Positions 1-55,605 of a DNA stretch of 55,605 nt are shown here, piece after piece; position 1 is the stretch's first letter; each line of letters opens with the position of its first letter. The notes below the pieces were generated by a model, which was given only the letters and a program-made list of their open reading frames with translations, made no database searches and was not told where the DNA came from. Location of the stretch: positions 1 to 55,605 of the forward strand of contig DASUYB010000158.1 of assembly GCA_036377595.1 (NCBI GenBank). The letters are read 5' to 3'. This DNA comes from Longimicrobium sp. GTDB lineage: Bacteria > Gemmatimonadota > Gemmatimonadetes > Longimicrobiales > Longimicrobiaceae. The position numbers were made by a program, and so were the translations under genes.

Positions 1-131
1 CAGTGCGGGCACGGCTCACTCTGCTTCGTGCGTTGGCGCGCCATCTCCCTCTCCAGGCTTGGGGAAGCCAGCGAAACCCAGGCGCGAGAAGCTATCTGTT
101 CGATTCGTCCATGTCAAAGGGAGTCACTACC

Positions 132-190
132 GATCTATAACTGCGTCGGCACGCGATTCAGTCGGACGCACCAACACTTCCTCCGGACTT
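132..190 (+). repeat. Degenerate dispersed repeat half (GATCTATAA...CTCCGGA)
   Basis: These 59 bases align with the reverse complement of 3903-3959 with roughly a dozen mismatches. Both begin GATCTATAAC, share GCACGCGAT and end with CCTCCGGA. The partner copy is continuous with a larger element (3903-4024) of the GTCATC-bounded family, so this is read as a diverged half of that family. Confidence 0.6.
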
Positions 191-218
191 GGTATAACCG
201 CGGGAGATGGAGATGACG

Positions 219-250
219 AGACGCCGGCAGCCTCCGCGCTGCCGGCGTCT
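219..250 (+). terminator. Hairpin, possible terminator
   Basis: The arms AGACGCCGGCAGC (219-231) and GCTGCCGGCGTCT (238-250) are perfectly complementary over 13 bp with a 6-base loop. The following bases (TCGTTCTTCGG) are only moderately T-rich, so termination is plausible for a plus-strand gene lying left of the window but not certain. Confidence 0.45.
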
Positions 251-438
251 TCGTTCTTCGGCTTCGATGAGCGGGGATCAGGGGGAGGGATGGGGGAGGG
301 AGACCGCGGCGTGGGCAATGGCTTCGGCTCACCGCGCTGAGTTCTCCCCCGCCCCTGCGCAGCGGGGGAGGGGGTCGGGGGGAAGGGGCCCTCCGCGGCC
401 GCACGAGAGCCGGCTCGAGGGTATAATCGCTTCCCCCC

Positions 439-1122
439 TCAATCGCTGTACACGTTGCGAGACCTGGGGCAATCGGCCATGTACCACCGCCCCCCGATCG
501 CGCGCAGGTTGCGGCAGTCGAAGGGGATGGCGCCCGCGACGCCGTCCGCGTAGAACAGCGACGGCTCGAACACCCCGTCGGTGTGGAACACCAGTCCGCC
601 GTCCACCGGCCGCGGGCTGGTGAGGCGGTGCGCGAGCAGGTCGCGCAGGAGCACGCCATCGTCGAGCAGTGGATTCATGGGCACGTCCGGCGGGGTGAAT
701 GCGCGAACGCGCGCGGCCAGCGCATCCAGCTCCGTCGCATGGGAGGAGACGTACGCCTCCGTCCCCGCGCGCGCGGCCGGCTCCAGCAGTGCGATCCCAC
801 CCGCGAACACGGCGGCGGCCAGAAGCATCGCCTTCACGTCGTCGCGCTCGCGCGTGGTGACGGCGCAGACGAACATCGCCAGTGCGCCCGCCGGGAACAG
901 GATCATGAACGAGATCGCCAGTCCCAGGAACTCCCACCCGTGCAGCCAGGGCGAGGCGGCCGCGCTCGCCACCGGCAGCAGCCCGCCGATGACGCACGCG
1001 GTCGCGCCCCCGGTGCGCACCCGGCGAAGGTGGTCTTCGCGCTCGCCGGGGCGCGCGGTGAGCTGCTGCGGCGCGTCCGGGGGAACGATCGCCAGTGCCG
1101 GCGCGGCGGCGGGCGCGCTCAC
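439..1122 (-). CDS. Hypothetical membrane protein, 227 aa
   Basis: I do not recognise the family. The protein has three likely membrane helices near residues 39-58, 63-86 and 97-112. A soluble C-terminal domain follows, ending in two cysteines separated by a Gly-Gly-Arg-Trp-Tyr stretch. The GTG start at 1122 overlaps the stop of the upstream DUF4173 gene (GTGA), so it is translationally coupled as the last gene of a three-gene minus-strand operon. Longer reading upstream runs through the DUF4173 gene in the wrong frame and is rejected. Its role is unknown; the context suggests a membrane-associated partner of the DUF4173 protein. Confidence 0.8.
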   Translation of the reverse strand: MSAPAAAPALAIVPPDAPQQLTARPGEREDHLRRVRTGGATACVIGGLLPVASAAASPWLHGWEFLGLAISFMILFPAGALAMFVCAVTTRERDDVKAMLLAAAVFAGGIALLEPAARAGTEAYVSSHATELDALAARVRAFTPPDVPMNPLLDDGVLLRDLLAHRLTSPRPVDGGLVFHTDGVFEPSLFYADGVAGAIPFDCRNLRAIGGRWYMADCPRSRNVYSD

Positions 1123-2672
1123 GAACGCCCCGCCGGCGCGGGGCAGGCGGAGCGCAGCTCGGCCTCGCGCGCCTTCACCGCCGCCACGGCGCGCGAGCGG
1201 CCCAGGCTCCACGCGCGCCAGTCCTCGCCAGCGCCGCTCCACGCGCCCAGCAGCCTCGACGCGACCGTGCAGCGCCCGTCCGCCGGCACGGCGTCCAGCC
1301 GCCGCAGCAGCGCGGGAACGGCGTCGCCGCTGAGCGAGGCGGCGTACAGCGCGTCGAAGCGCACCGGCGAGGCGTGGCGCGCGGCGTTCACCCGCACGAT
1401 CAGCGCGTCGGGATTCGCCACGTGCAGCAGCACCACCGTCTCCACCGCCGCCGTCAGCGCGCCGAAGGCGAAGCGCTCGCGCCGGCCGCGCAGCACCGTC
1501 CAGCCGAACCATGCGAACACCGCCGTCAGCCAGAGCATGAACGCGGTGGTGTACACGCGCAGCTCGGTCAGCCCGTACGCGCTCAGGTACAATCCCATCC
1601 GGTGCAGCGCCGAGGCGATGATCACGAACACCAGCGCCACCATCGCCCCCGCGGCCACGCGGAAGATGCGCTCGGCACGCGGCTCCTGCTTCCGCAGCAG
1701 CCAGTGCATCCCCATCAGCAGCGGCAGCGCCAGCCCGGCCACCGCGCACAGCTCGAAGAACCCGCGCCGCGCGTAGGCGCTGAAGGTGGCCGTCCCCGGC
1801 GCCACCAGGTCGGCGTAGCTGCCGAAGAAGTGCGGCAGCTGCACGACCACGAAGGTGAGGAAGAGCGCGTCCAGCAGCCCCAGCACCGTCGCGATCTCCA
1901 CGATCCCCAGCGACGGCGCGGGGAGCGGCGGCGGCGCGACGGTCCCCGCCGGGAGCTGCGGCGCGGCCTGGGGACGGAGCACCAGTCCCCGCAGCACCCC
2001 CGCCGCCAGCCACGCAAAGAGAAGCGCGAGCAGGAGATGCGAGGTCGCCAGCGGCACGTCGAGGCTGAAGGTGGAGGTGACGAGCGAGTCGAACGCCGCG
2101 TCCGCCGCCACCAGCAGCGAGCCGAACAGCAGGAGCAGGGGGATGGCGATGGCGATGCCGCGCGCGGCCGCCAGCGCGTGGCGCGTCCACCCCTCGCGCG
2201 GGAGCTCGCGCCAGCGCACGTCGCTCGAGACGAGGAGCCCGGCGCCGAAGACGGCCATGAACATCGCCTCCAGCAGCCCCGCGCCGTAGCGCGCCAGCCC
2301 GGCGACGCGGACGCTGCCGCCGCGCGCGTGGTAGACCGCGAGCCCCAGGATCACGCACAGCGCGGTCAGGTCGAGCGCCTTCAGCGCCGGCGAGTCGCGC
2401 CACGCCATCAGCGCGGCCACGGTGAGCGCGACCGGCATCCACCCCGCGTACGCGTCGTCCGTCTCCGTCCACCGCTGCAGCGCGGCGGCGGCGGCCACGA
2501 GCGCGATCACCCACAGCGTCACGTTGGCGCCCCACGGGATCGGCCGCAGCAGCGCGTCGCCGAGCACGCCCAGCGCCAGCGCCGCGCCGGTGACGCCCAG
2601 GCCGTGGCGGGTGCGCGGGCTCAGCGGCAGCCGCTCGGTGGCCGCGACGGCGGGAAGGGTCGATTCGCTCAT
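1119..2672 (-). CDS. DUF4173 domain integral membrane protein
   Basis: A 517-residue polytopic membrane protein. The central part reads like DUF4173: a helix followed by FVVVQLPHFFG, then YARRGFFELCAVAGLALPLL, a signature I associate with this family. The C-terminal third is soluble and rich in Ala and Arg. The ATG at 2672 overlaps the TGA of the flavoprotein gene (ATGA) and the gene ends in a GTGA overlap with the next one. The three genes therefore form one translationally coupled operon. The biochemical function of DUF4173 proteins is not established. The family name rests on recognised motifs only. Confidence 0.85.
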   Translation of the reverse strand: MSESTLPAVAATERLPLSPRTRHGLGVTGAALALGVLGDALLRPIPWGANVTLWVIALVAAAAALQRWTETDDAYAGWMPVALTVAALMAWRDSPALKALDLTALCVILGLAVYHARGGSVRVAGLARYGAGLLEAMFMAVFGAGLLVSSDVRWRELPREGWTRHALAAARGIAIAIPLLLLFGSLLVAADAAFDSLVTSTFSLDVPLATSHLLLALLFAWLAAGVLRGLVLRPQAAPQLPAGTVAPPPLPAPSLGIVEIATVLGLLDALFLTFVVVQLPHFFGSYADLVAPGTATFSAYARRGFFELCAVAGLALPLLMGMHWLLRKQEPRAERIFRVAAGAMVALVFVIIASALHRMGLYLSAYGLTELRVYTTAFMLWLTAVFAWFGWTVLRGRRERFAFGALTAAVETVVLLHVANPDALIVRVNAARHASPVRFDALYAASLSGDAVPALLRRLDAVPADGRCTVASRLLGAWSGAGEDWRAWSLGRSRAVAAVKAREAELRSACPAPAGRS

Positions 2673-3856
2673 GCGACGGATGCCTCCTGCGCGCGCCCCG
2701 GCTTCACGGAGCGCGGGGTGATGGGGATGACGCCGCGCTCCTCGCCCGTGTCGGGGAACGAGCCGCGGCCGAAGAAGACGTGCGATGCCAGCGGCCGCAG
2801 CAGCGGCGACCGCAGCGCCGCGCACGCGAGCTCGGCGGCCAGGGGAGACCGCACCGCGGAGAGGACGCGGCGCATCGCCAGGCGCGAGCGGAAGCGGCGG
2901 CGGAACGCGTTCCCCGCGTACGGCGCCAGCGCGGCGGGATTTCCCGTCTCCAGGAAGTCGCCCGTGACGCGCGCGGCCAGGGCGGAAAGGCGGATGCAGG
3001 GATCCAGTCCCCCCGCGGTCAGGGGGGAGACGGCGCCGGCCGCATCGCCCACCAGCAGCCCGCGGGTCGACGCGATGCGCGGGAGCACGCCGCCCACGGG
3101 GATGCGTCCGCCGCGCCGCTCGTCCGCGATCATCCCACGTAGCCCGAAGCGGTCCTGCACGCGCTCGCGGAAGCGGCGCAGCGCCTCGGCGGGGCGGAAG
3201 CGCGCCGCGTAGCCGCCCACGCCCAGGTGCACCTCCTCGCCGTCCGCGACCACCCAGGCGAGGTAGCCGGGCGCCAGCCCGGGATCGATCCAGCAGTGGA
3301 AGCACGGCGGCCCGTCCGTGGTTACGCGGAACACCTCCTCCACGCCGACGATCCACTCGCGATTCTCGGAGAGCCCCAGCGCGGAGGCCACGCGCGAGCT
3401 CGCCCCGTCCGCGCCGACGACGAAGCGCGCGCGGACGCTCCATCCCCGCGAACCGGTCTCCAGCAGGACGATGCTGTGCGTCCCGTCGTCCAGCACCCCC
3501 GCGAAGCGGGTCCCCGGCGCCCACGCCACGCCCGCGGCGGCGCACGCGTCCAGCATCCGCCCGTAGAGCGCGCCCATCCGGCCCACGCGGAACTCCGTCG
3601 CCGCGCTCTCCAGCGGCAGCGCGCGGCCGCGCGGCGAGTAGAGCACCACGTGGCGCACGGGCGGGCCGAGGCAGTCGTCGGACAGGTCGAAGTCCTCCAG
3701 CGTGCGGCGGACGAAGATCCCCGTCGTGTGCACCGCGCGGTCGAGCGCCGTCTTCTGGTCGGCGAGGAGGACGCGCAGGCCGCGCTCCGCCAGCCGTCGC
3801 GCCGTCTCCAGCCCCGCCAGCCCGGCGCCGATCACCACCACGTCGTAGTCGCTCAC
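2669..3856 (-). CDS. FAD-dependent oxidoreductase, geranylgeranyl reductase-like
   Basis: A 395-residue flavoprotein of the geranylgeranyl reductase/PHBH fold. The N-terminus VVVIGAGLAGLETARRLAE is the GxGxxG dinucleotide-binding motif. The second FAD signature, GDAAGAVSPLTAGGL near residue 280, is typical of geranylgeranyl reductase-like enzymes that saturate isoprenoid chains. A VGADGASS motif precedes it near residue 148. The substrate is not shown by the sequence; an isoprenoid such as a quinone or lipid tail is a family-based guess. It is the first gene of the operon with DUF4173 and the 227-aa protein. The uppS isoprenoid gene lies just upstream in the same direction, beyond an intergenic repeat. 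Confidence 0.88.
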   Translation of the reverse strand: MSDYDVVVIGAGLAGLETARRLAERGLRVLLADQKTALDRAVHTTGIFVRRTLEDFDLSDDCLGPPVRHVVLYSPRGRALPLESAATEFRVGRMGALYGRMLDACAAAGVAWAPGTRFAGVLDDGTHSIVLLETGSRGWSVRARFVVGADGASSRVASALGLSENREWIVGVEEVFRVTTDGPPCFHCWIDPGLAPGYLAWVVADGEEVHLGVGGYAARFRPAEALRRFRERVQDRFGLRGMIADERRGGRIPVGGVLPRIASTRGLLVGDAAGAVSPLTAGGLDPCIRLSALAARVTGDFLETGNPAALAPYAGNAFRRRFRSRLAMRRVLSAVRSPLAAELACAALRSPLLRPLASHVFFGRGSFPDTGEERGVIPITPRSVKPGRAQEASVA

Positions 3857-3902
3857 CCCCCTCCCCTCCCGTCTCGGATCGACTGAAGAAGTCTGAAATC
3901 AG

Positions 3903-4024
3903 ATCCGGAGGACGCGCTGGTGCGGCTCACCGGATCGCGTGCGGACGCGGTTATAGATCCTTCGGCCTGCAACCTTCTTGTGCAGACGCTGGTTGCGGTC
4001 TGGCCGGCCTCAGGATGACGTCGG
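3903..4024 (-). repeat. Dispersed repeat of the GTCATC-bounded family
   Basis: About 120 bases between the flavoprotein gene and uppS. Read on the minus strand it begins GTCATCCTGAGGCCGGCCAG, passes GCAGGCCGAAGGATCTATAA and ends CTCCGGATCT. The 3952-4024 part matches 23875-23946 in the same orientation and 23471-23539 inverted. The 3903-3959 part matches 132-190. It fills nearly the whole gap, carries no ORF and may act at transcript ends. Confidence 0.75.
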
Positions 4025-4072
4025 TGCACTGCGCACGGCACTCCCGCACTTCGCACTTCCGCACTTCCGCAC

Positions 4073-4795
4073 TCACGCACTCTTCTCCATCACCCGCCCG
4101 AAGCGGCGCTCGCGGCGATGGAACTCGGCCACGGCCTCGCCCAGCGCGCCGGCGTCGAAGTCCGGCCACATGCGCGGGGTGAAGTGCAGCTCAGCGTACG
4201 CGCACTCCCAGAGCAGGAAGTCGCTCAGGCGCTGCTCGCCGCCGCTGCGGATCAGCAGGTCGACGTCGGGCGCCGGCTCGCCCGCGCCCACCGCGGCACC
4301 CAGATGGGCGGCGAACTCATCGCGCGTCGTCTCGCGGCCCGCGGCGAGGGCGGCGGCGCGGAGGATGGCGTCGCGCGCGGAATAGTCGATCGCCAGGCGG
4401 AGATGGAGCCGCCCGCCGCCCGCCGTCGCCTCCTCCGCGCCGGCGATGGCGCGCGCCAGCACGTCCGGCAGCCGGTCGCGCCGGCCGATCACGGTCAGCC
4501 GCACGCCGTTCTCGATCAGCTTCGCGGTCTCGCTGGCGAGGTAGGAGCGGAAGAGGCGCATCAGCGCGCCCACCTCGCGCGGCGGACGCTGCCAGTTGTC
4601 GGAGCTGAACGCGTACAGCGTCAGCGTTCCGACGCCCAGCCCGGGCGACGCCTCGACCACGCGCCGCACCGCCCTGGCGCCCGCGCGGTGCCCGGCCACG
4701 CGGGGAAGGCCGCGCGCGTTGGCCCAGCGCCCGTTGCCGTCCATGATCATCGCGACGTGCAGCCCGCCCCGTCCCAGACCCAAAGTGCTCTGCAT
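4073..4795 (-). CDS. uppS: Isoprenyl transferase (undecaprenyl pyrophosphate synthase)
   Basis: Cis-prenyltransferase that condenses isopentenyl pyrophosphate units to make the C55 lipid carrier for peptidoglycan and polysaccharide export. Family motifs are present in order: [10 protein letters not shown] with the catalytic Asp near the N-terminus, then [13 protein letters not shown]. Last comes [19 protein letters not shown], where Ser-Gly-Gly replaces the usual Thr-Ser-Gly. At 240 residues it is of normal length. I chose the ATG at 4795; an in-frame GTG at 4831, four bases after the upstream stop, is an alternative that adds 12 residues. Neither has a good ribosome site. An operator-like palindrome (4786-4804) covers the chosen start codon, which is odd. 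Confidence 0.9.
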
Positions 4796-4804
4796 CGCAA
4801 AGTA
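4786..4804 (-). promoter_or_regulatory. Operator-like palindrome 2 (TACTTTGCGATGCAGAGCA)
   Basis: On the minus strand this 19-mer matches TGCTTTGCGATGTAAAGCA at 5845-5863 (plus strand) at all but three positions. It lies three bases downstream of a TTGACC (4813-4808). It sits between the winged-helix regulator gene and uppS and includes the chosen uppS ATG. I infer a second binding site of the same regulator; whether it controls uppS or marks a downstream start is open. Confidence 0.5.
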
Positions 4805-4834
4805 TCCGGTCAAAAAAATATGGCGATCCACCCG

Positions 4835-5197
4835 TCAGCGGTCGCGGACGGCCTGGATGATCGCCTCCATGTGGTTGAGGTACGCCTCCAGGGCGCCGCG
4901 CCCGGCGTCGGTCAGCCGGAACTCGGTGCGGGGGACGCGCCCCTCGAACTTCTTGGTGCACTCCACGTAGCCGGCCTCCTCGAGCTTGCGGGCGTGCACG
5001 CTCAGGTTGCCGTCGGTGAGCCCCATCATGTCCTTGAGCTCGTTGAACGCCAGCGACTCGTTGACCGCCAGCGCGCTCACGATCCCCAGGCGCACGCGCT
5101 CGTGGATCAGCCGGTCGAGCTCGGGCGCCCCCGCCTCGGCGCCCCCGGCAACGCTGCGCAGCGGGTCGGCCGCCGTCCTGCGTGCCGCGTCAGCCAC
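4835..5197 (-). CDS. Winged-helix transcriptional regulator, 120 aa
   Basis: A small MarR/ArsR-like regulator of the type often annotated as winged-helix DNA-binding domain or transcriptional regulator. Residues ~30-100 show the helix-turn-helix: [20 protein letters not shown] then [18 protein letters not shown] as recognition helix, followed by a wing with [10 protein letters not shown]. The start overlaps the end of the membrane-protein gene by eight bases, so the two are co-translated. This regulator-plus-small-membrane-protein pairing suggests autoregulation through the palindrome upstream of the pair (5846-5862). The effector is unknown. Confidence 0.88.
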
Positions 5198-5807
5198 CGT
5201 ACCTCCTTGCGATCACGGTTCCGAACACCACGTGCAGGCCGCCGAACCCCGCGGCCATGAACGCGTCGCCCCACCCGGCGGGCGCCAGCAGCGCGGCGGC
5301 GCCCACCACCATGGTGCTGAAGCCCATCACCGGCACCACGCGCACCGAGTTGGTGCCCGCGGTCACGATCCCCGCGCCGTACAGCAGCAGCCACATCCCG
5401 GGCAGCATCCCCGTCATCCCCGCGCGGAACAGCACCAGCGTGAGGAACGCGCCCGCGGCCAGCGGCGGGGCCAGCGAGAGCACGAACTTGCGCCCGGGGC
5501 CGGAGCGGATCGGCTCGCCCATCGCCCGCGCCTTCATGGCGGTGGTCACCACGCCGATCCCCATCGACACGACGGCCGCGATGACCCACGTCGCCAGCCA
5601 CATCTCGGGGCTGGATTGGCTCGACGCCAGCCATGCGGCCAGCGCGCCGGCGATGCCGATCACCACCTGTCCCCACCCGGACACGGCGGTGAAGCTCCCC
5701 GCGCGCTCCATCGTCTGCCGGATGAAGCGGAGGTTGTCCATCGCGCGCTCGTGCAGCTCGAGCGGCGGTTCCTCCGGAGGCCTGCGGAACGGGATGATCT
5801 TCGCCAT
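5190..5807 (-). CDS. Hypothetical membrane protein paired with winged-helix regulator
   Basis: A 205-residue protein. The cytoplasmic N-terminal ~55 residues contain [20 protein letters not shown] and are followed by about five or six hydrophobic helices rich in Gly, Ala and Met. I do not assign a family. Such proteins are commonly encoded directly before a small winged-helix regulator and may be sensors or targets of it. I chose the ATG at 5807 because a TTGACA/CATCAT promoter predicts transcription starting at about 5808, which would make the mRNA nearly leaderless. An upstream ATG at 5828 would lie within the promoter. Confidence 0.75.
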
Positions 5808-5814
5808 GTCACGG

Positions 5815-5862
5815 ATGATGGGGTGCATGTCCGCGTCTGTCAAGTGCTTTGCGATGTAAAGC
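5815..5862 (-). promoter_or_regulatory. Promoter with palindromic operator for the membrane-protein/regulator operon
   Basis: On the minus strand a perfect TTGACA (5843-5838) is followed by a 17-base spacer and CATCAT (5820-5815) as a -10. Directly upstream of the -35 is the imperfect palindrome GCTTTGCGATGTAAAGC (plus strand 5846-5862). A near copy lies at 4786-4804. The placement suits control by the winged-helix protein encoded in the operon. Confidence 0.6.
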
Positions 5863-5943
5863 AGAATGTGTGCCGCGGAATCCCCGCTCCAGAGGGGATG
5901 GTGGAGATGGAAATCGGTGGGGATGGAAATCGGTGGAGGATAT

Positions 5944-6084
5944 GCGAGTGAACTCGCGGCTACAACGACGCACAGTCCGCCTTCGCGGACTTCGTTCGTC
6001 GCGAGCTCCGTAGCGGCGAATTGCGCCGGCGTCCGCAGTCCGCGAAGGCGGACTTCGTGTGGTTGTAGCCGCGACTTCAGTCGC
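5944..6084. repeat. Inverted repeat with AGTCCGCCTTCGCGGACT core
   Basis: Two arms of about 48 bases (5944-5992 and 6037-6084) are complementary with a handful of mismatches. Each contains CTCGCGGCTACAAC or its variant GTCGCGGCTACAAC plus the core AGTCCGCCTTCGCGGACT, which is itself a small palindrome. The loop is about 45 bases. Related elements occur at 13185-13390 and 15627-15885. It lies between the regulator operon promoter and the end of the ATPase operon. Confidence 0.8.
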
Positions 6085-6106
6085 ACTCTCCTTCCGGAAG
6101 GCGGCC

Positions 6107-6931
6107 CTATCGCACGGCGCCCGCGCTCACCAGCACGCCCCAGCCGGGCGAGAAGTCGGTGTAGCCGCGCACGACCTCGGCGCGGAGGTATTCGCGGCGG
6201 CCGATGCGGAGGCCGGCGCGCACCTCGCCGAGCGATTCGTTGCCGCGGATCTCGTGGTGGCCGGCGCCGACCTGCTGGCCGAGGACGGTGATCGCGGGGA
6301 CGACAAGCCCGACATCGTACTCGGCCTTCACCGCGTAGACGAGGAGATCGTCCTGCTCGAAGTCCGGGTCGCGGGTGCCGAAGATCCCCACGCCTGCCTC
6401 CGCCTGCACCGCGACGGATCCGCGACGCGCCCGACCGCCGATGGTGGCGAAGAAGTCGGTGGCGTCGCGGTCCAGGCCCACGCGGTTGTCCGTCGTCGGC
6501 AGGCGCGCGCCGAAGCGCAGGACGGCGGCCACCGGCGCGCGCTCCCCCGTCAGCCGCACCGCCGTGGCGATGCGGTAGTCGCCCGCGTCGTGGCGGCGGC
6601 CGTCCGCATCCGGCGCCACCTCCGGCTCCGGCGCCGCGAAGGCGCGCTCGTCGCGAAAGATGCGCTGTACGGTGCCGCCGGCTTCGATCACCACGCGGCC
6701 GGTGCGCCACGCCGCGCGGAAGTTGCCCGCCTCCCACAGCGTCCCCTCCGTCCCCGCGAGCGAGGCGCGCTGGTCGGAGAGCCACCCGCCGCCGACCTCG
6801 CCCATCACCACACCTTCGCCGTCGAGCAGCCGCCAGTCGAACGCGTCGAGGGGGCGCAGCTGGGCGGATGTGGAGTGAGGGATCAAGCAGAGGAAAATGG
6901 CGAGCGCCAGATACCTTCCGACCTTCGCCAT
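6107..6931 (-). CDS. Exported protein, probable outer-membrane barrel, 274 aa
   Basis: The N-terminus is a clear signal peptide ([20 protein letters not shown], cleavage near residue 23). The rest alternates short polar and hydrophobic stretches such as [27 protein letters not shown] and [20 protein letters not shown], with Gly-rich turns. This suggests a beta-barrel ending in strand-like residues [11 protein letters not shown] do not recognise a family. Its ATG shares one base with the TGA of the DUF4276 gene (TGATG), so it is coupled to the ATPase/DUF4276 pair. An exported protein in such an operon is unexpected. It may be a true third component or simply a neighbour. Confidence 0.78.
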
Positions 6932-7554
6932 CACGCAGTACTCCCGAGCTTCTCCTGGACCGTTGTCCACAGGCGATCGCAATGCGGTGCGCGCGCCCTC
7001 ACCTTCGCAGGATCGAGCCGCTCCAGGAGCAGCGGCGAGTGGCGCATCTTGTGGTACTCGCCCTTCCGTGTGGCTCGCGTGGCCTTTGCGAGTGCCGCCA
7101 TGATCGCGGACTTCTCGATCTGCTCGACCTTCTGGTTCTTCGGCAGCGCGGCGCCGGCAAAGCCCTGGCCGTAGAAGTCGGCGAGAACCTTGGAATCGGC
7201 GAGGAACCAGCTCTCCATCACCTGCACCATCAACTGGCACTGATCGTCACCAACGTGGGAGAGATCCCACTCGTCACCGGGCGGCGGCGCCTGCAGGTGA
7301 GCGCGCGGCGAACCCTCCACCGGGCGCTCGGCATCGACGAGAAGCAGGTTGAAGGCGTCGGGATGCGTCTTCAGCGCAAGGAGAAAATCCTCGTACGTCT
7401 GATTGCGGGAGCCGCACAGGATGATCTGCCACCGGACACGACGGCTGCGCGCCTGCGCGTTCAGCTCGCCAAGAAACGTGGCGAATGCCTGACGCAGGCG
7501 CGCCTTTCCCTCCTTATCCCCGCCGCCCTCGATGTACAGACGGATCTCCGTCAC
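6931..7554 (-). CDS. DUF4276 family protein, TOPRIM-like
   Basis: A 207-residue protein matching DUF4276 in style. The N-terminal strand ends in the acidic motif [10 protein letters not shown] (Glu9, Asp13) and a second acidic motif [10 protein letters not shown] has Asp74 and Glu76. This EG...DxE arrangement resembles TOPRIM metal-binding sites of OLD-type nucleases. The GTG start at 7554 overlaps the stop of the ATPase gene (GTGA). In known defence systems an ABC-type ATPase sensor is paired with a TOPRIM effector (OLD/Gabija, PARIS). By analogy this is a candidate nuclease effector. The nuclease activity is inferred, not shown. Confidence 0.82.
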
Positions 7555-8723
7555 CACCGCGTGCCCCCGATCTCGCCCATCCGCCAGATCTCGCCGAGCG
7601 AGTAGCGGTTCAACCACTCGGAGAGCGCTTCCTTGTCCAGTCGCCGAAGCTGCGTGCCCTCGTCGCTCGGCTCGCAAACGACGATGGATTCGGGAACTTC
7701 GGAGAGTGCGGAGACCAGCGCATCCGAGTGGGTAGTGACGATCAGCTGCGTGCGCTGCGACGCGTCGAGCAGCAGTTCCGCGATGGTCGGCAGGATGTCT
7801 GGATGCAGCCCCAGCTCCGGCTCTTCGATGCACACGATCGGTGGCGGCGACGGATGGCAGAGGATGGCGAGCAGCGACAGGTAGCGCAGGGTGCCGTCGG
7901 AAAGACGTGTGGCGGGCACCAGCACATCTTGTGCTTCCTCGATGAATAGCTGGGCGGTTCCAGCATAAAGCTTGACGGAGATGTGCTGGGCGCCTGCATA
8001 GAATCGCTGAAGGAAACCGAGCAACCTGCTGCGTATGCTCGAGCGCTGGAGCATGTCGTTCAGTACCAGCGCGAGGTTGCTTGCGTCGGGCAGGAGAAAG
8101 TCGACCGGCAGATCAGCCGGTTGTGGCGCACGAGCCTTGGTTCGGGATCCGAATCGCCACTCCCGAAACACGCTGATCCTCCCGAAGAGGCCGGCGAGAT
8201 AGGTCAACTCGGGGTACAGCTCGGGGTCGCGCCGTTGTGAAAGAATCGACTGCTCGCGCGAGAGCCCTGGCACCCGAACAGGGGGCGCGCTCGGAAGCCC
8301 TCCGCGACGGACGATTGCTGCATCCCCGTCGTCCTGTGTGTACAGGACAACGCCGGCCGGATCGACGATCCGCACGATCTCCTCGAACTTCACGTATGGA
8401 CGGAAATCACGAGGTTCGACGTTGATCGAATAGTCCAGGATGCTCTCGTCCGACGGATTGGAGACCCGGGCTTCCACCCAGAAACCGTCCGCTGCCGAGT
8501 TCTTTCGAAGGTACTCCCCCGCCCCGCCACCCTCCCGAATGGCCGCATCAAAATCGCCCTGCGCGGCGCGTAACATGACCAGTGCCTCGATCAAGTTCGA
8601 CTTGCCGGAGGCATTCGGCCCGATCAGCACGTTGAGCGGCAGCAGCTCGATCTCGGGGGCGGGAGACCCGTACGAGAGGAAGTTCTCAAGGGTGAGACTC
8701 AGGATCGAGCGCTTGCCGTTCAT
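7551..8723 (-). CDS. AAA/ABC-type ATPase (AAA_21), partner of DUF4276
   Basis: A 390-residue ATPase of the SMC/OLD-like AAA_21 class. Walker A is GPNASGKSN (residues 35-43), the signature is LSDGTLRYL (274 onward), Walker B is IVCIEEPELGLHP (about 296-308) and the H-loop is TTHSDAL (330-336). The start MNGKRSILSLTLENFLSYGS is typical of RecF/OLD-like ATPases. The insert between Walker A and the signature is about 230 residues with no long coiled coil, so it is not an SMC or RecN. It heads an operon of three overlapping genes. The function is probably defence or nucleic-acid surveillance, inferred from the pairing. Confidence 0.9.
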   Translation of the reverse strand: MNGKRSILSLTLENFLSYGSPAPEIELLPLNVLIGPNASGKSNLIEALVMLRAAQGDFDAAIREGGGAGEYLRKNSAADGFWVEARVSNPSDESILDYSINVEPRDFRPYVKFEEIVRIVDPAGVVLYTQDDGDAAIVRRGGLPSAPPVRVPGLSREQSILSQRRDPELYPELTYLAGLFGRISVFREWRFGSRTKARAPQPADLPVDFLLPDASNLALVLNDMLQRSSIRSRLLGFLQRFYAGAQHISVKLYAGTAQLFIEEAQDVLVPATRLSDGTLRYLSLLAILCHPSPPPIVCIEEPELGLHPDILPTIAELLLDASQRTQLIVTTHSDALVSALSEVPESIVVCEPSDEGTQLRRLDKEALSEWLNRYSLGEIWRMGEIGGTRW

Positions 8724-8802
8724 TGCGGAGGCGGCGGTGGAGCAGTGTGGATATTAGAATCCATTAAGAATGCCGGTGATGGGCGAATTCGGCAATCAAA
8801 AG

Positions 8803-9831
8803 CTACGGATCGCCCAGCCCACGGATGATCCACCGTCCCAGGTTCGGCAGCACGCCGCACGCCCGCGTCAGCACCTCGTCCGGGTAGCCGAGCGCGCGCT
8901 TGATGGATACGTCGCGCTGGATGGTGTTCTTCTCGCGCTCCAGCGACACCACGCGGCGGCGGCCGAGCTGCTGCAGGTAGTAAAACGCGTTGGTCGGCAC
9001 CGGCCAGTCGCTGCCGTGCAGCGTCCTCGCGACCAGCTCCGCATCGCCCGCGAAGCGCGGCAGGTGCTGGAAGCGCGACAGGTTCGAGATCCCCGAGTTG
9101 TCCACCCACAGCCGCGGGAACTCGCGCAGCCACTCCTTCAGCAGCGGCACCTGGTCCTCGTCGCGCGCGTAGGCCACGGGCGCGGCGGTGTGCGCCACGA
9201 TCACCGTTACCCCCGCGCGCAGCGGGCGCTCCAGCAGCCGCAGGTCCTTCAGCCGCGCGTCCACCTGCGCGAAGGTGTTCTCGCTCCCCCCGCTGTGCAC
9301 CAGCAGCGGGATCCCCGTCTCCGCCAGCCGCGCGTAGAAGGGATCGACCGCGGCGTCGGACGGGTCGATGCGCTGCGTCGCGGGGAGCCACTTGATCAGC
9401 ACGGCGCCGCCCTCGACGCACTCCTCCAGCCGCTCCAGCGCGTCGCCGCAGTGGGGATTGACCGACGGGCCGGGGAGCAGCTCGGGATGGCGGCGGCACA
9501 CCTCGAATACCCACGCGGGGGGCACGATCATCTGCGACAGCGACTCGTCCAGCTCGCCGCGCTCGTCGTACACGCCATCGAAGCCCAGCGCCACCGCGTG
9601 GTCGATCTCGCTCGCGCGCACCTTCTCCGCCAGCCGCGCCGCCCAGTCCTCGTCGAAGCTCTTCTGCAGCTGCTCCTCGGTGATCCCCTGCATCCACCGC
9701 AGCACGCGGAAGGTCAGCCGCTTCCGCAGCTTCGGCGACACCCAGCAGCGCGAATCGTTCGTGCCCACCCCCGAGAGATGGGTGTGGACATCGAGCTTCA
9801 CGGGGGGATGAAGCGGGGCGAGGTCGTTCAC
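8803..9831 (-). CDS. Amidohydrolase family protein (metal-dependent hydrolase)
   Basis: A 342-residue TIM-barrel hydrolase of the amidohydrolase_2 type. The metal-binding DVHTHLSG opens the barrel near residue 14. Later motifs are IKWLPATQRIDP, PLLVHSGGSE with the strand-end His, VIVAHTAAP and HGSDWPVPTNAF with the catalytic Asp. Family members include decarboxylases and TatD-like or 2-amino-3-carboxymuconate-semialdehyde decarboxylase-like enzymes; the substrate cannot be read from the sequence. The ATG at 9831 overlaps the stop of the upstream alpha/beta hydrolase (ATGA), so both are co-translated. Confidence 0.88.
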   Translation of the reverse strand: MNDLAPLHPPVKLDVHTHLSGVGTNDSRCWVSPKLRKRLTFRVLRWMQGITEEQLQKSFDEDWAARLAEKVRASEIDHAVALGFDGVYDERGELDESLSQMIVPPAWVFEVCRRHPELLPGPSVNPHCGDALERLEECVEGGAVLIKWLPATQRIDPSDAAVDPFYARLAETGIPLLVHSGGSENTFAQVDARLKDLRLLERPLRAGVTVIVAHTAAPVAYARDEDQVPLLKEWLREFPRLWVDNSGISNLSRFQHLPRFAGDAELVARTLHGSDWPVPTNAFYYLQQLGRRRVVSLEREKNTIQRDVSIKRALGYPDEVLTRACGVLPNLGRWIIRGLGDP

Positions 9832-10793
9832 GATTCAGGATCAGGAGGGGAGTGCCCAGTGCCCAGTGTCCAGCGATGAGGTTCCTGGGCACTGGGCACT
9901 TGGCACTGGGCACTCGGGAGGTGCGCGTCGATCCACTCCGCCGCGGCGGCGACGGCGTCCGGCGCGAAGGCGGTGCTCCAGTGCGTGGCGCGGGGGATCT
10001 CGATCAGCCGGGATGATGGCATCCGCGCGGCGAGGGCGCGGCCCTGCTCGGCGGGGACGAGGCGGTCCGCGGCGCCGTAGACGAGCAGCACCGGCGCGCG
10101 GATCTCCCCCACCGTCTTCGGGAGATCGAGGCGGGCGAGCAGCTCGCGGATCGCATCGACGTACGCGAAGGGCGCGCCGGGCTGGGCCGCGCCGCGGATC
10201 GGATACGCGCGGCGCTTGAGCGGGCCGACGGCGGGGACGGTGCCCCACAGGCCGTAGTGCTCGCGCTGCTCCAGCGTCTCCGCGCGCAGGAAGCCGCCCA
10301 GCTCGCTCATCGCCACGCGCGCGCCGAGGGAGACGGTGACGGGGGCGGAGACCGCGATCGCCGAGGCGGCGTGCGGCACGGCGGCCGTCCCCAGCGCGTG
10401 CAGCACCAGCGATCCCCCGAACGAATGGCCGAGGAGATGGAGCGGAAGCCCGGGCCGCCCGCGCTCCGCCATCTCCACCGCCGCGCGGACGGCGGACGGG
10501 ACGATCTCCGGCGCGAAGACGGTGGTGCTCGACGCGCCGTGGCCGTCGACGTCGAACGAGAACACCTCCACGCCGCGGCGGACGAGCGCCTTGAACAGCG
10601 CCATCTGCGGATACAGCGCATCGTTCCCCGCGCCGTGCGCCGCCACGACGCGCGCCCGCGGCTCCCGCGGGACGAGGCGCCACGCCTCCACCTGGCCGCG
10701 CGCGGCGGGGCGGCGGTAGTGGACGCGCTCCAGCGTGGCGCGCTCCTCGCCCATCCACTCCGCCAATCGCCGAATGCACGCGCGCGGCGGCAT
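9828..10793 (-). CDS. Alpha/beta hydrolase with repeat-derived C-terminal tail
   Basis: A 321-residue alpha/beta-fold hydrolase. The oxyanion region is VVAAHGAGND, the nucleophile elbow is LLGHSFGGSLVL (Ser catalytic), an acid lies in LLVYGAADRLVP and the catalytic His is in RATHWS. The recognisable fold ends around WIDAHL. The last ~27 residues (Pro-Ser-Ala-Gln repeated, then a Thr-Leu-Gly-Thr-Gly-His segment) are encoded by an inserted word-repeat hairpin (9850-9915). This tail is probably not functional. It lies downstream of the NDH-2 gene by one base and upstream of the amidohydrolase with an ATGA overlap. Confidence 0.87.
   Translation of the reverse strand: MPPRACIRRLAEWMGEERATLERVHYRRPAARGQVEAWRLVPREPRARVVAAHGAGNDALYPQMALFKALVRRGVEVFSFDVDGHGASSTTVFAPEIVPSAVRAAVEMAERGRPGLPLHLLGHSFGGSLVLHALGTAAVPHAASAIAVSAPVTVSLGARVAMSELGGFLRAETLEQREHYGLWGTVPAVGPLKRRAYPIRGAAQPGAPFAYVDAIRELLARLDLPKTVGEIRAPVLLVYGAADRLVPAEQGRALAARMPSSRLIEIPRATHWSTAFAPDAVAAAAEWIDAHLPSAQCQVPSAQEPHRWTLGTGHSPPDPES
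9850..9915. repeat. Word-repeat hairpin inside a gene end (AGTGCCC word)
   Basis: The left arm (9850-9873) and right arm (9885-9915) are built from the word AGTGCCC or its complement GGGCACT, repeated two to four times. They fold back on each other around a short loop. The architecture matches the CACGCGGAG-type hairpins elsewhere in the window, although the word differs. The element lies in the 3' end of the alpha/beta hydrolase gene. Confidence 0.75.
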
Positions 10794-12218
10794 CTACGCC
10801 TTCCGCGCCGCGCCGGCGGCGGCCTGGCTCACGTCGCCGCCCATCCACCCGCGCTCGTCCTCGGCCGCCCGGTTGCCGGCCTCGTGCGCCGCCCGCACGT
10901 CGGCCGCGGGGATCCTCTCGTGCGCGTGGTACCCTTCAGGCCGCAGGTCGGGCGACACCTCGCCGGTGATCAGCCGCGCGCCGCGCTGCCAGGTCAGGTA
11001 GCTCCACGCCCACTCGATGAACACCGACACGCGGTTGCGGAAGCCGATCAGCGACATCACGTGGATGAACAGCCACGCCATCCACGCCAGCCACCCCTTC
11101 ATCCGCACCGACGGCCGGGGGACCTGCAGCACCGCCGCGCGCCGGCCGATCGTGGCCATGCTCCCCTTGTCGCGGTAGCGGAAGACGGTCCGCGGCTGCC
11201 CCCGCAGGTCGCGCGCGATGTTCCGCGCCGCCGTCCGCCCCATCTGCATCGCCACCTGCGCCACGCCGGGGAGCGGCTTCCCATCCTCGCCGTTCAGCGC
11301 GGCCAGGTCGCCGATCACGAACACGCGCGGGTCGCCAGGAAGCGACAGGTCGGCCTGGATCACCACGCGGCCGACGCGGTCCGTCTCCGCGTCCAGCCGC
11401 TTCCCCAGGGGAGACGCCGTCACCCCCGCGGCCCACACCACGTTGCGCGCGGGGATGAACTCGTCGCCCACGTACACGCCATTCTCGTCCACCTTCGTCA
11501 CGATGGAGTCCAGCCGCACGGTGACGCCGATGCGCTCCAGCGCGCGCCGCGCGTAGGCGGAGAGGTCGGGGTGATACGCGGCCAGGACGCGCGGGCCGCC
11601 CTCGATCAGGATGATGCGCGCGGTGGACGGGTCGATGTGGCGGAAGTCGCGCACCAGCGACTTGCGCGCGATCTCCGTCATCGCCCCCGCCATCTCCACC
11701 CCCGTCGGGCCCGCGCCGACCACGACGAAGGTGAGCAGCGCGCGCCGCTCCTCCGCGTCGTCCGTCTGCTCCGCCGCCTCGAAGGCCAGGAGGAAGCGGC
11801 GGCGGATCTCCGTGGCGTCCTCCACCGTCTTCAGCCCCGGCGCGATCGGCTCCCACTCCGGGTGGCCGAAGTAGGCGTGCGTGGCCCCGGTGGCGACGAT
11901 CAGGTAGTCGTACGGCACGCGCTGGCCGTCGGCCAGCAGGAGCTGGCGGGCGGCGCGGTCCACGTCCACCACCTCGCCCATCAGCACCTCGGCGTTGCGC
12001 TGCCGGCGCAGCACGCTGCGGATGGGCGCCGCGATGTCGGCGGGTGAGAGCGCGGCGGTGGCCACCTGGTACAGCAGCGGCTGGAAGAGGTGGTGGTTGC
12101 GGCGGTCGACCAGCGTCACCGTCACCGGCGCGCGGCGGAGCGCGCGCGCCGCCCACAATCCCCCGAAGCCGCCGCCGACCACCACCACGTTCGGCACCGC
12201 CATCACCCGTGTCGCCAC
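10794..12218 (-). CDS. ndh: NAD(P)/FAD-dependent oxidoreductase, type II NADH dehydrogenase-like
   Basis: A 474-residue NDH-2-like enzyme that would oxidise NADH and reduce membrane quinone without pumping protons. The FAD motif VVVGGGFGGLWAARALRRA opens the protein. The NAD-binding motif FVVVGAGPTGVEMAGAM lies near residue 170 and a second FAD motif, RVFVIGDLAALNG, near 310. A hydrophobic pair WLAWMAWLFIHVMSLIGF near 370 resembles the membrane anchor of NDH-2. I chose the GTG at 12218 because GGAGGGAG precedes it by four bases; the ATG at 12203 is an alternative. It heads the operon continuing into the hydrolase genes. Confidence 0.9.
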   Translation of the reverse strand: MATRVMAVPNVVVVGGGFGGLWAARALRRAPVTVTLVDRRNHHLFQPLLYQVATAALSPADIAAPIRSVLRRQRNAEVLMGEVVDVDRAARQLLLADGQRVPYDYLIVATGATHAYFGHPEWEPIAPGLKTVEDATEIRRRFLLAFEAAEQTDDAEERRALLTFVVVGAGPTGVEMAGAMTEIARKSLVRDFRHIDPSTARIILIEGGPRVLAAYHPDLSAYARRALERIGVTVRLDSIVTKVDENGVYVGDEFIPARNVVWAAGVTASPLGKRLDAETDRVGRVVIQADLSLPGDPRVFVIGDLAALNGEDGKPLPGVAQVAMQMGRTAARNIARDLRGQPRTVFRYRDKGSMATIGRRAAVLQVPRPSVRMKGWLAWMAWLFIHVMSLIGFRNRVSVFIEWAWSYLTWQRGARLITGEVSPDLRPEGYHAHERIPAADVRAAHEAGNRAAEDERGWMGGDVSQAAAGAARKA

Positions 12219-12372
12219 GAATCTCCCTCCCCTGGGCCGAGGTGCGTTCCCGTGCCGAAGATACCCAACCCGTGCCGCCCGGGGAACACTCGACAGACAG
12301 TTGACGCGAGGGGAGCGCGGCAACAGCTTCGGGGGCCACAATCCGGTCGCAAACAGATGACGGGAGCGGGAA

Positions 12373-12666
12373 TTGAGCGGGACGATCCAGCGCTACGGCC
12401 TTGCGCCGCCCAACGAGGAAGACGCCTTGACGATGCTCGCGCGGGTGATGGGGGTGGATGGGGCGACGAAGGCGTGGCTGCGCGCCTGCCGGGCGGCCGG
12501 CGTGTCGCGCGACGGCGTGCATCGTCTTTCGCCCGAGGAGCTGCTGCGCATCGCCGAGCAGCTGGTGCGGGGAGAAGGCGCGGAGCGGGCCGTGGGCACC
12601 TCGCTGGCCGTGCGCTCGCGCACCTGGCTGCTGCTGAACCGCGAGCACGCGGGAGGTGCGCTGTGA
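12373..12666 (+). CDS. Small hypothetical protein, 97 aa
   Basis: A 97-residue, mostly helical, charged protein without signal peptide or membrane helix. I do not recognise a family; LSPEELLRIAEQLV and the short helices could form a small helical domain. The start is a TTG at 12373 preceded by GGGAGCGGG. The case for it being real is its GTGA overlap with the GAF-domain gene and the sensible amino-acid composition. It probably forms a bicistron with the GAF protein. Confidence 0.62.
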   Translation: MSGTIQRYGLAPPNEEDALTMLARVMGVDGATKAWLRACRAAGVSRDGVHRLSPEELLRIAEQLVRGEGAERAVGTSLAVRSRTWLLLNREHAGGAL

Positions 12667-13196
12667 CCGCGCCGCACACGCCCGCCCTGCCGAAGGACGA
12701 GTTCGCCGACCCCGCGCGGGTCGAGGAGATCGTGGAGCTGGGCCTCCTTTCCCCCGAGGTCGACGCCATCCTGCAGGCCACGGCGGAAGAGGCCGCGGCG
12801 CGCCTGGACCTGCCGATGTCGATGGTGACGGTGGTGCTCGACGAGGCGCAGTTCTTCGCGGCGCACCACGGCTTGAGCGGGTGGATGGCCGAGTCGCGGG
12901 GGACGCCGGTGGAGTGGAGCTTCTGCGCGCACGCCGTGGCCGGCCGCGAGCCCTTCGTCGTCGAGGATGCCACGACACACCCCGTCGTGCGCGACAACCC
13001 GCTGGTGATGCACGAGAACCTGCGCTGCTACGCCGGGATCCCGCTGGTCACCTCGCGCGGCCATGCGATCGGCACCCTGTGCGTGGCCGGCACCGAGGCC
13101 CGCACCTTCAGCGCGGCGGACCTGGACGCGCTGCGCGGACTCGCGCGGAAGGCGGTGGAGCGGATCGAGGCGCGGCGGGGAGAGACGGGCGAATAA
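12663..13196 (+). CDS. GAF domain-containing protein
   Basis: A 177-residue stand-alone GAF domain, a small-molecule sensing module. Typical features are ILQATAEEAAARLDLPMSMV, the central SFCAHAVAGREPFVVEDA, and YAGIPLVTSRGHAIGTLCV near residue 122. The His/Cys around SFCAH are characteristic of the GAF subclass found in bacterial histidine kinases and diguanylate cyclases. There is no output domain, so it may act on a partner such as the 97-aa protein with which it overlaps. Its stop codon lies inside the left arm of a dispersed inverted repeat. Confidence 0.87.
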   Translation: MTAPHTPALPKDEFADPARVEEIVELGLLSPEVDAILQATAEEAAARLDLPMSMVTVVLDEAQFFAAHHGLSGWMAESRGTPVEWSFCAHAVAGREPFVVEDATTHPVVRDNPLVMHENLRCYAGIPLVTSRGHAIGTLCVAGTEARTFSAADLDALRGLARKAVERIEARRGETGE

Positions 13197-13390
13197 ATTC
13201 GCGGCAACAACCACACGAAGTCCGCCTTCGCGGACTACAGACGACGGTGCATCCGATGCCGCGGTGCTCGCGGCCTGGTCTGGTGTGATGTCCCGTTGCG
13301 CGGACCTGGATCTCGACCGCACCGAAGCCTGTAGTCCCCGCAGGGGGACTTCGTGTAGTTGTAGCCGCGAGGCCGCGAGTTTATCCGCCC
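13185..13390. repeat. Inverted repeat with AGTCCGCCTTCGCGGACT core, second copy
   Basis: The left arm (13185-13242) carries TCGCGGCAACAACCACACGA and the AGTCCGCCTTCGCGGACT core. The right arm (13329-13390) is its complement with an indel, and its core has changed to a CCCCGCAGGGGG-type palindrome. The GAF gene terminates within the left arm and the convergent GntR gene terminates beyond the right arm, so the element separates two convergent transcripts. It may serve as a bidirectional terminator. Confidence 0.75.
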
Positions 13391-13403
13391 CGTTCCTTTC
13401 CCC

Positions 13404-14048
13404 TCATCTCCAACCCTCCATCCATTCCACAAACTCCTCCATCCCGAAGCGCCAGTTCGCCTCGAGCAGCGACACGGCGGCGTCCACGTCGCCGCGCTCC
13501 AGCGCGCGGGCGATGTCGTCGTGGGCGCGGGTGGAGACGTGGATGTGCCCGGAGCTCTGCATGTACGCGTACTCGTAGCGCCGCACCACGGCCTTCACGC
13601 TGGCGATCAGCTCCAGCAGCCGCCCGTTGGGGCACCCGCTCACCATCGCCGCGTGCCAGGCCACGTCCAGGTCGATGCGCCGCTCGGGATCGTCGCCCGC
13701 TTCGGCCAGCTCGCGGTTGATGCGGTCCATCTCCGCCACCGTCTCCCGCTCCGGCGGCGGCGACAGGCGCAGCGCCAGCACCTCCAGCGTCCACAGGATC
13801 GGGTAGGTCTCGCGCACCTCGGCCAGTGACAGCGGCTTGACGAAGAAGCCGCGCCCCACGTCCACCTCCAGGAACCCCTCGCGCTCCAGCCGCAGCAGCG
13901 CCTCGCGCACGGGGGTGCGGCTGACGCCCAGCTCCTGCGCCATCACCGAGTCGCTGATGCGCGACCCGGGCGGCAGCTCCTCGCGGAGGATGCGGTCGAC
14001 CACGGCGCGGTGCACCTGCTCGCGGAGCGGAACACGGGTGATGGTCAT
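13404..14048 (-). CDS. GntR family transcriptional regulator (FCD type)
   Basis: A 214-residue regulator. The N-terminal winged helix is canonical: VDRILREELPPGSRISDSVM, then AQELGVSRTPVREALLRLER and EGFLEVDVGRGFFV. The all-helical C-terminal domain (residues ~80-210) is the FCD ligand-binding domain seen in FadR-like regulators, with an Asp/His pattern in DLDVAWHAAMV and HVSTRAHDDI suitable for a metal. Ligands of this class are usually small organic acids; the actual one is unknown. The gene is divergent from the histidine kinase gene and has no metabolic operon beside it. Confidence 0.92.
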   Translation of the reverse strand: MTITRVPLREQVHRAVVDRILREELPPGSRISDSVMAQELGVSRTPVREALLRLEREGFLEVDVGRGFFVKPLSLAEVRETYPILWTLEVLALRLSPPPERETVAEMDRINRELAEAGDDPERRIDLDVAWHAAMVSGCPNGRLLELIASVKAVVRRYEYAYMQSSGHIHVSTRAHDDIARALERGDVDAAVSLLEANWRFGMEEFVEWMEGWR

Positions 14049-14274
14049 CAACGGGTCGGGCGATGGGTCTGGCGCGCGGCGTCCATGGTCGGCGTGACGG
14101 CGGCGCGGGGTGGGGTCCGCGGACAACATCGGCGTCACTTCTCGCCTTTGCAACGGGCGACGGGCGCAGTGCGGCGCGTTGTGGGCCATCGTGGCGCGAC
14201 CGTGACGGAGAGGACGGCGCCCGGTAGATTCCCTCTCCGACCGTTCCCGCTCCATCGGCCATCCCCCGAGATCG

Positions 14275-14982
14275 ATGCCACGGTCCCCGTCCGCCGCGGG
14301 GCGCGAGATCAGCGCCTCGCACCGCATGATGCAGGTCACCGAGCGCGAGCTGCAGCGCATCCTGCTCGACATCCACGACGGGCCGGTGCAGCACATGTAC
14401 GCCGCGCTCAGCCAGTTGGACCTCCTCCGCCGCGCGCTGGACGCCTCGGGCGTGCGCGAGCCCGAGATCTCCGAGCGTACCGAGCGCATCCGCGTCCTCC
14501 TCGAAGGCGGGCTCAACGAAGTGCGCTCCTTCATCGGCGCCTTCCGTCCGCCCGAGTTCGAGGCGCGCGGGCTGGTGACGCTGCTCGAGGGGCTGGCGCT
14601 GCAGCACGAGGCGATGACGGACACGGAGATCGAGCTGGAGGTGCGCGCCCCGCTTCCCGACGTGCCGCTGCCGGTGAAGATCGGGCTCTACCGCGTGCTG
14701 CAGGAGGGGCTCAGCAACGCCTACCGACACGGCGGGGCGAATCGGGTGGTGGTGCGCCTGCGCCGCGTGGTCCGCCGCGGCGAGCCGCGACTGCGGATGA
14801 GCGTGAGCGACAACGGGCAGGGCTTCGACGCGCGCACCGTTCCGGTCGAGGACCACTACGGGCTGCAGGGGATGCGCGACCGGGTGGAGATGATCGGCGG
14901 GCGCTTCCGGCTGCGCAGCCGCCCCGGCCGCGGCGCGATGATCGCCGTGGAGGTGCCCATCGCGGGACAGGGGGAGACGTGA
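14275..14982 (+). CDS. NarL-class histidine kinase without sensor domain
   Basis: A 235-residue kinase of the HPK7 (NarX/DesK) class. The HisKA_3 motif is LLDIHDGPVQHMYAAL with the phospho-accepting His at residue 34. The ATPase N-box is EGLSNAYRHGG and the G-box is SVSDNGQGFD, followed by GLQGMRDRVEMIGG. No membrane helix or sensory domain precedes the His box, so the protein is cytoplasmic and probably senses through a partner. It overlaps the response-regulator gene by four bases (GTGA), which shows that they are a cognate pair. Confidence 0.92.
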   Translation: MPRSPSAAGREISASHRMMQVTERELQRILLDIHDGPVQHMYAALSQLDLLRRALDASGVREPEISERTERIRVLLEGGLNEVRSFIGAFRPPEFEARGLVTLLEGLALQHEAMTDTEIELEVRAPLPDVPLPVKIGLYRVLQEGLSNAYRHGGANRVVVRLRRVVRRGEPRLRMSVSDNGQGFDARTVPVEDHYGLQGMRDRVEMIGGRFRLRSRPGRGAMIAVEVPIAGQGET

Positions 14983-15626
14983 CGCGCGAGAAGATCCGCA
15001 TCGTGCTGGCCGATGACCACGAACTGGTGCTGGAGGGGCTGCGCTCGCTGATCGAGGCCGAGCCTGACATGGAGGTGGTGGCCGGGGCCAAGGACGGCGG
15101 CCAGTGCCTGGACGCGGTCCGCCGCCACAACCCGGACGTCGTCGTGCTCGACCTGGAGATGGGGCCGATGGGCGGGCTGCAGTGCCTGGAATCGCTCCGC
15201 GGCGAGCATCCGGCGGTGCGCGTGCTGGTGCTCACCGCGTACAGCGACGGCGAGTCGATGCGCGCGGCGCTGGAGGGCGGCGCCAGCGGCTTCGCGCTGA
15301 AGACGGAGCCGCCGCAGCAGACCGTGGCCTCCATTCGCCAGGTCTATCGCGGCCAGCTCGTCTTCCCGCTGGCGGCGCGGAGATGGCTCCTGCGTACGCC
15401 GCAGCCCGCGGAGCCCACGCAGCCGACGGACCGGGAGATGGAGATCCTGGCGCTCGTTTCCGAGGGGCTGACCAACGCGCAGATCGCGCGGCGGCTGCGT
15501 GTGAGCGACAACACGGTCAAGTTCCACCTGCAGAACGTCTACCTGAAGCTGGGCGTCCGCAACCGCACCGAGGCCGCCGCCTACTTCCTCCGCCAGCGCG
15601 GGGGCGCGTCGCGGCCGAGGCGGTAG
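14979..15626 (+). CDS. LuxR/NarL family response regulator
   Basis: A 215-residue regulator with an N-terminal receiver domain and C-terminal LuxR-type helix-turn-helix. The phosphorylation pocket is VLADDHELVLEGL (Asp11, Asp12), the phospho-acceptor is Asp58 in VVVLDLEMGPMGG, and the conserved Lys is in FALKTEPP. The DNA-binding part is LTNAQIARRLRVSDNTVKFH. The GTG start overlaps the kinase stop. It is the transcriptional output of the sensorless kinase encoded just upstream; target genes are unknown. Confidence 0.93.
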   Translation: MTREKIRIVLADDHELVLEGLRSLIEAEPDMEVVAGAKDGGQCLDAVRRHNPDVVVLDLEMGPMGGLQCLESLRGEHPAVRVLVLTAYSDGESMRAALEGGASGFALKTEPPQQTVASIRQVYRGQLVFPLAARRWLLRTPQPAEPTQPTDREMEILALVSEGLTNAQIARRLRVSDNTVKFHLQNVYLKLGVRNRTEAAAYFLRQRGGASRPRR

Positions 15627-15963
15627 ACGGGCGATTGAAATCGCGGCAACAACGGCCCAAAGTCCGCCTTCGCGGACTCCCGAGGATGCATCGGTGCGGG
15701 TGGGCGAACACCGCGCAGTCCGCCTTCCACCCCGGATTGAAATCCGGGGCTGGAACGGCAGGAAGTCCGCCTTCGCGGACTGATCCCGTCGCGGGGGAGA
15801 TCCGGAGGCAGGTGCGGAGATCTCGGCGTGGGAATCTGCGAAGGCGGATTTCTTGAAGTTCCAGCGGTGGGTTTCAACCCACCGGGACCGGAGGACTGCT
15901 CCAGATTTTGATTCCATCGGCGAAGGCGGCCATCGGACTCACCCACCTGAACCCACCTCACCC
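15627..15963. repeat. Repeat-filled intergenic region (AGTCCGCC family, several arms)
   Basis: This gap contains no gene but at least three arms of the AGTCCGCCTTCGCGGACT family. Two carry the whole core, at about 15627-15680 (with TGAAATCGCGGCAACAAC) and 15730-15785 (with GATTGAAATCCGGGGCTGG). A diverged inverted one lies at 15835-15885 (GCGAAGGCGGATTTCTTGAA, then GGTGGGTTTCAACCCACC). The last short palindrome and the ATTGAAAT words suggest decay and rearrangement of larger elements. No promoter is clear before the next gene. Confidence 0.7.
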
Positions 15964-16848
15964 ATGCTGATGCTGATCCAGCAGGAGACCGCCGCGACGC
16001 CATCGCTGCCGTGGTGGGTGATGTACGTCGTGCTGCTGGGGCTGACCTACGGCACCTGGCGCCTGACGAAGCTGGCGTGGTGGGGCGGGTGCATGACCGC
16101 GCTGATGAGCTGGGTGATCCTGCTCGCCATCGCCGTCCTCACCTTCCCCGACCACGTGCTGCTGGTGCTGTGGCTCCCGATCGTTCCGGCGATCGCGTGG
16201 GTCGTGGCGCTGCGGCGCCACCATCGCGGCGTGTCGCCGCGCGCGGAGATCGCGGCGCGCTTCCCGCGACGCACTGGGCAGCTGCCGCCGCAGGTGATGC
16301 ACGGCCAGCCGAGCGCGCGCGCCGTCACCCGCGCGAAGGTGATGCTGGACCGCTTCGCGGCGGGGATGCCGCGCAACGCCGCCTTCGTCGCGCGGGTGCG
16401 CTACGTTTCCGGGCTGGGGGAGATGTCGGCGCGCCCGGTCGACCTGTTCATGGGCGGCGGCAGCCTGTGGGTCGCGCCGCTGACCGCGGATCCGCCGCCG
16501 GTGCCCATCCCCGCGCGCGACGTGCTGCGCGTGGACGTGTGGCCGGAGCCGGAGGGGCCGCCCACCCTGCGCGTCAACTGGAGCCCGCCCGGCGCCGAGG
16601 GCACGCGTGACCTGGTTCTCGCGGCGATGGGCAGCGTGCCGCAGAACCTGGTCACCCCGCAGCTCGAGGCCATCGCCGGGGTGCTGGGCGGGCTGATCCG
16701 CGCGGAGACGGAGGCCGCGGAGCTGGCGGCGCAGGCGCCCACGTCGTTCATCCCCCCACCCGACCGCGCCTGCCCCCGCTGCGGCGAGACGGTGCCGCCC
16801 GGCGCCACCGCCTGCCCCCGCTGCGCGCTGCCGCTGAAGGAGGATTGA
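15964..16848 (+). CDS. Membrane protein with C-terminal zinc ribbon, 294 aa
   Basis: The N-terminus has two or three hydrophobic helices (WWVMYVVLLGLTYGTWRL, then MTALMSWVILLAIAVLTF, then VLLVLWLPIVPAIAWVVAL). A soluble middle domain of unknown fold follows. The C-terminus is a zinc ribbon with two CPRC knuckles, CPRCGETVPPGATACPRCAL, like those ending many bacterial membrane proteins. The ATG at 15964 is the first start after the repeat region; extension upstream would read through repeats. Function unknown. The DUF4037 gene follows on the same strand. Confidence 0.82.
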   Translation: MLMLIQQETAATPSLPWWVMYVVLLGLTYGTWRLTKLAWWGGCMTALMSWVILLAIAVLTFPDHVLLVLWLPIVPAIAWVVALRRHHRGVSPRAEIAARFPRRTGQLPPQVMHGQPSARAVTRAKVMLDRFAAGMPRNAAFVARVRYVSGLGEMSARPVDLFMGGGSLWVAPLTADPPPVPIPARDVLRVDVWPEPEGPPTLRVNWSPPGAEGTRDLVLAAMGSVPQNLVTPQLEAIAGVLGGLIRAETEAAELAAQAPTSFIPPPDRACPRCGETVPPGATACPRCALPLKED

Positions 16849-16961
16849 CGGGCCTCGCGCGGAGGCGTGGAGGACAGCGGAAACCGCGGCCGGACGGCGA
16901 CGTAGTGGAGATCTCCCGGCCGGCTGGCCAATCTCCATCGCCATCATCCCCCGATTTCCCC

Positions 16962-18059
16962 GTGTCCTCGTTCATCCCCGGGCGCGAGCTGAGCCGCCTG
17001 TTCTTCGCCGAGGCGGTCGATCCGCTGCTGGCGTCCGAGTTCCCCGATCTCCCCGTCGCCGCCGGGCTGCTCGGCACCGGGTCGGAGGTGCTGGGCTTCG
17101 ATACGGAGATGAGCGCGGATCACGGCTGGGGTCCGCGCGTCGACCTCTTCCTGCGCGAGGAGGATTACGACGCCGTCCACGACCGTATCGACGCGCTGCT
17201 GCGCGAGCGGCTGCCGCACCGCTTCCGCGGCTATCCGACCAGCTTCACCGAGCCGGACGCCGAGGACCACGGCTCGCAGGTGCTCGATCCGCGCGACCAT
17301 GGCCCGGTGATCCACAAGGTGGCGATCACCACGCCGCGGCGGTTCATTCTCGACTATCTCGGGTTCGACATCGCGGGCGAGATCGAGCCGGCGGACTGGC
17401 TGACCTTTCCCGGGCAGAAGCTGCGGACGATCGCCGACGGCCCCGTCTTCCGCGACGACGTCGGGCTGGGAGAGATGCGCGCGCGGTTCGCGTATTATCC
17501 GCGCGACGTGTGGATCTACCTGCTCGCCGCGGGGTGGGCGCGGATCGGGCAGGAGGAGCACCTGATGGGGCGCGCGGGGCTGGTGGGCGACGAGGTCGGC
17601 TCCGCGATCATCGGCGCGCGGCTGGTGCGCGACGTGATGCGGCTGGGGTTCCTGATGGAGCGCGTCTACGCGCCGTATCCCAAGTGGTTCGGAACCGCGT
17701 TCGCGCGGCTGCGCTGCGGCCCCGCGCTGATGCCGCACCTCGCGGAGGCGCTGGCGGCGCGCACGTGGCAGGAGCGCGAGCGGCACCTCGTCCCCGCGTA
17801 CGAGGCGGTCGCGGCGATGCACAACGCGCTCCGCATCACCGACCCGCTGCCGGCCACCGCGCGCCCGTTCTTCGGCCGCCCGTTCCGCGTGATCGAGATG
17901 GGCATCTTCCTCGACGCCCTGCTCGCGCGCATCGAGGACGAGCGCGTGCGCCGCATCGCCGCGCGCCGGCCGATTGGCGGCATCGACCAGTTCAGCGACA
18001 GCACCGACCTCGTCGCTCACCCCGAGTGGCGCCCGCAGCTGCGCGAGCTGTACCTCTGA
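16962..18059 (+). CDS. DUF4037 domain protein, nucleotidyltransferase-like
   Basis: A 365-residue protein resembling DUF4037 family members, which have a pol-beta-type nucleotidyltransferase N-terminal fold. GLLGTGSEVLGFDTEMSADH followed by PRVDLFL gives the Gly-Ser...Asp-x-Asp type arrangement. Later conserved segments are FAYYPRDVWIYLLAAGW and PYPKWFGTAFARL. I chose the GTG at 16962 because the upstream extension to a TTG at 16845 is low-complexity and lacks family similarity. The substrate is unknown. It is possibly an aminoglycoside-nucleotidyltransferase-like enzyme, but no resistance role can be claimed. Confidence 0.82.
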   Translation: MSSFIPGRELSRLFFAEAVDPLLASEFPDLPVAAGLLGTGSEVLGFDTEMSADHGWGPRVDLFLREEDYDAVHDRIDALLRERLPHRFRGYPTSFTEPDAEDHGSQVLDPRDHGPVIHKVAITTPRRFILDYLGFDIAGEIEPADWLTFPGQKLRTIADGPVFRDDVGLGEMRARFAYYPRDVWIYLLAAGWARIGQEEHLMGRAGLVGDEVGSAIIGARLVRDVMRLGFLMERVYAPYPKWFGTAFARLRCGPALMPHLAEALAARTWQERERHLVPAYEAVAAMHNALRITDPLPATARPFFGRPFRVIEMGIFLDALLARIEDERVRRIAARRPIGGIDQFSDSTDLVAHPEWRPQLRELYL

Positions 18060-18068
18060 ACCGATCGG

Positions 18069-18135
18069 CTCACGCGGAGACGCGGAGAACTACGCGCGGC
18101 GCTGAGTCCTCCGCGACTCCGCGTCTCCGCGTGAG
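18069..18135. repeat. Word-repeat hairpin (CTCACGCGGAGACGCGGAG)
   Basis: The arms 18069-18087 and 18117-18135 are perfectly complementary over 19 bases, each being the word CGCGGAGA repeated behind a CTCA cap, with a 29-base loop. It lies 9 bases after the DUF4037 stop. It belongs to the word-repeat hairpin family found also at 31647, 39610, 41946, 52391 and 54509. Confidence 0.85.
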
Positions 18136-18206
18136 ATCGAGGATGGCTGGCTCGTGCACGGGGGCGGTGGTAGAATCATCCCCCTTCCGACTTTCAAGAT
18201 GGGGGG

Positions 18207-18980
18207 ATGATCGCGATGAAGCTGACGGGGAGGACGGTGCTGGTGACCGGCGCCAGCGCGGGGATCGGCGAGGCGTGCGCGCGGGCGTTTGCTGCGGAGG
18301 GCGCGCGGCTGATCCTGGTCGCGCGGCGCGCGGGGCGGCTGATCGAGCTGGCCGAGAAGCTGCGCGGTGGCGGCACCGACGTGTTCCTGCTGGAGATGGA
18401 CGTGCGCGACGCGCAGGCCGTGCGCGAGCGCATCGGCGGGCTGCCGGCGGAGTGGCGCGACGTGGACGTGCTGGTGAACAACGCCGGCCTGGGGCGCGGG
18501 CTCGACAAGCTGTGGCAGGGCTCCCCCGCCGACTGGGACGAGATGGTCGACACCAACGTGAAGGGCCTCCTCTACGTCACCGGCGCGGTGGTGCCGCGGA
18601 TGGTGGAGCGCGGCCACGGGCACGTGATCAACCTCGGCTCCGTCGCCGGCCACGAGGTCTATCCTGGCGGCGCCGTCTACTGCGCCACCAAGCACGCCGT
18701 CGGGGCGATCACGAAGGGGTTGCGGATGGACGTGCTCGGCACCGGCATCCGCGTGAGCACGGTCGATCCGGGGATGGTGGAGACGGAGTTCAGCGTCGTC
18801 CGCTTCCACGGCGACGAGGAGCGCGCGAAGAACGTCTACCGCGGCATGACGGCGCTCACCGCGGCCGACATCGCCGAGACGATCGTGTGGGTGGCCACGC
18901 GCCCGCCGCACGTCTGCATCGACGAGATCATCATCAAGCCCACCGACCAGGCGAGCGCCACGATGGTGAGTCGCAGGTGA
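18207..18980 (+). CDS. Short-chain dehydrogenase/reductase (YdfG-like)
   Basis: A 257-residue classical SDR, probably NADP-dependent. The cofactor motif TGASAGIGEACARAFAAEGA is near the N-terminus, followed by VLVNNAGLGRG. The catalytic Ser is in NLGSVAGHE and the YxxxK in YCATKHAVG. The downstream VSTVDPGMVETEFSVVRF resembles the YdfG/3-hydroxy acid dehydrogenase group, which oxidises serine and related hydroxy acids. That substrate is an inference from similarity. ATG 18207 was chosen; a second ATG three codons later is possible. An intrinsic terminator follows at 19018-19049. Confidence 0.92.
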   Translation: MIAMKLTGRTVLVTGASAGIGEACARAFAAEGARLILVARRAGRLIELAEKLRGGGTDVFLLEMDVRDAQAVRERIGGLPAEWRDVDVLVNNAGLGRGLDKLWQGSPADWDEMVDTNVKGLLYVTGAVVPRMVERGHGHVINLGSVAGHEVYPGGAVYCATKHAVGAITKGLRMDVLGTGIRVSTVDPGMVETEFSVVRFHGDEERAKNVYRGMTALTAADIAETIVWVATRPPHVCIDEIIIKPTDQASATMVSRR

Positions 18981-19017
18981 TAGGGGACAGGGTACAGGGG
19001 ACAGCAAGAGAAAAGAG

Positions 19018-19049
19018 GGGAGGGCCGCGACCGGTTCTCCCTTTTTTTT
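19018..19049 (+). terminator. Intrinsic terminator after the SDR gene
   Basis: The stem GGGAGGGCCG (19018-19027) pairs with CGGTTCTCCC (19032-19041), including two G-U pairs, around the loop CGAC. It is followed directly by eight T residues (19042-19049). This is the clearest Rho-independent terminator in the window. Before it lies half of a word-repeat element (GGGGACAGGGTACAGGGGAC). Confidence 0.85.
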
Positions 19050-19063
19050 GTTGCCACCCAAAC

Positions 19064-19248
19064 TGTCATTCCGAAGGCGCCGCCGGCCGGAACCTGCGTC
19101 CGTACCGTCGCCTTGCGGCGCCTGAGGAATCTGTGGCCAGCGTCCGCACCGACGGCCGAACATCGGCGCGTAACTCTGGCCACAGATCCCTCGGCCGCCC
19201 GAATTCGGCCCGTACGCGTGTCCGGTGCAGCGGCCTCGGGATGACAGG
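19064..19248. repeat. Long nested palindrome, GTCATTCCGAAGGCGC family
   Basis: The outer arms are TGTCATTCCGAAGGCGCCGC at the left and GCGGCCTCGGGATGACA at the right. The inner arms are GAGGAATCTGTGGCCAG (about 19125-19141) and CTGGCCACAGATCCCTC. Together they form a cruciform-like element of about 185 bases. A second copy with the same plan is at 52823-53004 and a related one at 23641-23832. There is no ORF and no transposase. It fills the gap before the promoter of the cysteine-rich peptide. Confidence 0.8.
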
Positions 19249-19306
19249 CTTTATGCTTGGGCGCGATGTTCAGCACGCGTTTGCGCTTTGAACTTCCGCC
19301 GCGTAG

Positions 19307-19335
19307 TTGTTTTCAGACCAGATTTGCGATACAAT
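19307..19335 (+). promoter_or_regulatory. Candidate promoter of the cysteine-rich peptide gene
   Basis: TTGTTT (19307-19312) and TACAAT (19330-19335) are separated by 17 bases in a locally AT-rich patch. The -10 matches the sigma-70 consensus at five of six positions and the -35 is weak. Transcription would start near 19342, about 43 bases before the ATG. The gene therefore seems to have its own promoter. Confidence 0.6.
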
Positions 19336-19384
19336 CGATTCCGTTCTGCGAGACGTGTCCTTCCATCCGAGAGAGGGGGCTCGC

Positions 19385-19594
19385 ATGCGAGAGAAAGCGA
19401 TGCGCATGGTACTGGGCGCCATCATCGCGGCGGCGCTGGCCTTCGGTGCGCGCGAGGCGTTCGCCTCCGTGCCGCAGGGCGCCACCGCCGGCCCCGGGTG
19501 CAACGAGCAGACGTGCGACTACTACTGCATCACCCACGGCGCCAACTACGGCTTCTGCCTCAACGGCCAGTGCGTCTGCCGCAGCGGGCCGTAA
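19385..19594 (+). CDS. Secreted six-cysteine defensin-like peptide, 69 aa
   Basis: A 69-residue precursor. Residues 1-27 form a Sec signal peptide (positively charged start, MVLGAIIAAALAFG core, cleavage after AFA). The predicted mature part of 42 residues has cysteines at 39, 44, 48, 58, 63 and 65, spacing C-x4-C-x3-C-x9-C-x4-C-x-C. This is the CS-alpha-beta pattern of insect/fungal defensins. It also has a His and a Gly after the CxxxC and a Gly-Phe-Cys before the CxC, which defensins often share. Bacterial defensin-like peptides are known mainly from myxobacteria, as I recall. ATG 19385 has GAGAGGGGG upstream. A strong hairpin follows. An antimicrobial role is inference. Confidence 0.8.
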   Translation: MREKAMRMVLGAIIAAALAFGAREAFASVPQGATAGPGCNEQTCDYYCITHGANYGFCLNGQCVCRSGP

Positions 19595-19619
19595 CGGGCT
19601 ATCGCGCCGGAGCGAAAAG

Positions 19620-19648
19620 GAGCCCCGCCGGATGGTCCGGCGGGGCTC
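19620..19648. terminator. Hairpin terminator between convergent genes
   Basis: GAGCCCCGCCGGA (19620-19632) pairs perfectly with TCCGGCGGGGCTC (19636-19648) around a 3-base loop. AAAA at 19616-19619 lies to the left, so on the minus strand the stem is followed by CC then TTTT. It stands between the defensin-like gene and the convergent PRC-barrel gene and can serve both. Confidence 0.75.
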
Positions 19649-19682
19649 TTGGTATATCGGGACATCACCATCTCCGCATCAC

Positions 19683-20705
19683 TCAACTGCGGTCGCGTTC
19701 GTCCTCGGGCGGGGGCGCCTGGACGAGGATCGGCGGCGGCTCGTCGCTCCGGGGCACGTCGGGCGGCGGGGGCGGCGCCTCGTCGGGGAGCGGGGGCGGG
19801 AGCTCGTTCGCGCCGAGCGGCCTGTCCTCGACGAGGACCGGCGGGTGCTCGTCGATCGGCATCGGCGGCGGGGCGGCGAACTCGGCGTCGCGCGGCATCA
19901 GCCGCGGCTCGTCCGGGGGCGGAAGCTGCGCGGTGGCATCTTCATCTCCCTGCACCAGCACGGGCGGGCGCTGCTCGGCCAGGCGGAACGAGCGCTCGCT
20001 GGCCTGCTCCAGCAGCGGGTCCACCGGGCCGCCCAGGTACGCCGGCAGCTTCGCGATCTCCCGCCCCGACAGCCCCTGCACCCACACGTCCTGGCTGCGC
20101 TCGCGCAGCTCCACCGCCTCCAGCGGCACCAGCACGTGGCGGTCGTCGACCAGGCCGAACAGGTCGTCGGCCAGGTCCACGTCCAGGTAGCGGATCTTCA
20201 GCGCCACCGGGTCCACCAGCATCTGCGCCACGCTGCCGACCTTCTCGTTGTCGGCGCCGTAGACGTTCCACCCCTTCAGGTTCGGCGCGCCCCTGGCCAG
20301 CCGGAAGTCCTTCGCGTCCTTCAGCGGCACCACGCTGGGGCCGTCGCCTGGATCGAACGCGGAGCCCACGTGCTCGCCGTAGTAGCGCGGGAAGGCGCGG
20401 CCCAGCTCGTCGAGCACGCCCGCCGTCAGCGGCACGCCGGGGTCGTACGGCGGCAGGCGCTTGACCTCGGCGTCGGTCCACGACGTCTGCAGCGACCCCT
20501 CGCCCCACTCCAGCGCCTCGACGGGGAGGAGGAAGGGCTTCTTGAAGAAGCCGGGGTCCACCGCCAGGAACCGCACCCGCCCCTGCCGGTCGATCAGGAT
20601 GTCGCTCACGGTGCCCACGTTGGCGCCGTTCGCCGCCGTCACCGCCCAGCCGATGAAGTCGCGCGAGCGGAGGATCTCCGCGCGCGGGCCGTTCGCGTCC
20701 GCCAT
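19683..20705 (-). CDS. PRC-barrel domain protein with proline-rich tail
   Basis: A 340-residue protein with two PRC-barrel domains. The first is at about residues 10-60 (FIGWAVTAANGANVGTVSDI, then VRFLAVDPG). The second is at about 140-200 (GWNVYGADNEKVGSVAQML, then IRYLDVDLADD). PRC-barrel proteins of this photosynthetic-reaction-centre-H type are commonly envelope- or stress-associated in non-photosynthetic bacteria. The final ~100 residues are Pro- and Asp/Glu-rich and probably disordered, with repeated Pro-Pro-Val/Ile-Leu-Val segments. It is followed downstream by the shared hairpin at 19620-19648. The function is unknown in detail. Confidence 0.87.
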   Translation of the reverse strand: MADANGPRAEILRSRDFIGWAVTAANGANVGTVSDILIDRQGRVRFLAVDPGFFKKPFLLPVEALEWGEGSLQTSWTDAEVKRLPPYDPGVPLTAGVLDELGRAFPRYYGEHVGSAFDPGDGPSVVPLKDAKDFRLARGAPNLKGWNVYGADNEKVGSVAQMLVDPVALKIRYLDVDLADDLFGLVDDRHVLVPLEAVELRERSQDVWVQGLSGREIAKLPAYLGGPVDPLLEQASERSFRLAEQRPPVLVQGDEDATAQLPPPDEPRLMPRDAEFAAPPPMPIDEHPPVLVEDRPLGANELPPPLPDEAPPPPPDVPRSDEPPPILVQAPPPEDERDRS

Positions 20706-20773
20706 CGTCCACCCCCAGTTCCACGTTTCAGGGAACTCGCCTCACCCCATCGTCTACGGAAGGAATCGGGCCA

Positions 20774-21766
20774 TCACCCCTGCGGTTTCGGGGGGATGAC
20801 CAGCGTCTGCCCGATGCGCACCCGGTCGCCCTCCAGCCGGTTGGCCGCGCGGATCGCATCCACCGACACGCCATAGCGCCGCGCGATCCCGAACAGCGTC
20901 TCGCCCGCGGCCACCGTGTGCGTCCGCCGCCCCCGCGCCGGCGTGCGCCGCGTCGCCGTGTCGCGCGCCGTCGTCGTCCGTCGCGGCGTCGCCGCCGGAC
21001 GCTCGTCCTCGTCGTCGTCGCGGGCGGCGGGCTGAGCGGGGGCGCGGGCGCCGGCGGGAAGACGGAGGACGGTGCCGACTTCCAGCGTCTCGCCGAGATC
21101 GGGATTCAGCGCGCGCAGCTGCGCCGTCGTCACCGCGTAGCGCCGCGCGATGCCGTACAGCGTCTCGCCCGACGCCACGGTGTGCGTGCGCGGCCGCGAC
21201 GTGGTGCGGCGTGTCGTCGCGGTGTCGCGCGATGCCGTCGTCCGGCGCGTCGCCGCCGTCGTGTCTCCGCGCGCCGCGCGGCGGCCGGACGCGGCGGTGT
21301 CGCGAGATGCGGTGCGGCCGGTGCGGCGATTCGATGAGGCGCTGTCGGCGGAGGCGCGGCGGGAGCGCGGGGGCGGCGCGGCGGAGTCGGCGGCCTCGTC
21401 GGACGAGGCGGTGTCGGCGAGCGCGACGGCGCTGTCGCCCTCCTCCTCGTCGGCGCTGTCGGCGGTCGCGGCGGCGGCCAGGCGGCGCGCGCGGACGCTG
21501 TCGGCGGAGAGCCAGACCACGTCGTGCGCGGGGGGACGGGGCGCGACCTGGCCGCTCGTCTCCACCGCGAACGGCTGCGCCCAGCGCTGGGGGCGGGCCG
21601 GGCGCGCCGCGCTGCTGTCGTCGGAGATCGTGACCGTATCCGCCGGCATCCCCAGGCGGATGGTGTCGCGCGGGGCGGTGTCCTGCGCGCGCGCGGCCGC
21701 CGGCGCGGCCAGCGCCCCGGTGGCGAGCAGGATCGGGATCAGGCGTGCGCGCATGGAGATCGGCAT
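20774..21766 (-). CDS. Exported protein with two LysM domains
   Basis: A 330-residue secreted protein. A signal peptide (ARLIPILLATGALAAPAAARA) is followed by a long low-complexity region very rich in Ser, Asp, Ala, Arg and Thr. Two LysM peptidoglycan-binding repeats follow: HTVASGETLYGIARRYAVTT and a C-terminal HTVAAGETLFGIARRYGVSV, each followed by the usual LRLP/LVIPP end. There is no hydrolase domain, so it is a cell-wall-binding or scaffold protein. Its ATG shares one base with the stop of the DedA gene (TGATG). An alternative start is the ATG at 21754. Confidence 0.88.
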   Translation of the reverse strand: MPISMRARLIPILLATGALAAPAAARAQDTAPRDTIRLGMPADTVTISDDSSAARPARPQRWAQPFAVETSGQVAPRPPAHDVVWLSADSVRARRLAAAATADSADEEEGDSAVALADTASSDEAADSAAPPPRSRRASADSASSNRRTGRTASRDTAASGRRAARGDTTAATRRTTASRDTATTRRTTSRPRTHTVASGETLYGIARRYAVTTAQLRALNPDLGETLEVGTVLRLPAGARAPAQPAARDDDEDERPAATPRRTTTARDTATRRTPARGRRTHTVAAGETLFGIARRYGVSVDAIRAANRLEGDRVRIGQTLVIPPKPQG

Positions 21767-22404
21767 CAGGCGGGGCGCTCGGTGCGGCGGTGGCGGATGA
21801 ACTCCACCAGCATGGGGAGCACCGAGACGAAGATCACGGCCAGGATCACTACCATGAAGTTCTCCTTGACCGCCGGGATGTTCCCGAAGAAGTAGCCGCC
21901 CAGCAGGAACATGCTGATCCACAGCAGCGACCCGCCCGCGCTGAACGCCAGGAAGCGCGGATACGGCATCTTCGACGCGCCCGCCACGAACGGCGCGTAG
22001 GTGCGCACGATGGGAACGAAGCGGGCGAGAACGATCGCGCGGCCGCCGTACTTCGCGTAGAACGCTTCCGTGCGGTGGAGGTACTTCGTCTTCAGGATCC
22101 TCGCGTCGTCCTTGAACACGGCGCGGCCCAGGCGGTGGCCCACCCAGTAGTTCACGTTGTCGCCGCAGAACACCGCCACCATCAGGCAGGGAAGGAGCAC
22201 CCACACGTTCAGCCCGCCGCCCGCCGCCGCCAGCGCGCCCGCGGCGAAGAGGAGCGAGTCGCCGGGGAGGATGGGCGTCACCACCAGCCCGGTCTCGCAG
22301 AACAGGATCAGCGAAAGGATGCCGTAGATCCACCCGCCGTAGTCGCGGGTCAGCTCGGCCAGGTGGGTGTCGAGGTGGAGGATGAAGTCGATCAGCGTCT
22401 GCAC
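21766..22404 (-). CDS. DedA family membrane protein
   Basis: A 212-residue polytopic membrane protein of the DedA/SNARE-associated (VTT) family. Some members flip undecaprenyl phosphate or phospholipids. The re-entrant motif ETGLVVTPILPGDSLLFAAG and the later RFVPIVRTYAPFVAGASKMP carry the conserved Gly-Asp and Arg-x(3)-Pro/Gly residues. The C-terminal helices are hydrophobic and end with Arg-rich residues. It is the first gene of a pair with the LysM protein, which suggests a cell-envelope role. It is also upstream-facing relative to the divergent methyltransferase gene. Confidence 0.92.
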   Translation of the reverse strand: MQTLIDFILHLDTHLAELTRDYGGWIYGILSLILFCETGLVVTPILPGDSLLFAAGALAAAGGGLNVWVLLPCLMVAVFCGDNVNYWVGHRLGRAVFKDDARILKTKYLHRTEAFYAKYGGRAIVLARFVPIVRTYAPFVAGASKMPYPRFLAFSAGGSLLWISMFLLGGYFFGNIPAVKENFMVVILAVIFVSVLPMLVEFIRHRRTERPA

Positions 22405-22617
22405 TCTGGTGCCGTCTCTCCCGGCCGCCGGGCCGTCCGCGGGGTCAGCGGTCGGGCGGAAGCGGCGCCTCCACCCGGTTGATGTACGGCCGGAAGACTA
22501 TCCTGTGCGGCGCCCGTATTCAAGGGCACCGCATGGGTTTGCGACGAATCCCCACGTGGTTAGGTTGGGGATGGAAGGGGGATGCGGGACGGGCGATTCG
22601 ATGCGGAGGCGGGGACG

Positions 22618-23439
22618 ATGAGCGGCACCGTGCGCGGGTTCTACGACGCCAACGTGGAGACGGAATGGGGGCGGCTCGACCTCCCGCTCTGCCGCGTGGA
22701 GATGGCCGGCACGCTCCGCCTGGTCGACCGCTGGTTCCCGCCCGGCGGCGACGTGGTGGACGCCGGCTCCGGCCCCGGCCGCTACGCGCTGGAGCTCGCG
22801 CGCCGCGGCTTCCGCGTCACGCTGGTGGACCTGTCGCCCGGGCTGGTCCAGCGCGCGCGGCAGGCGTTCGCGGACGCGGACCTCGAGGCGGTCGACTTCA
22901 TCGCCAGCGACGCGCAGGATCTTTCCGCCGTCGCCGACGCGAGCTGCGACGCGGCGCTGATGCTGGGGCCGCTGTATCACCTCACCGGGGCCGGCGCGCG
23001 GATGCGGGCGCTGGGCGAGCTGCGGCGCGTGCTGAAGCCGGGCGGCGTGGCCATCGCCGCGTACCTGAACGCGTGGGGACTGCTGCGCACCGGCATCGGC
23101 GACTTTCCGCGCTGGTACCAGGACGACGAGGTGCTGCGGGGGATGCTGCAGCCGCAGTCGCTGTCGCAGGAGCGCCTGCGCCGGTTCACCGAGGCGCACT
23201 GGAGCACCCCGCCCGCCGCGATGGAGGAGCTGCGCGCCGCCGGCTTCGCGATCGAGACCTACGCCGGCGCGGAGGGCTTCCTCGGCGGGATGCGGCCCAT
23301 GGTCGAGGCGCTCGCGGAGAGCGATCCCGCCGCGTACGCCAACGTCCTCGCCTTCGCCGCCGAGACGGGCGAGCTCCCGCAGTACCGCGACGCCACCGAC
23401 CATCTCCACTTCGTCGTCCGCAAGGTCGACGAGGGCTGA
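22618..23439 (+). CDS. Class I SAM-dependent methyltransferase
   Basis: A 273-residue methyltransferase. The SAM-binding motif I is VVDAGSGPGRYALELARRG followed by VTLVDLSPGL (acidic loop). Motif II is FIASDAQDLS, motif III is DAALMLGPLYHLTG, and the post-motif segment LGELRRVLKPGGVAIAAY is typical of ubiquinone/phospholipid or small-molecule methyltransferases. The substrate is not determinable. I chose ATG 22618 because GGAGG lies eight bases upstream; ATG 22582 would add 12 residues outside the fold. It is divergent from dedA and followed by repeats. Confidence 0.9.
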   Translation: MSGTVRGFYDANVETEWGRLDLPLCRVEMAGTLRLVDRWFPPGGDVVDAGSGPGRYALELARRGFRVTLVDLSPGLVQRARQAFADADLEAVDFIASDAQDLSAVADASCDAALMLGPLYHLTGAGARMRALGELRRVLKPGGVAIAAYLNAWGLLRTGIGDFPRWYQDDEVLRGMLQPQSLSQERLRRFTEAHWSTPPAAMEELRAAGFAIETYAGAEGFLGGMRPMVEALAESDPAAYANVLAFAAETGELPQYRDATDHLHFVVRKVDEG

Positions 23440-23470
23440 TGGTGGGGTATCGCACCGTAGAAGGAGGAGG

Positions 23471-23573
23471 ACGTCATCCCGAGGCCGGCCAGACCGAAGC
23501 CGCGTCCACGCAACAGGTTGCAGGCCGAGGGATCTATAGCCCGTCGCCGCACGATCGCAGCGGTGACGCACCG
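23471..23573 (+). repeat. Dispersed repeat unit (inverted relative to 3903 copy's plus strand)
   Basis: On the plus strand it reads GACGTCATCCCGAGGCCGGC, then GGTTGCAGGCCGAGGGATCT and ends near GGTGACGCAC. It corresponds to the minus-strand reading of 3903-4024 and the reverse complement of 23875-23946. Confidence 0.7.
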
Positions 23574-23640
23574 TCGGCCGATGCGGGGTAGAAGAGAAGT
23601 CGTCGAACGGGGGATTGCCCACCCGTGGACGCCCGTCGGG

Positions 23641-23832
23641 TGTCATCCTGAGGGCGCGAAGCGCGTAACTCTCGTCCAAGCCGTGACCTGTCGCGCCCGA
23701 AGGATCTACTCGACGCGCGATGAAATTCGTGTGACGAGAGGCCTGTCCGCGGGGGCGAGTAGATCCTTCGGTCGGCGCCCACGTTCGGTGTGGACGCGAG
23801 TTCTGTGCGGCGCCCTCAGGCTCAGGATGACA
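23641..23832. repeat. Long nested palindrome, GTCATCCTGAGGGCGC copy
   Basis: The outer arms are GTCATCCTGAGGGCGCG and GGCGCCCTCAGGCTCAGGAT. The inner arms are CGAAGGATCTACTCG and CGAGTAGATCCTTCGGTCGG. The plan equals those at 19064-19248 and 52823-53004, with GATCTACTCG replacing the GAATCTGTGGC inner word. The arms are complementary within the copy although the sequence differs between copies. Confidence 0.75.
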
Positions 23833-23874
23833 TCGCCGTATCGGCGCGCATCCCCAGTGTCGTGCAAGGCCGGG

Positions 23875-23946
23875 TATAGATCCTTCGGCCTGCAAGCGAC
23901 GGTGAGGGACGAAAGTGCGGTCTGGCCGGCCTCAGGATGACGTCGG
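23875..23946 (+). repeat. Dispersed repeat unit, direct copy of 3952-4024
   Basis: It shares TATAGATCCTTCGGCCTGCA at the left and GCGGTCTGGCCGGCCTCAGG with ATGACGTCGG at the right, with a divergent middle of about 25 bases. Conservation at both ends with a variable middle fits a stem-loop unit. Confidence 0.75.
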
Positions 23947-23984
23947 CCGAGGGTTTCGCGGGAGCTATTCAAGACGGTGATCCC

Positions 23985-25172
23985 ATGACGATACTGGAAG
24001 CGGAGCGGGAGATCTCGCTCTCCACGGACGAGAGCGTGCGCTACTCGCGGCACCTGATCCTGCCGGAGGTGGGGCCCGAGGGGCAGCGGCGGCTCAAGGC
24101 GGGGCGCGTGCTGGTCGTCGGCGCCGGCGGGCTGGGCTCGCCCGTGGCGATGTACCTCGCGGCCGCGGGCGTGGGGACGATCGGAATCGCCGACTTCGAC
24201 GTCGTCGACACGACCAATCTCCAGCGCCAGATCATCCACGGCACCCGCGACGTCGGCCGCCCCAAGCTCGACAGCGCGCGCGACCGCATCGCCGAGATCA
24301 ATCCCCACGTCGCCGTGGTCCCCCACGCGGAGCGGCTGACCTCGGCCAACGCGCTCGACGTGGTCGGCGAGTACGACGTGGTGGTCGACGGGACGGACAA
24401 CTTCCCCACCCGCTACCTCCTGAACGACGCCGGCGTGCTGCTGGGCAAGCCCGTCGTCTACGGCTCCATCCTGCGCTGGGAGGGGCAGGCGTCGGTCTTC
24501 CACGCGGGCCACGGGCCGTGCTACCGCTGCCTCTTCGCCGAGCCGCCGCCGCCGGGGCTGGTGCCCAACTGCGCCGAGGGCGGGGTGCTGGGCGTGCTCC
24601 CCGGCATCATCGGCAGCATCCAGGCGTGCGAGGCCATCAAGCTGCTGCTGGGCGCGGGCGAGACCCTCACGGGCCGTCTATTGATTTTCGACGCGCTCCG
24701 GATGAGGTTCCGGGAGATGCGCCTGCGGCGCGACCCCGCCTGCCCCGCGTGCGGCGAGAGCCCCACCGTGCGCGGGCTGATCGACTACGAGCGCTTCTGC
24801 GGCATCGCCCCGCAGGCGCCTGGGAAGGGAGCGGAGATGAACGGGCAGATGGCCGAGATCACCCCCACCGAGCTCAAGGAGCGCCTCGACCGCGGGGACG
24901 AGGTGACGGTGATCGACGTGCGCGAGCCGTTCGAGTGGGAGATCGGCAACCTGGGGCGGTACGGCGCGCGCCTGATCCCCATGAACGACCTGGCCGGCCG
25001 CGTGGACGAGGTGCCGCGCGACCAGGACGTGGTGCTGATGTGCCGCTCGGGCGCGCGCAGCGGCCGCATGCTGGAGATGCTGCGCGACCAGGGGTTCGAG
25101 CGGCTGTGGAACCTCAAGGGCGGGATCCTGGCCTGGAGCGACCAGGTGGACCCGTCCATCCCCAAGTACTGA
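23985..25172 (+). CDS. moeB: MoeB/ThiF adenylyltransferase fused to rhodanese
   Basis: A 395-residue fusion of the MoeZ/MOCS3 type. It adenylates the C-terminus of a ubiquitin-like sulfur carrier (MoaD/ThiS/CysO class) and then transfers sulfur. The E1-like domain has YSRHLILPEVG, the ATP site VVGAGGLGSPVAMYLAAAGV, QRQIIHG and the Asp of DGTDNFPTRYLLND. Zinc knuckles are CYRC and CPAC. The rhodanese domain (about residues 290-395) has EVTVIDVREPFEWEIG and the catalytic Cys in VVLMCRSGARS. No carrier protein gene is nearby. The gene leads into the tandem membrane-protein array 14 bases later. Confidence 0.94.
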   Translation: MTILEAEREISLSTDESVRYSRHLILPEVGPEGQRRLKAGRVLVVGAGGLGSPVAMYLAAAGVGTIGIADFDVVDTTNLQRQIIHGTRDVGRPKLDSARDRIAEINPHVAVVPHAERLTSANALDVVGEYDVVVDGTDNFPTRYLLNDAGVLLGKPVVYGSILRWEGQASVFHAGHGPCYRCLFAEPPPPGLVPNCAEGGVLGVLPGIIGSIQACEAIKLLLGAGETLTGRLLIFDALRMRFREMRLRRDPACPACGESPTVRGLIDYERFCGIAPQAPGKGAEMNGQMAEITPTELKERLDRGDEVTVIDVREPFEWEIGNLGRYGARLIPMNDLAGRVDEVPRDQDVVLMCRSGARSGRMLEMLRDQGFERLWNLKGGILAWSDQVDPSIPKY

Positions 25173-25186
25173 TCTCTCGAAGGGCG

Positions 25187-25597
25187 ATGACGACGCAGGG
25201 ACACGCGGAGCAGCGCGGGATGGCGCTCTGCGCCGCGCTGTACGGCGCGGGGCTGACGGCGGTCGTGCTCGTCTCCGGCCCGCGCGACGAGCTCGCGGAG
25301 ATCGTGCTGCAGGTGATCGCGGCCGCGCTCGCCGCGCTGGCCTTCGTGGCCGCCGAGGCGCTGTGGGGGATGCGGCCGTGGGCGTACCCCGCCGCGCGGG
25401 CGCTGGCCGTGGGCACCGTCGGCGTCCTGGCCCTTCCCGCCCTCGCCGCGCTGGCGATGGGCAGGGTGGCCGCGGGGCTGGGCGGCCTCCTTCCCGCGCT
25501 GTGCGTGGCCTTCGTCGTGTTCCCGATGCTGAAGTATCTCCGCCGCCAGTCGCCGCCGCCGCGGGGGCGGACGCCGGCGCCGTGGCCCCGGCCGTGA
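25187..25597 (+). CDS. Small membrane protein, array member 1 (136 aa)
   Basis: First of seven tandem paralogs. A 136-residue protein with four predicted hydrophobic helices. The shared motif AAEALWGMRPWAYPAARAL lies between helices 2 and 3, and a basic, Pro-rich cytoplasmic tail ends it. It begins 14 bases after the MoeB-rhodanese stop, preceded by the weak site GAAGGGCG, and ends four bases before the next member. I do not recognise the family and assign no function. The motif (Glu/Asp-Ala-Leu/Met-x2-x-Arg-Pro-Trp) defines the set. Confidence 0.75.
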   Translation: MTTQGHAEQRGMALCAALYGAGLTAVVLVSGPRDELAEIVLQVIAAALAALAFVAAEALWGMRPWAYPAARALAVGTVGVLALPALAALAMGRVAAGLGGLLPALCVAFVVFPMLKYLRRQSPPPRGRTPAPWPRP

Positions 25598-25601
25598 GCG
25601 G

Positions 25602-25967
25602 ATGATGCGGCGGCGCACCGGCTTCCGGCTGCTGGCGGCATGCGCGGCGGTGATCGGCGCGGCGCTCGCGCACGAGCTGTATCACGGCGAGGAGCTCGTC
25701 GCCCGCGTGTTCCTCGCGATCTCCGCGGCGCTGGCGCTGGTGGCGGCGGACGCGCTCTGGCGCGACCGGCCGTGGGCGTACCGCGCCACGGTGGCGCTGG
25801 CGTGGACGCTCGCCGGCGTTCCCATCGCCGCGGGAACGCTCGGCTTCTCGCTGGCGGGGATGCGCTCGGTGGGGCTGGTGGCGATCGGCGTGGGGAGCAC
25901 CTACATCCTGGCGCCGGCGGTGCGCTACGTCCGCCGGCGGACGCTGGTCCGCCACCCCGCGCCGTGA
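25602..25967 (+). CDS. Small membrane protein, array member 2 (121 aa)
   Basis: Second paralog, 121 residues. The motif reads AADALWRDRPWAYRATVAL, with Asp in place of the usual Glu. The N-terminus MMRRRTGFRLLAACAAVIG matches the Arg-x-Gly-Phe-x-Leu-Leu opening of members 4 and 7. Four hydrophobic segments and an Arg-rich end are visible. Only four bases separate it from member 1, so it is certainly in the same transcript. Function unknown. Confidence 0.75.
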   Translation: MMRRRTGFRLLAACAAVIGAALAHELYHGEELVARVFLAISAALALVAADALWRDRPWAYRATVALAWTLAGVPIAAGTLGFSLAGMRSVGLVAIGVGSTYILAPAVRYVRRRTLVRHPAP

Positions 25968-25976
25968 GGAGGAGCC

Positions 25977-26393
25977 GTGCCGCGGAAGCCCTTCGGCCTG
26001 GTGGTGCTCGGCGTCCTCGCCGGCGTGATCGGCGTCTGGATGGCGTCGTTCCTCCTCTGGCTGGAGCCCGGGGGGCTGGACGGGATGGCCGTCCGCGCGG
26101 CGGTCACCGTCCTGGCCGCCGCCTTCCTCCTGGCCGCCGAGGCCATGATCCGCATGCGGCCGTGGTTCTACCGCGCCTGCAAGGCGCTGGTGTGGGTCTA
26201 CTGCGTGATCGTGATGACGGCGATGTTCGCCGAGATGGGGCTTCCCGGCGTGTTCGCGGGCGCGGTGGTGCTGTTCTTCAGCCTGGGCGTGATCCTGCCG
26301 TTCCTGGCGTACGTGCGCGGCAAGTGGGTGGCGATGACGGGGCCGGTCCCGCCCGTGCTCCCGGTGCGCGCCGCGCCCGGCCGTCGCCCGTGA
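25977..26393 (+). CDS. Small membrane protein, array member 3 (138 aa)
   Basis: Third paralog, 138 residues, starting at a GTG preceded by GAGGAGGAG. The motif is the most diverged of the set: AAEAMIRMRPWFYRACKAL. The opening PRKPFGLVVLGVLAG still follows the basic-Pro/Phe-Gly-Leu pattern. Helix 3 is aromatic (VWVYCVIVMTAMF). The divergence suggests that the duplication is not recent. Function unknown. Confidence 0.75.
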   Translation: MPRKPFGLVVLGVLAGVIGVWMASFLLWLEPGGLDGMAVRAAVTVLAAAFLLAAEAMIRMRPWFYRACKALVWVYCVIVMTAMFAEMGLPGVFAGAVVLFFSLGVILPFLAYVRGKWVAMTGPVPPVLPVRAAPGRRP

Positions 26394-26409
26394 GCGCGGA
26401 GGCGTGGGA

Positions 26410-26820
26410 ATGAACCGTCCGCAGGGGTTCACCCTCCTGGCCGTGATCCTCGGGTTCATGATCTGGAACCCGGTACGGGCGATCATCTTCCCGCCTGCGC
26501 TGGTCGGCGGCGGGGCGATGGTGCGGATGGCGCTGGAGGTGCTGATCGTCGCGCTGATGGCGATCTCGATCGAGGCGCTCTGGCGGGTGCGCCCGTGGGC
26601 CGCGCGCGCGGTCGGCACGCTCTGCGCCGCCACGGTGCTGAAGTACCTGGTGGGGATCGACATCCGCCAGTCGCCCGCGATGGTGTCGATGGAGGCCGCG
26701 GCGGTCGTCCTGCTGGCCGCGGTCCTGGCGATCCCCGCCACCTACGTGCACGCGCGCACCGGGGCGATCCACGGCCGCCGCTCCCTCCGCCGGCGGCCGG
26801 CCGCCGGCCGCGTTCCCTGA
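26410..26820 (+). CDS. Small membrane protein, array member 4 (136 aa)
   Basis: Fourth paralog, 136 residues. The N-terminus MNRPQGFTLLAVILGFMIWN and the motif SIEALWRVRPWAARAVGTL are close to members 5 and 7. I chose ATG 26410 because GGAGG lies seven bases upstream; a GTG at 26404 is an alternative. The cytoplasmic tail is unusually Arg-rich. Function unknown. Confidence 0.76.
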   Translation: MNRPQGFTLLAVILGFMIWNPVRAIIFPPALVGGGAMVRMALEVLIVALMAISIEALWRVRPWAARAVGTLCAATVLKYLVGIDIRQSPAMVSMEAAAVVLLAAVLAIPATYVHARTGAIHGRRSLRRRPAAGRVP

Positions 26821-26836
26821 GCCCCGCAGCGGACCG

Positions 26837-27271
26837 ATGCACCGTCCGAGAGGGTTCACCTTCCTCGCCGCCGTCCTGGCGATCCTGCTCCCCGCGCAGG
26901 TGATCGCGCTGCTGGCGCGGGGCCCGGCCGGCGGCGAATCCGTCGCGGAGCCGGTGCTCGAGCTGCTCCTGGTGGCGCTGACCGCCGTCGCCGCGGAGGC
27001 GCTGTGGCGCGTGCGGCCCTGGGCCACCCGCGCCTGCGGCGTGCTGGCGGCGGTGGCCATGCTGCTGCTGGCGCTGCGGTTCGATGGCGCAGGGTCCCCC
27101 GTGGCGGTGATGACGCGGCTGGCGAACGTCATGCTCCTGGGCGTGATCCTGGTGTTCGCCGTGGTGTGCGTCCACCACACGCTGGAGCACCTCCTCGGCG
27201 GCCCGCGTCCGCGCTACCGGCGGACGGCGCCGCGCATCTCCCGCCCGGTTCCGCCGCGGGGTGTGCGGTGA
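26837..27271 (+). CDS. Small membrane protein, array member 5 (144 aa)
   Basis: Fifth paralog and the longest, 144 residues. The opening is MHRPRGFTFLAAVLAILLP and the motif AAEALWRVRPWATRACGVL. Helix 4 contains VVCVHHTLEHLL, with three His residues not present in its siblings. The stop overlaps the GTG of member 6. Function unknown. Confidence 0.76.
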   Translation: MHRPRGFTFLAAVLAILLPAQVIALLARGPAGGESVAEPVLELLLVALTAVAAEALWRVRPWATRACGVLAAVAMLLLALRFDGAGSPVAVMTRLANVMLLGVILVFAVVCVHHTLEHLLGGPRPRYRRTAPRISRPVPPRGVR

Positions 27272-27654
27272 CGGACCCGTCGCCGCCGCTCGGGTTCGGC
27301 CTGCTGATCCTGGGCCTCCTCGTCTACGTGCTCATGGGGCTCCTGTTCGTCGGCGTCGCGCCGCCGGGCGTGGCGCTCGGCTGGATCGGGGTGCTGCAGG
27401 TCGCGTCCGTCGCGCTCGCCGCCGTCACGATCGAGGCGCTGTGGACGGTGCGTCCGTGGGTCACGCGCGCCTCCGCCGCGCTGGCGATCACGCTGTTCGT
27501 CGAGCTGGCCGCGTTCTCGGACGGGTTGAGCCTTCGCGGCAGGGCCGGGCTCCTGCTCTTCGCCGCCGCCCTCCTGCTGGCGATCGTGGGCTACGTGCAC
27601 GCCCGCGCGGAGAAGCACTTCCGCGCGCGCGTCCCGGCGGCGAGGCGGCCGTGA
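27268..27654 (+). CDS. Small membrane protein, array member 6 (128 aa)
   Basis: Sixth paralog, 128 residues, starting at a GTG that overlaps the previous stop (GTGA). The motif reads TIEALWTVRPWVTRASAAL. The N-terminus TDPSPPLGFGLLILGLLVYV lacks the Arg-Pro of most siblings. Two charged residues at the C-terminus (EKHFRARVPAARRP) are cytoplasmic by the positive-inside rule. Function unknown. Confidence 0.75.
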   Translation: MTDPSPPLGFGLLILGLLVYVLMGLLFVGVAPPGVALGWIGVLQVASVALAAVTIEALWTVRPWVTRASAALAITLFVELAAFSDGLSLRGRAGLLLFAAALLLAIVGYVHARAEKHFRARVPAARRP

Positions 27655-28058
27655 GCCGGCCGACCGGGTTCACGCTGCTGGCCATCTTCCTGGCGCTGTA
27701 CGTGATCGACGGCGTGCGCCACATCGTCACCGAGCCGCCGTTCGTGACGACGGGGCCGTGGGTCTTCACGGCGCTCTGGCTGGTGTCGCTGGTGCTCGCC
27801 GGGGTGAGCGTCGAGGCGCTGTGGAAGGTGCGGCCGTGGGCCCCGCGCGCGGTGACCGCGCTGGCCGTGGTGGCGTTCGCCGCGCTCGCCATCCCGCTGC
27901 TCGCGCGCGGCGCGTTCGTGCCGCGGGCCATGGCGCCGCTGGTGATGGCCGGCGCCGTGATGTGGCTGATCGTGCGCTACGTGGAGTCGGAGGTGCGGCT
28001 GCGGCACGGCTGGTCGGCCGCCGTGCGACGGCGCCGGCGCGTGCCCGGGCCGCCCTGA
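27651..28058 (+). CDS. Small membrane protein, array member 7 (135 aa)
   Basis: Seventh paralog, 135 residues, again with a GTGA overlap. The opening is SRPTGFTLLAIFLALYV and the motif SVEALWKVRPWAPRAVTAL. It ends with a basic tail (RRRRRVPGPP). An 87-base gap separates it from the antiporter gene, so that gene may or may not be in the same transcript. Function unknown. Confidence 0.76.
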   Translation: MSRPTGFTLLAIFLALYVIDGVRHIVTEPPFVTTGPWVFTALWLVSLVLAGVSVEALWKVRPWAPRAVTALAVVAFAALAIPLLARGAFVPRAMAPLVMAGAVMWLIVRYVESEVRLRHGWSAAVRRRRRVPGPP

Positions 28059-28145
28059 TCGTTCGTTGGTGCAGGTTCGGAGGAGGGCGTCGGTCCCTGC
28101 TCCCTGAACCGGGAATCCGTTCACCCCGGCCAGGAAAGGTCGCCG

Positions 28146-30614
28146 TTGCCGCTGCTCTCCATCGCCCCGCCCGCGCTGCCGTTCACCGACCCCGTGCTGG
28201 TCGTCGCCACCGCGACGCTCGTCTTCCTCGTCGTCCCCCTCCTCTTCGAGCGCTTCCGCGTCCCCGGCATCATCGGGCTGATCGTGGCCGGCGCGGCCAT
28301 CGGGCCGCACGGCGCGGGGCTGCTGGCGCGCAGCAACACCATCGTCCTGCTCGGCACGGTCGGGCTCCTCTACCTGATGCTGCTGGTGGGCCTGGAGCTC
28401 GATCTCCACCAGTTCGCCCGCCACCGCGCGCGGTCGCTCGGCTTCGGGGCGCTCAGCTTCCTCGTCCCCGGGGCGATCGGGGTGGGGATGGCGACGCTGC
28501 TGGGATATTCGCTTCCTTCCGCGCTGCTGATCGGCTCCGTCTTCTCCTCGCACACGCTGCTGGCCTACCCCATCGCCAGCCGGCTGGGGATCGTGCGCAA
28601 CGGCGCGGTGACCGCCGCGCTCGGGGGGACGATCCTGACCGAGGTGCTGGCGCTCCTCCTGCTGGCCGTCGTGGTGAAGTCGCGCGGCGGGGCGCTGGAC
28701 GCGGCGTTCTGGCTGGAGCTGGCGATCCCGTTCGCGATCTACGTCTTCGCGGTGATGTGGGGCTTGCCGCGGCTGGGGCGATGGTTCTTCCGCAACGTGA
28801 GCACGGACGGGACGACGGAGTTCATCTTCGTCCTGGCGGCGCTCTTCGCCGCCGCCTGGTTCGCGCACTACGGCGGCGTGGAGCCCATCATCGGCGCGCT
28901 GCTGGCGGGGCTGGCGCTCAACCGGCTGATCCCCGCGCAGGGGGCGCTGATGAGCCGCATCCACTTCGCCGGCAACGCCATCTTCATCCCCTTCTTCCTG
29001 CTGTCGGTGGGGATGCTGGTGGACGTGCGGGTGCTGCGGGGGCGCGCGCTGGCGATCGCCGCCGCGCTGGCCGCGGCCGTGGTCGCGGGGAAGTGGCTGG
29101 CGTCGTTCGCGGCCGAGAAGGTGTTCGGATGGACGGCGGACGAGGGATGGACCGTCTTCGGCCTGACCGTGCCCCACGCGGCGGGGACGCTGGCGATCGT
29201 CCTCGTCGGCTTCGAGGCGGGGATGCTGGACCAGACCGAGGTCAACGGCGTGGTGCTGGTGATCCTGGTCACCTGCCTGGCGGGACCCTGGGCCGTCGCC
29301 CGCTGGGGACGAAAGGTCGCGCTGGGCGAGGAGGAGCGGCCGTACGATCCGCGCGCGGCGCCGCGCCGCATCGTCGTGGCCCTGTCGAAGCCGGAGACGG
29401 CGGACATGCTGATGGAGCTGGCCTTCATCCTCCGCGGCAAGGGGACGGACGAGCCGGTGCACCCGCTGATGGTGGTGCGCGGCGAGGGCGACGACGCGGA
29501 GGCCGAGGTGGCCGAGGCGGAGAAGGTGCTCGCCCACGCCGTCGTGCACGCCGCCGCCGCGGAGGTGCCCGTGGTGCCGCTGACGCGGGTCGATCCCAAC
29601 GTGGCGGAGGGGATCGCGCGCGGGGTGGCGGAGACGCGCGGGAGCCTGGTGGTGACCGGGTGGAGCGCGCGCCGCGGCCCGGGGCAGGCGATGTTCGGCT
29701 CGGTGCTCGACCAGCTTCTCCAGCGCACCCGCCAGGCCGCCGTCGCCGCGCGCATCACCCAGCCGGTGAACACCACGCGCCGCGTCGTCCTGGTCCTTCC
29801 CCCCGCCATCGAGCGCCACCCCGGCTTCGGCGAGGCGCTGCGCACGGTGAACCTGCTGGCCTCGGGCGCCGGCGCGGGATCGATCGCCGCGGTGACGGTG
29901 GGCGGCCTTCCCGAGCGGCTGAAGGCGCTGCACGCGCGGGTGAAGCCCGCCGTCCCCGCGGCGTGGGAGCGGGTGGAGACGTGGGGCGAGCTGCTGGAGC
30001 GGCTGGGCGGGATGCTGCGCCCGCACGACCTGGTGGCCGTCGCGTCGGCGCGGCGGGGGACGCTGGGGTGGCACCCGCGGCTGGCGCGGCTCCCCGAGCG
30101 CATCGCGGCGACGTACGACGGGTCGATGGTGCTGGTCTTTCCCGCGGAGCCCGACCTGGCGGCGATGGACGGCGCGGCGCGGATCTCCGACGCGCTGGCG
30201 CCGGAGCGCGTGGTGCGGCTGGGGCCGATCTCCTTCGTGGCGGCGATCGGACGGCTGGTGGAGGACGTGTTCGACGAGGACGCGGCGCGCGAGGTGGCCA
30301 ACGTGGTCGTCCGCAACGAGCAGCAGTTCTCGTCGGAGCTCGTCCCCGGCGTCGTGCTCCCCCACGTGCGGCTGCGGGGGCTGCCGCGGCCGGTGCTGCT
30401 GCTGGGCGTCAGCCGCGAGGGCGTCGAGTTCCCTCGCGCGCGGCACCCCGCCCGCCTCATCTTTCTCCTCGTGAGCCCCGCCGAGCGCGCCGAGGAGCAC
30501 CTGCGCGCGCTGGCCGAGATCGCCCGCCTGCTCAGCGCGCCCGAGCGCGTGCGCGAGCTGGTCGACCGATTCGCCCCCGGAACGGAGCTGGACTGGCTGC
30601 ATGTCGACGACTGA
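28146..30614 (+). CDS. Cation:proton antiporter, KefB/CPA2-like, with large cytoplasmic domain
   Basis: An 822-residue monovalent cation:proton antiporter. Residues ~10-395 form the 12-13 helix Na/H exchanger domain, with RVPGIIGLIVAGAAIGPHG, LVGLELDLHQF and LLAYPIASRLGIVRNGAVTA. The PLLMS-like ion path is represented by SVFSSHTLLAYPI and the paired EPIIGALLAGLALNRLIP. The C-terminal ~420 residues are cytoplasmic and look like two universal-stress-protein-type repeats rather than a TrkA-N domain. I chose a TTG start at 28146 because AGGAAAGG lies six bases upstream. It likely exchanges Na+ or K+ for H+. Its last bases overlap the dehydratase gene. Confidence 0.9.
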   Translation: MPLLSIAPPALPFTDPVLVVATATLVFLVVPLLFERFRVPGIIGLIVAGAAIGPHGAGLLARSNTIVLLGTVGLLYLMLLVGLELDLHQFARHRARSLGFGALSFLVPGAIGVGMATLLGYSLPSALLIGSVFSSHTLLAYPIASRLGIVRNGAVTAALGGTILTEVLALLLLAVVVKSRGGALDAAFWLELAIPFAIYVFAVMWGLPRLGRWFFRNVSTDGTTEFIFVLAALFAAAWFAHYGGVEPIIGALLAGLALNRLIPAQGALMSRIHFAGNAIFIPFFLLSVGMLVDVRVLRGRALAIAAALAAAVVAGKWLASFAAEKVFGWTADEGWTVFGLTVPHAAGTLAIVLVGFEAGMLDQTEVNGVVLVILVTCLAGPWAVARWGRKVALGEEERPYDPRAAPRRIVVALSKPETADMLMELAFILRGKGTDEPVHPLMVVRGEGDDAEAEVAEAEKVLAHAVVHAAAAEVPVVPLTRVDPNVAEGIARGVAETRGSLVVTGWSARRGPGQAMFGSVLDQLLQRTRQAAVAARITQPVNTTRRVVLVLPPAIERHPGFGEALRTVNLLASGAGAGSIAAVTVGGLPERLKALHARVKPAVPAAWERVETWGELLERLGGMLRPHDLVAVASARRGTLGWHPRLARLPERIAATYDGSMVLVFPAEPDLAAMDGAARISDALAPERVVRLGPISFVAAIGRLVEDVFDEDAAREVANVVVRNEQQFSSELVPGVVLPHVRLRGLPRPVLLLGVSREGVEFPRARHPARLIFLLVSPAERAEEHLRALAEIARLLSAPERVRELVDRFAPGTELDWLHVDD

Positions 30615-31590
30615 GACCGAGACCGTCACCCTCCCCACCGCCGCCGACGTGCGCGCGGCCGCCGAGCGCCTGCGCGGCCACGCCAACCCTACGCCGGTGA
30701 TGACCAGCCGCACGCTGGACGAGATGACGGGCGCCACCGTTTTCCTCAAGTGCGAGAGCTTCCAGCGCGGCGGCGCGTTCAAGTTCCGCGGCGCGTTCAA
30801 CGCCGTGTCGAAGCTGTCGGACGAGGAGCGCGCCCGCGGCGTGCTGACCTACTCGTCCGGCAACCACGCGCAGGCCGTGGCGCTCACCGGCCGGTTGCTC
30901 GGCGTGAAGACGGTGGTGGTGATGCCGGAGGACGCGCCGCCGCCCAAGATCGCGGGGACGCGCGGCTACGGCGCCGAGGTCGTGCTCTACGACCGCGCGG
31001 GACGGACGAGGGAGGAGATCGCCGCGGAGCTGCAGCAGGAGCGGGGGATGACGCTCATCCCCCCGTACGACCACCCGGACGTGATCGCCGGGCAGGGGAC
31101 CGCCGCGCTGGAGCTGATCGCGCAGACGGGGCCGCTCGACGTGGTGATGACGCCCTGCGGCGGCGGCGGCCTGCTCAGCGGCACCGCGCTCGCGGCGAAG
31201 TCGGCCTCGCCCGGGTGCCGGGTGATCGGCGTGGAGCCCGAGCTGGCGGACGACGCCACGCGCTCCTTCCGCACCGGCACGCTGCAGACGACGCACAACC
31301 CGCCGACGATCGCGGACGGGCTGCGCACGCCGTCGCTGGGCCGCTACACCTTCCCGCTGGTCACGCGGAACGTCGACGAGATGCGCACGGTGAGCGAGGC
31401 GCAGATCGTGGAGGCGATGCGCTTCCTGTGGACGCGGATGAAGCTGGTGATCGAGCCCTCCGGCGCCGTTCCCGTGGCCGCGCTCCTGGCCGACCCCGCC
31501 GCGTTCGCCGGCCGGCGCGTGGGGATCGTGATCAGCGGCGGCAACGTCGACCTGGCCAGCGCCTGCGACCTCTTCGCGCGGGAGGGATGA
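30601..31590 (+). CDS. Threonine/serine dehydratase family PLP enzyme
   Basis: A 329-residue fold-type II PLP enzyme of the threonine ammonia-lyase/serine racemase/threo-3-hydroxyaspartate dehydratase group. The Schiff-base Lys61 is in GGAFKFRGAFN, SSGNHAQAVAL binds the substrate carboxylate and PCGGGGLLSG binds the cofactor phosphate. It lacks the ACT regulatory domain of biosynthetic IlvA, so it is a short catabolic or racemase-like form. Exact substrate is uncertain. The ATG at 30601 lies 14 bases before the end of the antiporter gene in another frame, so the two are co-transcribed. Confidence 0.9.
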   Translation: MSTTETETVTLPTAADVRAAAERLRGHANPTPVMTSRTLDEMTGATVFLKCESFQRGGAFKFRGAFNAVSKLSDEERARGVLTYSSGNHAQAVALTGRLLGVKTVVVMPEDAPPPKIAGTRGYGAEVVLYDRAGRTREEIAAELQQERGMTLIPPYDHPDVIAGQGTAALELIAQTGPLDVVMTPCGGGGLLSGTALAAKSASPGCRVIGVEPELADDATRSFRTGTLQTTHNPPTIADGLRTPSLGRYTFPLVTRNVDEMRTVSEAQIVEAMRFLWTRMKLVIEPSGAVPVAALLADPAAFAGRRVGIVISGGNVDLASACDLFAREG

Positions 31591-31646
31591 TCGAGGAGAT
31601 CCTCACCGGATCCCCGAAAATCGTTCGAGGATGGAATCCCCTGATT

Positions 31647-31716
31647 TCACACGGAGGAAACGGAGGGAACGGAGGACCGATCTGAGTCCTCCGTTCCCTC
31701 CGTTCCCTCCGTGTGA
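31647..31716. repeat. Word-repeat hairpin (CGGAGGAAA/CGGAGGGAA)
   Basis: The arms 31647-31677 and 31686-31716 are complementary over 31 bases with one mismatch and an 8-base loop. Each arm is TCACA followed by CGGAG-plus-four words in 9-base steps. It lies between the convergent dehydratase gene and the secreted-protein gene on the minus strand. It is almost identical in word to 54509-54590, 23 kb away. Confidence 0.85.
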
Positions 31717-31754
31717 TTCAATGCTGTTTAGATACCTTGGGATTCTTGGATCGC

Positions 31755-32588
31755 TCACGGCGCGCAGCCGTTGCTGATCTCGTTCTGGTACGGCTGGAAC
31801 ATCCCGGTCCGGCCGACGGGCACGTAGAGGACTTCGGGGCGGCCGCGGGTCCGCGGCTCCACGTACAGCGCGACGTCCTGGTAGCTTCCCTCGCGCACCA
31901 GGTCACCGTCCTTCAGCTGCCGCGGAAGACCGTACCGGATCAGCAGCCGGCCGTGGAGGATGATGTTCGGATGCGCCTGCAGCCAGTCGCCGCCGGACGC
32001 GACCGGCACGTCGTCGGGGATCGGCAGCCGCAGCCGTGGCGCATGGGCGCGCGCCACGTCGGCAGCATCGCGCCCCGCCACCCCGCGGACGTACCATCCG
32101 GGCTCGCCGAACGCGGAGATCACCCAGCGGCCGTCCTCGCGCCGCCACTCCACCCAGTACGGCGAGCCCGCCGGCTGGCCCGGCGGCACGAAGCGCGTCT
32201 CGCCCACGCGGCGCCATGGGCTCTGCTGCGACTCGTACGCGATCGAGACGATCGTTTCTATGGCGACCGCGTCGCCGGAACTGAACGAGTTGCAGACGGG
32301 GCCGTTCCACCCCAGCGCCGAGTCCGTCTGCGCGGCGGGAAAGCGCCAGACGTTCGCGTGGCGGCGCCCGTCGGGGTAGCGCTTGGTGACCACCCACGCC
32401 CACTCGCCGCGCGAGGGGAAGTAGCCCGGCGCGGAGCCGCCGAGCGTGTTCACGAACTCGCGCATGGTCCGCTCCAGGCTCCACCCCGGCCGCGACGCCC
32501 ACGACGTCGTGTCCTGCGCCGCCCCGGCGGGCGGACGCGCCAGCGCGAGGATCGCCGTCGCGAGCAGGGGGATCGCCGTGGTGCGCAT
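31755..32588 (-). CDS. Secreted hypothetical protein, paralog of the next upstream gene, 277 aa
   Basis: A 277-residue exported protein with a signal peptide (IPLLATAILALARPPAGAA, cleavage near residue 24). It resembles its upstream neighbour (32693-33565) along the length. Shared features are a phrase like PYWVEWRREDGRWVISAFGE, a GLPRQLKDGDLV segment, and a final EVLYVPVGRTGMFQPYQ. I do not recognise the family. Two Cys (one in GPVCNSFSSG, one near the C-terminus) are shared with the neighbour and could form a disulfide. The pair appears to be a tandem duplication. Confidence 0.82.
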   Translation of the reverse strand: MRTTAIPLLATAILALARPPAGAAQDTTSWASRPGWSLERTMREFVNTLGGSAPGYFPSRGEWAWVVTKRYPDGRRHANVWRFPAAQTDSALGWNGPVCNSFSSGDAVAIETIVSIAYESQQSPWRRVGETRFVPPGQPAGSPYWVEWRREDGRWVISAFGEPGWYVRGVAGRDAADVARAHAPRLRLPIPDDVPVASGGDWLQAHPNIILHGRLLIRYGLPRQLKDGDLVREGSYQDVALYVEPRTRGRPEVLYVPVGRTGMFQPYQNEISNGCAP

Positions 32589-32692
32589 CGGTTCAACTGG
32601 TTTGATGATTCCCGGAATCGAACGACTCGCTTTTCCAGGCGCACGGATCGGGGGGTGCAGCAGATCGGGAATGCCCCGGCTCTACGTAGGCT

Positions 32693-33565
32693 TCACGGAT
32701 CCCGCGGCGTCCAGCAGTGGCCGACCGGACCGGGCTGGTACGGCTGGAAGAGCCCGTCGGGCGCGACCGCGACATACACGACCTCGGGCATCCGCTGGGT
32801 CGCAGGCTCCACGAAGACGGGCACGCCCTGGACCGAGCCGAAGCGCACCACGTCTCCGTCGGACAGCTGGCGCGGGAGGCCGTATGCGAGGTATCTCAGG
32901 CCGTCCAGCGTCAGGATCTCGTGCTGCTCGAACCAGCGCCGGCCGCCCGCATAGATCCCGTTCGCGGGGAGCGGAAAGCGCAGCGGCTCGCCGCCGGCGG
33001 AATCGCGCGCGATCCTCAGCCGGTCGTAGCCGAGCACCCGCGGCGGCGGCTCGTCGGCTTCCTCGCCGAACGCCGACACGACCCAGCGCCCGTCCTCGAT
33101 CTTCCACTCCACGAACACCGGCGATCCCGCGCCGCGCAGCGGTGGCACGAAGCGGGTGGCGCGCACGCGGCGCCACGGCCGGCGCGGGTCGAACCAGTCG
33201 GCGGGGATTTCGTCCATCACCCGCCCCACCTCGCCGCCGCCGGGGTCGAACGACCAGCAGAGCGGGCCGCCCGGCTTCGTCGCGGACGGCAGCTCGGCCG
33301 TGCGGTAGCGATGGATCGCCACGGAGTCTCCGCCGCGCCGGAGGTGCGTCGTCACCACCTGGGCGAACTCGCCCTGGCGCGGAAAGAACGGGACGAACTC
33401 ATCGACCTCGCCGTCGAAGTCCGGATCGTCGAGCGTCGCCAGGAGCTCCTGCATGCGCGCGTCCAGCGCCCGCAGGCTGGCGGCCGAGTGCGCCTCCTGC
33501 GCCGCGGCGGGCGTCGTCGCGATGATCAGCGCCAGGCAGACGGCCGGAGGGATCGCTCGTCGCAT
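32693..33565 (-). CDS. Secreted hypothetical protein, paralog of 31755-32588, 290 aa
   Basis: A 290-residue exported protein. The signal peptide is AIPPAVCLALIIATTPAAAQ and the mature part begins EAHSAASLRAL. The similarity to the downstream paralog is strongest in FVEWKIEDGRWVVSAFGEEA, GLPRQLSDGDVVRFGSVQGV and EVVYVAVAPDGLFQPYQPGP. The family is not recognised. ATG 33565 was chosen because it begins directly before the signal peptide; the frame stays open further upstream without a plausible start. Likely a periplasmic or surface protein with no enzymatic signature visible. Confidence 0.8.
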   Translation of the reverse strand: MRRAIPPAVCLALIIATTPAAAQEAHSAASLRALDARMQELLATLDDPDFDGEVDEFVPFFPRQGEFAQVVTTHLRRGGDSVAIHRYRTAELPSATKPGGPLCWSFDPGGGEVGRVMDEIPADWFDPRRPWRRVRATRFVPPLRGAGSPVFVEWKIEDGRWVVSAFGEEADEPPPRVLGYDRLRIARDSAGGEPLRFPLPANGIYAGGRRWFEQHEILTLDGLRYLAYGLPRQLSDGDVVRFGSVQGVPVFVEPATQRMPEVVYVAVAPDGLFQPYQPGPVGHCWTPRDP

Positions 33566-33712
33566 CAACAGGGCGTGATTCGTAGAGACGGGCGCGCCGG
33601 AACGGATAGGGAGAAGTAGATGCCGTCCCGCTCGACGCGCAAGCGCCTGTTGCCCCGCATCGGTGCCGCGGGTAACATCCGGGCGACAACCCATCGAACC
33701 CGAGGGAGACCC

Positions 33713-34297
33713 GTGCGCGCATCCATCTCCATCCTCCGCCGCATCCTGCCGCTGGCCGTGGTCGTGGCCGCCGCGCCCGCCGCGGCCCAGGCGCAGCCGC
33801 GCATCCTCAGCCCGCGCGACACCGTGCGCTTCGAGGTGGCGCCGGGGCAGCGCATCTACGTGGACTACGGGCGCCCGTCCATGCGCGGCCGCAGGATCAT
33901 GGGCGGGCTGGTGCCGTATGGCCGTGTCTGGCGCACCGGCGCCAACGCCGCGACCACGCTGATTACCGACGTGGACCTGCGCATCGGCACCGCCAGCGTC
34001 CCCAAGGGGACGTACACGCTGTACACCCTCCCCACGTCCACCGGGTGGACGCTGATCGTCAACCGCCAGACGGGACAGTGGGGCACGCAGTACGAGCCTG
34101 GGCGCGACCTGGTGCGCATCCCCATGCAGGTGAGCACCCTGGGCGAGCCGGTGGAGCAGTTCACCATCAGGCTCGAGCGCGGCCGCGGCAGCGCAGCCAG
34201 CACGATTGCGATGGAGTGGGAGAACACGCGCGCCACCGTTCCCTTCCGGGTGGTGGCGCCGGCCGCGCGCCGCACCGGCACCGGGACGCGGCCGTGA
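33713..34297 (+). CDS. DUF2911 domain exported protein
   Basis: A 194-residue exported protein with signal peptide RRILPLAVVVAAAPAAAQA. The body is a DUF2911 domain, recognised by YVDYGRPSMRGRRIMGGLVP, the following YGRVWRTGANAATTLITD, VPKGTYTLYTLP and WTLIVNRQTGQWG. DUF2911 proteins are periplasmic or surface-exposed and of unknown activity, common in Bacteroidetes and Gemmatimonadota. The GTG start is preceded by GGGAG at suitable distance. The stop overlaps the possible start of the pdxH gene. Confidence 0.9.
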   Translation: MRASISILRRILPLAVVVAAAPAAAQAQPRILSPRDTVRFEVAPGQRIYVDYGRPSMRGRRIMGGLVPYGRVWRTGANAATTLITDVDLRIGTASVPKGTYTLYTLPTSTGWTLIVNRQTGQWGTQYEPGRDLVRIPMQVSTLGEPVEQFTIRLERGRGSAASTIAMEWENTRATVPFRVVAPAARRTGTGTRP

Positions 34298-34308
34298 GGG
34301 AGACGGGG

Positions 34309-34908
34309 GTGACGACGGCGGAGTTCGGCGAGCCGTTCCGCCGCTTCGGCGAGCTGTTCGCCCGCGCGCGGCAGACGGACATGCACGAGCCCACCGCGAT
34401 GGCGCTGGCCACGGCCACCGCCGGCGGGCGGCCGAGCGCGCGGATGGTGCTGCTGAAGGAGTTCGACGAGCGCGGCTTCGTCTTCTACACCAACCTGGGC
34501 AGCCGCAAGGCGGGCGAGCTCGAGGCCAATCCGTACGCCGCGCTTTGCTTCCACTGGCAGCCGATGGAGGTGCAGGTCCGCATCGAAGGCCGTGTCGAGC
34601 CGGTGGGCTCGGAAGAGGCGGACGCGTACTTCGCCAGCCGTCCGCGTGGCTCGCGCATCGGCGCGTTGGCGTCGAAGCAGAGCACGCGCCTCGACGCGTA
34701 CGACGTACTGGTGGAGCGGGTGAAGGAGATCGAGGCGAAGTACGAGGGCCGGGAGATCCCCCGTCCGCCGTTCTGGTCCGGCTACCGGGTGATCCCGGAT
34801 CGCATCGAGTTCTGGTTCGGCCGCCCCAGCCGCCTCCACGAGCGCGAGCAATACACCCTCAAGGGTGGTGATCCGCCGGAGTGGACGAAGGAGCTGCTGT
34901 ACCCGTGA
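34309..34908 (+). CDS. pdxH: Pyridoxamine/pyridoxine 5'-phosphate oxidase
   Basis: A 199-residue FMN enzyme that makes pyridoxal 5'-phosphate. Typical PdxH motifs are RMVLLKEFDERGFVFYTNLG, SRKAGELEANPYAALCFHW, VRIEGRVEP, FASRPRGSRIGALASKQS and a C-terminal SGYRVIPDRIEFWFGRPSRL with HEREQYT. The C-terminus is complete (WTKELLYP). I chose GTG 34309 because GAGGGAG sits six bases upstream; GTG 34294 (overlapping the DUF2911 stop, GTGA) adds five residues. The length is slightly short of E. coli PdxH because the N-terminal extension is missing. Confidence 0.93.
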   Translation: MTTAEFGEPFRRFGELFARARQTDMHEPTAMALATATAGGRPSARMVLLKEFDERGFVFYTNLGSRKAGELEANPYAALCFHWQPMEVQVRIEGRVEPVGSEEADAYFASRPRGSRIGALASKQSTRLDAYDVLVERVKEIEAKYEGREIPRPPFWSGYRVIPDRIEFWFGRPSRLHEREQYTLKGGDPPEWTKELLYP

Positions 34909-34930
34909 GGTGATCCAAGGCCGAAAACGC

Positions 34931-34967
34931 AGACTCCCGGCCCACTGAAAAGCGGTACCGGGAGTCT
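34931..34967 (+). terminator. Hairpin after pdxH
   Basis: AGACTCCCGG (34931-34940) pairs perfectly with CCGGGAGTCT (34958-34967) around a 17-base loop. The T tail is weak (GTCACCT). It lies 22 bases after the pdxH stop and before the Abi gene, so it separates the two transcripts. Confidence 0.6.
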
Positions 34968-35040
34968 GTCACCTCGGGGTCGTGCCTCAGCGTAAGCTGC
35001 GGTATAGGACGGCCCGAGGAATTATGGTACAAGCATAACC

Positions 35041-35062
35041 GCTTGCGTCCCACCGCGCAAGC
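35041..35062 (+). promoter_or_regulatory. Inverted repeat upstream of the Abi gene
   Basis: GCTTGCG (35041-35047) and CGCAAGC (35056-35062) form an inverted repeat with an 8-base spacer. It lies 27 bases before the ATG, in a locally AT-richer stretch with TACAAG and CATAAC upstream as possible -10 elements. It could be an operator or a leader hairpin controlling a potentially toxic gene. The evidence is position only. Confidence 0.35.
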
Positions 35063-35088
35063 TGTTCCCACACATCGAAATACAGATT

Positions 35089-35814
35089 ATGACTGCCGTT
35101 GCGACCGTTACGTACGCAGCGCTCTGCAGGTGCCTTTCAAAAGAAAGGCTTGCCGGCTACAGCCTTTCCTCCGACTTCGATTCGGTGGATGCGGGCGCCC
35201 GCTACATGTGGAACATGGCCCTGTGCTCTGCGCTCACACCTGTATTGCACCTTGCCGAGGTTGCCTTCAGAAACGCTATCTACTCGGCCGGTGTCGAAGC
35301 TACCGCTAAACGGCGGCTTCGCACGGGAGTGGTGCCGTGTTGGCTCGACACGGTTCCGAGCCTGCTGCAGCGCGCAGAAGAGCGGGATGTTGCCGATGCA
35401 ATCCTCCGCTTGGGATCGAAGCGGCGCCACACTCCCGGTCACTTGGTGGGCCAGCTCGGGCTCGGATTCTGGGTTCGCCTCTGTCAGCGGCCGTATGAAC
35501 AAGGAAATCCAAACGGACCACAACTGTGGCCGCTGGCGCTCAAGCGGTTTCCGGGAATTCCGCGTGCATCCCGAACAAGGACGGACGTTTGGAAAGCTGC
35601 TTCGGAAATCCGTGACTTTCGGAATCTCGTCGCGCATCATCAGCCCGTCTGGGATCGCCAGCCACTGGCGGCACACCGGCGTGCGCTTGAGTTTCTCAGC
35701 TGGCTGAATCCGACGCTCGCTGCTGTTGCAGAGCAGGCATCGTTTGCAGTGCAAGTGTATAACTCGGGCTCGAACGCGTACCGCCCGTTCGCAGCCAGCG
35801 TACTCACTCTCTAG
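35089..35814 (+). CDS. Abi family protein with HEPN-type motif
   Basis: A 241-residue protein of the Abi_2/AbiD-AbiF style. Characteristic segments are MWNMALCSALTPVLHLAEVA with FRNAIY, and near the C-terminal third IRDFRNLVAHHQPVWDR. This contains the R-x4-H signature (Arg-Asn-Leu-Val-Ala-His) of HEPN ribonucleases. The coding sequence looks less GC-rich at third positions than its neighbours, with many A/T-ending codons. This fits recent acquisition. It stands alone without an obvious antitoxin; its product may abort phage infection by RNA cleavage, by family analogy only. No good ribosome site is seen at ATG 35089. Confidence 0.8.
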   Translation: MTAVATVTYAALCRCLSKERLAGYSLSSDFDSVDAGARYMWNMALCSALTPVLHLAEVAFRNAIYSAGVEATAKRRLRTGVVPCWLDTVPSLLQRAEERDVADAILRLGSKRRHTPGHLVGQLGLGFWVRLCQRPYEQGNPNGPQLWPLALKRFPGIPRASRTRTDVWKAASEIRDFRNLVAHHQPVWDRQPLAAHRRALEFLSWLNPTLAAVAEQASFAVQVYNSGSNAYRPFAASVLTL

Positions 35815-35971
35815 CGGCTGTGTCCCCGCCGTATCGTGGGCTGTGGGAGCTTGCCCCACGCGCGTCCACCTCTCCCCGACGGCCGGACTGATCCGTGACC
35901 GCGATTCTGCCGGGATCTGGCTTGGACGCCCAATACAGCGTCCACGCTGAGTAGCCGCGCGAAGCGCCCAG

Positions 35972-36003
35972 GTCCCTCCCCCAGTCGGTTTTGGGGGAGG
36001 GAC
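35972..36003. terminator. Hairpin between Abi gene and TolB-like gene
   Basis: GTCCCTCCCCCA (35972-35983) pairs perfectly over 12 bases with TGGGGGAGGGAC (35992-36003), loop GTCGGTTT. No T tail follows. It lies about 160 bases after the Abi stop. The element resembles the C-rich hairpin at 344-370, so it may be a small intergenic repeat. Confidence 0.5.
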
Positions 36004-36095
36004 AGGCTGTCCGGACGCGACGGGAGTCGCGCCGGTCAGCCAGGGAGAGGGCCCACCGGGGCAGCCACCCGCATCGCAACCCATCTACACGACCG

Positions 36096-37205
36096 ATGAC
36101 CATCTCCCGATATCTCCCGCATCTCCCCCGTCTTCTCCCGCTCGCCGCCCCGCTCCTGATCGCCGCCTGCGCGCAATCGCCGGGGCCCGCGCGGCCGGTG
36201 CCGGCGTCGGCCGCGGAGCCGCACCTGCGCAACCTGCGGCAGCTCACCTTCGGCGGCGAGAACGCGGAGGCGTACTTCTCGGCCGACGGGCGGCGGCTGA
36301 TCTTCCAGTCCACCCGCCCCGGCTTCCGCCCCTGCGACGAGATCTTCACCATGGACACGCGCGGCGGAAACCTGCGCCGCGTCTCCACCGGCAAGGGGCG
36401 CACGACCTGCGGCTACTTCTACCCCGGCCGCGACCGCCTCCTCTACGCCAGCACCCACGCCGCCGACAGCACCTGCCCGCCGCGCCCCGACTTCAGCCAG
36501 GGCTACGTCTGGGCGCTGTACGACTACGACATCTGGTCTTCCGATCTCGATGGCGGCGACCTGCGACGGCTCACCGACACGCCGGGGTACGACGCCGAGG
36601 CCACCATCTCCCCCGACGGCCGCACCATCGTCTTCACCTCGACGCGCGATGGCGACCTGGAGCTGTACGCGATGGACGCCGACGGCGGCAACGTGCGGCG
36701 GCTGACGCACGAGCTGGGGTACGACGGCGGCGCCTTCTTCTCCCCCGACGGACGGCGCATCGTCTATCGCGCGCAGCATCCGTCCACGCCGCGCGAGGAG
36801 GCGGACTACCGCAATCTCCTGCGCCAGAACCTGGTGCGGCCCACCACGCTGGAGATCTGGGTGATGGACGCGGACGGCGGCAACAAGCGGCAGGTGACGC
36901 GGCTGAACGCGGCCAGCTTCGCGCCGTTCTTCCACCCCGACGGCCGGCGGATCATCTTCAGCAGCAACCACGGCGACCCGCGCGGCCGCGAGTTCGACCT
37001 GTACATGGTGCGCGACGACGGCACCGGGCTCGAGCGCATCACCGCCACCCCCGAGTTCGACGGCTTCCCCATGTTCAGCCCCGACGGACGCCACCTCGTG
37101 TTCGCCAGCAACCGCAACGCGGCCCAGCGCGGCGACACCAACATCTTCATCGCCGACTGGGTGGAGACGCCCGCCGCGGTGGCATCGACGGGAGGCGGGC
37201 GATGA
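36096..37205 (+). CDS. TolB-like PD40 beta-propeller lipoprotein
   Basis: A 369-residue lipoprotein. The signal LLPLAAPLLIAACAQ has a lipobox-like Ile-Ala-Ala-Cys, so it is anchored in a membrane. The body contains about five or six PD40 propeller blades: YFSADGRRLIFQSTRPGF, ATISPDGRTIVFTSTRDG, FFSPDGRRIVYRAQHP, FFHPDGRRIIFSSNHGD and MFSPDGRHLVFASNRNA. Each is followed by a dipeptide such as Asp-Gly-Gly. TolB-like propellers usually bind other proteins in the periplasm. The next gene (M28 peptidase) overlaps by four bases, so the propeller may present substrates to that peptidase. Confidence 0.9.
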   Translation: MTISRYLPHLPRLLPLAAPLLIAACAQSPGPARPVPASAAEPHLRNLRQLTFGGENAEAYFSADGRRLIFQSTRPGFRPCDEIFTMDTRGGNLRRVSTGKGRTTCGYFYPGRDRLLYASTHAADSTCPPRPDFSQGYVWALYDYDIWSSDLDGGDLRRLTDTPGYDAEATISPDGRTIVFTSTRDGDLELYAMDADGGNVRRLTHELGYDGGAFFSPDGRRIVYRAQHPSTPREEADYRNLLRQNLVRPTTLEIWVMDADGGNKRQVTRLNAASFAPFFHPDGRRIIFSSNHGDPRGREFDLYMVRDDGTGLERITATPEFDGFPMFSPDGRHLVFASNRNAAQRGDTNIFIADWVETPAAVASTGGGR

Positions 37206-38485
37206 ACCGCCGTTCGCTCCCCCTCGCGATCGCCGCGATCGCGATCGCCGCGCCGCGGCTCGCCGCGCAGGCGTGCCCGGATGCGGCGGCGATCACCCGC
37301 GGCGTGCAGGCGCCGCTCGCTCATGTGAGATATCTCGCGGACGACGCGCTCGGGGGCCGTCTCTCGGGCACGCCGGCCGAGCGGTGCGCGGGGGATTACA
37401 TCGCGGCGCAGTTCCGGCGGCTGCGGCTGGAGCCCGCGGGCGATTCGGGGACGTACTTCCAGTCGCTTCCGCTCGTCTCGGCCATCAACCCGCACGCGCC
37501 CGGCGGCACCGGCCGCAACGTCGTGGCCATTCTCCGCGGCGGCGACCCCGCGCTGGCGGGCGAGGCGGTGGTGATCGGCGCGCACTACGACCACCTGGGG
37601 CACGGCGGCCAGTTCTCCATGGCGCCTGGCGACTCGTCGATCCACAACGGCGCGGACGACAATGCGTCGGGCGTCGCGGCTCTCCTCGACATCGCTCGCC
37701 GCCTCGCGAGCGGGCCGCGGCCGGCGCGCACCGTCGTGTTCGTGGCGTTCACGGGAGAAGAAGAGGGGCTGCTCGGCTCGTCGTTCTACACCTCGCACCC
37801 GGCGGTTCCGCTGGAGCGCACGCGGGCGATGCTGAACCTGGACATGGTCGGCCGACTGGCGACGGGGCCGCTGATCGTGTACGGGGTGGAGACGGCGGAC
37901 GAGTGGCGGGCGCTGGTCGACAGCGCGGCGGCGGCCGAGGGGGTGCAGGTGCGTGGTGGCGGCGACGGGTTCGGCGCCAGCGACCAGACCTCGTTCTACG
38001 CGAAGGGGCTGCCGGTGCTGCACTTCTTCACCAACGTGCACGCCGACTACCACCGCCCGTCGGACGACTGGGACAAGATCGACCCGCGCGGGCTGGCGAC
38101 CGTGGCCGGCGTGGTGACGCGGATCGCGCGCGGCGTGGCGGGGCGGCCGGCGGCGCTCACCTTCCGGCGCGCGGCGCCGCCGCGGCAGGCGGGGAACGTG
38201 GCCACGCCGGGCTACGGTGCGTACCTGGGCTCCATCCCCGACTTCACCCCCGTGCCCGACGGGGTGAAGCTGAGCGGCGTGCGCGCCGAGTCGCCCGCCG
38301 AGAAGGCCGGCATCCGCGCCGGCGACGTGATCGTACGGCTGGGGGAGATGGATGTGCACGACCTGCAGGGCCTGACCGACGCACTCCGCGCGCACAAGCC
38401 CGGCGACACGGTGCGCATCGACGTCCTCCGCGACGGCCGGCGCATCACCGTGACGGCGACGCTCGGCACGCGCGGCGGGGGGTGA
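37202..38485 (+). CDS. M28 family aminopeptidase with PDZ domain
   Basis: A 427-residue secreted zinc peptidase. A signal peptide (SLPLAIAAIAIAAPRLAAQ) precedes the M28 domain. Zinc ligands and catalytic residues are in VVIGAHYDHLGH, HNGADDNASGVAAL (Asp bridging), GEEEGLLGSSFY (general base Glu), NLDMVGR and VHADYHRPSDDWD. Residues ~345-425 form a PDZ domain (GVRAESPAEKAGIRAGDVIV). M28-plus-PDZ proteins are secreted aminopeptidases. The ATG overlaps the TGA of the propeller lipoprotein (ATGA). Confidence 0.93.
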   Translation: MNRRSLPLAIAAIAIAAPRLAAQACPDAAAITRGVQAPLAHVRYLADDALGGRLSGTPAERCAGDYIAAQFRRLRLEPAGDSGTYFQSLPLVSAINPHAPGGTGRNVVAILRGGDPALAGEAVVIGAHYDHLGHGGQFSMAPGDSSIHNGADDNASGVAALLDIARRLASGPRPARTVVFVAFTGEEEGLLGSSFYTSHPAVPLERTRAMLNLDMVGRLATGPLIVYGVETADEWRALVDSAAAAEGVQVRGGGDGFGASDQTSFYAKGLPVLHFFTNVHADYHRPSDDWDKIDPRGLATVAGVVTRIARGVAGRPAALTFRRAAPPRQAGNVATPGYGAYLGSIPDFTPVPDGVKLSGVRAESPAEKAGIRAGDVIVRLGEMDVHDLQGLTDALRAHKPGDTVRIDVLRDGRRITVTATLGTRGGG

Positions 38486-38539
38486 AAGCACCTCGTCCCC
38501 GGATCGCCAACGCTTCACCCCTCGCTCTGGAGCCCGTGG

Positions 38540-38749
38540 ATGTCCACACGAAGGCAAAGAGTCATCGCCAACCTCAAGAGCACAGGCCGCTTCCGCCGCG
38601 TTCGCTCCGGACGGGACGACTACAAGATGATCTTGAAGAATCCCGAGCTGCACCGCATGCTGCTCCGAGCAGACCGTGACATGCGGGAAGGCAAAGGTGT
38701 TCACATGACGGTCGAGGAACTGCGACAGCGGTTCGGAATCGAGCCGTGA
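38540..38749 (+). CDS. Small basic protein, possible orphan antitoxin-like, 69 aa
   Basis: A 69-residue protein, basic at the N-terminus (STRRQRVIANLKSTGRFRRV) and ending DREMREGKG-like residues followed by HMTVEELRQRFGIEP. The C-terminal tail resembles type II antitoxins such as the YefM/Phd group, in which a KG-x-hydrophobic-EE segment binds a toxin. No toxin gene is adjacent and there is no clear DNA-binding domain, so the assignment is weak. The ATG at 38540 has a weak upstream site. A terminator follows 45 bases after the stop. Confidence 0.6.
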   Translation: MSTRRQRVIANLKSTGRFRRVRSGRDDYKMILKNPELHRMLLRADRDMREGKGVHMTVEELRQRFGIEP

Positions 38750-38793
38750 AGGAGGCTGCCTCGGTCCGCAAGTAACCGCGGCGAACGACGAGA

Positions 38794-38829
38794 AAGCCCG
38801 GCTGCCTCACGTTGAAGGCGGCCGGGCTT
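38794..38829 (+). terminator. Intrinsic terminator after the 69-aa gene
   Basis: AAGCCCGGCTGCCT (38794-38807) pairs with AGGCGGCCGGGCTT (38816-38829), 14 pairs with one T-G mismatch, followed by GTTTTCT. It lies between the convergent small gene and the 219-aa minus-strand gene and could act for both. Confidence 0.8.
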
Positions 38830-38857
38830 GTTTTCTGCTCGAATTGGACGACACGCC

Positions 38858-39517
38858 TCAGTCGTTCGATTCGGTCATGAAGGTGATGGCCGACCTGATG
38901 TTGCGCGTGAGCGCGTTCCACAGCTGCGGGCGCTGCTGCGCGGTGGCGTTCAGCATCTGCTCCACGTGCGCGAAGCCGGTCTGCTCCGCCGCCCAGCGCA
39001 CGTGGTCGGGGAGATGGTAGGTGACGCTGGTGAAGATCTTCAGCGTCTTCTTCTCCTCCGCGTGCAGCACGCCGCGCCCGGCCAGCCCCGCCTTCACCCG
39101 TGCGCAGAGCGACTGTGCCGGGCTCTGGCTGCGCTGCCCGAGGATGCCGGAGACGAGGTCGTCCACCTTCGGGTGCTGGTGCACGGAGGTGACGATCACG
39201 CGCTCGAGCGATCCCTCGGGCCACCCCACCTGCCGCGCACCGGGAACGGCGTGCAGGTGCTCGGTCTTCATCAGCCCGAACATCGCCTTCCCCTGGCGCA
39301 GCTCCAGGCCGATGGCGCCCGCCTGCTCGTTGGCCAGGAACGCCGCGGCCAGGATGCTGTTCGCCAGCCGGTCGGCGTCGATCTTGGAGCCGGTGGAGAG
39401 CACCACCTCGCTGTAGCCGAGCATCCCCGCGGGCGTGCTGAAGCGGTCGCCGAAGAGAAGGACGCGCTCGCTCGGGGTGAGGACGAGCGGCGCGGCAGCG
39501 GGCTGTGGATCGGTCAT
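38858..39517 (-). CDS. Hypothetical protein, 219 aa
   Basis: A 219-residue, probably cytoplasmic protein without signal peptide. It is mostly helical and moderately charged (LTPSERVLLFGDRF, KIDADRLANSILAAAF). The arrangement is faintly like GPP34/GOLPH3-type lipid-binding proteins, but I would not assign it. I chose ATG 39517, the start of MTDPQPAAAP; the frame is open for 18 codons further without support. It is flanked by a terminator downstream and the word-repeat hairpin upstream. Confidence 0.72.
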   Translation of the reverse strand: MTDPQPAAAPLVLTPSERVLLFGDRFSTPAGMLGYSEVVLSTGSKIDADRLANSILAAAFLANEQAGAIGLELRQGKAMFGLMKTEHLHAVPGARQVGWPEGSLERVIVTSVHQHPKVDDLVSGILGQRSQSPAQSLCARVKAGLAGRGVLHAEEKKTLKIFTSVTYHLPDHVRWAAEQTGFAHVEQMLNATAQQRPQLWNALTRNIRSAITFMTESND

Positions 39518-39609
39518 CGTCTCGAAATCCTGTCGATCGTTAGGGCGAAGAACGGCGGGATGATAATTCACTTGTTTACATCCATCTGCAACCCCATAAA
39601 GGCGATGGG

Positions 39610-39680
39610 CTCACGCAGAGGCCGCAGAGGTCGCAGAGGAACTGATCACTCCTCTGCGACCTCTGCGGCATCTGCGTGAG
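39610..39680. repeat. Word-repeat hairpin (CTCACGCAGAGGCCGCAGAGG)
   Basis: The arms 39610-39640 and 39650-39680 are complementary over 31 bases with one mismatch and a 9-base loop. The word is GCAGAGGCC/GCAGAGGTC in 9-base steps behind a CTCAC cap. It lies between the start of the 219-aa gene and the end of the nucleotidase gene, both on the minus strand. Confidence 0.85.
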
Positions 39681-39694
39681 ACTTTCTCTTTTCC

Positions 39695-41275
39695 TCAGTT
39701 TTGCAGTTCGCGCGGCGTTGCGTCCACGAGCCGGCCTTCGACGCGCGGGGTGATGGGCTGCCCGCGCGCGAAGGCGGCGGTCAGCGCATCGAAGGCGGCC
39801 AGCTTCAGGTCCGGCCCCGGCGGCACCTTGCTGATCGCGCGCTGGTTGAAGGTGTAGCCGTCGCCGCCGCTGTACAGGTAATCGGGGACGGCGACCACGT
39901 ACACGCTGTCGTCCGCCAGCGGCGCCCACGCGCCGCCGCGCTGCACCTGCACGTCCAGGATGCGCTGCCCCTCGGGCCGGCTGCGGTCGAAGCGCACCTT
40001 CAGCCCGCTCACCTGCAGGAAGCGACCCTCGCCGCGCCCGCCGGAGACGGAGCGCTCCAGCACCGTCTCGCGCAGGTCGCGCCCGCGCAGCGACACCAGC
40101 CCCACGCGCGTGGGGAAGCCGAAGGTGCGCGCCAGGTGCTCCCAACGGATCGTGCCGCCGAACACGTCGTCGATGCGCAGCGCGCCGCCGTTCAGCACCG
40201 CCACGTCCGCCGGCGCGGTGGGGAAGGCGGTGCGCATCTGATCCGCCAGCCAGTTCCCCCACGCGCTCTCGGCGTTGCGCACCGTCTCCTCCGAGGCGTC
40301 CATCAGCGAGTCGCTGCGGCCGATCACCGCGTCCATGAACGGCACCTTCTCGCGCAGCTGGGCCGCCCACTTCTCCGTCACCTGCCGCTGGTAGCCGGGG
40401 TCGATGGCGATGGTCGAATCGACCTCCACCGCCTCCGCGCGCGCCGTGGCCCGCCGCCCGCTCCGCGACAGCGTCACCCGCCAGATCCCGCGCGCGTTCG
40501 ACTCGCCCTTGGTGATCAGCGCCGTGTTGTCCGTGCCGGGATCGACGATGCGGAAGTGCTCGTGCCCGCCGCAGATCCACGCGAAGCGCGGGTGCGTGCG
40601 GCGCAGCCGGCTGATCTGGCGATCCGTCTCGTGCGCCAGGTGCGTGAGCCCGACGATCACGTCCGCGCCGCGCGACTCGAGGGAGCGGATCATCCGCTCC
40701 GCGTCCTGCACGAACGCCGAGTCCGGCCGCGCGTAGTCGCGCGGCGAATCGAGGAAGGTGAGGGTGAAGATCCCCAGCCGGAGCCCGCTGGCGGTGGTGA
40801 TCACGGTGTCGCGCCCCACGCGCCGGTCCGCCGCCGAATCCCCCGTCGCGAGGACGACGTTGCCGGCGAGCCACGGGAAGCGCGACGCCTTGATCGCGTC
40901 CGCCACCATCCCGGGCCGGCGCTCGTCGAACTCGTGGTTGCCGGGGACGAAGACGATCGGCGCCACGCCGGCCAGGTAGTTCAGCGCGTCGATCATCTGC
41001 TGGCCGGCGAAGTAGCGGCTCTCCAGCGACGGCGCGATGGCGTCGCCCGCGTGCAGCACCAGCACGTCCGCGCCGCCCGCCTTCGCCTGCTGCGCCAGGG
41101 TCACGACGCGGCCGATGCCGCCCGCGCGCCCGTTCTCCACCGCGTCCACGCGGTACACGTCGTTCAGCTGCAGCACGGTCACCGCCGGCGCGGCGCGCTG
41201 CGCGGCCGCAGCCGCGGGGATCGCCAGCAGGGCGGCCAGCGCGCCGGCGCGTAGGGTCGATCGAGGGAAAGGCAT
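39695..41275 (-). CDS. Secreted 5'-nucleotidase/metallophosphatase (UshA-like)
   Basis: A 526-residue exported enzyme. The signal peptide (AGALAALLAIPAAAAA) is followed by a calcineurin-like metallophosphatase domain. Metal motifs are LQLNDVYRVDA (Tyr stands where many family members have the His of NDxH), LHAGDAIAPS, VPGNHEFDE, LTHLAHETD and CGGHEHFR. The C-terminal 5'-nucleotidase domain (about residues 300-510) contains VAVLNGGALRIDDVFGG and DYLYSGGDGYTF, the substrate base-binding region. It would hydrolyse nucleotides in the periplasm. ATG 41275 begins the signal peptide. Confidence 0.92.
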   Translation of the reverse strand: MPFPRSTLRAGALAALLAIPAAAAAQRAAPAVTVLQLNDVYRVDAVENGRAGGIGRVVTLAQQAKAGGADVLVLHAGDAIAPSLESRYFAGQQMIDALNYLAGVAPIVFVPGNHEFDERRPGMVADAIKASRFPWLAGNVVLATGDSAADRRVGRDTVITTASGLRLGIFTLTFLDSPRDYARPDSAFVQDAERMIRSLESRGADVIVGLTHLAHETDRQISRLRRTHPRFAWICGGHEHFRIVDPGTDNTALITKGESNARGIWRVTLSRSGRRATARAEAVEVDSTIAIDPGYQRQVTEKWAAQLREKVPFMDAVIGRSDSLMDASEETVRNAESAWGNWLADQMRTAFPTAPADVAVLNGGALRIDDVFGGTIRWEHLARTFGFPTRVGLVSLRGRDLRETVLERSVSGGRGEGRFLQVSGLKVRFDRSRPEGQRILDVQVQRGGAWAPLADDSVYVVAVPDYLYSGGDGYTFNQRAISKVPPGPDLKLAAFDALTAAFARGQPITPRVEGRLVDATPRELQN

Positions 41276-41464
41276 CTTCACGGATCGGAGCCGGGGGATG
41301 AACGACGGAGCGCGGGACGATACGCCGCCGCATCGCCCGGACACAAGGCGCGCGGCGGCGATGCGATCTCCCGCGCATCCCGCATCGTTTCCGTTGTTCC
41401 GGTCGATGGGGACGATTAGTGTTTGTCCAATCGCCCGCCACCCCCCATTCCGCAGGAGGACGAG

Positions 41465-41920
41465 ATGTTCCACGAGTTCCGGAAGTTCATCGCCCGCGGC
41501 AACGTGATGGACCTGGCGGTCGGCATCGTGATCGGCGCGGCGTTCACGGCGGTGGTCAAGAGCTTCGTGGACGACATCCTGATGCCGCCCATCGGCCGCA
41601 TGACCGGCGGCGTGGACTTCAAGAACCTGTTCGTCGCCCTCGACGGCCAATCGTATCCCTCGCTCGATGCAGCCAAGGCGGCGGGCGCGGCCACGGTCAA
41701 CTACGGCGCGTTCATCAACAACGTGATCGCGTTCGTGATCGTGGCCTGGGCGGTGTTCATCATGGTGCAGGCGTACGACCGCATGCGCCGCAAGGAGGCC
41801 GCCGCGCCCGAGCCGGACCGCCGCGACTGCCCCTTCTGCCGCGAGAGCGTGGCGCTGGCCGCCAGCCGCTGCCCGCACTGCACCGCCGAGCTGACGCCTG
41901 CGGGGGTGACGGCCTCGTAG
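41465..41920 (+). CDS. mscL: Large-conductance mechanosensitive channel fused to zinc ribbon
   Basis: A 151-residue MscL, an osmotic-release channel of the inner membrane. The N-terminal helix [20 protein letters not shown] and the TM1 core ([20 protein letters not shown]) are canonical, with TM2 ([16 protein letters not shown]) following. The usual short cytoplasmic helix is extended by a zinc ribbon [18 protein letters not shown] (about residues 121-138), which ordinary MscL lacks. AGGAGGACGAG precedes the ATG. A metal- or redox-linked gating role for the ribbon is pure inference. Confidence 0.93.
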
Positions 41921-41945
41921 CAGCGCCTGGCATCGCAAGAGAGTT

Positions 41946-42005
41946 CTCACGCGGAGACGCGGAGACGCGGAAGAGCCGGGCTGCTCCTCCTCGTCTCCGT
42001 GAGCA
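41946..42005. repeat. Degenerate word-repeat hairpin (CTCACGCGGAGACGCGGAGA)
   Basis: The left arm has CTCACGCGGAGACGCGGAGA; the right arm near 41987-42003 is a shortened complement (CCTCCTCGTCTCCGTGAG). Complementarity is partial, so this copy is decaying. It lies 26 bases after the mscL stop and is followed by AATGGTTGAATTTCAGCCAC-type short repeats (42020-42060). Confidence 0.65.
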
Positions 42006-42145
42006 CTTTCGTGGTTGATAATCAACCACGCAATGGTTGAATTTCAGCCACGCGGTGGCTGATTTTCACGCTGAGTGTCCAGAAGACGGAGGAGCCGCGC
42101 GACGTCGGAGGTCGGCGCGGCTTCGATGATTTCCGGGAGATGGCA

Positions 42146-42628
42146 CTACGTCTCCGGCTCCGGCTTTTTCGGGCGCTTGCGCTGGCGCGGGCGCGCGTAG
42201 GGGATCTCGGCGGCGTACTCGTCGCGGACGCGGCGGAGGAGCCAGCGCTCGAGCGCCACGGTGGACGGCGGCGGCTGCTCCGAGCTGCGCACGATGTCGA
42301 AGATGGCGCGGACCTCCGTGGTCGCGCGCTCCACGCCGCGCGGCAGGATCAGCTTCAGCGGCGTGGGGCTCGACCCCGGCTGCGCCACCTCGGCCACCTT
42401 CCGAGCCCCCTTCGGGTAGCGCTGCACGTACAGCCGGGCGATGGCCTCGCGCGTCCTCGGGTGCGGCGTTTCGATGTCGCCCGAGATGAACTTGCGCACG
42501 GCCTCGCGCCCCCGCCCGATCAGCCGGCCGGCCTCACGGAGGTTGCTGTCCTGCACCAGCTCGGCCATGAAACGCCGCAGCTCCTCGACGGGCACTTGGC
42601 GCCACGCCGGGACCTGCCGGACGTCCAT
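42146..42628 (-). CDS. Putative DNA-binding protein, 160 aa
   Basis: A 160-residue protein with a predicted helix-turn-helix in the N-terminal half. RRFMAELVQDSNLREAGRLI is followed by GRGREAVRKFISGDIETPHP, where the Arg-Arg-Lys-rich helix would be the recognition helix. The C-terminal part is variable and ends with a basic, Lys/Arg/Pro-rich tail. It resembles phage-repressor-like or Xre-type small regulators, but no family is certain. An imperfect inverted repeat (42652-42688) lies directly upstream and may be its operator. Confidence 0.75.
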   Translation of the reverse strand: MDVRQVPAWRQVPVEELRRFMAELVQDSNLREAGRLIGRGREAVRKFISGDIETPHPRTREAIARLYVQRYPKGARKVAEVAQPGSSPTPLKLILPRGVERATTEVRAIFDIVRSSEQPPPSTVALERWLLRRVRDEYAAEIPYARPRQRKRPKKPEPET

Positions 42629-42651
42629 CTCCGGCTCTGCATTGGCCTTAC

Positions 42652-42688
42652 GGCCACTTTGTCCGTCCGTTTCTTTGGGACACTGGCC
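42652..42688. promoter_or_regulatory. Imperfect inverted repeat upstream of the DNA-binding protein gene
   Basis: GGCCACTTTGTCC (42652-42664) is partly complementary to GGGACACTGGCC (42677-42688), and GGCCTTACGGCC (42644-42655) is another small palindrome. They lie 24-60 bases upstream of the ATG at 42628. Autoregulation is plausible but supported only by position. Confidence 0.4.
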
Positions 42689-42791
42689 AGTCTAGAGTGT
42701 GGCCCGTAGGTGCGCAAGAGGGTCGGAACGGGGAGGGAACGGCCCGGCGGCCGGGGGCCTGGTGCCCCCGCCGCCGCGGGTCGTGCGGGGA

Positions 42792-43223
42792 TCAGTGCCC
42801 GGCCACCGAGATGCTGGAGAACTGCAGGGAATTCTGCACGTTGAACGACACGCTCTGCCCGTCGTGCAGCACGATGCCGTCGGTCATGTAGCCCTCGGTG
42901 CTGCCGATGGGGTCCACCAGCAGCCGCACGTTCTCGCTCCCGGACAGGAACCGCGAGGGAAGACGGAAGTTTGCGCTGCTCATGCTGGTCACCTGCCCCA
43001 GGCGCATGCGGGTGCCGCCGTGCACCGCGTACACCACCACGTCCATCCAGTTGTAGTTCTCCACGTGCACCGTGGCGCTGGGCGCGGCGGAGCGGTGGGT
43101 CACGACCTGCGGGCCGTCCGCCAGGTTCATCACCATGGGGGTGTCGCTGCCGCCGGCCGAGGCGCAGGCTCCCAGGGAAAGGCTCGCCGCCACCGCGGCC
43201 ACCACCGTCTTCAGCGCGTGCAT
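42792..43223 (-). CDS. Lipoprotein of unknown function, 143 aa
   Basis: A 143-residue lipoprotein with lipobox LSLGACAS (Leu-Gly-Ala-Cys) near residue 20. The mature part is beta-rich: VTHRSAAPSATVHVENYNWM, VYAVHGGTRMRLGQV, NFRLPSRFLSGSENVRLLVD and SVSFNVQNSLQFSSISV. It could be a small Ig-like or beta-sandwich domain. GGAGGGAACC precedes the ATG. An upstream hairpin at 43257-43280 lies in its leader region. Function unknown. Confidence 0.85.
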   Translation of the reverse strand: MHALKTVVAAVAASLSLGACASAGGSDTPMVMNLADGPQVVTHRSAAPSATVHVENYNWMDVVVYAVHGGTRMRLGQVTSMSSANFRLPSRFLSGSENVRLLVDPIGSTEGYMTDGIVLHDGQSVSFNVQNSLQFSSISVAGH

Positions 43224-43618
43224 GGTTCCCTCCTCCATGGTGTCCGGAAAGCACAAGAGGCGCCCTACCCAGGGCGCCTCGTCGCGCACAGCCCGCAACT
43301 CCAGGTTGCGCTTCGGGTTATCTCAATTCGCGTGCCATCCGCCGACCGCGCGGCGCGTCACGCATCTCCAAATGTGACAACGGGTTGGATGGTGTAGCAG
43401 GAAACGTCAGACAGGACGGGCGATTCGCGGTATGTATCACATCAGCAAATCACGCACCAACTGCACATCTCCCTGTAGGGTCGATAGATGGGGGGCTTTC
43501 GTTTCAAGGCGGGTGAGAGCGATCACTCCGCGCTTGCAGGTCCCTCCGAAACGCGCGTAGGATGCGGCGCCTCTCATCCCCCTCACCCATCCGTATCATC
43601 GAGCCGGAGACGACATCC
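43224..43618. other. Gene-free divergent intergenic region
   Basis: Nearly 400 bases between the divergent lipoprotein (minus) and the 251-aa protein (plus) genes. It contains the hairpin at 43257-43280 and no repeat of the three families. The part around 43400-43470 is locally AT-richer (TATGTATCACATCAGCAAAT) and could hold promoters in either direction, but no convincing -35/-10 pair was found. No RNA gene is visible. Confidence 0.55.
43257..43280 (-). terminator. Hairpin in the leader of the lipoprotein gene
   Basis: GAGGCGCCCT (43257-43266) and AGGGCGCCTC (43271-43280) are perfectly complementary over 10 bases with a 4-base loop. On the minus strand TTGTGCTTT follows the stem, a weak terminator tail. 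It lies 33 bases upstream of the lipoprotein start, so it could attenuate its transcript or end a small upstream RNA. Confidence 0.45.
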
Positions 43619-44374
43619 ATGGGACAGCAGACGACGGTCGAAGTGCGCGCCATCGCGGCGGGCGGAAAGTTCCTGGGGAACGACATCGGGGGCGCGGAGA
43701 TCACCGTGCGCGACGCCGCGACCGGCGAGTGGATCGCGGGCGGGCGGGTGCGCGGCGATTCGGGCGTCACCGGCGAGATCATGGACCAGCCGCGCGACTG
43801 GGGCACACCCGTTCCGGTGGACCAGTCGTCCGTCTTCACCCTCACCCTCGACCTGGTGCAGCCGCGGCTGCTGGAGATCGCCGCGCACGGGCCGCTGGGG
43901 TCGCTGCAGTCCGCCCGCCGCGTCACCGTGCAGCAGTGGGTGGCGCCGGGGATGGACCTCACGGAAGCGCAGGGCGTGCAGGTGGTGATCCCCGGCCAGC
44001 TGGTGGAGATCGTCGACCCGCCCACGCACACGCAGCTCGCCGCGCCCGGGCCGGTGACCATCCGCGCGAACGTGGCGATGATGTGCGGCTGCCCCATCAC
44101 CAGCCCCGACGGCGGGCAGACCGCGTACTGGCCGCAGGGAGACTTCGACGTCACCGCGCTGGTCTACGTGCTGGTGGACGAGAATCCCGCGCAGCTGCAG
44201 CAGGTGGTGCCGCTGTCCTATGCCGGCACACCCAGCCAGTTCACCGGGTCGTGGACGATGCCGGCGGTGGGCTTCTACGAGATCGTGGTGGTCGCGCGGC
44301 AGACGGGGACGGCGAACACCGGCGTGGACCGCACCACCGTCTTCACCCTTCCCCCGTCGCCGCCGGCGGGATGA
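43619..44374 (+). CDS. Hypothetical protein, 251 aa, beta-rich
   Basis: A 251-residue protein without a signal peptide. It is beta-rich and has Gly/Pro turns: TTVEVRAIAAGGKFLGNDIG, AEITVRDAATGEWIAGG, VRGDSGVTGEIMDQ. The second half contains an Ig-like segment (FTGSWTMPAVGFYEIVVVAR). Two Cys close together (MMCGCPI) are unusual. The family is not recognised; the composition is like a bacterial Ig-like surface or phage-structural domain. GGAGA precedes ATG 43619. A lone gene between the lipoprotein and the kinase. Confidence 0.8.
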   Translation: MGQQTTVEVRAIAAGGKFLGNDIGGAEITVRDAATGEWIAGGRVRGDSGVTGEIMDQPRDWGTPVPVDQSSVFTLTLDLVQPRLLEIAAHGPLGSLQSARRVTVQQWVAPGMDLTEAQGVQVVIPGQLVEIVDPPTHTQLAAPGPVTIRANVAMMCGCPITSPDGGQTAYWPQGDFDVTALVYVLVDENPAQLQQVVPLSYAGTPSQFTGSWTMPAVGFYEIVVVARQTGTANTGVDRTTVFTLPPSPPAG

Positions 44375-44493
44375 CGGCGGACGCGTCGACGGAGTCCACA
44401 TCCGCACCGGAACCGATCTTGCCGCGCGAGCCCTCATCCCCCGCCGCCACCGGGTCGGGGGAACGGAACTCGATCTGACGACAGGGCGGCTGG

Positions 44494-47052
44494 ATGCCGG
44501 GACGGTACGACGCCACGCTGGTGGCGGTTTCCGTGCTGATCGCGATCTTCGCGGCGTACGCGGCGCTCGCGCTGGCTTCGCGCGTGCACGCGGTGCAGGG
44601 GCGCTTCCGCGCGGCGTGGCTGGCGGGGGGGAGCCTGGCCGTGGGGCTGGGGATCTGGGCCATGCACTTCGTGGGGATGCTGGCCTTGCGCCTTCCCATC
44701 CCCGTGGCCTACGCCGTTCCCACCGTGATCCTCTCCGCGCTGGTGCCCGTGGCGGCGTCGGCGCTCATGCTCCTCCTCTTCTCCCGCGAGCGGCTGGCCG
44801 GCGGCGTGCTGCTGGCCGCGGTGGTCCCGGTCGGCGTCGCGCTGGCGGGGATGCACCTGCTGGGGATGGCGGCGATGCGCGCGGAGGCGCACGTCGCCTT
44901 CGACCAAGCGCTCGTGGTGGCCGCGTGGGGACTGGCCTTCGCCGCCGCGTTCGGGCTGCTCTGGCTGGGCCGCGAGATGCGCGGCGACGAGTCGCCGGCC
45001 GGCCGCCGCCGCAAGCTGGTGGCGGCCGTGGGCATCGGCGCCACTATCGCGGCGATGCACTACACGGCGATGTCGGCGGCGCACTTCACCCGCCTGCGCT
45101 CCACCCTGCACGTGGCCCAGGAGACGGTGGTGCAGACGCGCGGGCTGGCGTGGGGCGTGGCCACGGCGACGGTGGCGCTGCTGGCGACCATCGTCTTCGG
45201 CGCGCTGGTGGACCGCCGGGCGCGGGCCCGCAGCGCCGAGACCGAGGCGCTGCGCCGCAGCGAGGACCGCTTCCGCTCCCTCGTGCTGGCCACCGCGCAG
45301 ATCATCTGGACGACGGACGAGAAGGGCGAGTTCGCCGCCGAGCAGCCCGAGTGGGCGGCGTTCACGGGCACCACCTTCGACGAGTACCGCGGGTGGAAGT
45401 GGCTGGAATGCGTGCACCCCGCCGACCGCGAGCGCGCCGCCGCCACCTGGCGCGCCGCACTGGAGAGCCGCACGCTGTACGAGGGCGAGTACCGCCTGCG
45501 CCGCCACGACCGGCAGTTCCGCGACATGCAGGTGCGCGCCGTCCCCGTGCTGGAGCCCGGCGGCCGCGTCCGCGAGTGGGTGGGCGCGGAGACCGACATC
45601 ACCGAGCGGCGCAAGGCCGAGCGCGACGCGCAGTTCCTGGCCGATGCCAGCCGCGTCCTCGCCTCGTCGCTCGACTATCCCACCACGCTGCGCAGCGTGG
45701 CCAGGCTGGCGGTGCCCGAGCTGGCGGACTGGTGCGCGGTGGACCTGCTGGCCGAGGGCGGGGGGATGCAGCGCGTGGCCGTGGAGCACGAGGATCCCGA
45801 GAAGGTGGAGTTCGTGCACCGGCTGCAGGAGCGCTACCCGTCGGACCCGCTGTCGGAGCGCGGGCTGCCGCAGGTGATCCGCAGCGGGCGCGCCGACATG
45901 ATGGCCGAGATCCCCGACGAGCTGATCGCCGCCGCGGCGCGCGACCCCGAGCACCTGGCGCTGATCCGCGGGCTGGGGCTCAGGAGCTACATCGTCGTCC
46001 CCCTGATCGCCCGCGACAAGACGCTGGGGGCCATCACCCTGGTGCACGCGGAGAGCGGGCGGCGCTACGACGCGCAGGACCTGGCGCTGGCCGAGGAGCT
46101 GGCCCGCCGCGCCGCCGTGGCCATCGACAACGCCCGCCTCTTCGCCGAGACGGAGGAGGCGCGCGCGCAGCTGGAGCAGCAGGCCGCCGAGCTGCAGGAG
46201 GCGCAGGCGGAGATGGAGATGGCGCACGACGAGCTGCAGCGCGCCAACGACGAGCTCCTCCAGCGCACCGCCGAGGCCGAGCGCGCCCGCGAGGCGGCGG
46301 ACGAGGCGAACGCCGCGAAGAGCGCCTTCCTCGCGACGATGAGCCACGAGCTGCGCACGCCGCTGAACGCCATCGCCGGGTACGCGCAGCTGCTGGAGAT
46401 GGGGATCCACGGCGAGGTGAACGACACCCAGCGCGAGTACCTCGACAAGATCCGCCGCAACCAGACGCACCTCCTCGGCCTCATCAACGACGTGCTGAAC
46501 TTCGCCAAGATCGAGGCGGGGCAGGTGCAGTACGAGATCGGCGACGTGCCGGTGGACGAGACGCTGGCCGCGGTGGAGGCGCTGATCGAGCCGCAGGTGA
46601 AGGCCCGCCGCCACCACTACGCCTACCGCCGCGGCGACCCGGCGGTCACCGCGCGCGCCGACCGCGACCGGGTGGAGCAGGTCGTCCTCAACCTCCTCAG
46701 CAACGCGGTGAAGTTCACCAGCCCGGGCGGGCGGATCGTGATGGAGTGGGAGGCGGACGGCCGCGCCGTGCGCATCCGCGTGCGCGACACCGGCCGCGGC
46801 ATCCCGGCCGACAAGCTGCCGGCCATCTTCGAGCCCTTCGTGCAGGTGGACCCCACGCTCACCCGCAGCAGCGAGGGCACGGGGCTCGGCCTCGCCATCA
46901 GCCGCGACTTGGCCCGCGCGATGAAGGGCGACCTCACGGTGGAGAGCCGCGAGGGCGTGGGCTCCACCTTCACCCTCACCCTCCCCCGCGGCCCCGACCG
47001 CGCCGTCCCCGCCCCCGAGGCCGAGGAGGACGCGGAGGCGCGAGTGGCGTAG
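44494..47052 (+). CDS. MHYT-PAS-GAF sensor histidine kinase
   Basis: An 852-residue membrane kinase. The N-terminal ~230 residues form an MHYT domain with seven helices and three His motifs (WAMHFVGM, AGMHLLGMAAM, AAMHYTAM), thought to bind metal and sense gases such as O2, CO or NO. A PAS domain (about 255-370, LATAQIIWTTDEKGEFAAEQ), a GAF domain (about 390-555) and a coiled coil (about 560-610) follow. The HisKA box is MSHELRTPLNAIAGYA with His618 and the ATPase domain has NLLSNAVKFT, DTGRGIP and GTGLGLAISR. No response regulator is adjacent. Confidence 0.94.
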   Translation: MPGRYDATLVAVSVLIAIFAAYAALALASRVHAVQGRFRAAWLAGGSLAVGLGIWAMHFVGMLALRLPIPVAYAVPTVILSALVPVAASALMLLLFSRERLAGGVLLAAVVPVGVALAGMHLLGMAAMRAEAHVAFDQALVVAAWGLAFAAAFGLLWLGREMRGDESPAGRRRKLVAAVGIGATIAAMHYTAMSAAHFTRLRSTLHVAQETVVQTRGLAWGVATATVALLATIVFGALVDRRARARSAETEALRRSEDRFRSLVLATAQIIWTTDEKGEFAAEQPEWAAFTGTTFDEYRGWKWLECVHPADRERAAATWRAALESRTLYEGEYRLRRHDRQFRDMQVRAVPVLEPGGRVREWVGAETDITERRKAERDAQFLADASRVLASSLDYPTTLRSVARLAVPELADWCAVDLLAEGGGMQRVAVEHEDPEKVEFVHRLQERYPSDPLSERGLPQVIRSGRADMMAEIPDELIAAAARDPEHLALIRGLGLRSYIVVPLIARDKTLGAITLVHAESGRRYDAQDLALAEELARRAAVAIDNARLFAETEEARAQLEQQAAELQEAQAEMEMAHDELQRANDELLQRTAEAERAREAADEANAAKSAFLATMSHELRTPLNAIAGYAQLLEMGIHGEVNDTQREYLDKIRRNQTHLLGLINDVLNFAKIEAGQVQYEIGDVPVDETLAAVEALIEPQVKARRHHYAYRRGDPAVTARADRDRVEQVVLNLLSNAVKFTSPGGRIVMEWEADGRAVRIRVRDTGRGIPADKLPAIFEPFVQVDPTLTRSSEGTGLGLAISRDLARAMKGDLTVESREGVGSTFTLTLPRGPDRAVPAPEAEEDAEARVA

Positions 47053-47081
47053 GCCTCGTCGCATCGCCCGGCTGTCCTTTG

Positions 47082-47108
47082 CCTCACGCGGAGACGCGGA
47101 GGACGCGG
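47082..47108 (+). repeat. Half word-repeat element (CTCACGCGGAGACGCGGAGG)
   Basis: A single left arm, CCTCACGCGGAGACGCGGAG with GACGCGG after it, lacks a matching right arm within 100 bases. It equals the left arms at 18069 and 41946. It may be a deleted copy. Confidence 0.65.
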
Positions 47109-47222
47109 GTGGCGTAACGCGCTTCGTCTTCCCCGGCTGCCGGAGAACGGGGAAGGAGGGGATCTGAGCCGGGAGGACGGCCGCCCCGGCGGGAGCGTGG
47201 AAGAACGGGGGTGCGATGAAAA

Positions 47223-47255
47223 GACGCGGGGCCGCCGGTGGGGCGGCCCCGCGTC
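47223..47255 (-). terminator. Intrinsic terminator of the 163-aa lipoprotein gene
   Basis: GACGCGGGGCCGCC (47223-47236) pairs perfectly with GGCGGCCCCGCGTC (47242-47255) over 14 bases around a 5-base loop. On the minus strand the stem is followed by TTTTCATC, giving a short T tail. It lies seven bases beyond the stop of the minus-strand lipoprotein gene. Confidence 0.8.
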
Positions 47256-47262
47256 GGTCGCT

Positions 47263-47754
47263 TCAGCGGAAGCGCGGCGTCAGCCGGGCGGGGAAGACGC
47301 GCGGCGGCTGCGCCTTCGGCACCATGGTGACCCAGACGGTGGCGCTGTCCATCGGCGCGGAGCCGTCCGCGCGGCGGTAGCGCGACCCTTCGCCGTAGGC
47401 GCGCAGCATCACCCCCACGCGCGTGGTGTCGGCGTCGCGCTGGCCCGCCACGAACATCGGCACCCGCAGCGTGAAGCGCCCGTCGGGCCCCGAGAGCGCG
47501 CGCAGCTGCGGCGTGGTGCCCTGCTGCGGGTCCACCGGGCGGTACACGGCCACCGCCACCGAGTCCAGCGGCTCGCCCGCGGGCCCCACCACCACGCCGC
47601 TCACCGTGGCGTGGTGGGTGGTGCCGAACTCGTTTCCCGTTCCCGCCGCCGGCGGTGGTGCGGGGCCGCCGTCCCCCGCGGCGGGCGCGGGCGCGGCGGG
47701 CCTGCATCCCGCCAGCGCGGCCGCGGCCACCCCCGCCATCCACATCCTCGTCAT
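47263..47754 (-). CDS. Lipoprotein with carboxypeptidase-regulatory-like fold, 163 aa
   Basis: A 163-residue lipoprotein: MWMAGVAAAALAGCRPA gives a lipobox (Leu-Ala-Gly-Cys). After a Pro/Ala/Gly linker, HHATVSGVVVGPAGEPLDSV and VAVAVYRPVDP, then LSGPDGRFTLRVPMFVAGQR, are the strands of a carboxypeptidase-regulatory-like (CarboxypepD_reg) beta-sandwich. GGAGGG precedes the ATG. It is the second gene after the gluzincin-like lipoprotein, separated by 35 bases, so the two are probably co-transcribed. The stem-loop at 47223-47255 ends it. Confidence 0.82.
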   Translation of the reverse strand: MTRMWMAGVAAAALAGCRPAAPAPAAGDGGPAPPPAAGTGNEFGTTHHATVSGVVVGPAGEPLDSVAVAVYRPVDPQQGTTPQLRALSGPDGRFTLRVPMFVAGQRDADTTRVGVMLRAYGEGSRYRRADGSAPMDSATVWVTMVPKAQPPRVFPARLTPRFR

Positions 47755-47789
47755 CGCCCTCCTCCTCTCTCGTGCCCGTCTCGCCGGGC

Positions 47790-49556
47790 TCACGCCACGC
47801 CGTAGAAATTCCGGTGCCAGAGCCGCCGGACAGCGTCGGTGCTGTATCCCGCGGGCACGGTGGCGTTGCGCACCACCGAGTCGGCCGGGTACCAGCTGAA
47901 GTAGCCGAGCGACTCGGCCGACAGCCTCGCGGTGGTGTTCCCTTCCATGCAGTACACCACCAGGTCGATCCCGTCGAAGGCGGTGAGCGTGGTGGTGCCG
48001 CTGGTGACCGTGCAGGAGCGGATCAGGTTGGCCAGGAACGATCCCTGGTACGACACGCCGTCCCAGCTGTCGTCGCTCCCCGTCTGGTTCGACGGCCCGT
48101 CGGGCGCGCTGGACGCGTCGACGAAGTCGTACAGGAAGCCCGCCACCGCGCCCTCCACCTGCGCGCCGTCCTTCCCCGAATAGAAGGTCTGGCTCTCGAT
48201 CGTGTAGTCGCTGTAGTAGGTGCTCGTCAGCGCGTCGCCGGCCACCCACACGGCGAAGAAGGTGGCGAACCCCTCCACGAACGCGCACGACCACTGGTAC
48301 TGCCGGTCGATGTAATGCTCGCCGTTGGGGCTGCAGTAGTAGTTGGACCACGGCTCGATCGCCGCCCAGTGGTAGGCGTGCCCGTATTCGTGGATGGTTA
48401 CGAAACGCCCGTCTTCGGTGAACACCCGGGTGTAGTTGAGCCGGATGGTGTCCTGCGTCTGGTTGTAGTTGATGGCGAAGGCCGAATCGGTGGGGTGCAC
48501 GATCACCGGCACCCGCCCGCGCGACAGGCCGAAGCGGCTCTCGGCCACGGGCACGTACTGGTTGAGCAGGACGTGCGCGTGCGCCGCGTAGTTGTTCGCG
48601 GCGGTGAAGCTCGGGTTGGCGCCGTTCCCCTCGTTGAAGTACGACACCCCTGCGTTGGCCTGCCCCGGGCTGACCACGTGGGCGATGCGGTTCCGCAGCG
48701 AGATGCTGGCGTCGTAGATGCCGCTGGAGCAGGAAAACGAGAACGAGCCGTCGGCCGCCGTGGCCACGGTGAAGGAGTTCAGCGGCGCGTAGCTGGAATT
48801 CAGGCAGGTGACACTGACCTCCGCGTTCGGCACCGGCCTGTTGGTGCCTGTGTCGTTGTTATAGTAGCGGAAGAAGCCCGAGGTGCTGGTGACCAGATGC
48901 GCCGGCTCCGCGGCCGCCCGCACCGCGGCCAGCGCCGGGGCCGCACCGTGCGCACGGGTCTCGACGAAGGGGCCGAAGGCGCCGAACAGCGGGAGGCGGC
49001 TCCCCGCCAGCACGGCGGGATCGTACCCGGCCGTCACGCGGCCCCCGCCGTCGTCCACCAGCAGGTACAGCTCCTCGGAGCTTTCCTCGACCACCGCGGT
49101 GTCGCCCACCACCGAGCGCTCGCCCGCGGGCGGCTGGCTGCGCGTCTGTGCCACCACCCGGTAGTAGCCCGCGCTCGGGAAGGTGATGGTGGCGGTGAGC
49201 TGCCGCTGCGCGCCCCGTCCCATGGCCCCGCGCGAGGTGGCGGCGGGCGGCACCGCGTCGCCGGGCTGCGCCACCTCGCCGTCCGGTGCCACGATCCGGA
49301 AGTCCACGTCTCCCGCGGCGTGCCGCGCGGCCGCCAGGGCGGTGACCACGATGGGCGTGCCGGGGCGGAAGCTGCCGCTGGCATGCAGGTCCAGCCCGAT
49401 GCGGCGCACGGCCGGGGCGTCGCCGGTGTCGTCGCGGTTCGGCCCGCGCGAGCGCGGCCCCGGTTCCGTCACCGCGGCGGGATCGTCGCTGCACCCCGCG
49501 AGCAGCGTGAGCGCGGCCACACCCGTGAGCCATCTGCGAGCTCCTCTGCGCTTCAT
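47790..49556 (-). CDS. Gluzincin-like exported lipoprotein
   Basis: A 588-residue protein. A lipoprotein signal ends in LLAGC (Cys near residue 21). After an N-terminal Ig-like region (about 50-210), a carboxypeptidase-regulatory-like module is visible (VPNAEVSVTCLNSSYA, TAADGSFSFSCSSGIYDA). The C-terminal half carries the zinc motif TIHEYGHAYHWAA (His389, Glu390, His393) and a later FVEGFATFFAVW with Glu428. This matches HExxH...E gluzincin peptidases. Members of this kind are surface or secreted metallopeptidases; activity is inferred. GGAGGACCCAC precedes the ATG. A palindromic operator-like site lies about 92 bases upstream. Confidence 0.85.
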   Translation of the reverse strand: MKRRGARRWLTGVAALTLLAGCSDDPAAVTEPGPRSRGPNRDDTGDAPAVRRIGLDLHASGSFRPGTPIVVTALAAARHAAGDVDFRIVAPDGEVAQPGDAVPPAATSRGAMGRGAQRQLTATITFPSAGYYRVVAQTRSQPPAGERSVVGDTAVVEESSEELYLLVDDGGGRVTAGYDPAVLAGSRLPLFGAFGPFVETRAHGAAPALAAVRAAAEPAHLVTSTSGFFRYYNNDTGTNRPVPNAEVSVTCLNSSYAPLNSFTVATAADGSFSFSCSSGIYDASISLRNRIAHVVSPGQANAGVSYFNEGNGANPSFTAANNYAAHAHVLLNQYVPVAESRFGLSRGRVPVIVHPTDSAFAINYNQTQDTIRLNYTRVFTEDGRFVTIHEYGHAYHWAAIEPWSNYYCSPNGEHYIDRQYQWSCAFVEGFATFFAVWVAGDALTSTYYSDYTIESQTFYSGKDGAQVEGAVAGFLYDFVDASSAPDGPSNQTGSDDSWDGVSYQGSFLANLIRSCTVTSGTTTLTAFDGIDLVVYCMEGNTTARLSAESLGYFSWYPADSVVRNATVPAGYSTDAVRRLWHRNFYGVA

Positions 49557-49977
49557 GTGGGTCCTCCGGAAAGCGCGCGGCGGTTGCGGGGCTCCTCGGT
49601 GAAGGAGCCCGGAAAACGGCTCAACGGCCGCCACGCAATCCGGATGCCCACTTTACTGTCTTAAAGTGGACGGTCTAAAAACGTAGCAACATTTGACAGA
49701 GTCGAGATATGGAGGCGGCACACGGGATTCCGTCCACCGGGGCTTTCTCCCGGGGATGCCGGACGCGACATTCTGGTCCCTCTCCGCCTTTCGCGGAATC
49801 GCGGCTGACGGCGTCGCGCCCGGCGGCGGGAGCGGGCGTGCCGGAACCTGGGGCGCCGAGCGGGGTCCATCACGGCTCGCGGAGGGAGCGGCCGGGCGGT
49901 TCGTATCGACAACGGACGGCCGGGGCGCTACCTTCCATCCGTTTTTCTCCCAACGACCTACCCCCGCAGCGCGGTTC
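49557..49977. other. Divergent promoter region with operator palindrome
   Basis: No gene is seen in these 421 bases between the gluzincin-like gene (minus) and DUF2723 gene (plus). A hairpin GGGCTCCT/AGGAGCCC lies at 49588-49605 in the minus-strand leader. The AT-rich core 49645-49720 contains the operator palindrome and candidate promoters. The right part (49720-49977) is GC-rich with no visible structure and would be the leader or 5' untranslated part of the DUF2723 gene. Confidence 0.6.
49648..49689. promoter_or_regulatory. Palindromic operator over divergent promoters
   Basis: The arms CCACTTTA (49648-49655) and TAAAGTGG (49662-49669) are perfectly complementary with a 6-base spacer. On the minus strand TTGCTA (49689-49684) with an 18-base spacer and TTTAAG (49665-49660) would be a promoter for the gluzincin-like gene. 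On the plus strand TTTACT (49652-49657), 16 bases, TCTAAA (49674-49679) would serve the DUF2723 gene. Both overlap the palindrome, which suits a repressor or shared switch. Confidence 0.5.
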
Positions 49978-52308
49978 ATGACCCAAGCTACCAGGACCGA
50001 GCGCGTCCGCACCGCCGCGGCGCCCGAGACCCCCGCCGGCGAGCCGGCGGCGCAGCGCCCGCCCTACCGGCTGGCGCTGGTCGCGGCCGTCGCCGTGTTC
50101 GCGCTCTACGCCTTCACCCTGGCGCCGACGACGGCGTTCTGGGACACCAGCGAGTACATCGCCACCAGCCACATCCTGGGGATCCCGCACCCGCCGGGGA
50201 ACCCGCTGTTCGTGCTGCTGGCGCGCGCGTGGGACCTGCTGCTGTCGCCCACGGGGCTCCCCACCGCCGTCCGGATCAACCTGTTCAGCGCCTTCATGAG
50301 CGCGGGGACGGCGTTCTTCTGGTACCTGCTGGTGCACCGCATCCTGGGCTTCTTCGACGGGCGCGAGAGCGTGCGGCGCGTGGGGGCTGCGGTGTCGGTG
50401 CTGGTGTCGGCCACGGCGTACACGGTGTGGAGCCAGAGCAACGTCAACGAGAAGGTCTACACCGTCTCGATGTTCACCATCGCCGCGCTCAGCTGGCTGG
50501 CGTTCCTCTGGCGCGACCACGTGGAGGAGCACCGCGGCATCCGCGGCCCCAGCCGCTTCCACGACGACAACGTGCTGGTGCTGATGGTGTTCATCCTGGC
50601 GCTGTCGGTGGGCAACCACCTGATGGCGTTCCTGTCGGCCCCCGCGGTGCTGCTGTTCATCTTCCTGGTCCGTCCCGCCTCGTTCGCCAACTGGCGGCTG
50701 TACGCGTTCGCGGCGCTCTTCGGCTTCCTCGGCCTGTCCGTCCACCTCTTCCTGTCGATGCGCGCCGGGCTGCACCCGGTGATCAACGAGGCCGACCCCA
50801 GCTGCCCGTCGGTGGGCTCGGCGCTCCTCAGCATCATGGGGTTCGGCACGGTCAAGCTCCCCGGCGCCTGTGAGAACCTGTACGCGTCGCTGGCGCGCGA
50901 GCAGTACGGCAAGCCCAGCATCTTCGCGCGGCAGGCGCCGTTCTGGGCGCAGATGGCCACCTACTTCCAGTACTTCGACTGGCAGTGGGGGCGCTCGGTC
51001 AGCGGCGTGCAGGGGTACTTCGGGCCGGGGCGCATCTTCATCACCCTGCTGTTCACCGGGCTGGGCGGCTACGGCGCGTGGGAGCACTTCCGCCGCGACC
51101 GCAAGAGCTTCCTGTACGTGGCGGTGCTCTTCCTCACCCTGTCGGTGGGGCTCACCATCTACATGAACTTCAAGTACGGCTTCACGCAGGTGCAGCACCT
51201 GGGGCTCAGCAGCGAGATGAGCGAGGTGCGCGAGCGCGACTACTTCTTCCTGGTCTCCTTCAGTCTGTGGGGATTGTGGGTGGGGATCGGGCTGACGGCG
51301 CTCTGGCTGGAGCTGTCGGAGGCCATGGGCGGCGGCGACCGCAAGCTGGTGCCCGCCGCGGCGGTGTTCCTCCTTGCCCTGATCCCGCTGGCGCTGAACT
51401 GGAGCTACGCCGACCGGCGGGGCGACTACGCGGCGCGCGACCTCGCGTACAACCTGCTGCAGTCGGTGGAGCCGTACGGGGTGCTGTTCACCAACGGCGA
51501 CAACGACACCTTCCCGCTCTGGTACGTGCAGGAGGTGGAGGGGATCCGGCGCGACGTGACGGTGATCGTGCTGAGCTACCTGAACACCCCCTGGTACCCC
51601 AAGCAGCTGCGCGACGTCACGCGGCCGTGCGCGGCGGGGCAGGACCCGCTGGCCGATCCCACGCGCATCACCTGCCAGCGACCCTACGGGGGGAACGGCG
51701 CGCGGCTCTATGACGGGTCGAAGAAGCCGACGCGCTCGATCCTGGGGATGACGGACCAGGAGATCGACGCGATGACGGCGCCGCCCGGGTACATCCAGCT
51801 GGCCAGCGACGCGGTGTTCCAGGCGCGCGGCGTGTCCATCACCTACAAGCAGGGGACGGCGCTGGAGGCCAACCAGCAGCTGCTGCTGGCCATCATCCGC
51901 CAGGCGTGGGGCGACCGGCCGATCTTCTTCGCCAGCACCACCAACATCCAGTTCGACATGCAGCTGTACCCGTACGTGGCGCGGCAGGGGCTGGCGTTCA
52001 AGCTGGTGACGCCCGAGGAGGGGCGCGGGCTGCTGTCGATGACCCCCGAGGGCGCGCAGTACAACCCCATCTTCGGCGCGTTCTCGAACGTGAACGCGGG
52101 CGAGCGGCTGCTGGCGGGCGGCGGCTTCATGACGCGCGGCCTGGAGAACCGGAAGCACTGGGCCGACGACGCCACGCGCAACATCCCCATCCATTACTAC
52201 TACGCCTTCATGGCGCAGGCGGCCGCCGAGGATCTGCGCGGCAACCGCGCGCTGGCGCAGCAGCTGGAGGCCACGGGGAACAAGTTCGACGCGCTCTCCC
52301 GCCGCTGA
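49978..52308 (+). CDS. DUF2723 family membrane protein, TMEM260-like
   Basis: A 776-residue polytopic membrane protein. The N-terminal DUF2723 domain (residues ~25-200) has LAPTTAFWDTSEYIATSHIL with the Asp-Thr-Ser-Glu motif, GIPHPPGNPLFVLLARAWDL, and TAYTVWSQSNVNEKVYTVSM. About ten helices follow. A large soluble C-terminal part contains FTNGDNDTFPLWYVQEVEGI and RRDVTVIVLSYLNTPWYPKQ. The human homologue TMEM260 is an O-mannosyltransferase, so a GT-C-type glycosyltransferase role is likely. ATG 49978 is the first sensible start. Confidence 0.9.
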   Translation: MTQATRTERVRTAAAPETPAGEPAAQRPPYRLALVAAVAVFALYAFTLAPTTAFWDTSEYIATSHILGIPHPPGNPLFVLLARAWDLLLSPTGLPTAVRINLFSAFMSAGTAFFWYLLVHRILGFFDGRESVRRVGAAVSVLVSATAYTVWSQSNVNEKVYTVSMFTIAALSWLAFLWRDHVEEHRGIRGPSRFHDDNVLVLMVFILALSVGNHLMAFLSAPAVLLFIFLVRPASFANWRLYAFAALFGFLGLSVHLFLSMRAGLHPVINEADPSCPSVGSALLSIMGFGTVKLPGACENLYASLAREQYGKPSIFARQAPFWAQMATYFQYFDWQWGRSVSGVQGYFGPGRIFITLLFTGLGGYGAWEHFRRDRKSFLYVAVLFLTLSVGLTIYMNFKYGFTQVQHLGLSSEMSEVRERDYFFLVSFSLWGLWVGIGLTALWLELSEAMGGGDRKLVPAAAVFLLALIPLALNWSYADRRGDYAARDLAYNLLQSVEPYGVLFTNGDNDTFPLWYVQEVEGIRRDVTVIVLSYLNTPWYPKQLRDVTRPCAAGQDPLADPTRITCQRPYGGNGARLYDGSKKPTRSILGMTDQEIDAMTAPPGYIQLASDAVFQARGVSITYKQGTALEANQQLLLAIIRQAWGDRPIFFASTTNIQFDMQLYPYVARQGLAFKLVTPEEGRGLLSMTPEGAQYNPIFGAFSNVNAGERLLAGGGFMTRGLENRKHWADDATRNIPIHYYYAFMAQAAAEDLRGNRALAQQLEATGNKFDALSRR

Positions 52309-52326
52309 CGCTTTCGGGTGATCGAA

Positions 52327-52371
52327 CGACGAGGGCCTTCTCCTCCATCGCGGGGGGAGAGGCCCTCGTCG
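52327..52371 (+). terminator. Intrinsic terminator after the DUF2723 gene
   Basis: CGACGAGGGCCTTCTCC (52327-52343) pairs with GGAGAGGCCCTCGTCG (52356-52371) with one bulge. It is followed by CATTTCC, a poor T tail. It lies 18 bases after the DUF2723 stop. Confidence 0.65.
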
Positions 52372-52390
52372 CATTTCCAGCTTCGTAATA

Positions 52391-52468
52391 GTCTCACGCA
52401 GAGTCAGCAGAGTCAGCAGCTAAGTGCAGCTGTTCTCCTCTGCTGACCCTGCTGACTCTGCGTGAGAC
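52391..52468. repeat. Word-repeat hairpin (GTCTCACGCAGAGTCAGCAG)
   Basis: The arms 52391-52419 and 52440-52468 are complementary over 29 bases with one mismatch. The word is AGAGTCAGC in 9-base steps behind GTCTCACGC. It ends ten bases before the stop of the RiPP-like gene (52478), so its right arm follows that gene on the minus strand. It belongs to the same family as 39610-39680. Confidence 0.85.
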
Positions 52469-52477
52469 AATTCGTTT

Positions 52478-52690
52478 TCAGACGCAGCAGACGGTGTCGG
52501 GGATGCAGACCGACGGCTCGCAGGTGGGTCCGCACGTCATCCCGCAGGTGTCGTCGGCGGTCATCGGCGGACAGTTCTGGTGGGTGAAGATGGACTCGCG
52601 CCCCCGCACCGTGCCCCGTGCGACCTGCGCCGTGTCCGTGGTGGCGAAGGCATCCACCCGCAGGTCGTCCAGGATCAGCTTGTGCTTCAT
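52478..52690 (-). CDS. RiPP precursor-like peptide (lanthipeptide-type leader), 70 aa
   Basis: A 70-residue peptide with no signal peptide. The start MKHKLILDDLRVDAFATTD resembles leaders of a peptide family common in Bacteroidetes and Gemmatimonadota (pattern L-x-L-D-x-L-x-V-x-S/A-F). The C-terminal half has seven Cys (40, 49, 53, 57, 62, 68, 69), three directly preceded by Thr (48, 52, 56), and Pro between. Such a Thr/Ser/Cys-rich core fits thioether-forming lanthipeptides. GGAGGG precedes the ATG. No LanB/LanC/LanM-type enzyme, protease or transporter is in the window, so the maturation genes would lie elsewhere or not exist. Confidence 0.72.
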   Translation of the reverse strand: MKHKLILDDLRVDAFATTDTAQVARGTVRGRESIFTHQNCPPMTADDTCGMTCGPTCEPSVCIPDTVCCV

Positions 52691-53045
52691 CGTTCCCTCC
52701 CCGGTGGAAAGGTGGGCCATCCCCGGAAGCCGCTTCCGGTGCGAGGGCGGCGGGCCCCCTCTTCTCTGATGCTCGAGCGGTCCCGGACGTTGTAATACCG
52801 AGTCTCAGGATCAACTGTGCAATGTCATTCCGAAGGCGCTGCGCCGGCCTGTCCTCCACGCAAAGCCGTGGCGCCTGAGGAATCTGTGGCCGGCTCCCGA
52901 GCCACAGGCCGCCTGTCGCACGGACGCATGCCACAGATTCCTCGGGCGCCGCCCGGTATCGGCGCGATTGAAGGTTCGGAGCAGCGGCGCCGCTCGGAAT
53001 GACATCCGATCTGAATGCACAATCAATTGCAGCAACCGGTATCAC
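52691..53045. other. Gene-free region holding a long palindrome
   Basis: No gene is visible between the RiPP-like gene and the end of the MBL-fold nuclease gene, both on the minus strand. Most of the region is the nested palindrome 52823-53004. The part immediately upstream of the peptide gene (52700-52820) has TTGTAATACC (about 52791) and could hold its promoter, but no clear pair was found. Confidence 0.55.
52823..53004. repeat. Long nested palindrome, GTCATTCCGAAGGCGC family, second copy
   Basis: The outer arms are GTCATTCCGAAGGCGCTGCG and GCGGCGCCGCTCGGAATGAC. The inner arms are GCGCCTGAGGAATCTGTGGC and GCCACAGATTCCTCGGGCGC. The plan and length match 19064-19248 closely, with sequence differences that keep the arms complementary. 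No ORF or transposase is present. Confidence 0.8.
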
Positions 53046-54407
53046 TCAGCCGTCCAGCTCCACCGACTCGAGGTGGTGGGGGATGGTGCACGCCCAGCCG
53101 AAGCGCTCCTCGATGCGCACCCGCAGCGCGTCCGCGGCCTGCGGCTCGCCATGGGTGATGAAGACGCGGCGCGGCGGGGCGGGCACCGTGGCCAGCCACG
53201 ACAGGATCTCCTCGTAGTCGGCGTGCGCGGAGAGGCCGTCCAGCTGCTCCACCCGGCAGCGGATGGGCACCCAGCCGCCCAGCAGCTTGACCTCGCGCGC
53301 GCCGGCCACCATCTGCGCGCCGCGCGTCCCCGGCGCCTGGTAGCCGGCGAAGAGCACGGTGTTGCGCGTATCGCCCGCGAGCACGCGGAGATGGTGCAGC
53401 ACGCGCCCGCCCGTCAGCATCCCGCTGGCGGAGATGATCACGCGCGGAAAGCTCATCCGGTCGATCCGCTTCGATTCCTCCACGCTGTCCGTCGTCTCGA
53501 TCCCCTCGCAGATGAAGCGGCACTCGTCGGGCGACAGCCGCACCGCCTCGGGGTGCTGCGTGAAGACGGCCGTCGCCCGCGTGGCCATGGGGCTGTCGAG
53601 GTAGATGGGGATGTCGGGGATGCGGCCGCCGCGCTTCAGGCGGTGAAGCTGGTACATCAGCTCCTGCGCGCGTCCCACCGCGAAGGCGGGGATGAGCACC
53701 GCGCCGCCGCGCGCCGCCGTCTGCGCGATCACCTGCGCCAGCTCCTCGCCCGGGTCTTCTCGGGGATGGAGCCGGTCGCCGTACGTCGACTCCACCAGCA
53801 GCCAGTCGCACGCGGGCGCCGGGTCGGCGTCGGGGAGAAGCGGATCGTTCGGCCGTCCCAGGTCGCCGGAGAAGAGGATCGTGCGCCCGCCGATCCCCAT
53901 CTCCACCGTCGCCGCGCCAGGCATGTGCCCCGCGCGGCGGTAGCGGAACGTGGCGCCGTCTCCCAGCCGCGTCTCCTCGTCCCATCCCACGCTCCGCATC
54001 CGCGACACGGCGCGCTCGGCGTCGTGCACGGTGTAGAGCGGGAGCGCGGGGTTGTGCTTCGAGATGCCGTGGCGGTTGGCGAACTCGGCTTCTTCCTCCT
54101 GCAGATGCGCGCTGTCCGCCAGCATGATCTCCGCGAAGTCGGCCGTCGCGGGCGTGCACCACACCGGGCCGCGGAAGCCCTCGCGTACGAGCGCGGGGAG
54201 CATCCCCGTGTGGTCCAGGTGCGCGTGCGTCAGCACCACCGCGTCGAGCGACGCGGGGTCGAACGGCCACGGCTCGCGGTTCCGGAGACGAAGCTCCTTG
54301 AGCCCCTGGAACATCCCGCAGTCCACCAGCACCTTCCGCCCCTCCGCCTCCACCAGGTACTTCGACCCGGTGACCGTCCCCGCCGCGCCCAGGAAGGTGA
54401 TCCGCAC
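53046..54407 (-). CDS. MBL-fold/beta-CASP RNA nuclease
   Basis: A 453-residue metallo-beta-lactamase-fold nuclease with beta-CASP insert, of the CPSF/YSH1-like class. Zinc motifs are VLTHAHLDHTG, GHMPGAATVE and FSGDLGRPNDPL. The beta-CASP part (about 175-370) has PAFAVGRAQELMYQLHRL, IYLDSPMATRATAVF and ISASGMLTGGRVLHHL. The final RMMBL motifs are LDGLSAHADYEEIL and FITHGEPQAA. It would cut or degrade RNA. I chose GTG 54407 because GAGGAGG lies six bases upstream; the longer frame reads a poor N-terminus. It is a stand-alone gene. Confidence 0.93.
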   Translation of the reverse strand: MRITFLGAAGTVTGSKYLVEAEGRKVLVDCGMFQGLKELRLRNREPWPFDPASLDAVVLTHAHLDHTGMLPALVREGFRGPVWCTPATADFAEIMLADSAHLQEEEAEFANRHGISKHNPALPLYTVHDAERAVSRMRSVGWDEETRLGDGATFRYRRAGHMPGAATVEMGIGGRTILFSGDLGRPNDPLLPDADPAPACDWLLVESTYGDRLHPREDPGEELAQVIAQTAARGGAVLIPAFAVGRAQELMYQLHRLKRGGRIPDIPIYLDSPMATRATAVFTQHPEAVRLSPDECRFICEGIETTDSVEESKRIDRMSFPRVIISASGMLTGGRVLHHLRVLAGDTRNTVLFAGYQAPGTRGAQMVAGAREVKLLGGWVPIRCRVEQLDGLSAHADYEEILSWLATVPAPPRRVFITHGEPQAADALRVRIEERFGWACTIPHHLESVELDG

Positions 54408-54470
54408 GCCCGCCTCCTCGTCTGGTCGAAAAACTCCAATCGCCGGGATGCCCGATTTTCGGGTTTGCAC

Positions 54471-54799
54471 AGATGACTGTGCATGCGGACGGCTGATATT
54501 AAAAGAGTCTCACACGGAGGAAACGGAGGGAACGGAGGGATGATGGCGCCGCACGTCCTTCCTCCGTTTCCTCCGTTCCCTCCGTGTGAGCCCTTCGGTT
54601 TCGGTTGTCCCGGCTCGCGTCGTGTAGGGGAAATTACGCATCCCGCCGCCGGTCTTCCCGACTGACGGCCGATCACGCGGCGGGTTATCGTCCTTCGCGA
54701 TCGGCTGGCGAACGCCGGTGTTGCGCGGGGAAGGCGCGTGGCGGAGCTTGTTCGCAGGGCCCCGCAGCCGGAATCCGCCACGTGGAAGAGGAGGAAGGG
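54471..54799. other. Divergent gap containing a word-repeat hairpin
   Basis: The gap between the divergent MBL-fold gene (minus) and the flavoprotein gene (plus) holds the hairpin 54509-54590. The following 200 bases show no ORF of note and no repeat. A locally AT-rich patch GAAATTACG near 54630 could be part of a promoter for the plus-strand gene, but no reliable pair was found. Confidence 0.5.
54509..54590. repeat. Word-repeat hairpin (CTCACACGGAGGAAACGGAG)
   Basis: The arm 54509-54538 pairs with 54561-54590 over 30 bases with two mismatches. These mismatches come from a swap of the GAA and GGA four-base ends of the 9-base words. The words are CGGAGGAAA and CGGAGGGAA, as in the copy at 31647-31716. 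Unlike most copies it sits in a divergent gap. Confidence 0.85.
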
Positions 54800-55291
54800 A
54801 TGAGCCCCACGCACCCCGTCATCCGCGCGCTGGACCGCGCCGAGTGCGAGCAGATCCTGGCCCGCAACCACGTGGGTCGCTTGGCCTACGCCTGGCAGAA
54901 CCACGTGGACATCGAGCCGCTGCACTACGTCTTCCACGACGGGTGGATCTACGGGCGCACCAGCCACGGCGCCAAGATGGACGCCGTGGGCTACACCTGG
55001 TGGCCGGTGGCCTTCGAGGTCGACGAGGTGGAGGAGATCTTCCGCTGGCGCAGCGTGGTGGTGCACGGCGGCTTCTACACCATCCCCGCCGAGGGAAGCG
55101 AGTGGGAGGCCGAGGAGTGGCGCCACGGCGTGGAGCTGCTGCGCCACATCATCCCCGAGACCTTCGAGGCCGGCGATCCCGTGGCCTTCCGCACCGTCAT
55201 CTTCCGCATCGCCGTGCAGGACGTCACCGGACGAGAGGCGGTGCCGGGCGCGTCGCCGGACCCGCCCGCCGGGCACGCGCTGGACGGCTGA
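54800..55291 (+). CDS. Pyridoxamine 5'-phosphate oxidase family (flavin-binding) protein
   Basis: A 163-residue split-barrel protein. The N-terminal REC-type motif RAECEQILARNHVGRLAYAW and IEPLHYVFHDGWIYGRTSHG fit NimA/PNPOx-like flavin or haem-binding proteins, often called pyridoxamine 5'-phosphate oxidase family. It is not the true PdxH (see 34309-34908). The substrate is unknown; relatives reduce nitro groups or bind F420/FMN. GGAGGAAGGG precedes the ATG. It probably pairs with the response-regulator gene that follows 32 bases later. Confidence 0.88.
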   Translation: MSPTHPVIRALDRAECEQILARNHVGRLAYAWQNHVDIEPLHYVFHDGWIYGRTSHGAKMDAVGYTWWPVAFEVDEVEEIFRWRSVVVHGGFYTIPAEGSEWEAEEWRHGVELLRHIIPETFEAGDPVAFRTVIFRIAVQDVTGREAVPGASPDPPAGHALDG

Positions 55292-55323
55292 ACCCCATCC
55301 CATCCCCTGCGGGCAAGAAGACC

Positions 55324-55605
55324 ATGGCCGAGAAGAAGATCCGTATCCTGCTGGTGGACGACCACCCGGTGCTGCGCAGCGGGCTGGACGCGCTGCTGGC
55401 GCTGGAGCCCGACATGGAGGTGGTGGGACAGGCCTCCACCGGCGAGGAGGGCATCGAGAAGACGCGCCTGCTGCGCCCCGACGTGGTGGTGATGGACCTG
55501 GCCATGCCGGGGATCGGCGGGCTCGAGGCCACTCGCAAGATCGGCGAGCTGGGGCTGGGCGCGCGGGTGCTGGTGCTCACCAGCCAGGCCGAGGAGGAGT
55601 ACCTG
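55324..55605 (+). CDS. Response regulator receiver domain, partial (window end)
   Basis: The first 94 residues of a response regulator running off the right edge. The receiver motifs are ILLVDDHPVLRSGLDALL (acidic pocket), the phospho-acceptor in VVVMDLAMPGIGG and VLVLTSQAEEEYL near the end. The 'DDHPVLRSGL' start is typical of LuxR/NarL regulators, so a C-terminal LuxR helix-turn-helix is expected beyond the window. It follows the flavoprotein gene on the same strand. Confidence 0.9.
   Translation, partial: MAEKKIRILLVDDHPVLRSGLDALLALEPDMEVVGQASTGEEGIEKTRLLRPDVVVMDLAMPGIGGLEATRKIGELGLGARVLVLTSQAEEEYL

What the first reader, a model, noticed from the sequence alone, without database searches (positions are those of the whole stretch)
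19385..19594. Bacterial peptide with the cysteine pattern of insect/fungal defensins
The sequence shows a 69-residue precursor with a Sec signal peptide and six Cys spaced C-x4-C-x3-C-x9-C-x4-C-x-C. This is the CS-alpha-beta layout, with a Gly-Phe-Cys before the CxC. It has its own promoter-like pair and is bracketed by repeats and a strong hairpin. Defensin-like peptides are known in few bacteria (myxobacteria, from memory); a Gemmatimonadota example may be new. An antimicrobial or competition role is inference.
Basis: partly seen in the sequence, partly recalled or inferred. Interest (0 to 1): 0.85.

Follow-up and report, generated by a model that had tools for sequence, protein, structure and literature searches.

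The report
Bacterial defensin-like peptide from large family
A soil-type bacterium carries a small secreted peptide predicted to fold like insect and scorpion defensins, and it turns out to be one of at least 23 fast-diverging sister genes in that genome, among the largest such bacterial repertoires I found, although what the peptides do is untested.

Summary
Window 19385-19594 encodes a 69-residue precursor: Sec signal peptide, then C-x4-C-x3-C-x9-C-x4-C-x-C with a GxC. AlphaFold2 predicts one helix and two strands (core pLDDT about 92 with family alignment, 80-86 from the single sequence), and the best PDB matches are CS-alpha-beta peptides (nasonin-1, BmBKTx1). Among 43 aligned typical members all six Cys are invariant; the wider set includes variants. 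Signal peptide and mature domain are both homologous to peptides in 36 of 195 Myxococcota genomes, which I take to be the published class I/II bacterial defensins. So this is a new, strongly expanded lineage of a known kind. The antimicrobial reading is unproven: net charge is near zero (family mean -0.3), lipid II-binding motifs are absent, no immunity or export genes adjoin, and a published myxobacterial peptide (xanthusin-1) was inactive. Most likely these are secreted, target-binding antagonism peptides diversifying after duplication. The promoter claim is not supported; the hairpin and upstream multicopy repeat are real. Taxon names could not be checked.

The parts
19385..19594 (+). Gene for the 69-aa defensin-like precursor (ATG to TAA)
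   Evidence: family profile E 7.7e-22, the only family member found in the window
19385..19465 (+). Predicted Sec signal peptide (residues 1-27, SPase I-type AFA|S site) with the family LxFGxxxA motif
   Evidence: sequence; F20 and G21 invariant and L18, A25, A27 at least 90% in alignment A2; site assigned by eye, no signal-peptide program available
19466..19591 (+). Predicted mature peptide, 42 aa, net charge -1
19499..19579 (+). Six-cysteine core C39-C44-C48-C58-C63-C65 (C-x4-C-x3-C-x9-C-x4-C-x-C) with GxC at G56-F57-C58
   Evidence: six Cys invariant, Gly at least 90% in 43 members
19505..19534 (+). Predicted alpha-helix (residues 41-50)
   Evidence: core pLDDT about 92; single sequence agrees
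19547..19561 (+). Predicted beta-strand 1 (residues 55-59)
19568..19582 (+). Predicted beta-strand 2 (residues 62-66)
19370..19379 (+). Shine-Dalgarno-like purine run AGAGAGGGGG before the ATG
19620..19648 (.). Perfect 13-bp hairpin, probably a terminator shared by the peptide gene and the convergent PRC-barrel-like gene
19064..19246 (.). Multicopy palindromic intergenic repeat; context, not part of the gene

Best explanation
The gene encodes a Sec-exported peptide with the three-disulfide CS-alpha-beta fold. It belongs to a large, diversifying family homologous to peptides of myxobacteria that I take to be their published class I/II defensins. Shown by computation: the gene, the family, conserved Cys framework and export signal, predicted fold, homology to the myxobacterial set, tandem duplication, and excess mature-domain change between young duplicates. 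Inferred: after SPase I cleavage the peptide is oxidised in the periplasm (a VKOR gene is present), leaves the cell by an unknown route across the outer membrane if the producer is diderm, and binds a specific outside target in competing or attacking microbes. Each paralogue would present a different loop surface on one scaffold, so the repertoire covers several targets. No immunity gene is needed if the target is absent or shielded in the producer. My estimate is about 0.95 for the fold, 0.95 for the family, and about 0.45 for antagonism as the function.
For: Fold: AF2 H-E-E with core pLDDT about 92, same from single sequence; Foldseek hits are CS-alpha-beta peptides (nasonin-1; 1r1g rmsd 0.4, TMt 0.90), VIA Z 5.6. 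Beyond Cys spacing: the real profile matches solved CS-alpha-beta peptides at 1.4e-6, while the same alignment with non-Cys residues shuffled reaches only 0.004. Homology to myxobacteria: 36/195 genomes, profile-profile E 1.3e-20 full length and 7.7e-13 mature, against 1.3e-6 for the shuffled control; a Corallococcus member passes the Pfam Arthropod defensin cut-off. Expansion: 23 genes here, 28 in G006, arrays of 5-9. Diversification: mature/signal dN ratio 1.8-3.8 in five tandem pairs against 0.7-2.0 in nine between-species pairs, p = 0.004. Turnover: the syntenic SDR-PRC locus in G003 lacks the gene. Disulfide capacity: VKOR E 3.1e-30.
Against: Function is untested. Mature charge is near zero or negative (mean -0.3; 7 of 57 at +2 or more), whereas 80% of the bacterial defensins surveyed in PMC8819291 are positive. 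The GXGCP and helix His motifs of lipid II binders (PMC12284004) are absent. No immunity, protease or ABC-transporter gene recurs beside the genes examined. Xanthusin-1, a class II myxobacterial defensin, showed no antimicrobial activity (PMC11561630). The fast divergence could be relaxed constraint plus gene conversion of the signal region; dS in GC-rich genes is rough. Three congeners (G002, G007, G009) show no detectable member.
Confidence: 0.5

Rival explanations
1. The peptides are secreted inhibitors or neutralisers, for example of proteases, lytic enzymes or toxins of competitors and predators, rather than killers.
For: CS-alpha-beta peptides include enzyme inhibitors (introduction of PMC11561630). 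Neutral to acidic charge and absence of recurrent immunity genes suit a non-lethal binder; diversification suits an arms race.
Against: No inhibitor motif was tested or identified; no target is known.
Confidence: 0.22
2. The peptides are extracellular signals or kin-recognition tags.
For: Many small secreted variable peptides with lineage-specific presence; xanthusin-1 is expressed in monoculture and not induced by a competitor (PMC11561630).
Against: No conserved neighbouring receptor or regulator was seen at the loci examined; a disulfide-rich scaffold is an unusual choice for a bacterial signal (general knowledge).
Confidence: 0.15
3. The peptides stay in the periplasm or envelope, for example as redox or metal-binding proteins; the loops drift under weak constraint.
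For: Homologues in the distant genome G324 sit next to AhpC/TSA redoxin genes; no dedicated export genes were found.
Against: Redoxin linkage was not seen at the loci examined in this genome and its congeners; the Cys framework fits a structural CS-alpha-beta core.
Confidence: 0.12
4. The Cys pattern is chance or convergent and the peptide is unrelated to other bacterial defensins.
For: Short Cys-rich proteins easily reach weak scores; a Cys-only shuffled profile still reaches E 0.004 in the PDB.
Against: Signal peptide and mature domain are both shared with myxobacterial peptides; the real profile is far stronger than the shuffled control. Convergence with eukaryotic defensins is not excluded.
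Confidence: 0.03

Closest known systems
Myxobacterial class I/II bacterial defensins (corallosins, xanthusins; PMC11561630)
   Same: Sec signal peptide, CS-alpha-beta Cys framework with CxxxC, CxC and GxC, short C1-C2 loop; the Corallococcus/Myxococcota relatives found here also share the FG motif at the end of the signal peptide. Some carry KCxN, the motif that paper reports in class I.
   Different: Up to 28 copies per genome and arrays of 5-9 genes, against 1-4 in Myxococcota at the thresholds used. A separate radiation in the tree, 99/99. Identity of my hits with the paper's peptides was not checked letter for letter, because its sequences are in figures and supplements not held.
Actifensin / actinodefensins (NF038042; PMC6989792, PMC8819291, PMC12284004)
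   Same: Bacterial six-Cys CS-alpha-beta peptide, several copies per genome (up to 7 in one operon).
   Different: Actifensins lack a classical signal peptide, sit with ABC transporter genes, carry GXGCP and bind lipid II. The present peptide has a Sec signal, no such operon and no such motif; nine relatives but not this peptide give weak NF038042 hits.
Nasonin-1 and short-loop alpha-KTx type peptides (PDB 2koz, 1r1g)
   Same: Closest solved structures by sequence and fold; nasonin-1M aligns ungapped over the six-Cys core.
   Different: Eukaryotic origin; no evidence of channel or antimicrobial activity here.
Plant and insect defensin multigene families
   Same: Large diversifying sets of secreted Cys-rich peptides with conserved signal and variable mature parts (general knowledge).
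   Different: Bacterial genes, partly in operon-like arrays.

Membership tests
CS-alpha-beta (cis-defensin) superfamily | CxxxC plus CxC framework with six Cys | tested here: met
CS-alpha-beta (cis-defensin) superfamily | GxC gamma-core signature | tested here: met
   GFC in this peptide; 50 of 57 family members
CS-alpha-beta (cis-defensin) superfamily | One helix packed on a two- or three-strand sheet | tested here: met
   predicted only:
CS-alpha-beta (cis-defensin) superfamily | Disulfides C1-C4, C2-C5, C3-C6 | not testable with these tools
   implied by superposition on 1r1g but not measured
CS-alpha-beta (cis-defensin) superfamily | Match to a Pfam defensin model above curated cut-off (annotation criterion, not a structural one) | tested here: not met
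   This peptide: Defensin PF24552 11.6 bits, 27 needed; a Corallococcus relative passes Defensin_2
Myxobacterial class I/II bacterial defensins | Homologous precursor with Sec signal peptide | tested here: met
   hhalign E 1.3e-20 to the Myxococcota homologue set
Myxobacterial class I/II bacterial defensins | Class I N-terminal tail of 1-4 residues | tested here: not met
   tail of 11 residues if cut at A27|S28; definition from PMC11561630
Myxobacterial class I/II bacterial defensins | Class II N-terminal tail of 9-13 residues | tested here: inconclusive
   11 residues by predicted cleavage, but cleavage unverified and class II so far reported only from Cystobacterineae (PMC11561630)
Actifensin / actinodefensin | GXGCP N-terminal motif with aromatic X, and His before C3 | tested here: not met
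   GPGCN here; Tyr before C3; definition from PMC12284004
Actifensin / actinodefensin | Adjacent ABC transporter / afn operon | tested here: not met
   neighbours are SDR and PRC-barrel-like genes
Actifensin / actinodefensin | NCBIfam NF038042 match | tested here: not met
   no match for this peptide; nine relatives weak, best 2.7e-4
Cationic antimicrobial defensin | Net positive mature peptide | tested here: not met
   -1 for this peptide; family mean -0.3
Cationic antimicrobial defensin | Antimicrobial activity | not testable with these tools
   needs purified peptide

The most novel reading that the evidence does not exclude
Some bacteria keep a venom- or immune-like arsenal: dozens of paralogous CS-alpha-beta peptides on one secretion signal, duplicated in arrays and diversified under selection for different targets, as plants and arthropods do.
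Probability: 0.35. Interest if true: 0.8.

Novelty: new variant of a known kind. Interest (0 to 1): 0.64.

Why it matters
Bacterial defensins have been treated as scattered single genes or small actinomycete operons (up to 7 copies, PMC6989792; 74 sequences in three phyla, PMC11561630). A lineage with more than 20 per genome gives a deep natural alignment of the bacterial branch of the fold, a way to test whether bacterial defensins diversify like eukaryotic ones, and many unexplored, mostly non-cationic scaffolds. It also makes the question whether eukaryotic defensins derive from bacteria easier to address, because a second bacterial radiation homologous to the myxobacterial one is now in hand.

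Tried and rejected
EGF (teneurin) as identity: Pfam hit 7e-4 to one profile but far below cut-off and not the fold predicted. Mobile-element origin: no tblastn match in plasmids or phages. Common promoter motif: an EM search found only a weak subset motif (GCGTGAATcGTGCGGC-like before four genes), and sigma-70 scores equal shuffles. Conserved partner gene: none; neighbours of the dispersed copies differ, and the main array has FKBP and NYN genes beside it (clearest in G000 and G006). Recent transfer from myxobacteria: the tree separates the two groups 99/99, so not recent; few columns, root unknown. Actinomycetota sample: no match in 346 genomes; Pseudomonadota: 1 marginal, partial match in 349; Acidobacteriota: 1 in 247. 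These searches score only the best candidates per genome, so absences are weak, and the Actinomycetota run had no positive control. A profile alignment was too variable for the search for related loci.

Full report
Observation. The 210-bp ORF at 19385-19594 is as described. The precursor is MREKAMRMVLGAIIAAALAFGAREAFA|SVPQGATAGPGCNEQTCDYYCITHGANYGFCLNGQCVCRSGP. Third-position GC is 0.94 and a purine run precedes the ATG. In-frame ATGs at residues 6 and 8 leave the exact start slightly open. The promoter claim fails. The hairpin (13 perfect pairs, z -5.2) and the upstream repeat (dozens of copies in the genome) are real but generic.

Family. A whole-genome search with this one protein returned about 20 other loci. 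Fetching them and iterating a profile gave 23 precursors in this genome and 57 in four congeneric genomes, this one included. Nearly all have a basic start, a hydrophobic stretch ending in LxFGxxxA, a variable linker and a Cys-rich end. For 43 members with the standard framework the six Cys are invariant and the Gly of GxC is at least 90%; these were selected for that framework, and other members show longer C1-C2 loops, 8 Cys, or CC/CCxC ends. With the profile, 11 of 21 genomes of the family-rank group have matches: 21 here at the stricter cut-off, 28 in G006, 13 in G003, 9 in G001, none in ten others (one of the 11, G015, is a signal-peptide-only match in a large protein). In a 395-genome sample of the phylum most hits are in that same family-rank group, with a few outliers; only the top 15 candidates per genome were scored, so this undercounts.

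Arrays. G000 C103 holds 5 genes in a row, G003 C83 at least 5, and G006 C30 9 before the contig ends, spaced 37-93 bp in G006, so probably co-transcribed. An FKBP and an NYN-domain gene lie beside the array in G000 and G006, and the NYN gene also in G003, so the array is ancestral while its content turns over. The window gene is a dispersed copy. In G003 the same SDR and PRC-barrel-like flanks (88% and 85% protein identity) enclose lineage-specific repeats and no peptide gene, so the gene was gained here or lost there.

Fold. AlphaFold2 with the 43-row alignment gives H12-21, E26-30, E33-37 of the 40-residue stretch, core pLDDT about 92. The single sequence alone gives the same elements at pLDDT 80-86, so the alignment did not impose it. 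The best Foldseek matches are CS-alpha-beta peptides; VIA Z 5.6 for 1r1g is modest in absolute terms, as expected for 31 residues. The sequence profile finds the same set at E 1.4e-6. A control in which every non-Cys residue was shuffled within each sequence reaches only 0.004, so some resemblance lies outside the cysteines. That does not prove common descent with eukaryotic defensins.

Relatives. Among 195 Myxococcota genomes 36 have 1-4 homologues, including Corallococcus terminator, C. praedator and C. exercitus. Both halves of the precursor align, e.g. C. terminator MTLSVKKAGRALFAMVTGAALSFGATMAFSTPAEASQVECNPVECNQSCQSKGFRLGKCVKAACTCF. Profile-profile E is 1.3e-20 full length and 7.7e-13 for mature parts, against 1.3e-6 for the shuffled control. 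One Corallococcus peptide passes the Pfam Arthropod defensin cut-off. By genus, short C1-C2 loop and KCxN motif these are very probably the class I/II defensins of PMC11561630, but I could not compare letters. The tree puts the two sets on opposite sides of a 99/99 branch.

Evolution. In five tandem duplicate pairs the mature part has 1.8-3.8 times the dN of the signal part; in nine between-species pairs 0.7-2.0 (Mann-Whitney p = 0.004). Pairs are few, were picked by me from the closest matches and the tree, and gene conversion of the signal region is an alternative. The reading is diversification after duplication, then retention.

Function. Mature charge averages -0.3; only 7 of 57 are +2 or more. 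The GXGCP and His features of lipid II-binding defensins (PMC12284004) are absent here, and no export or immunity gene recurs beside the family genes. [quoted passage not shown] A VKOR gene suggests that the genome can form exported disulfides. My commitment is a secreted, target-binding antagonism peptide at about 0.45, with inhibitor, signal and envelope roles as rivals.

Limits.

Noticed in passing
L018:2295-2489 (-), L020:1691-1945 (-), L023:1786-2091 (-), L015 around 651 (+): Short peptides with an LxVESF-type leader lie next to several family members; they resemble pinensin-type lanthipeptide leaders (from memory) but the scanned ones gave no NCBIfam hit (the L015 frame was not checked).
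   Followed up: partly
window 19064-19246: About 180-bp palindromic intergenic repeat present at dozens of places in this genome.
   Followed up: partly
L263 (G003:C44), SDR-PRC intergenic region: The syntenic spacer of a congener carries tandem repeats of roughly 300 bp in place of the peptide gene and the palindromic repeat.
   Followed up: partly
L277:4556-9749 (G324): Distant homologues in a single-contig genome occur as a duplicated three-gene unit: AhpC/TSA redoxin, Cys-rich peptide, DUF4876 protein.
   Followed up: partly
L219, L223 (Acidobacteria MAG): The same Cys framework appears inside larger proteins with Asp-rich stretches that look like lipoproteins.
   Followed up: no
L010, L044: 8-Cys variants with an extra CxxxC...CDC segment before the standard core.
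   Followed up: no
L015, L045, L051, L058 upstream regions: Shared GCGTGAATcGTGCGGC-like element about 38-51 nt before the start codon in four family genes.
   Followed up: partly
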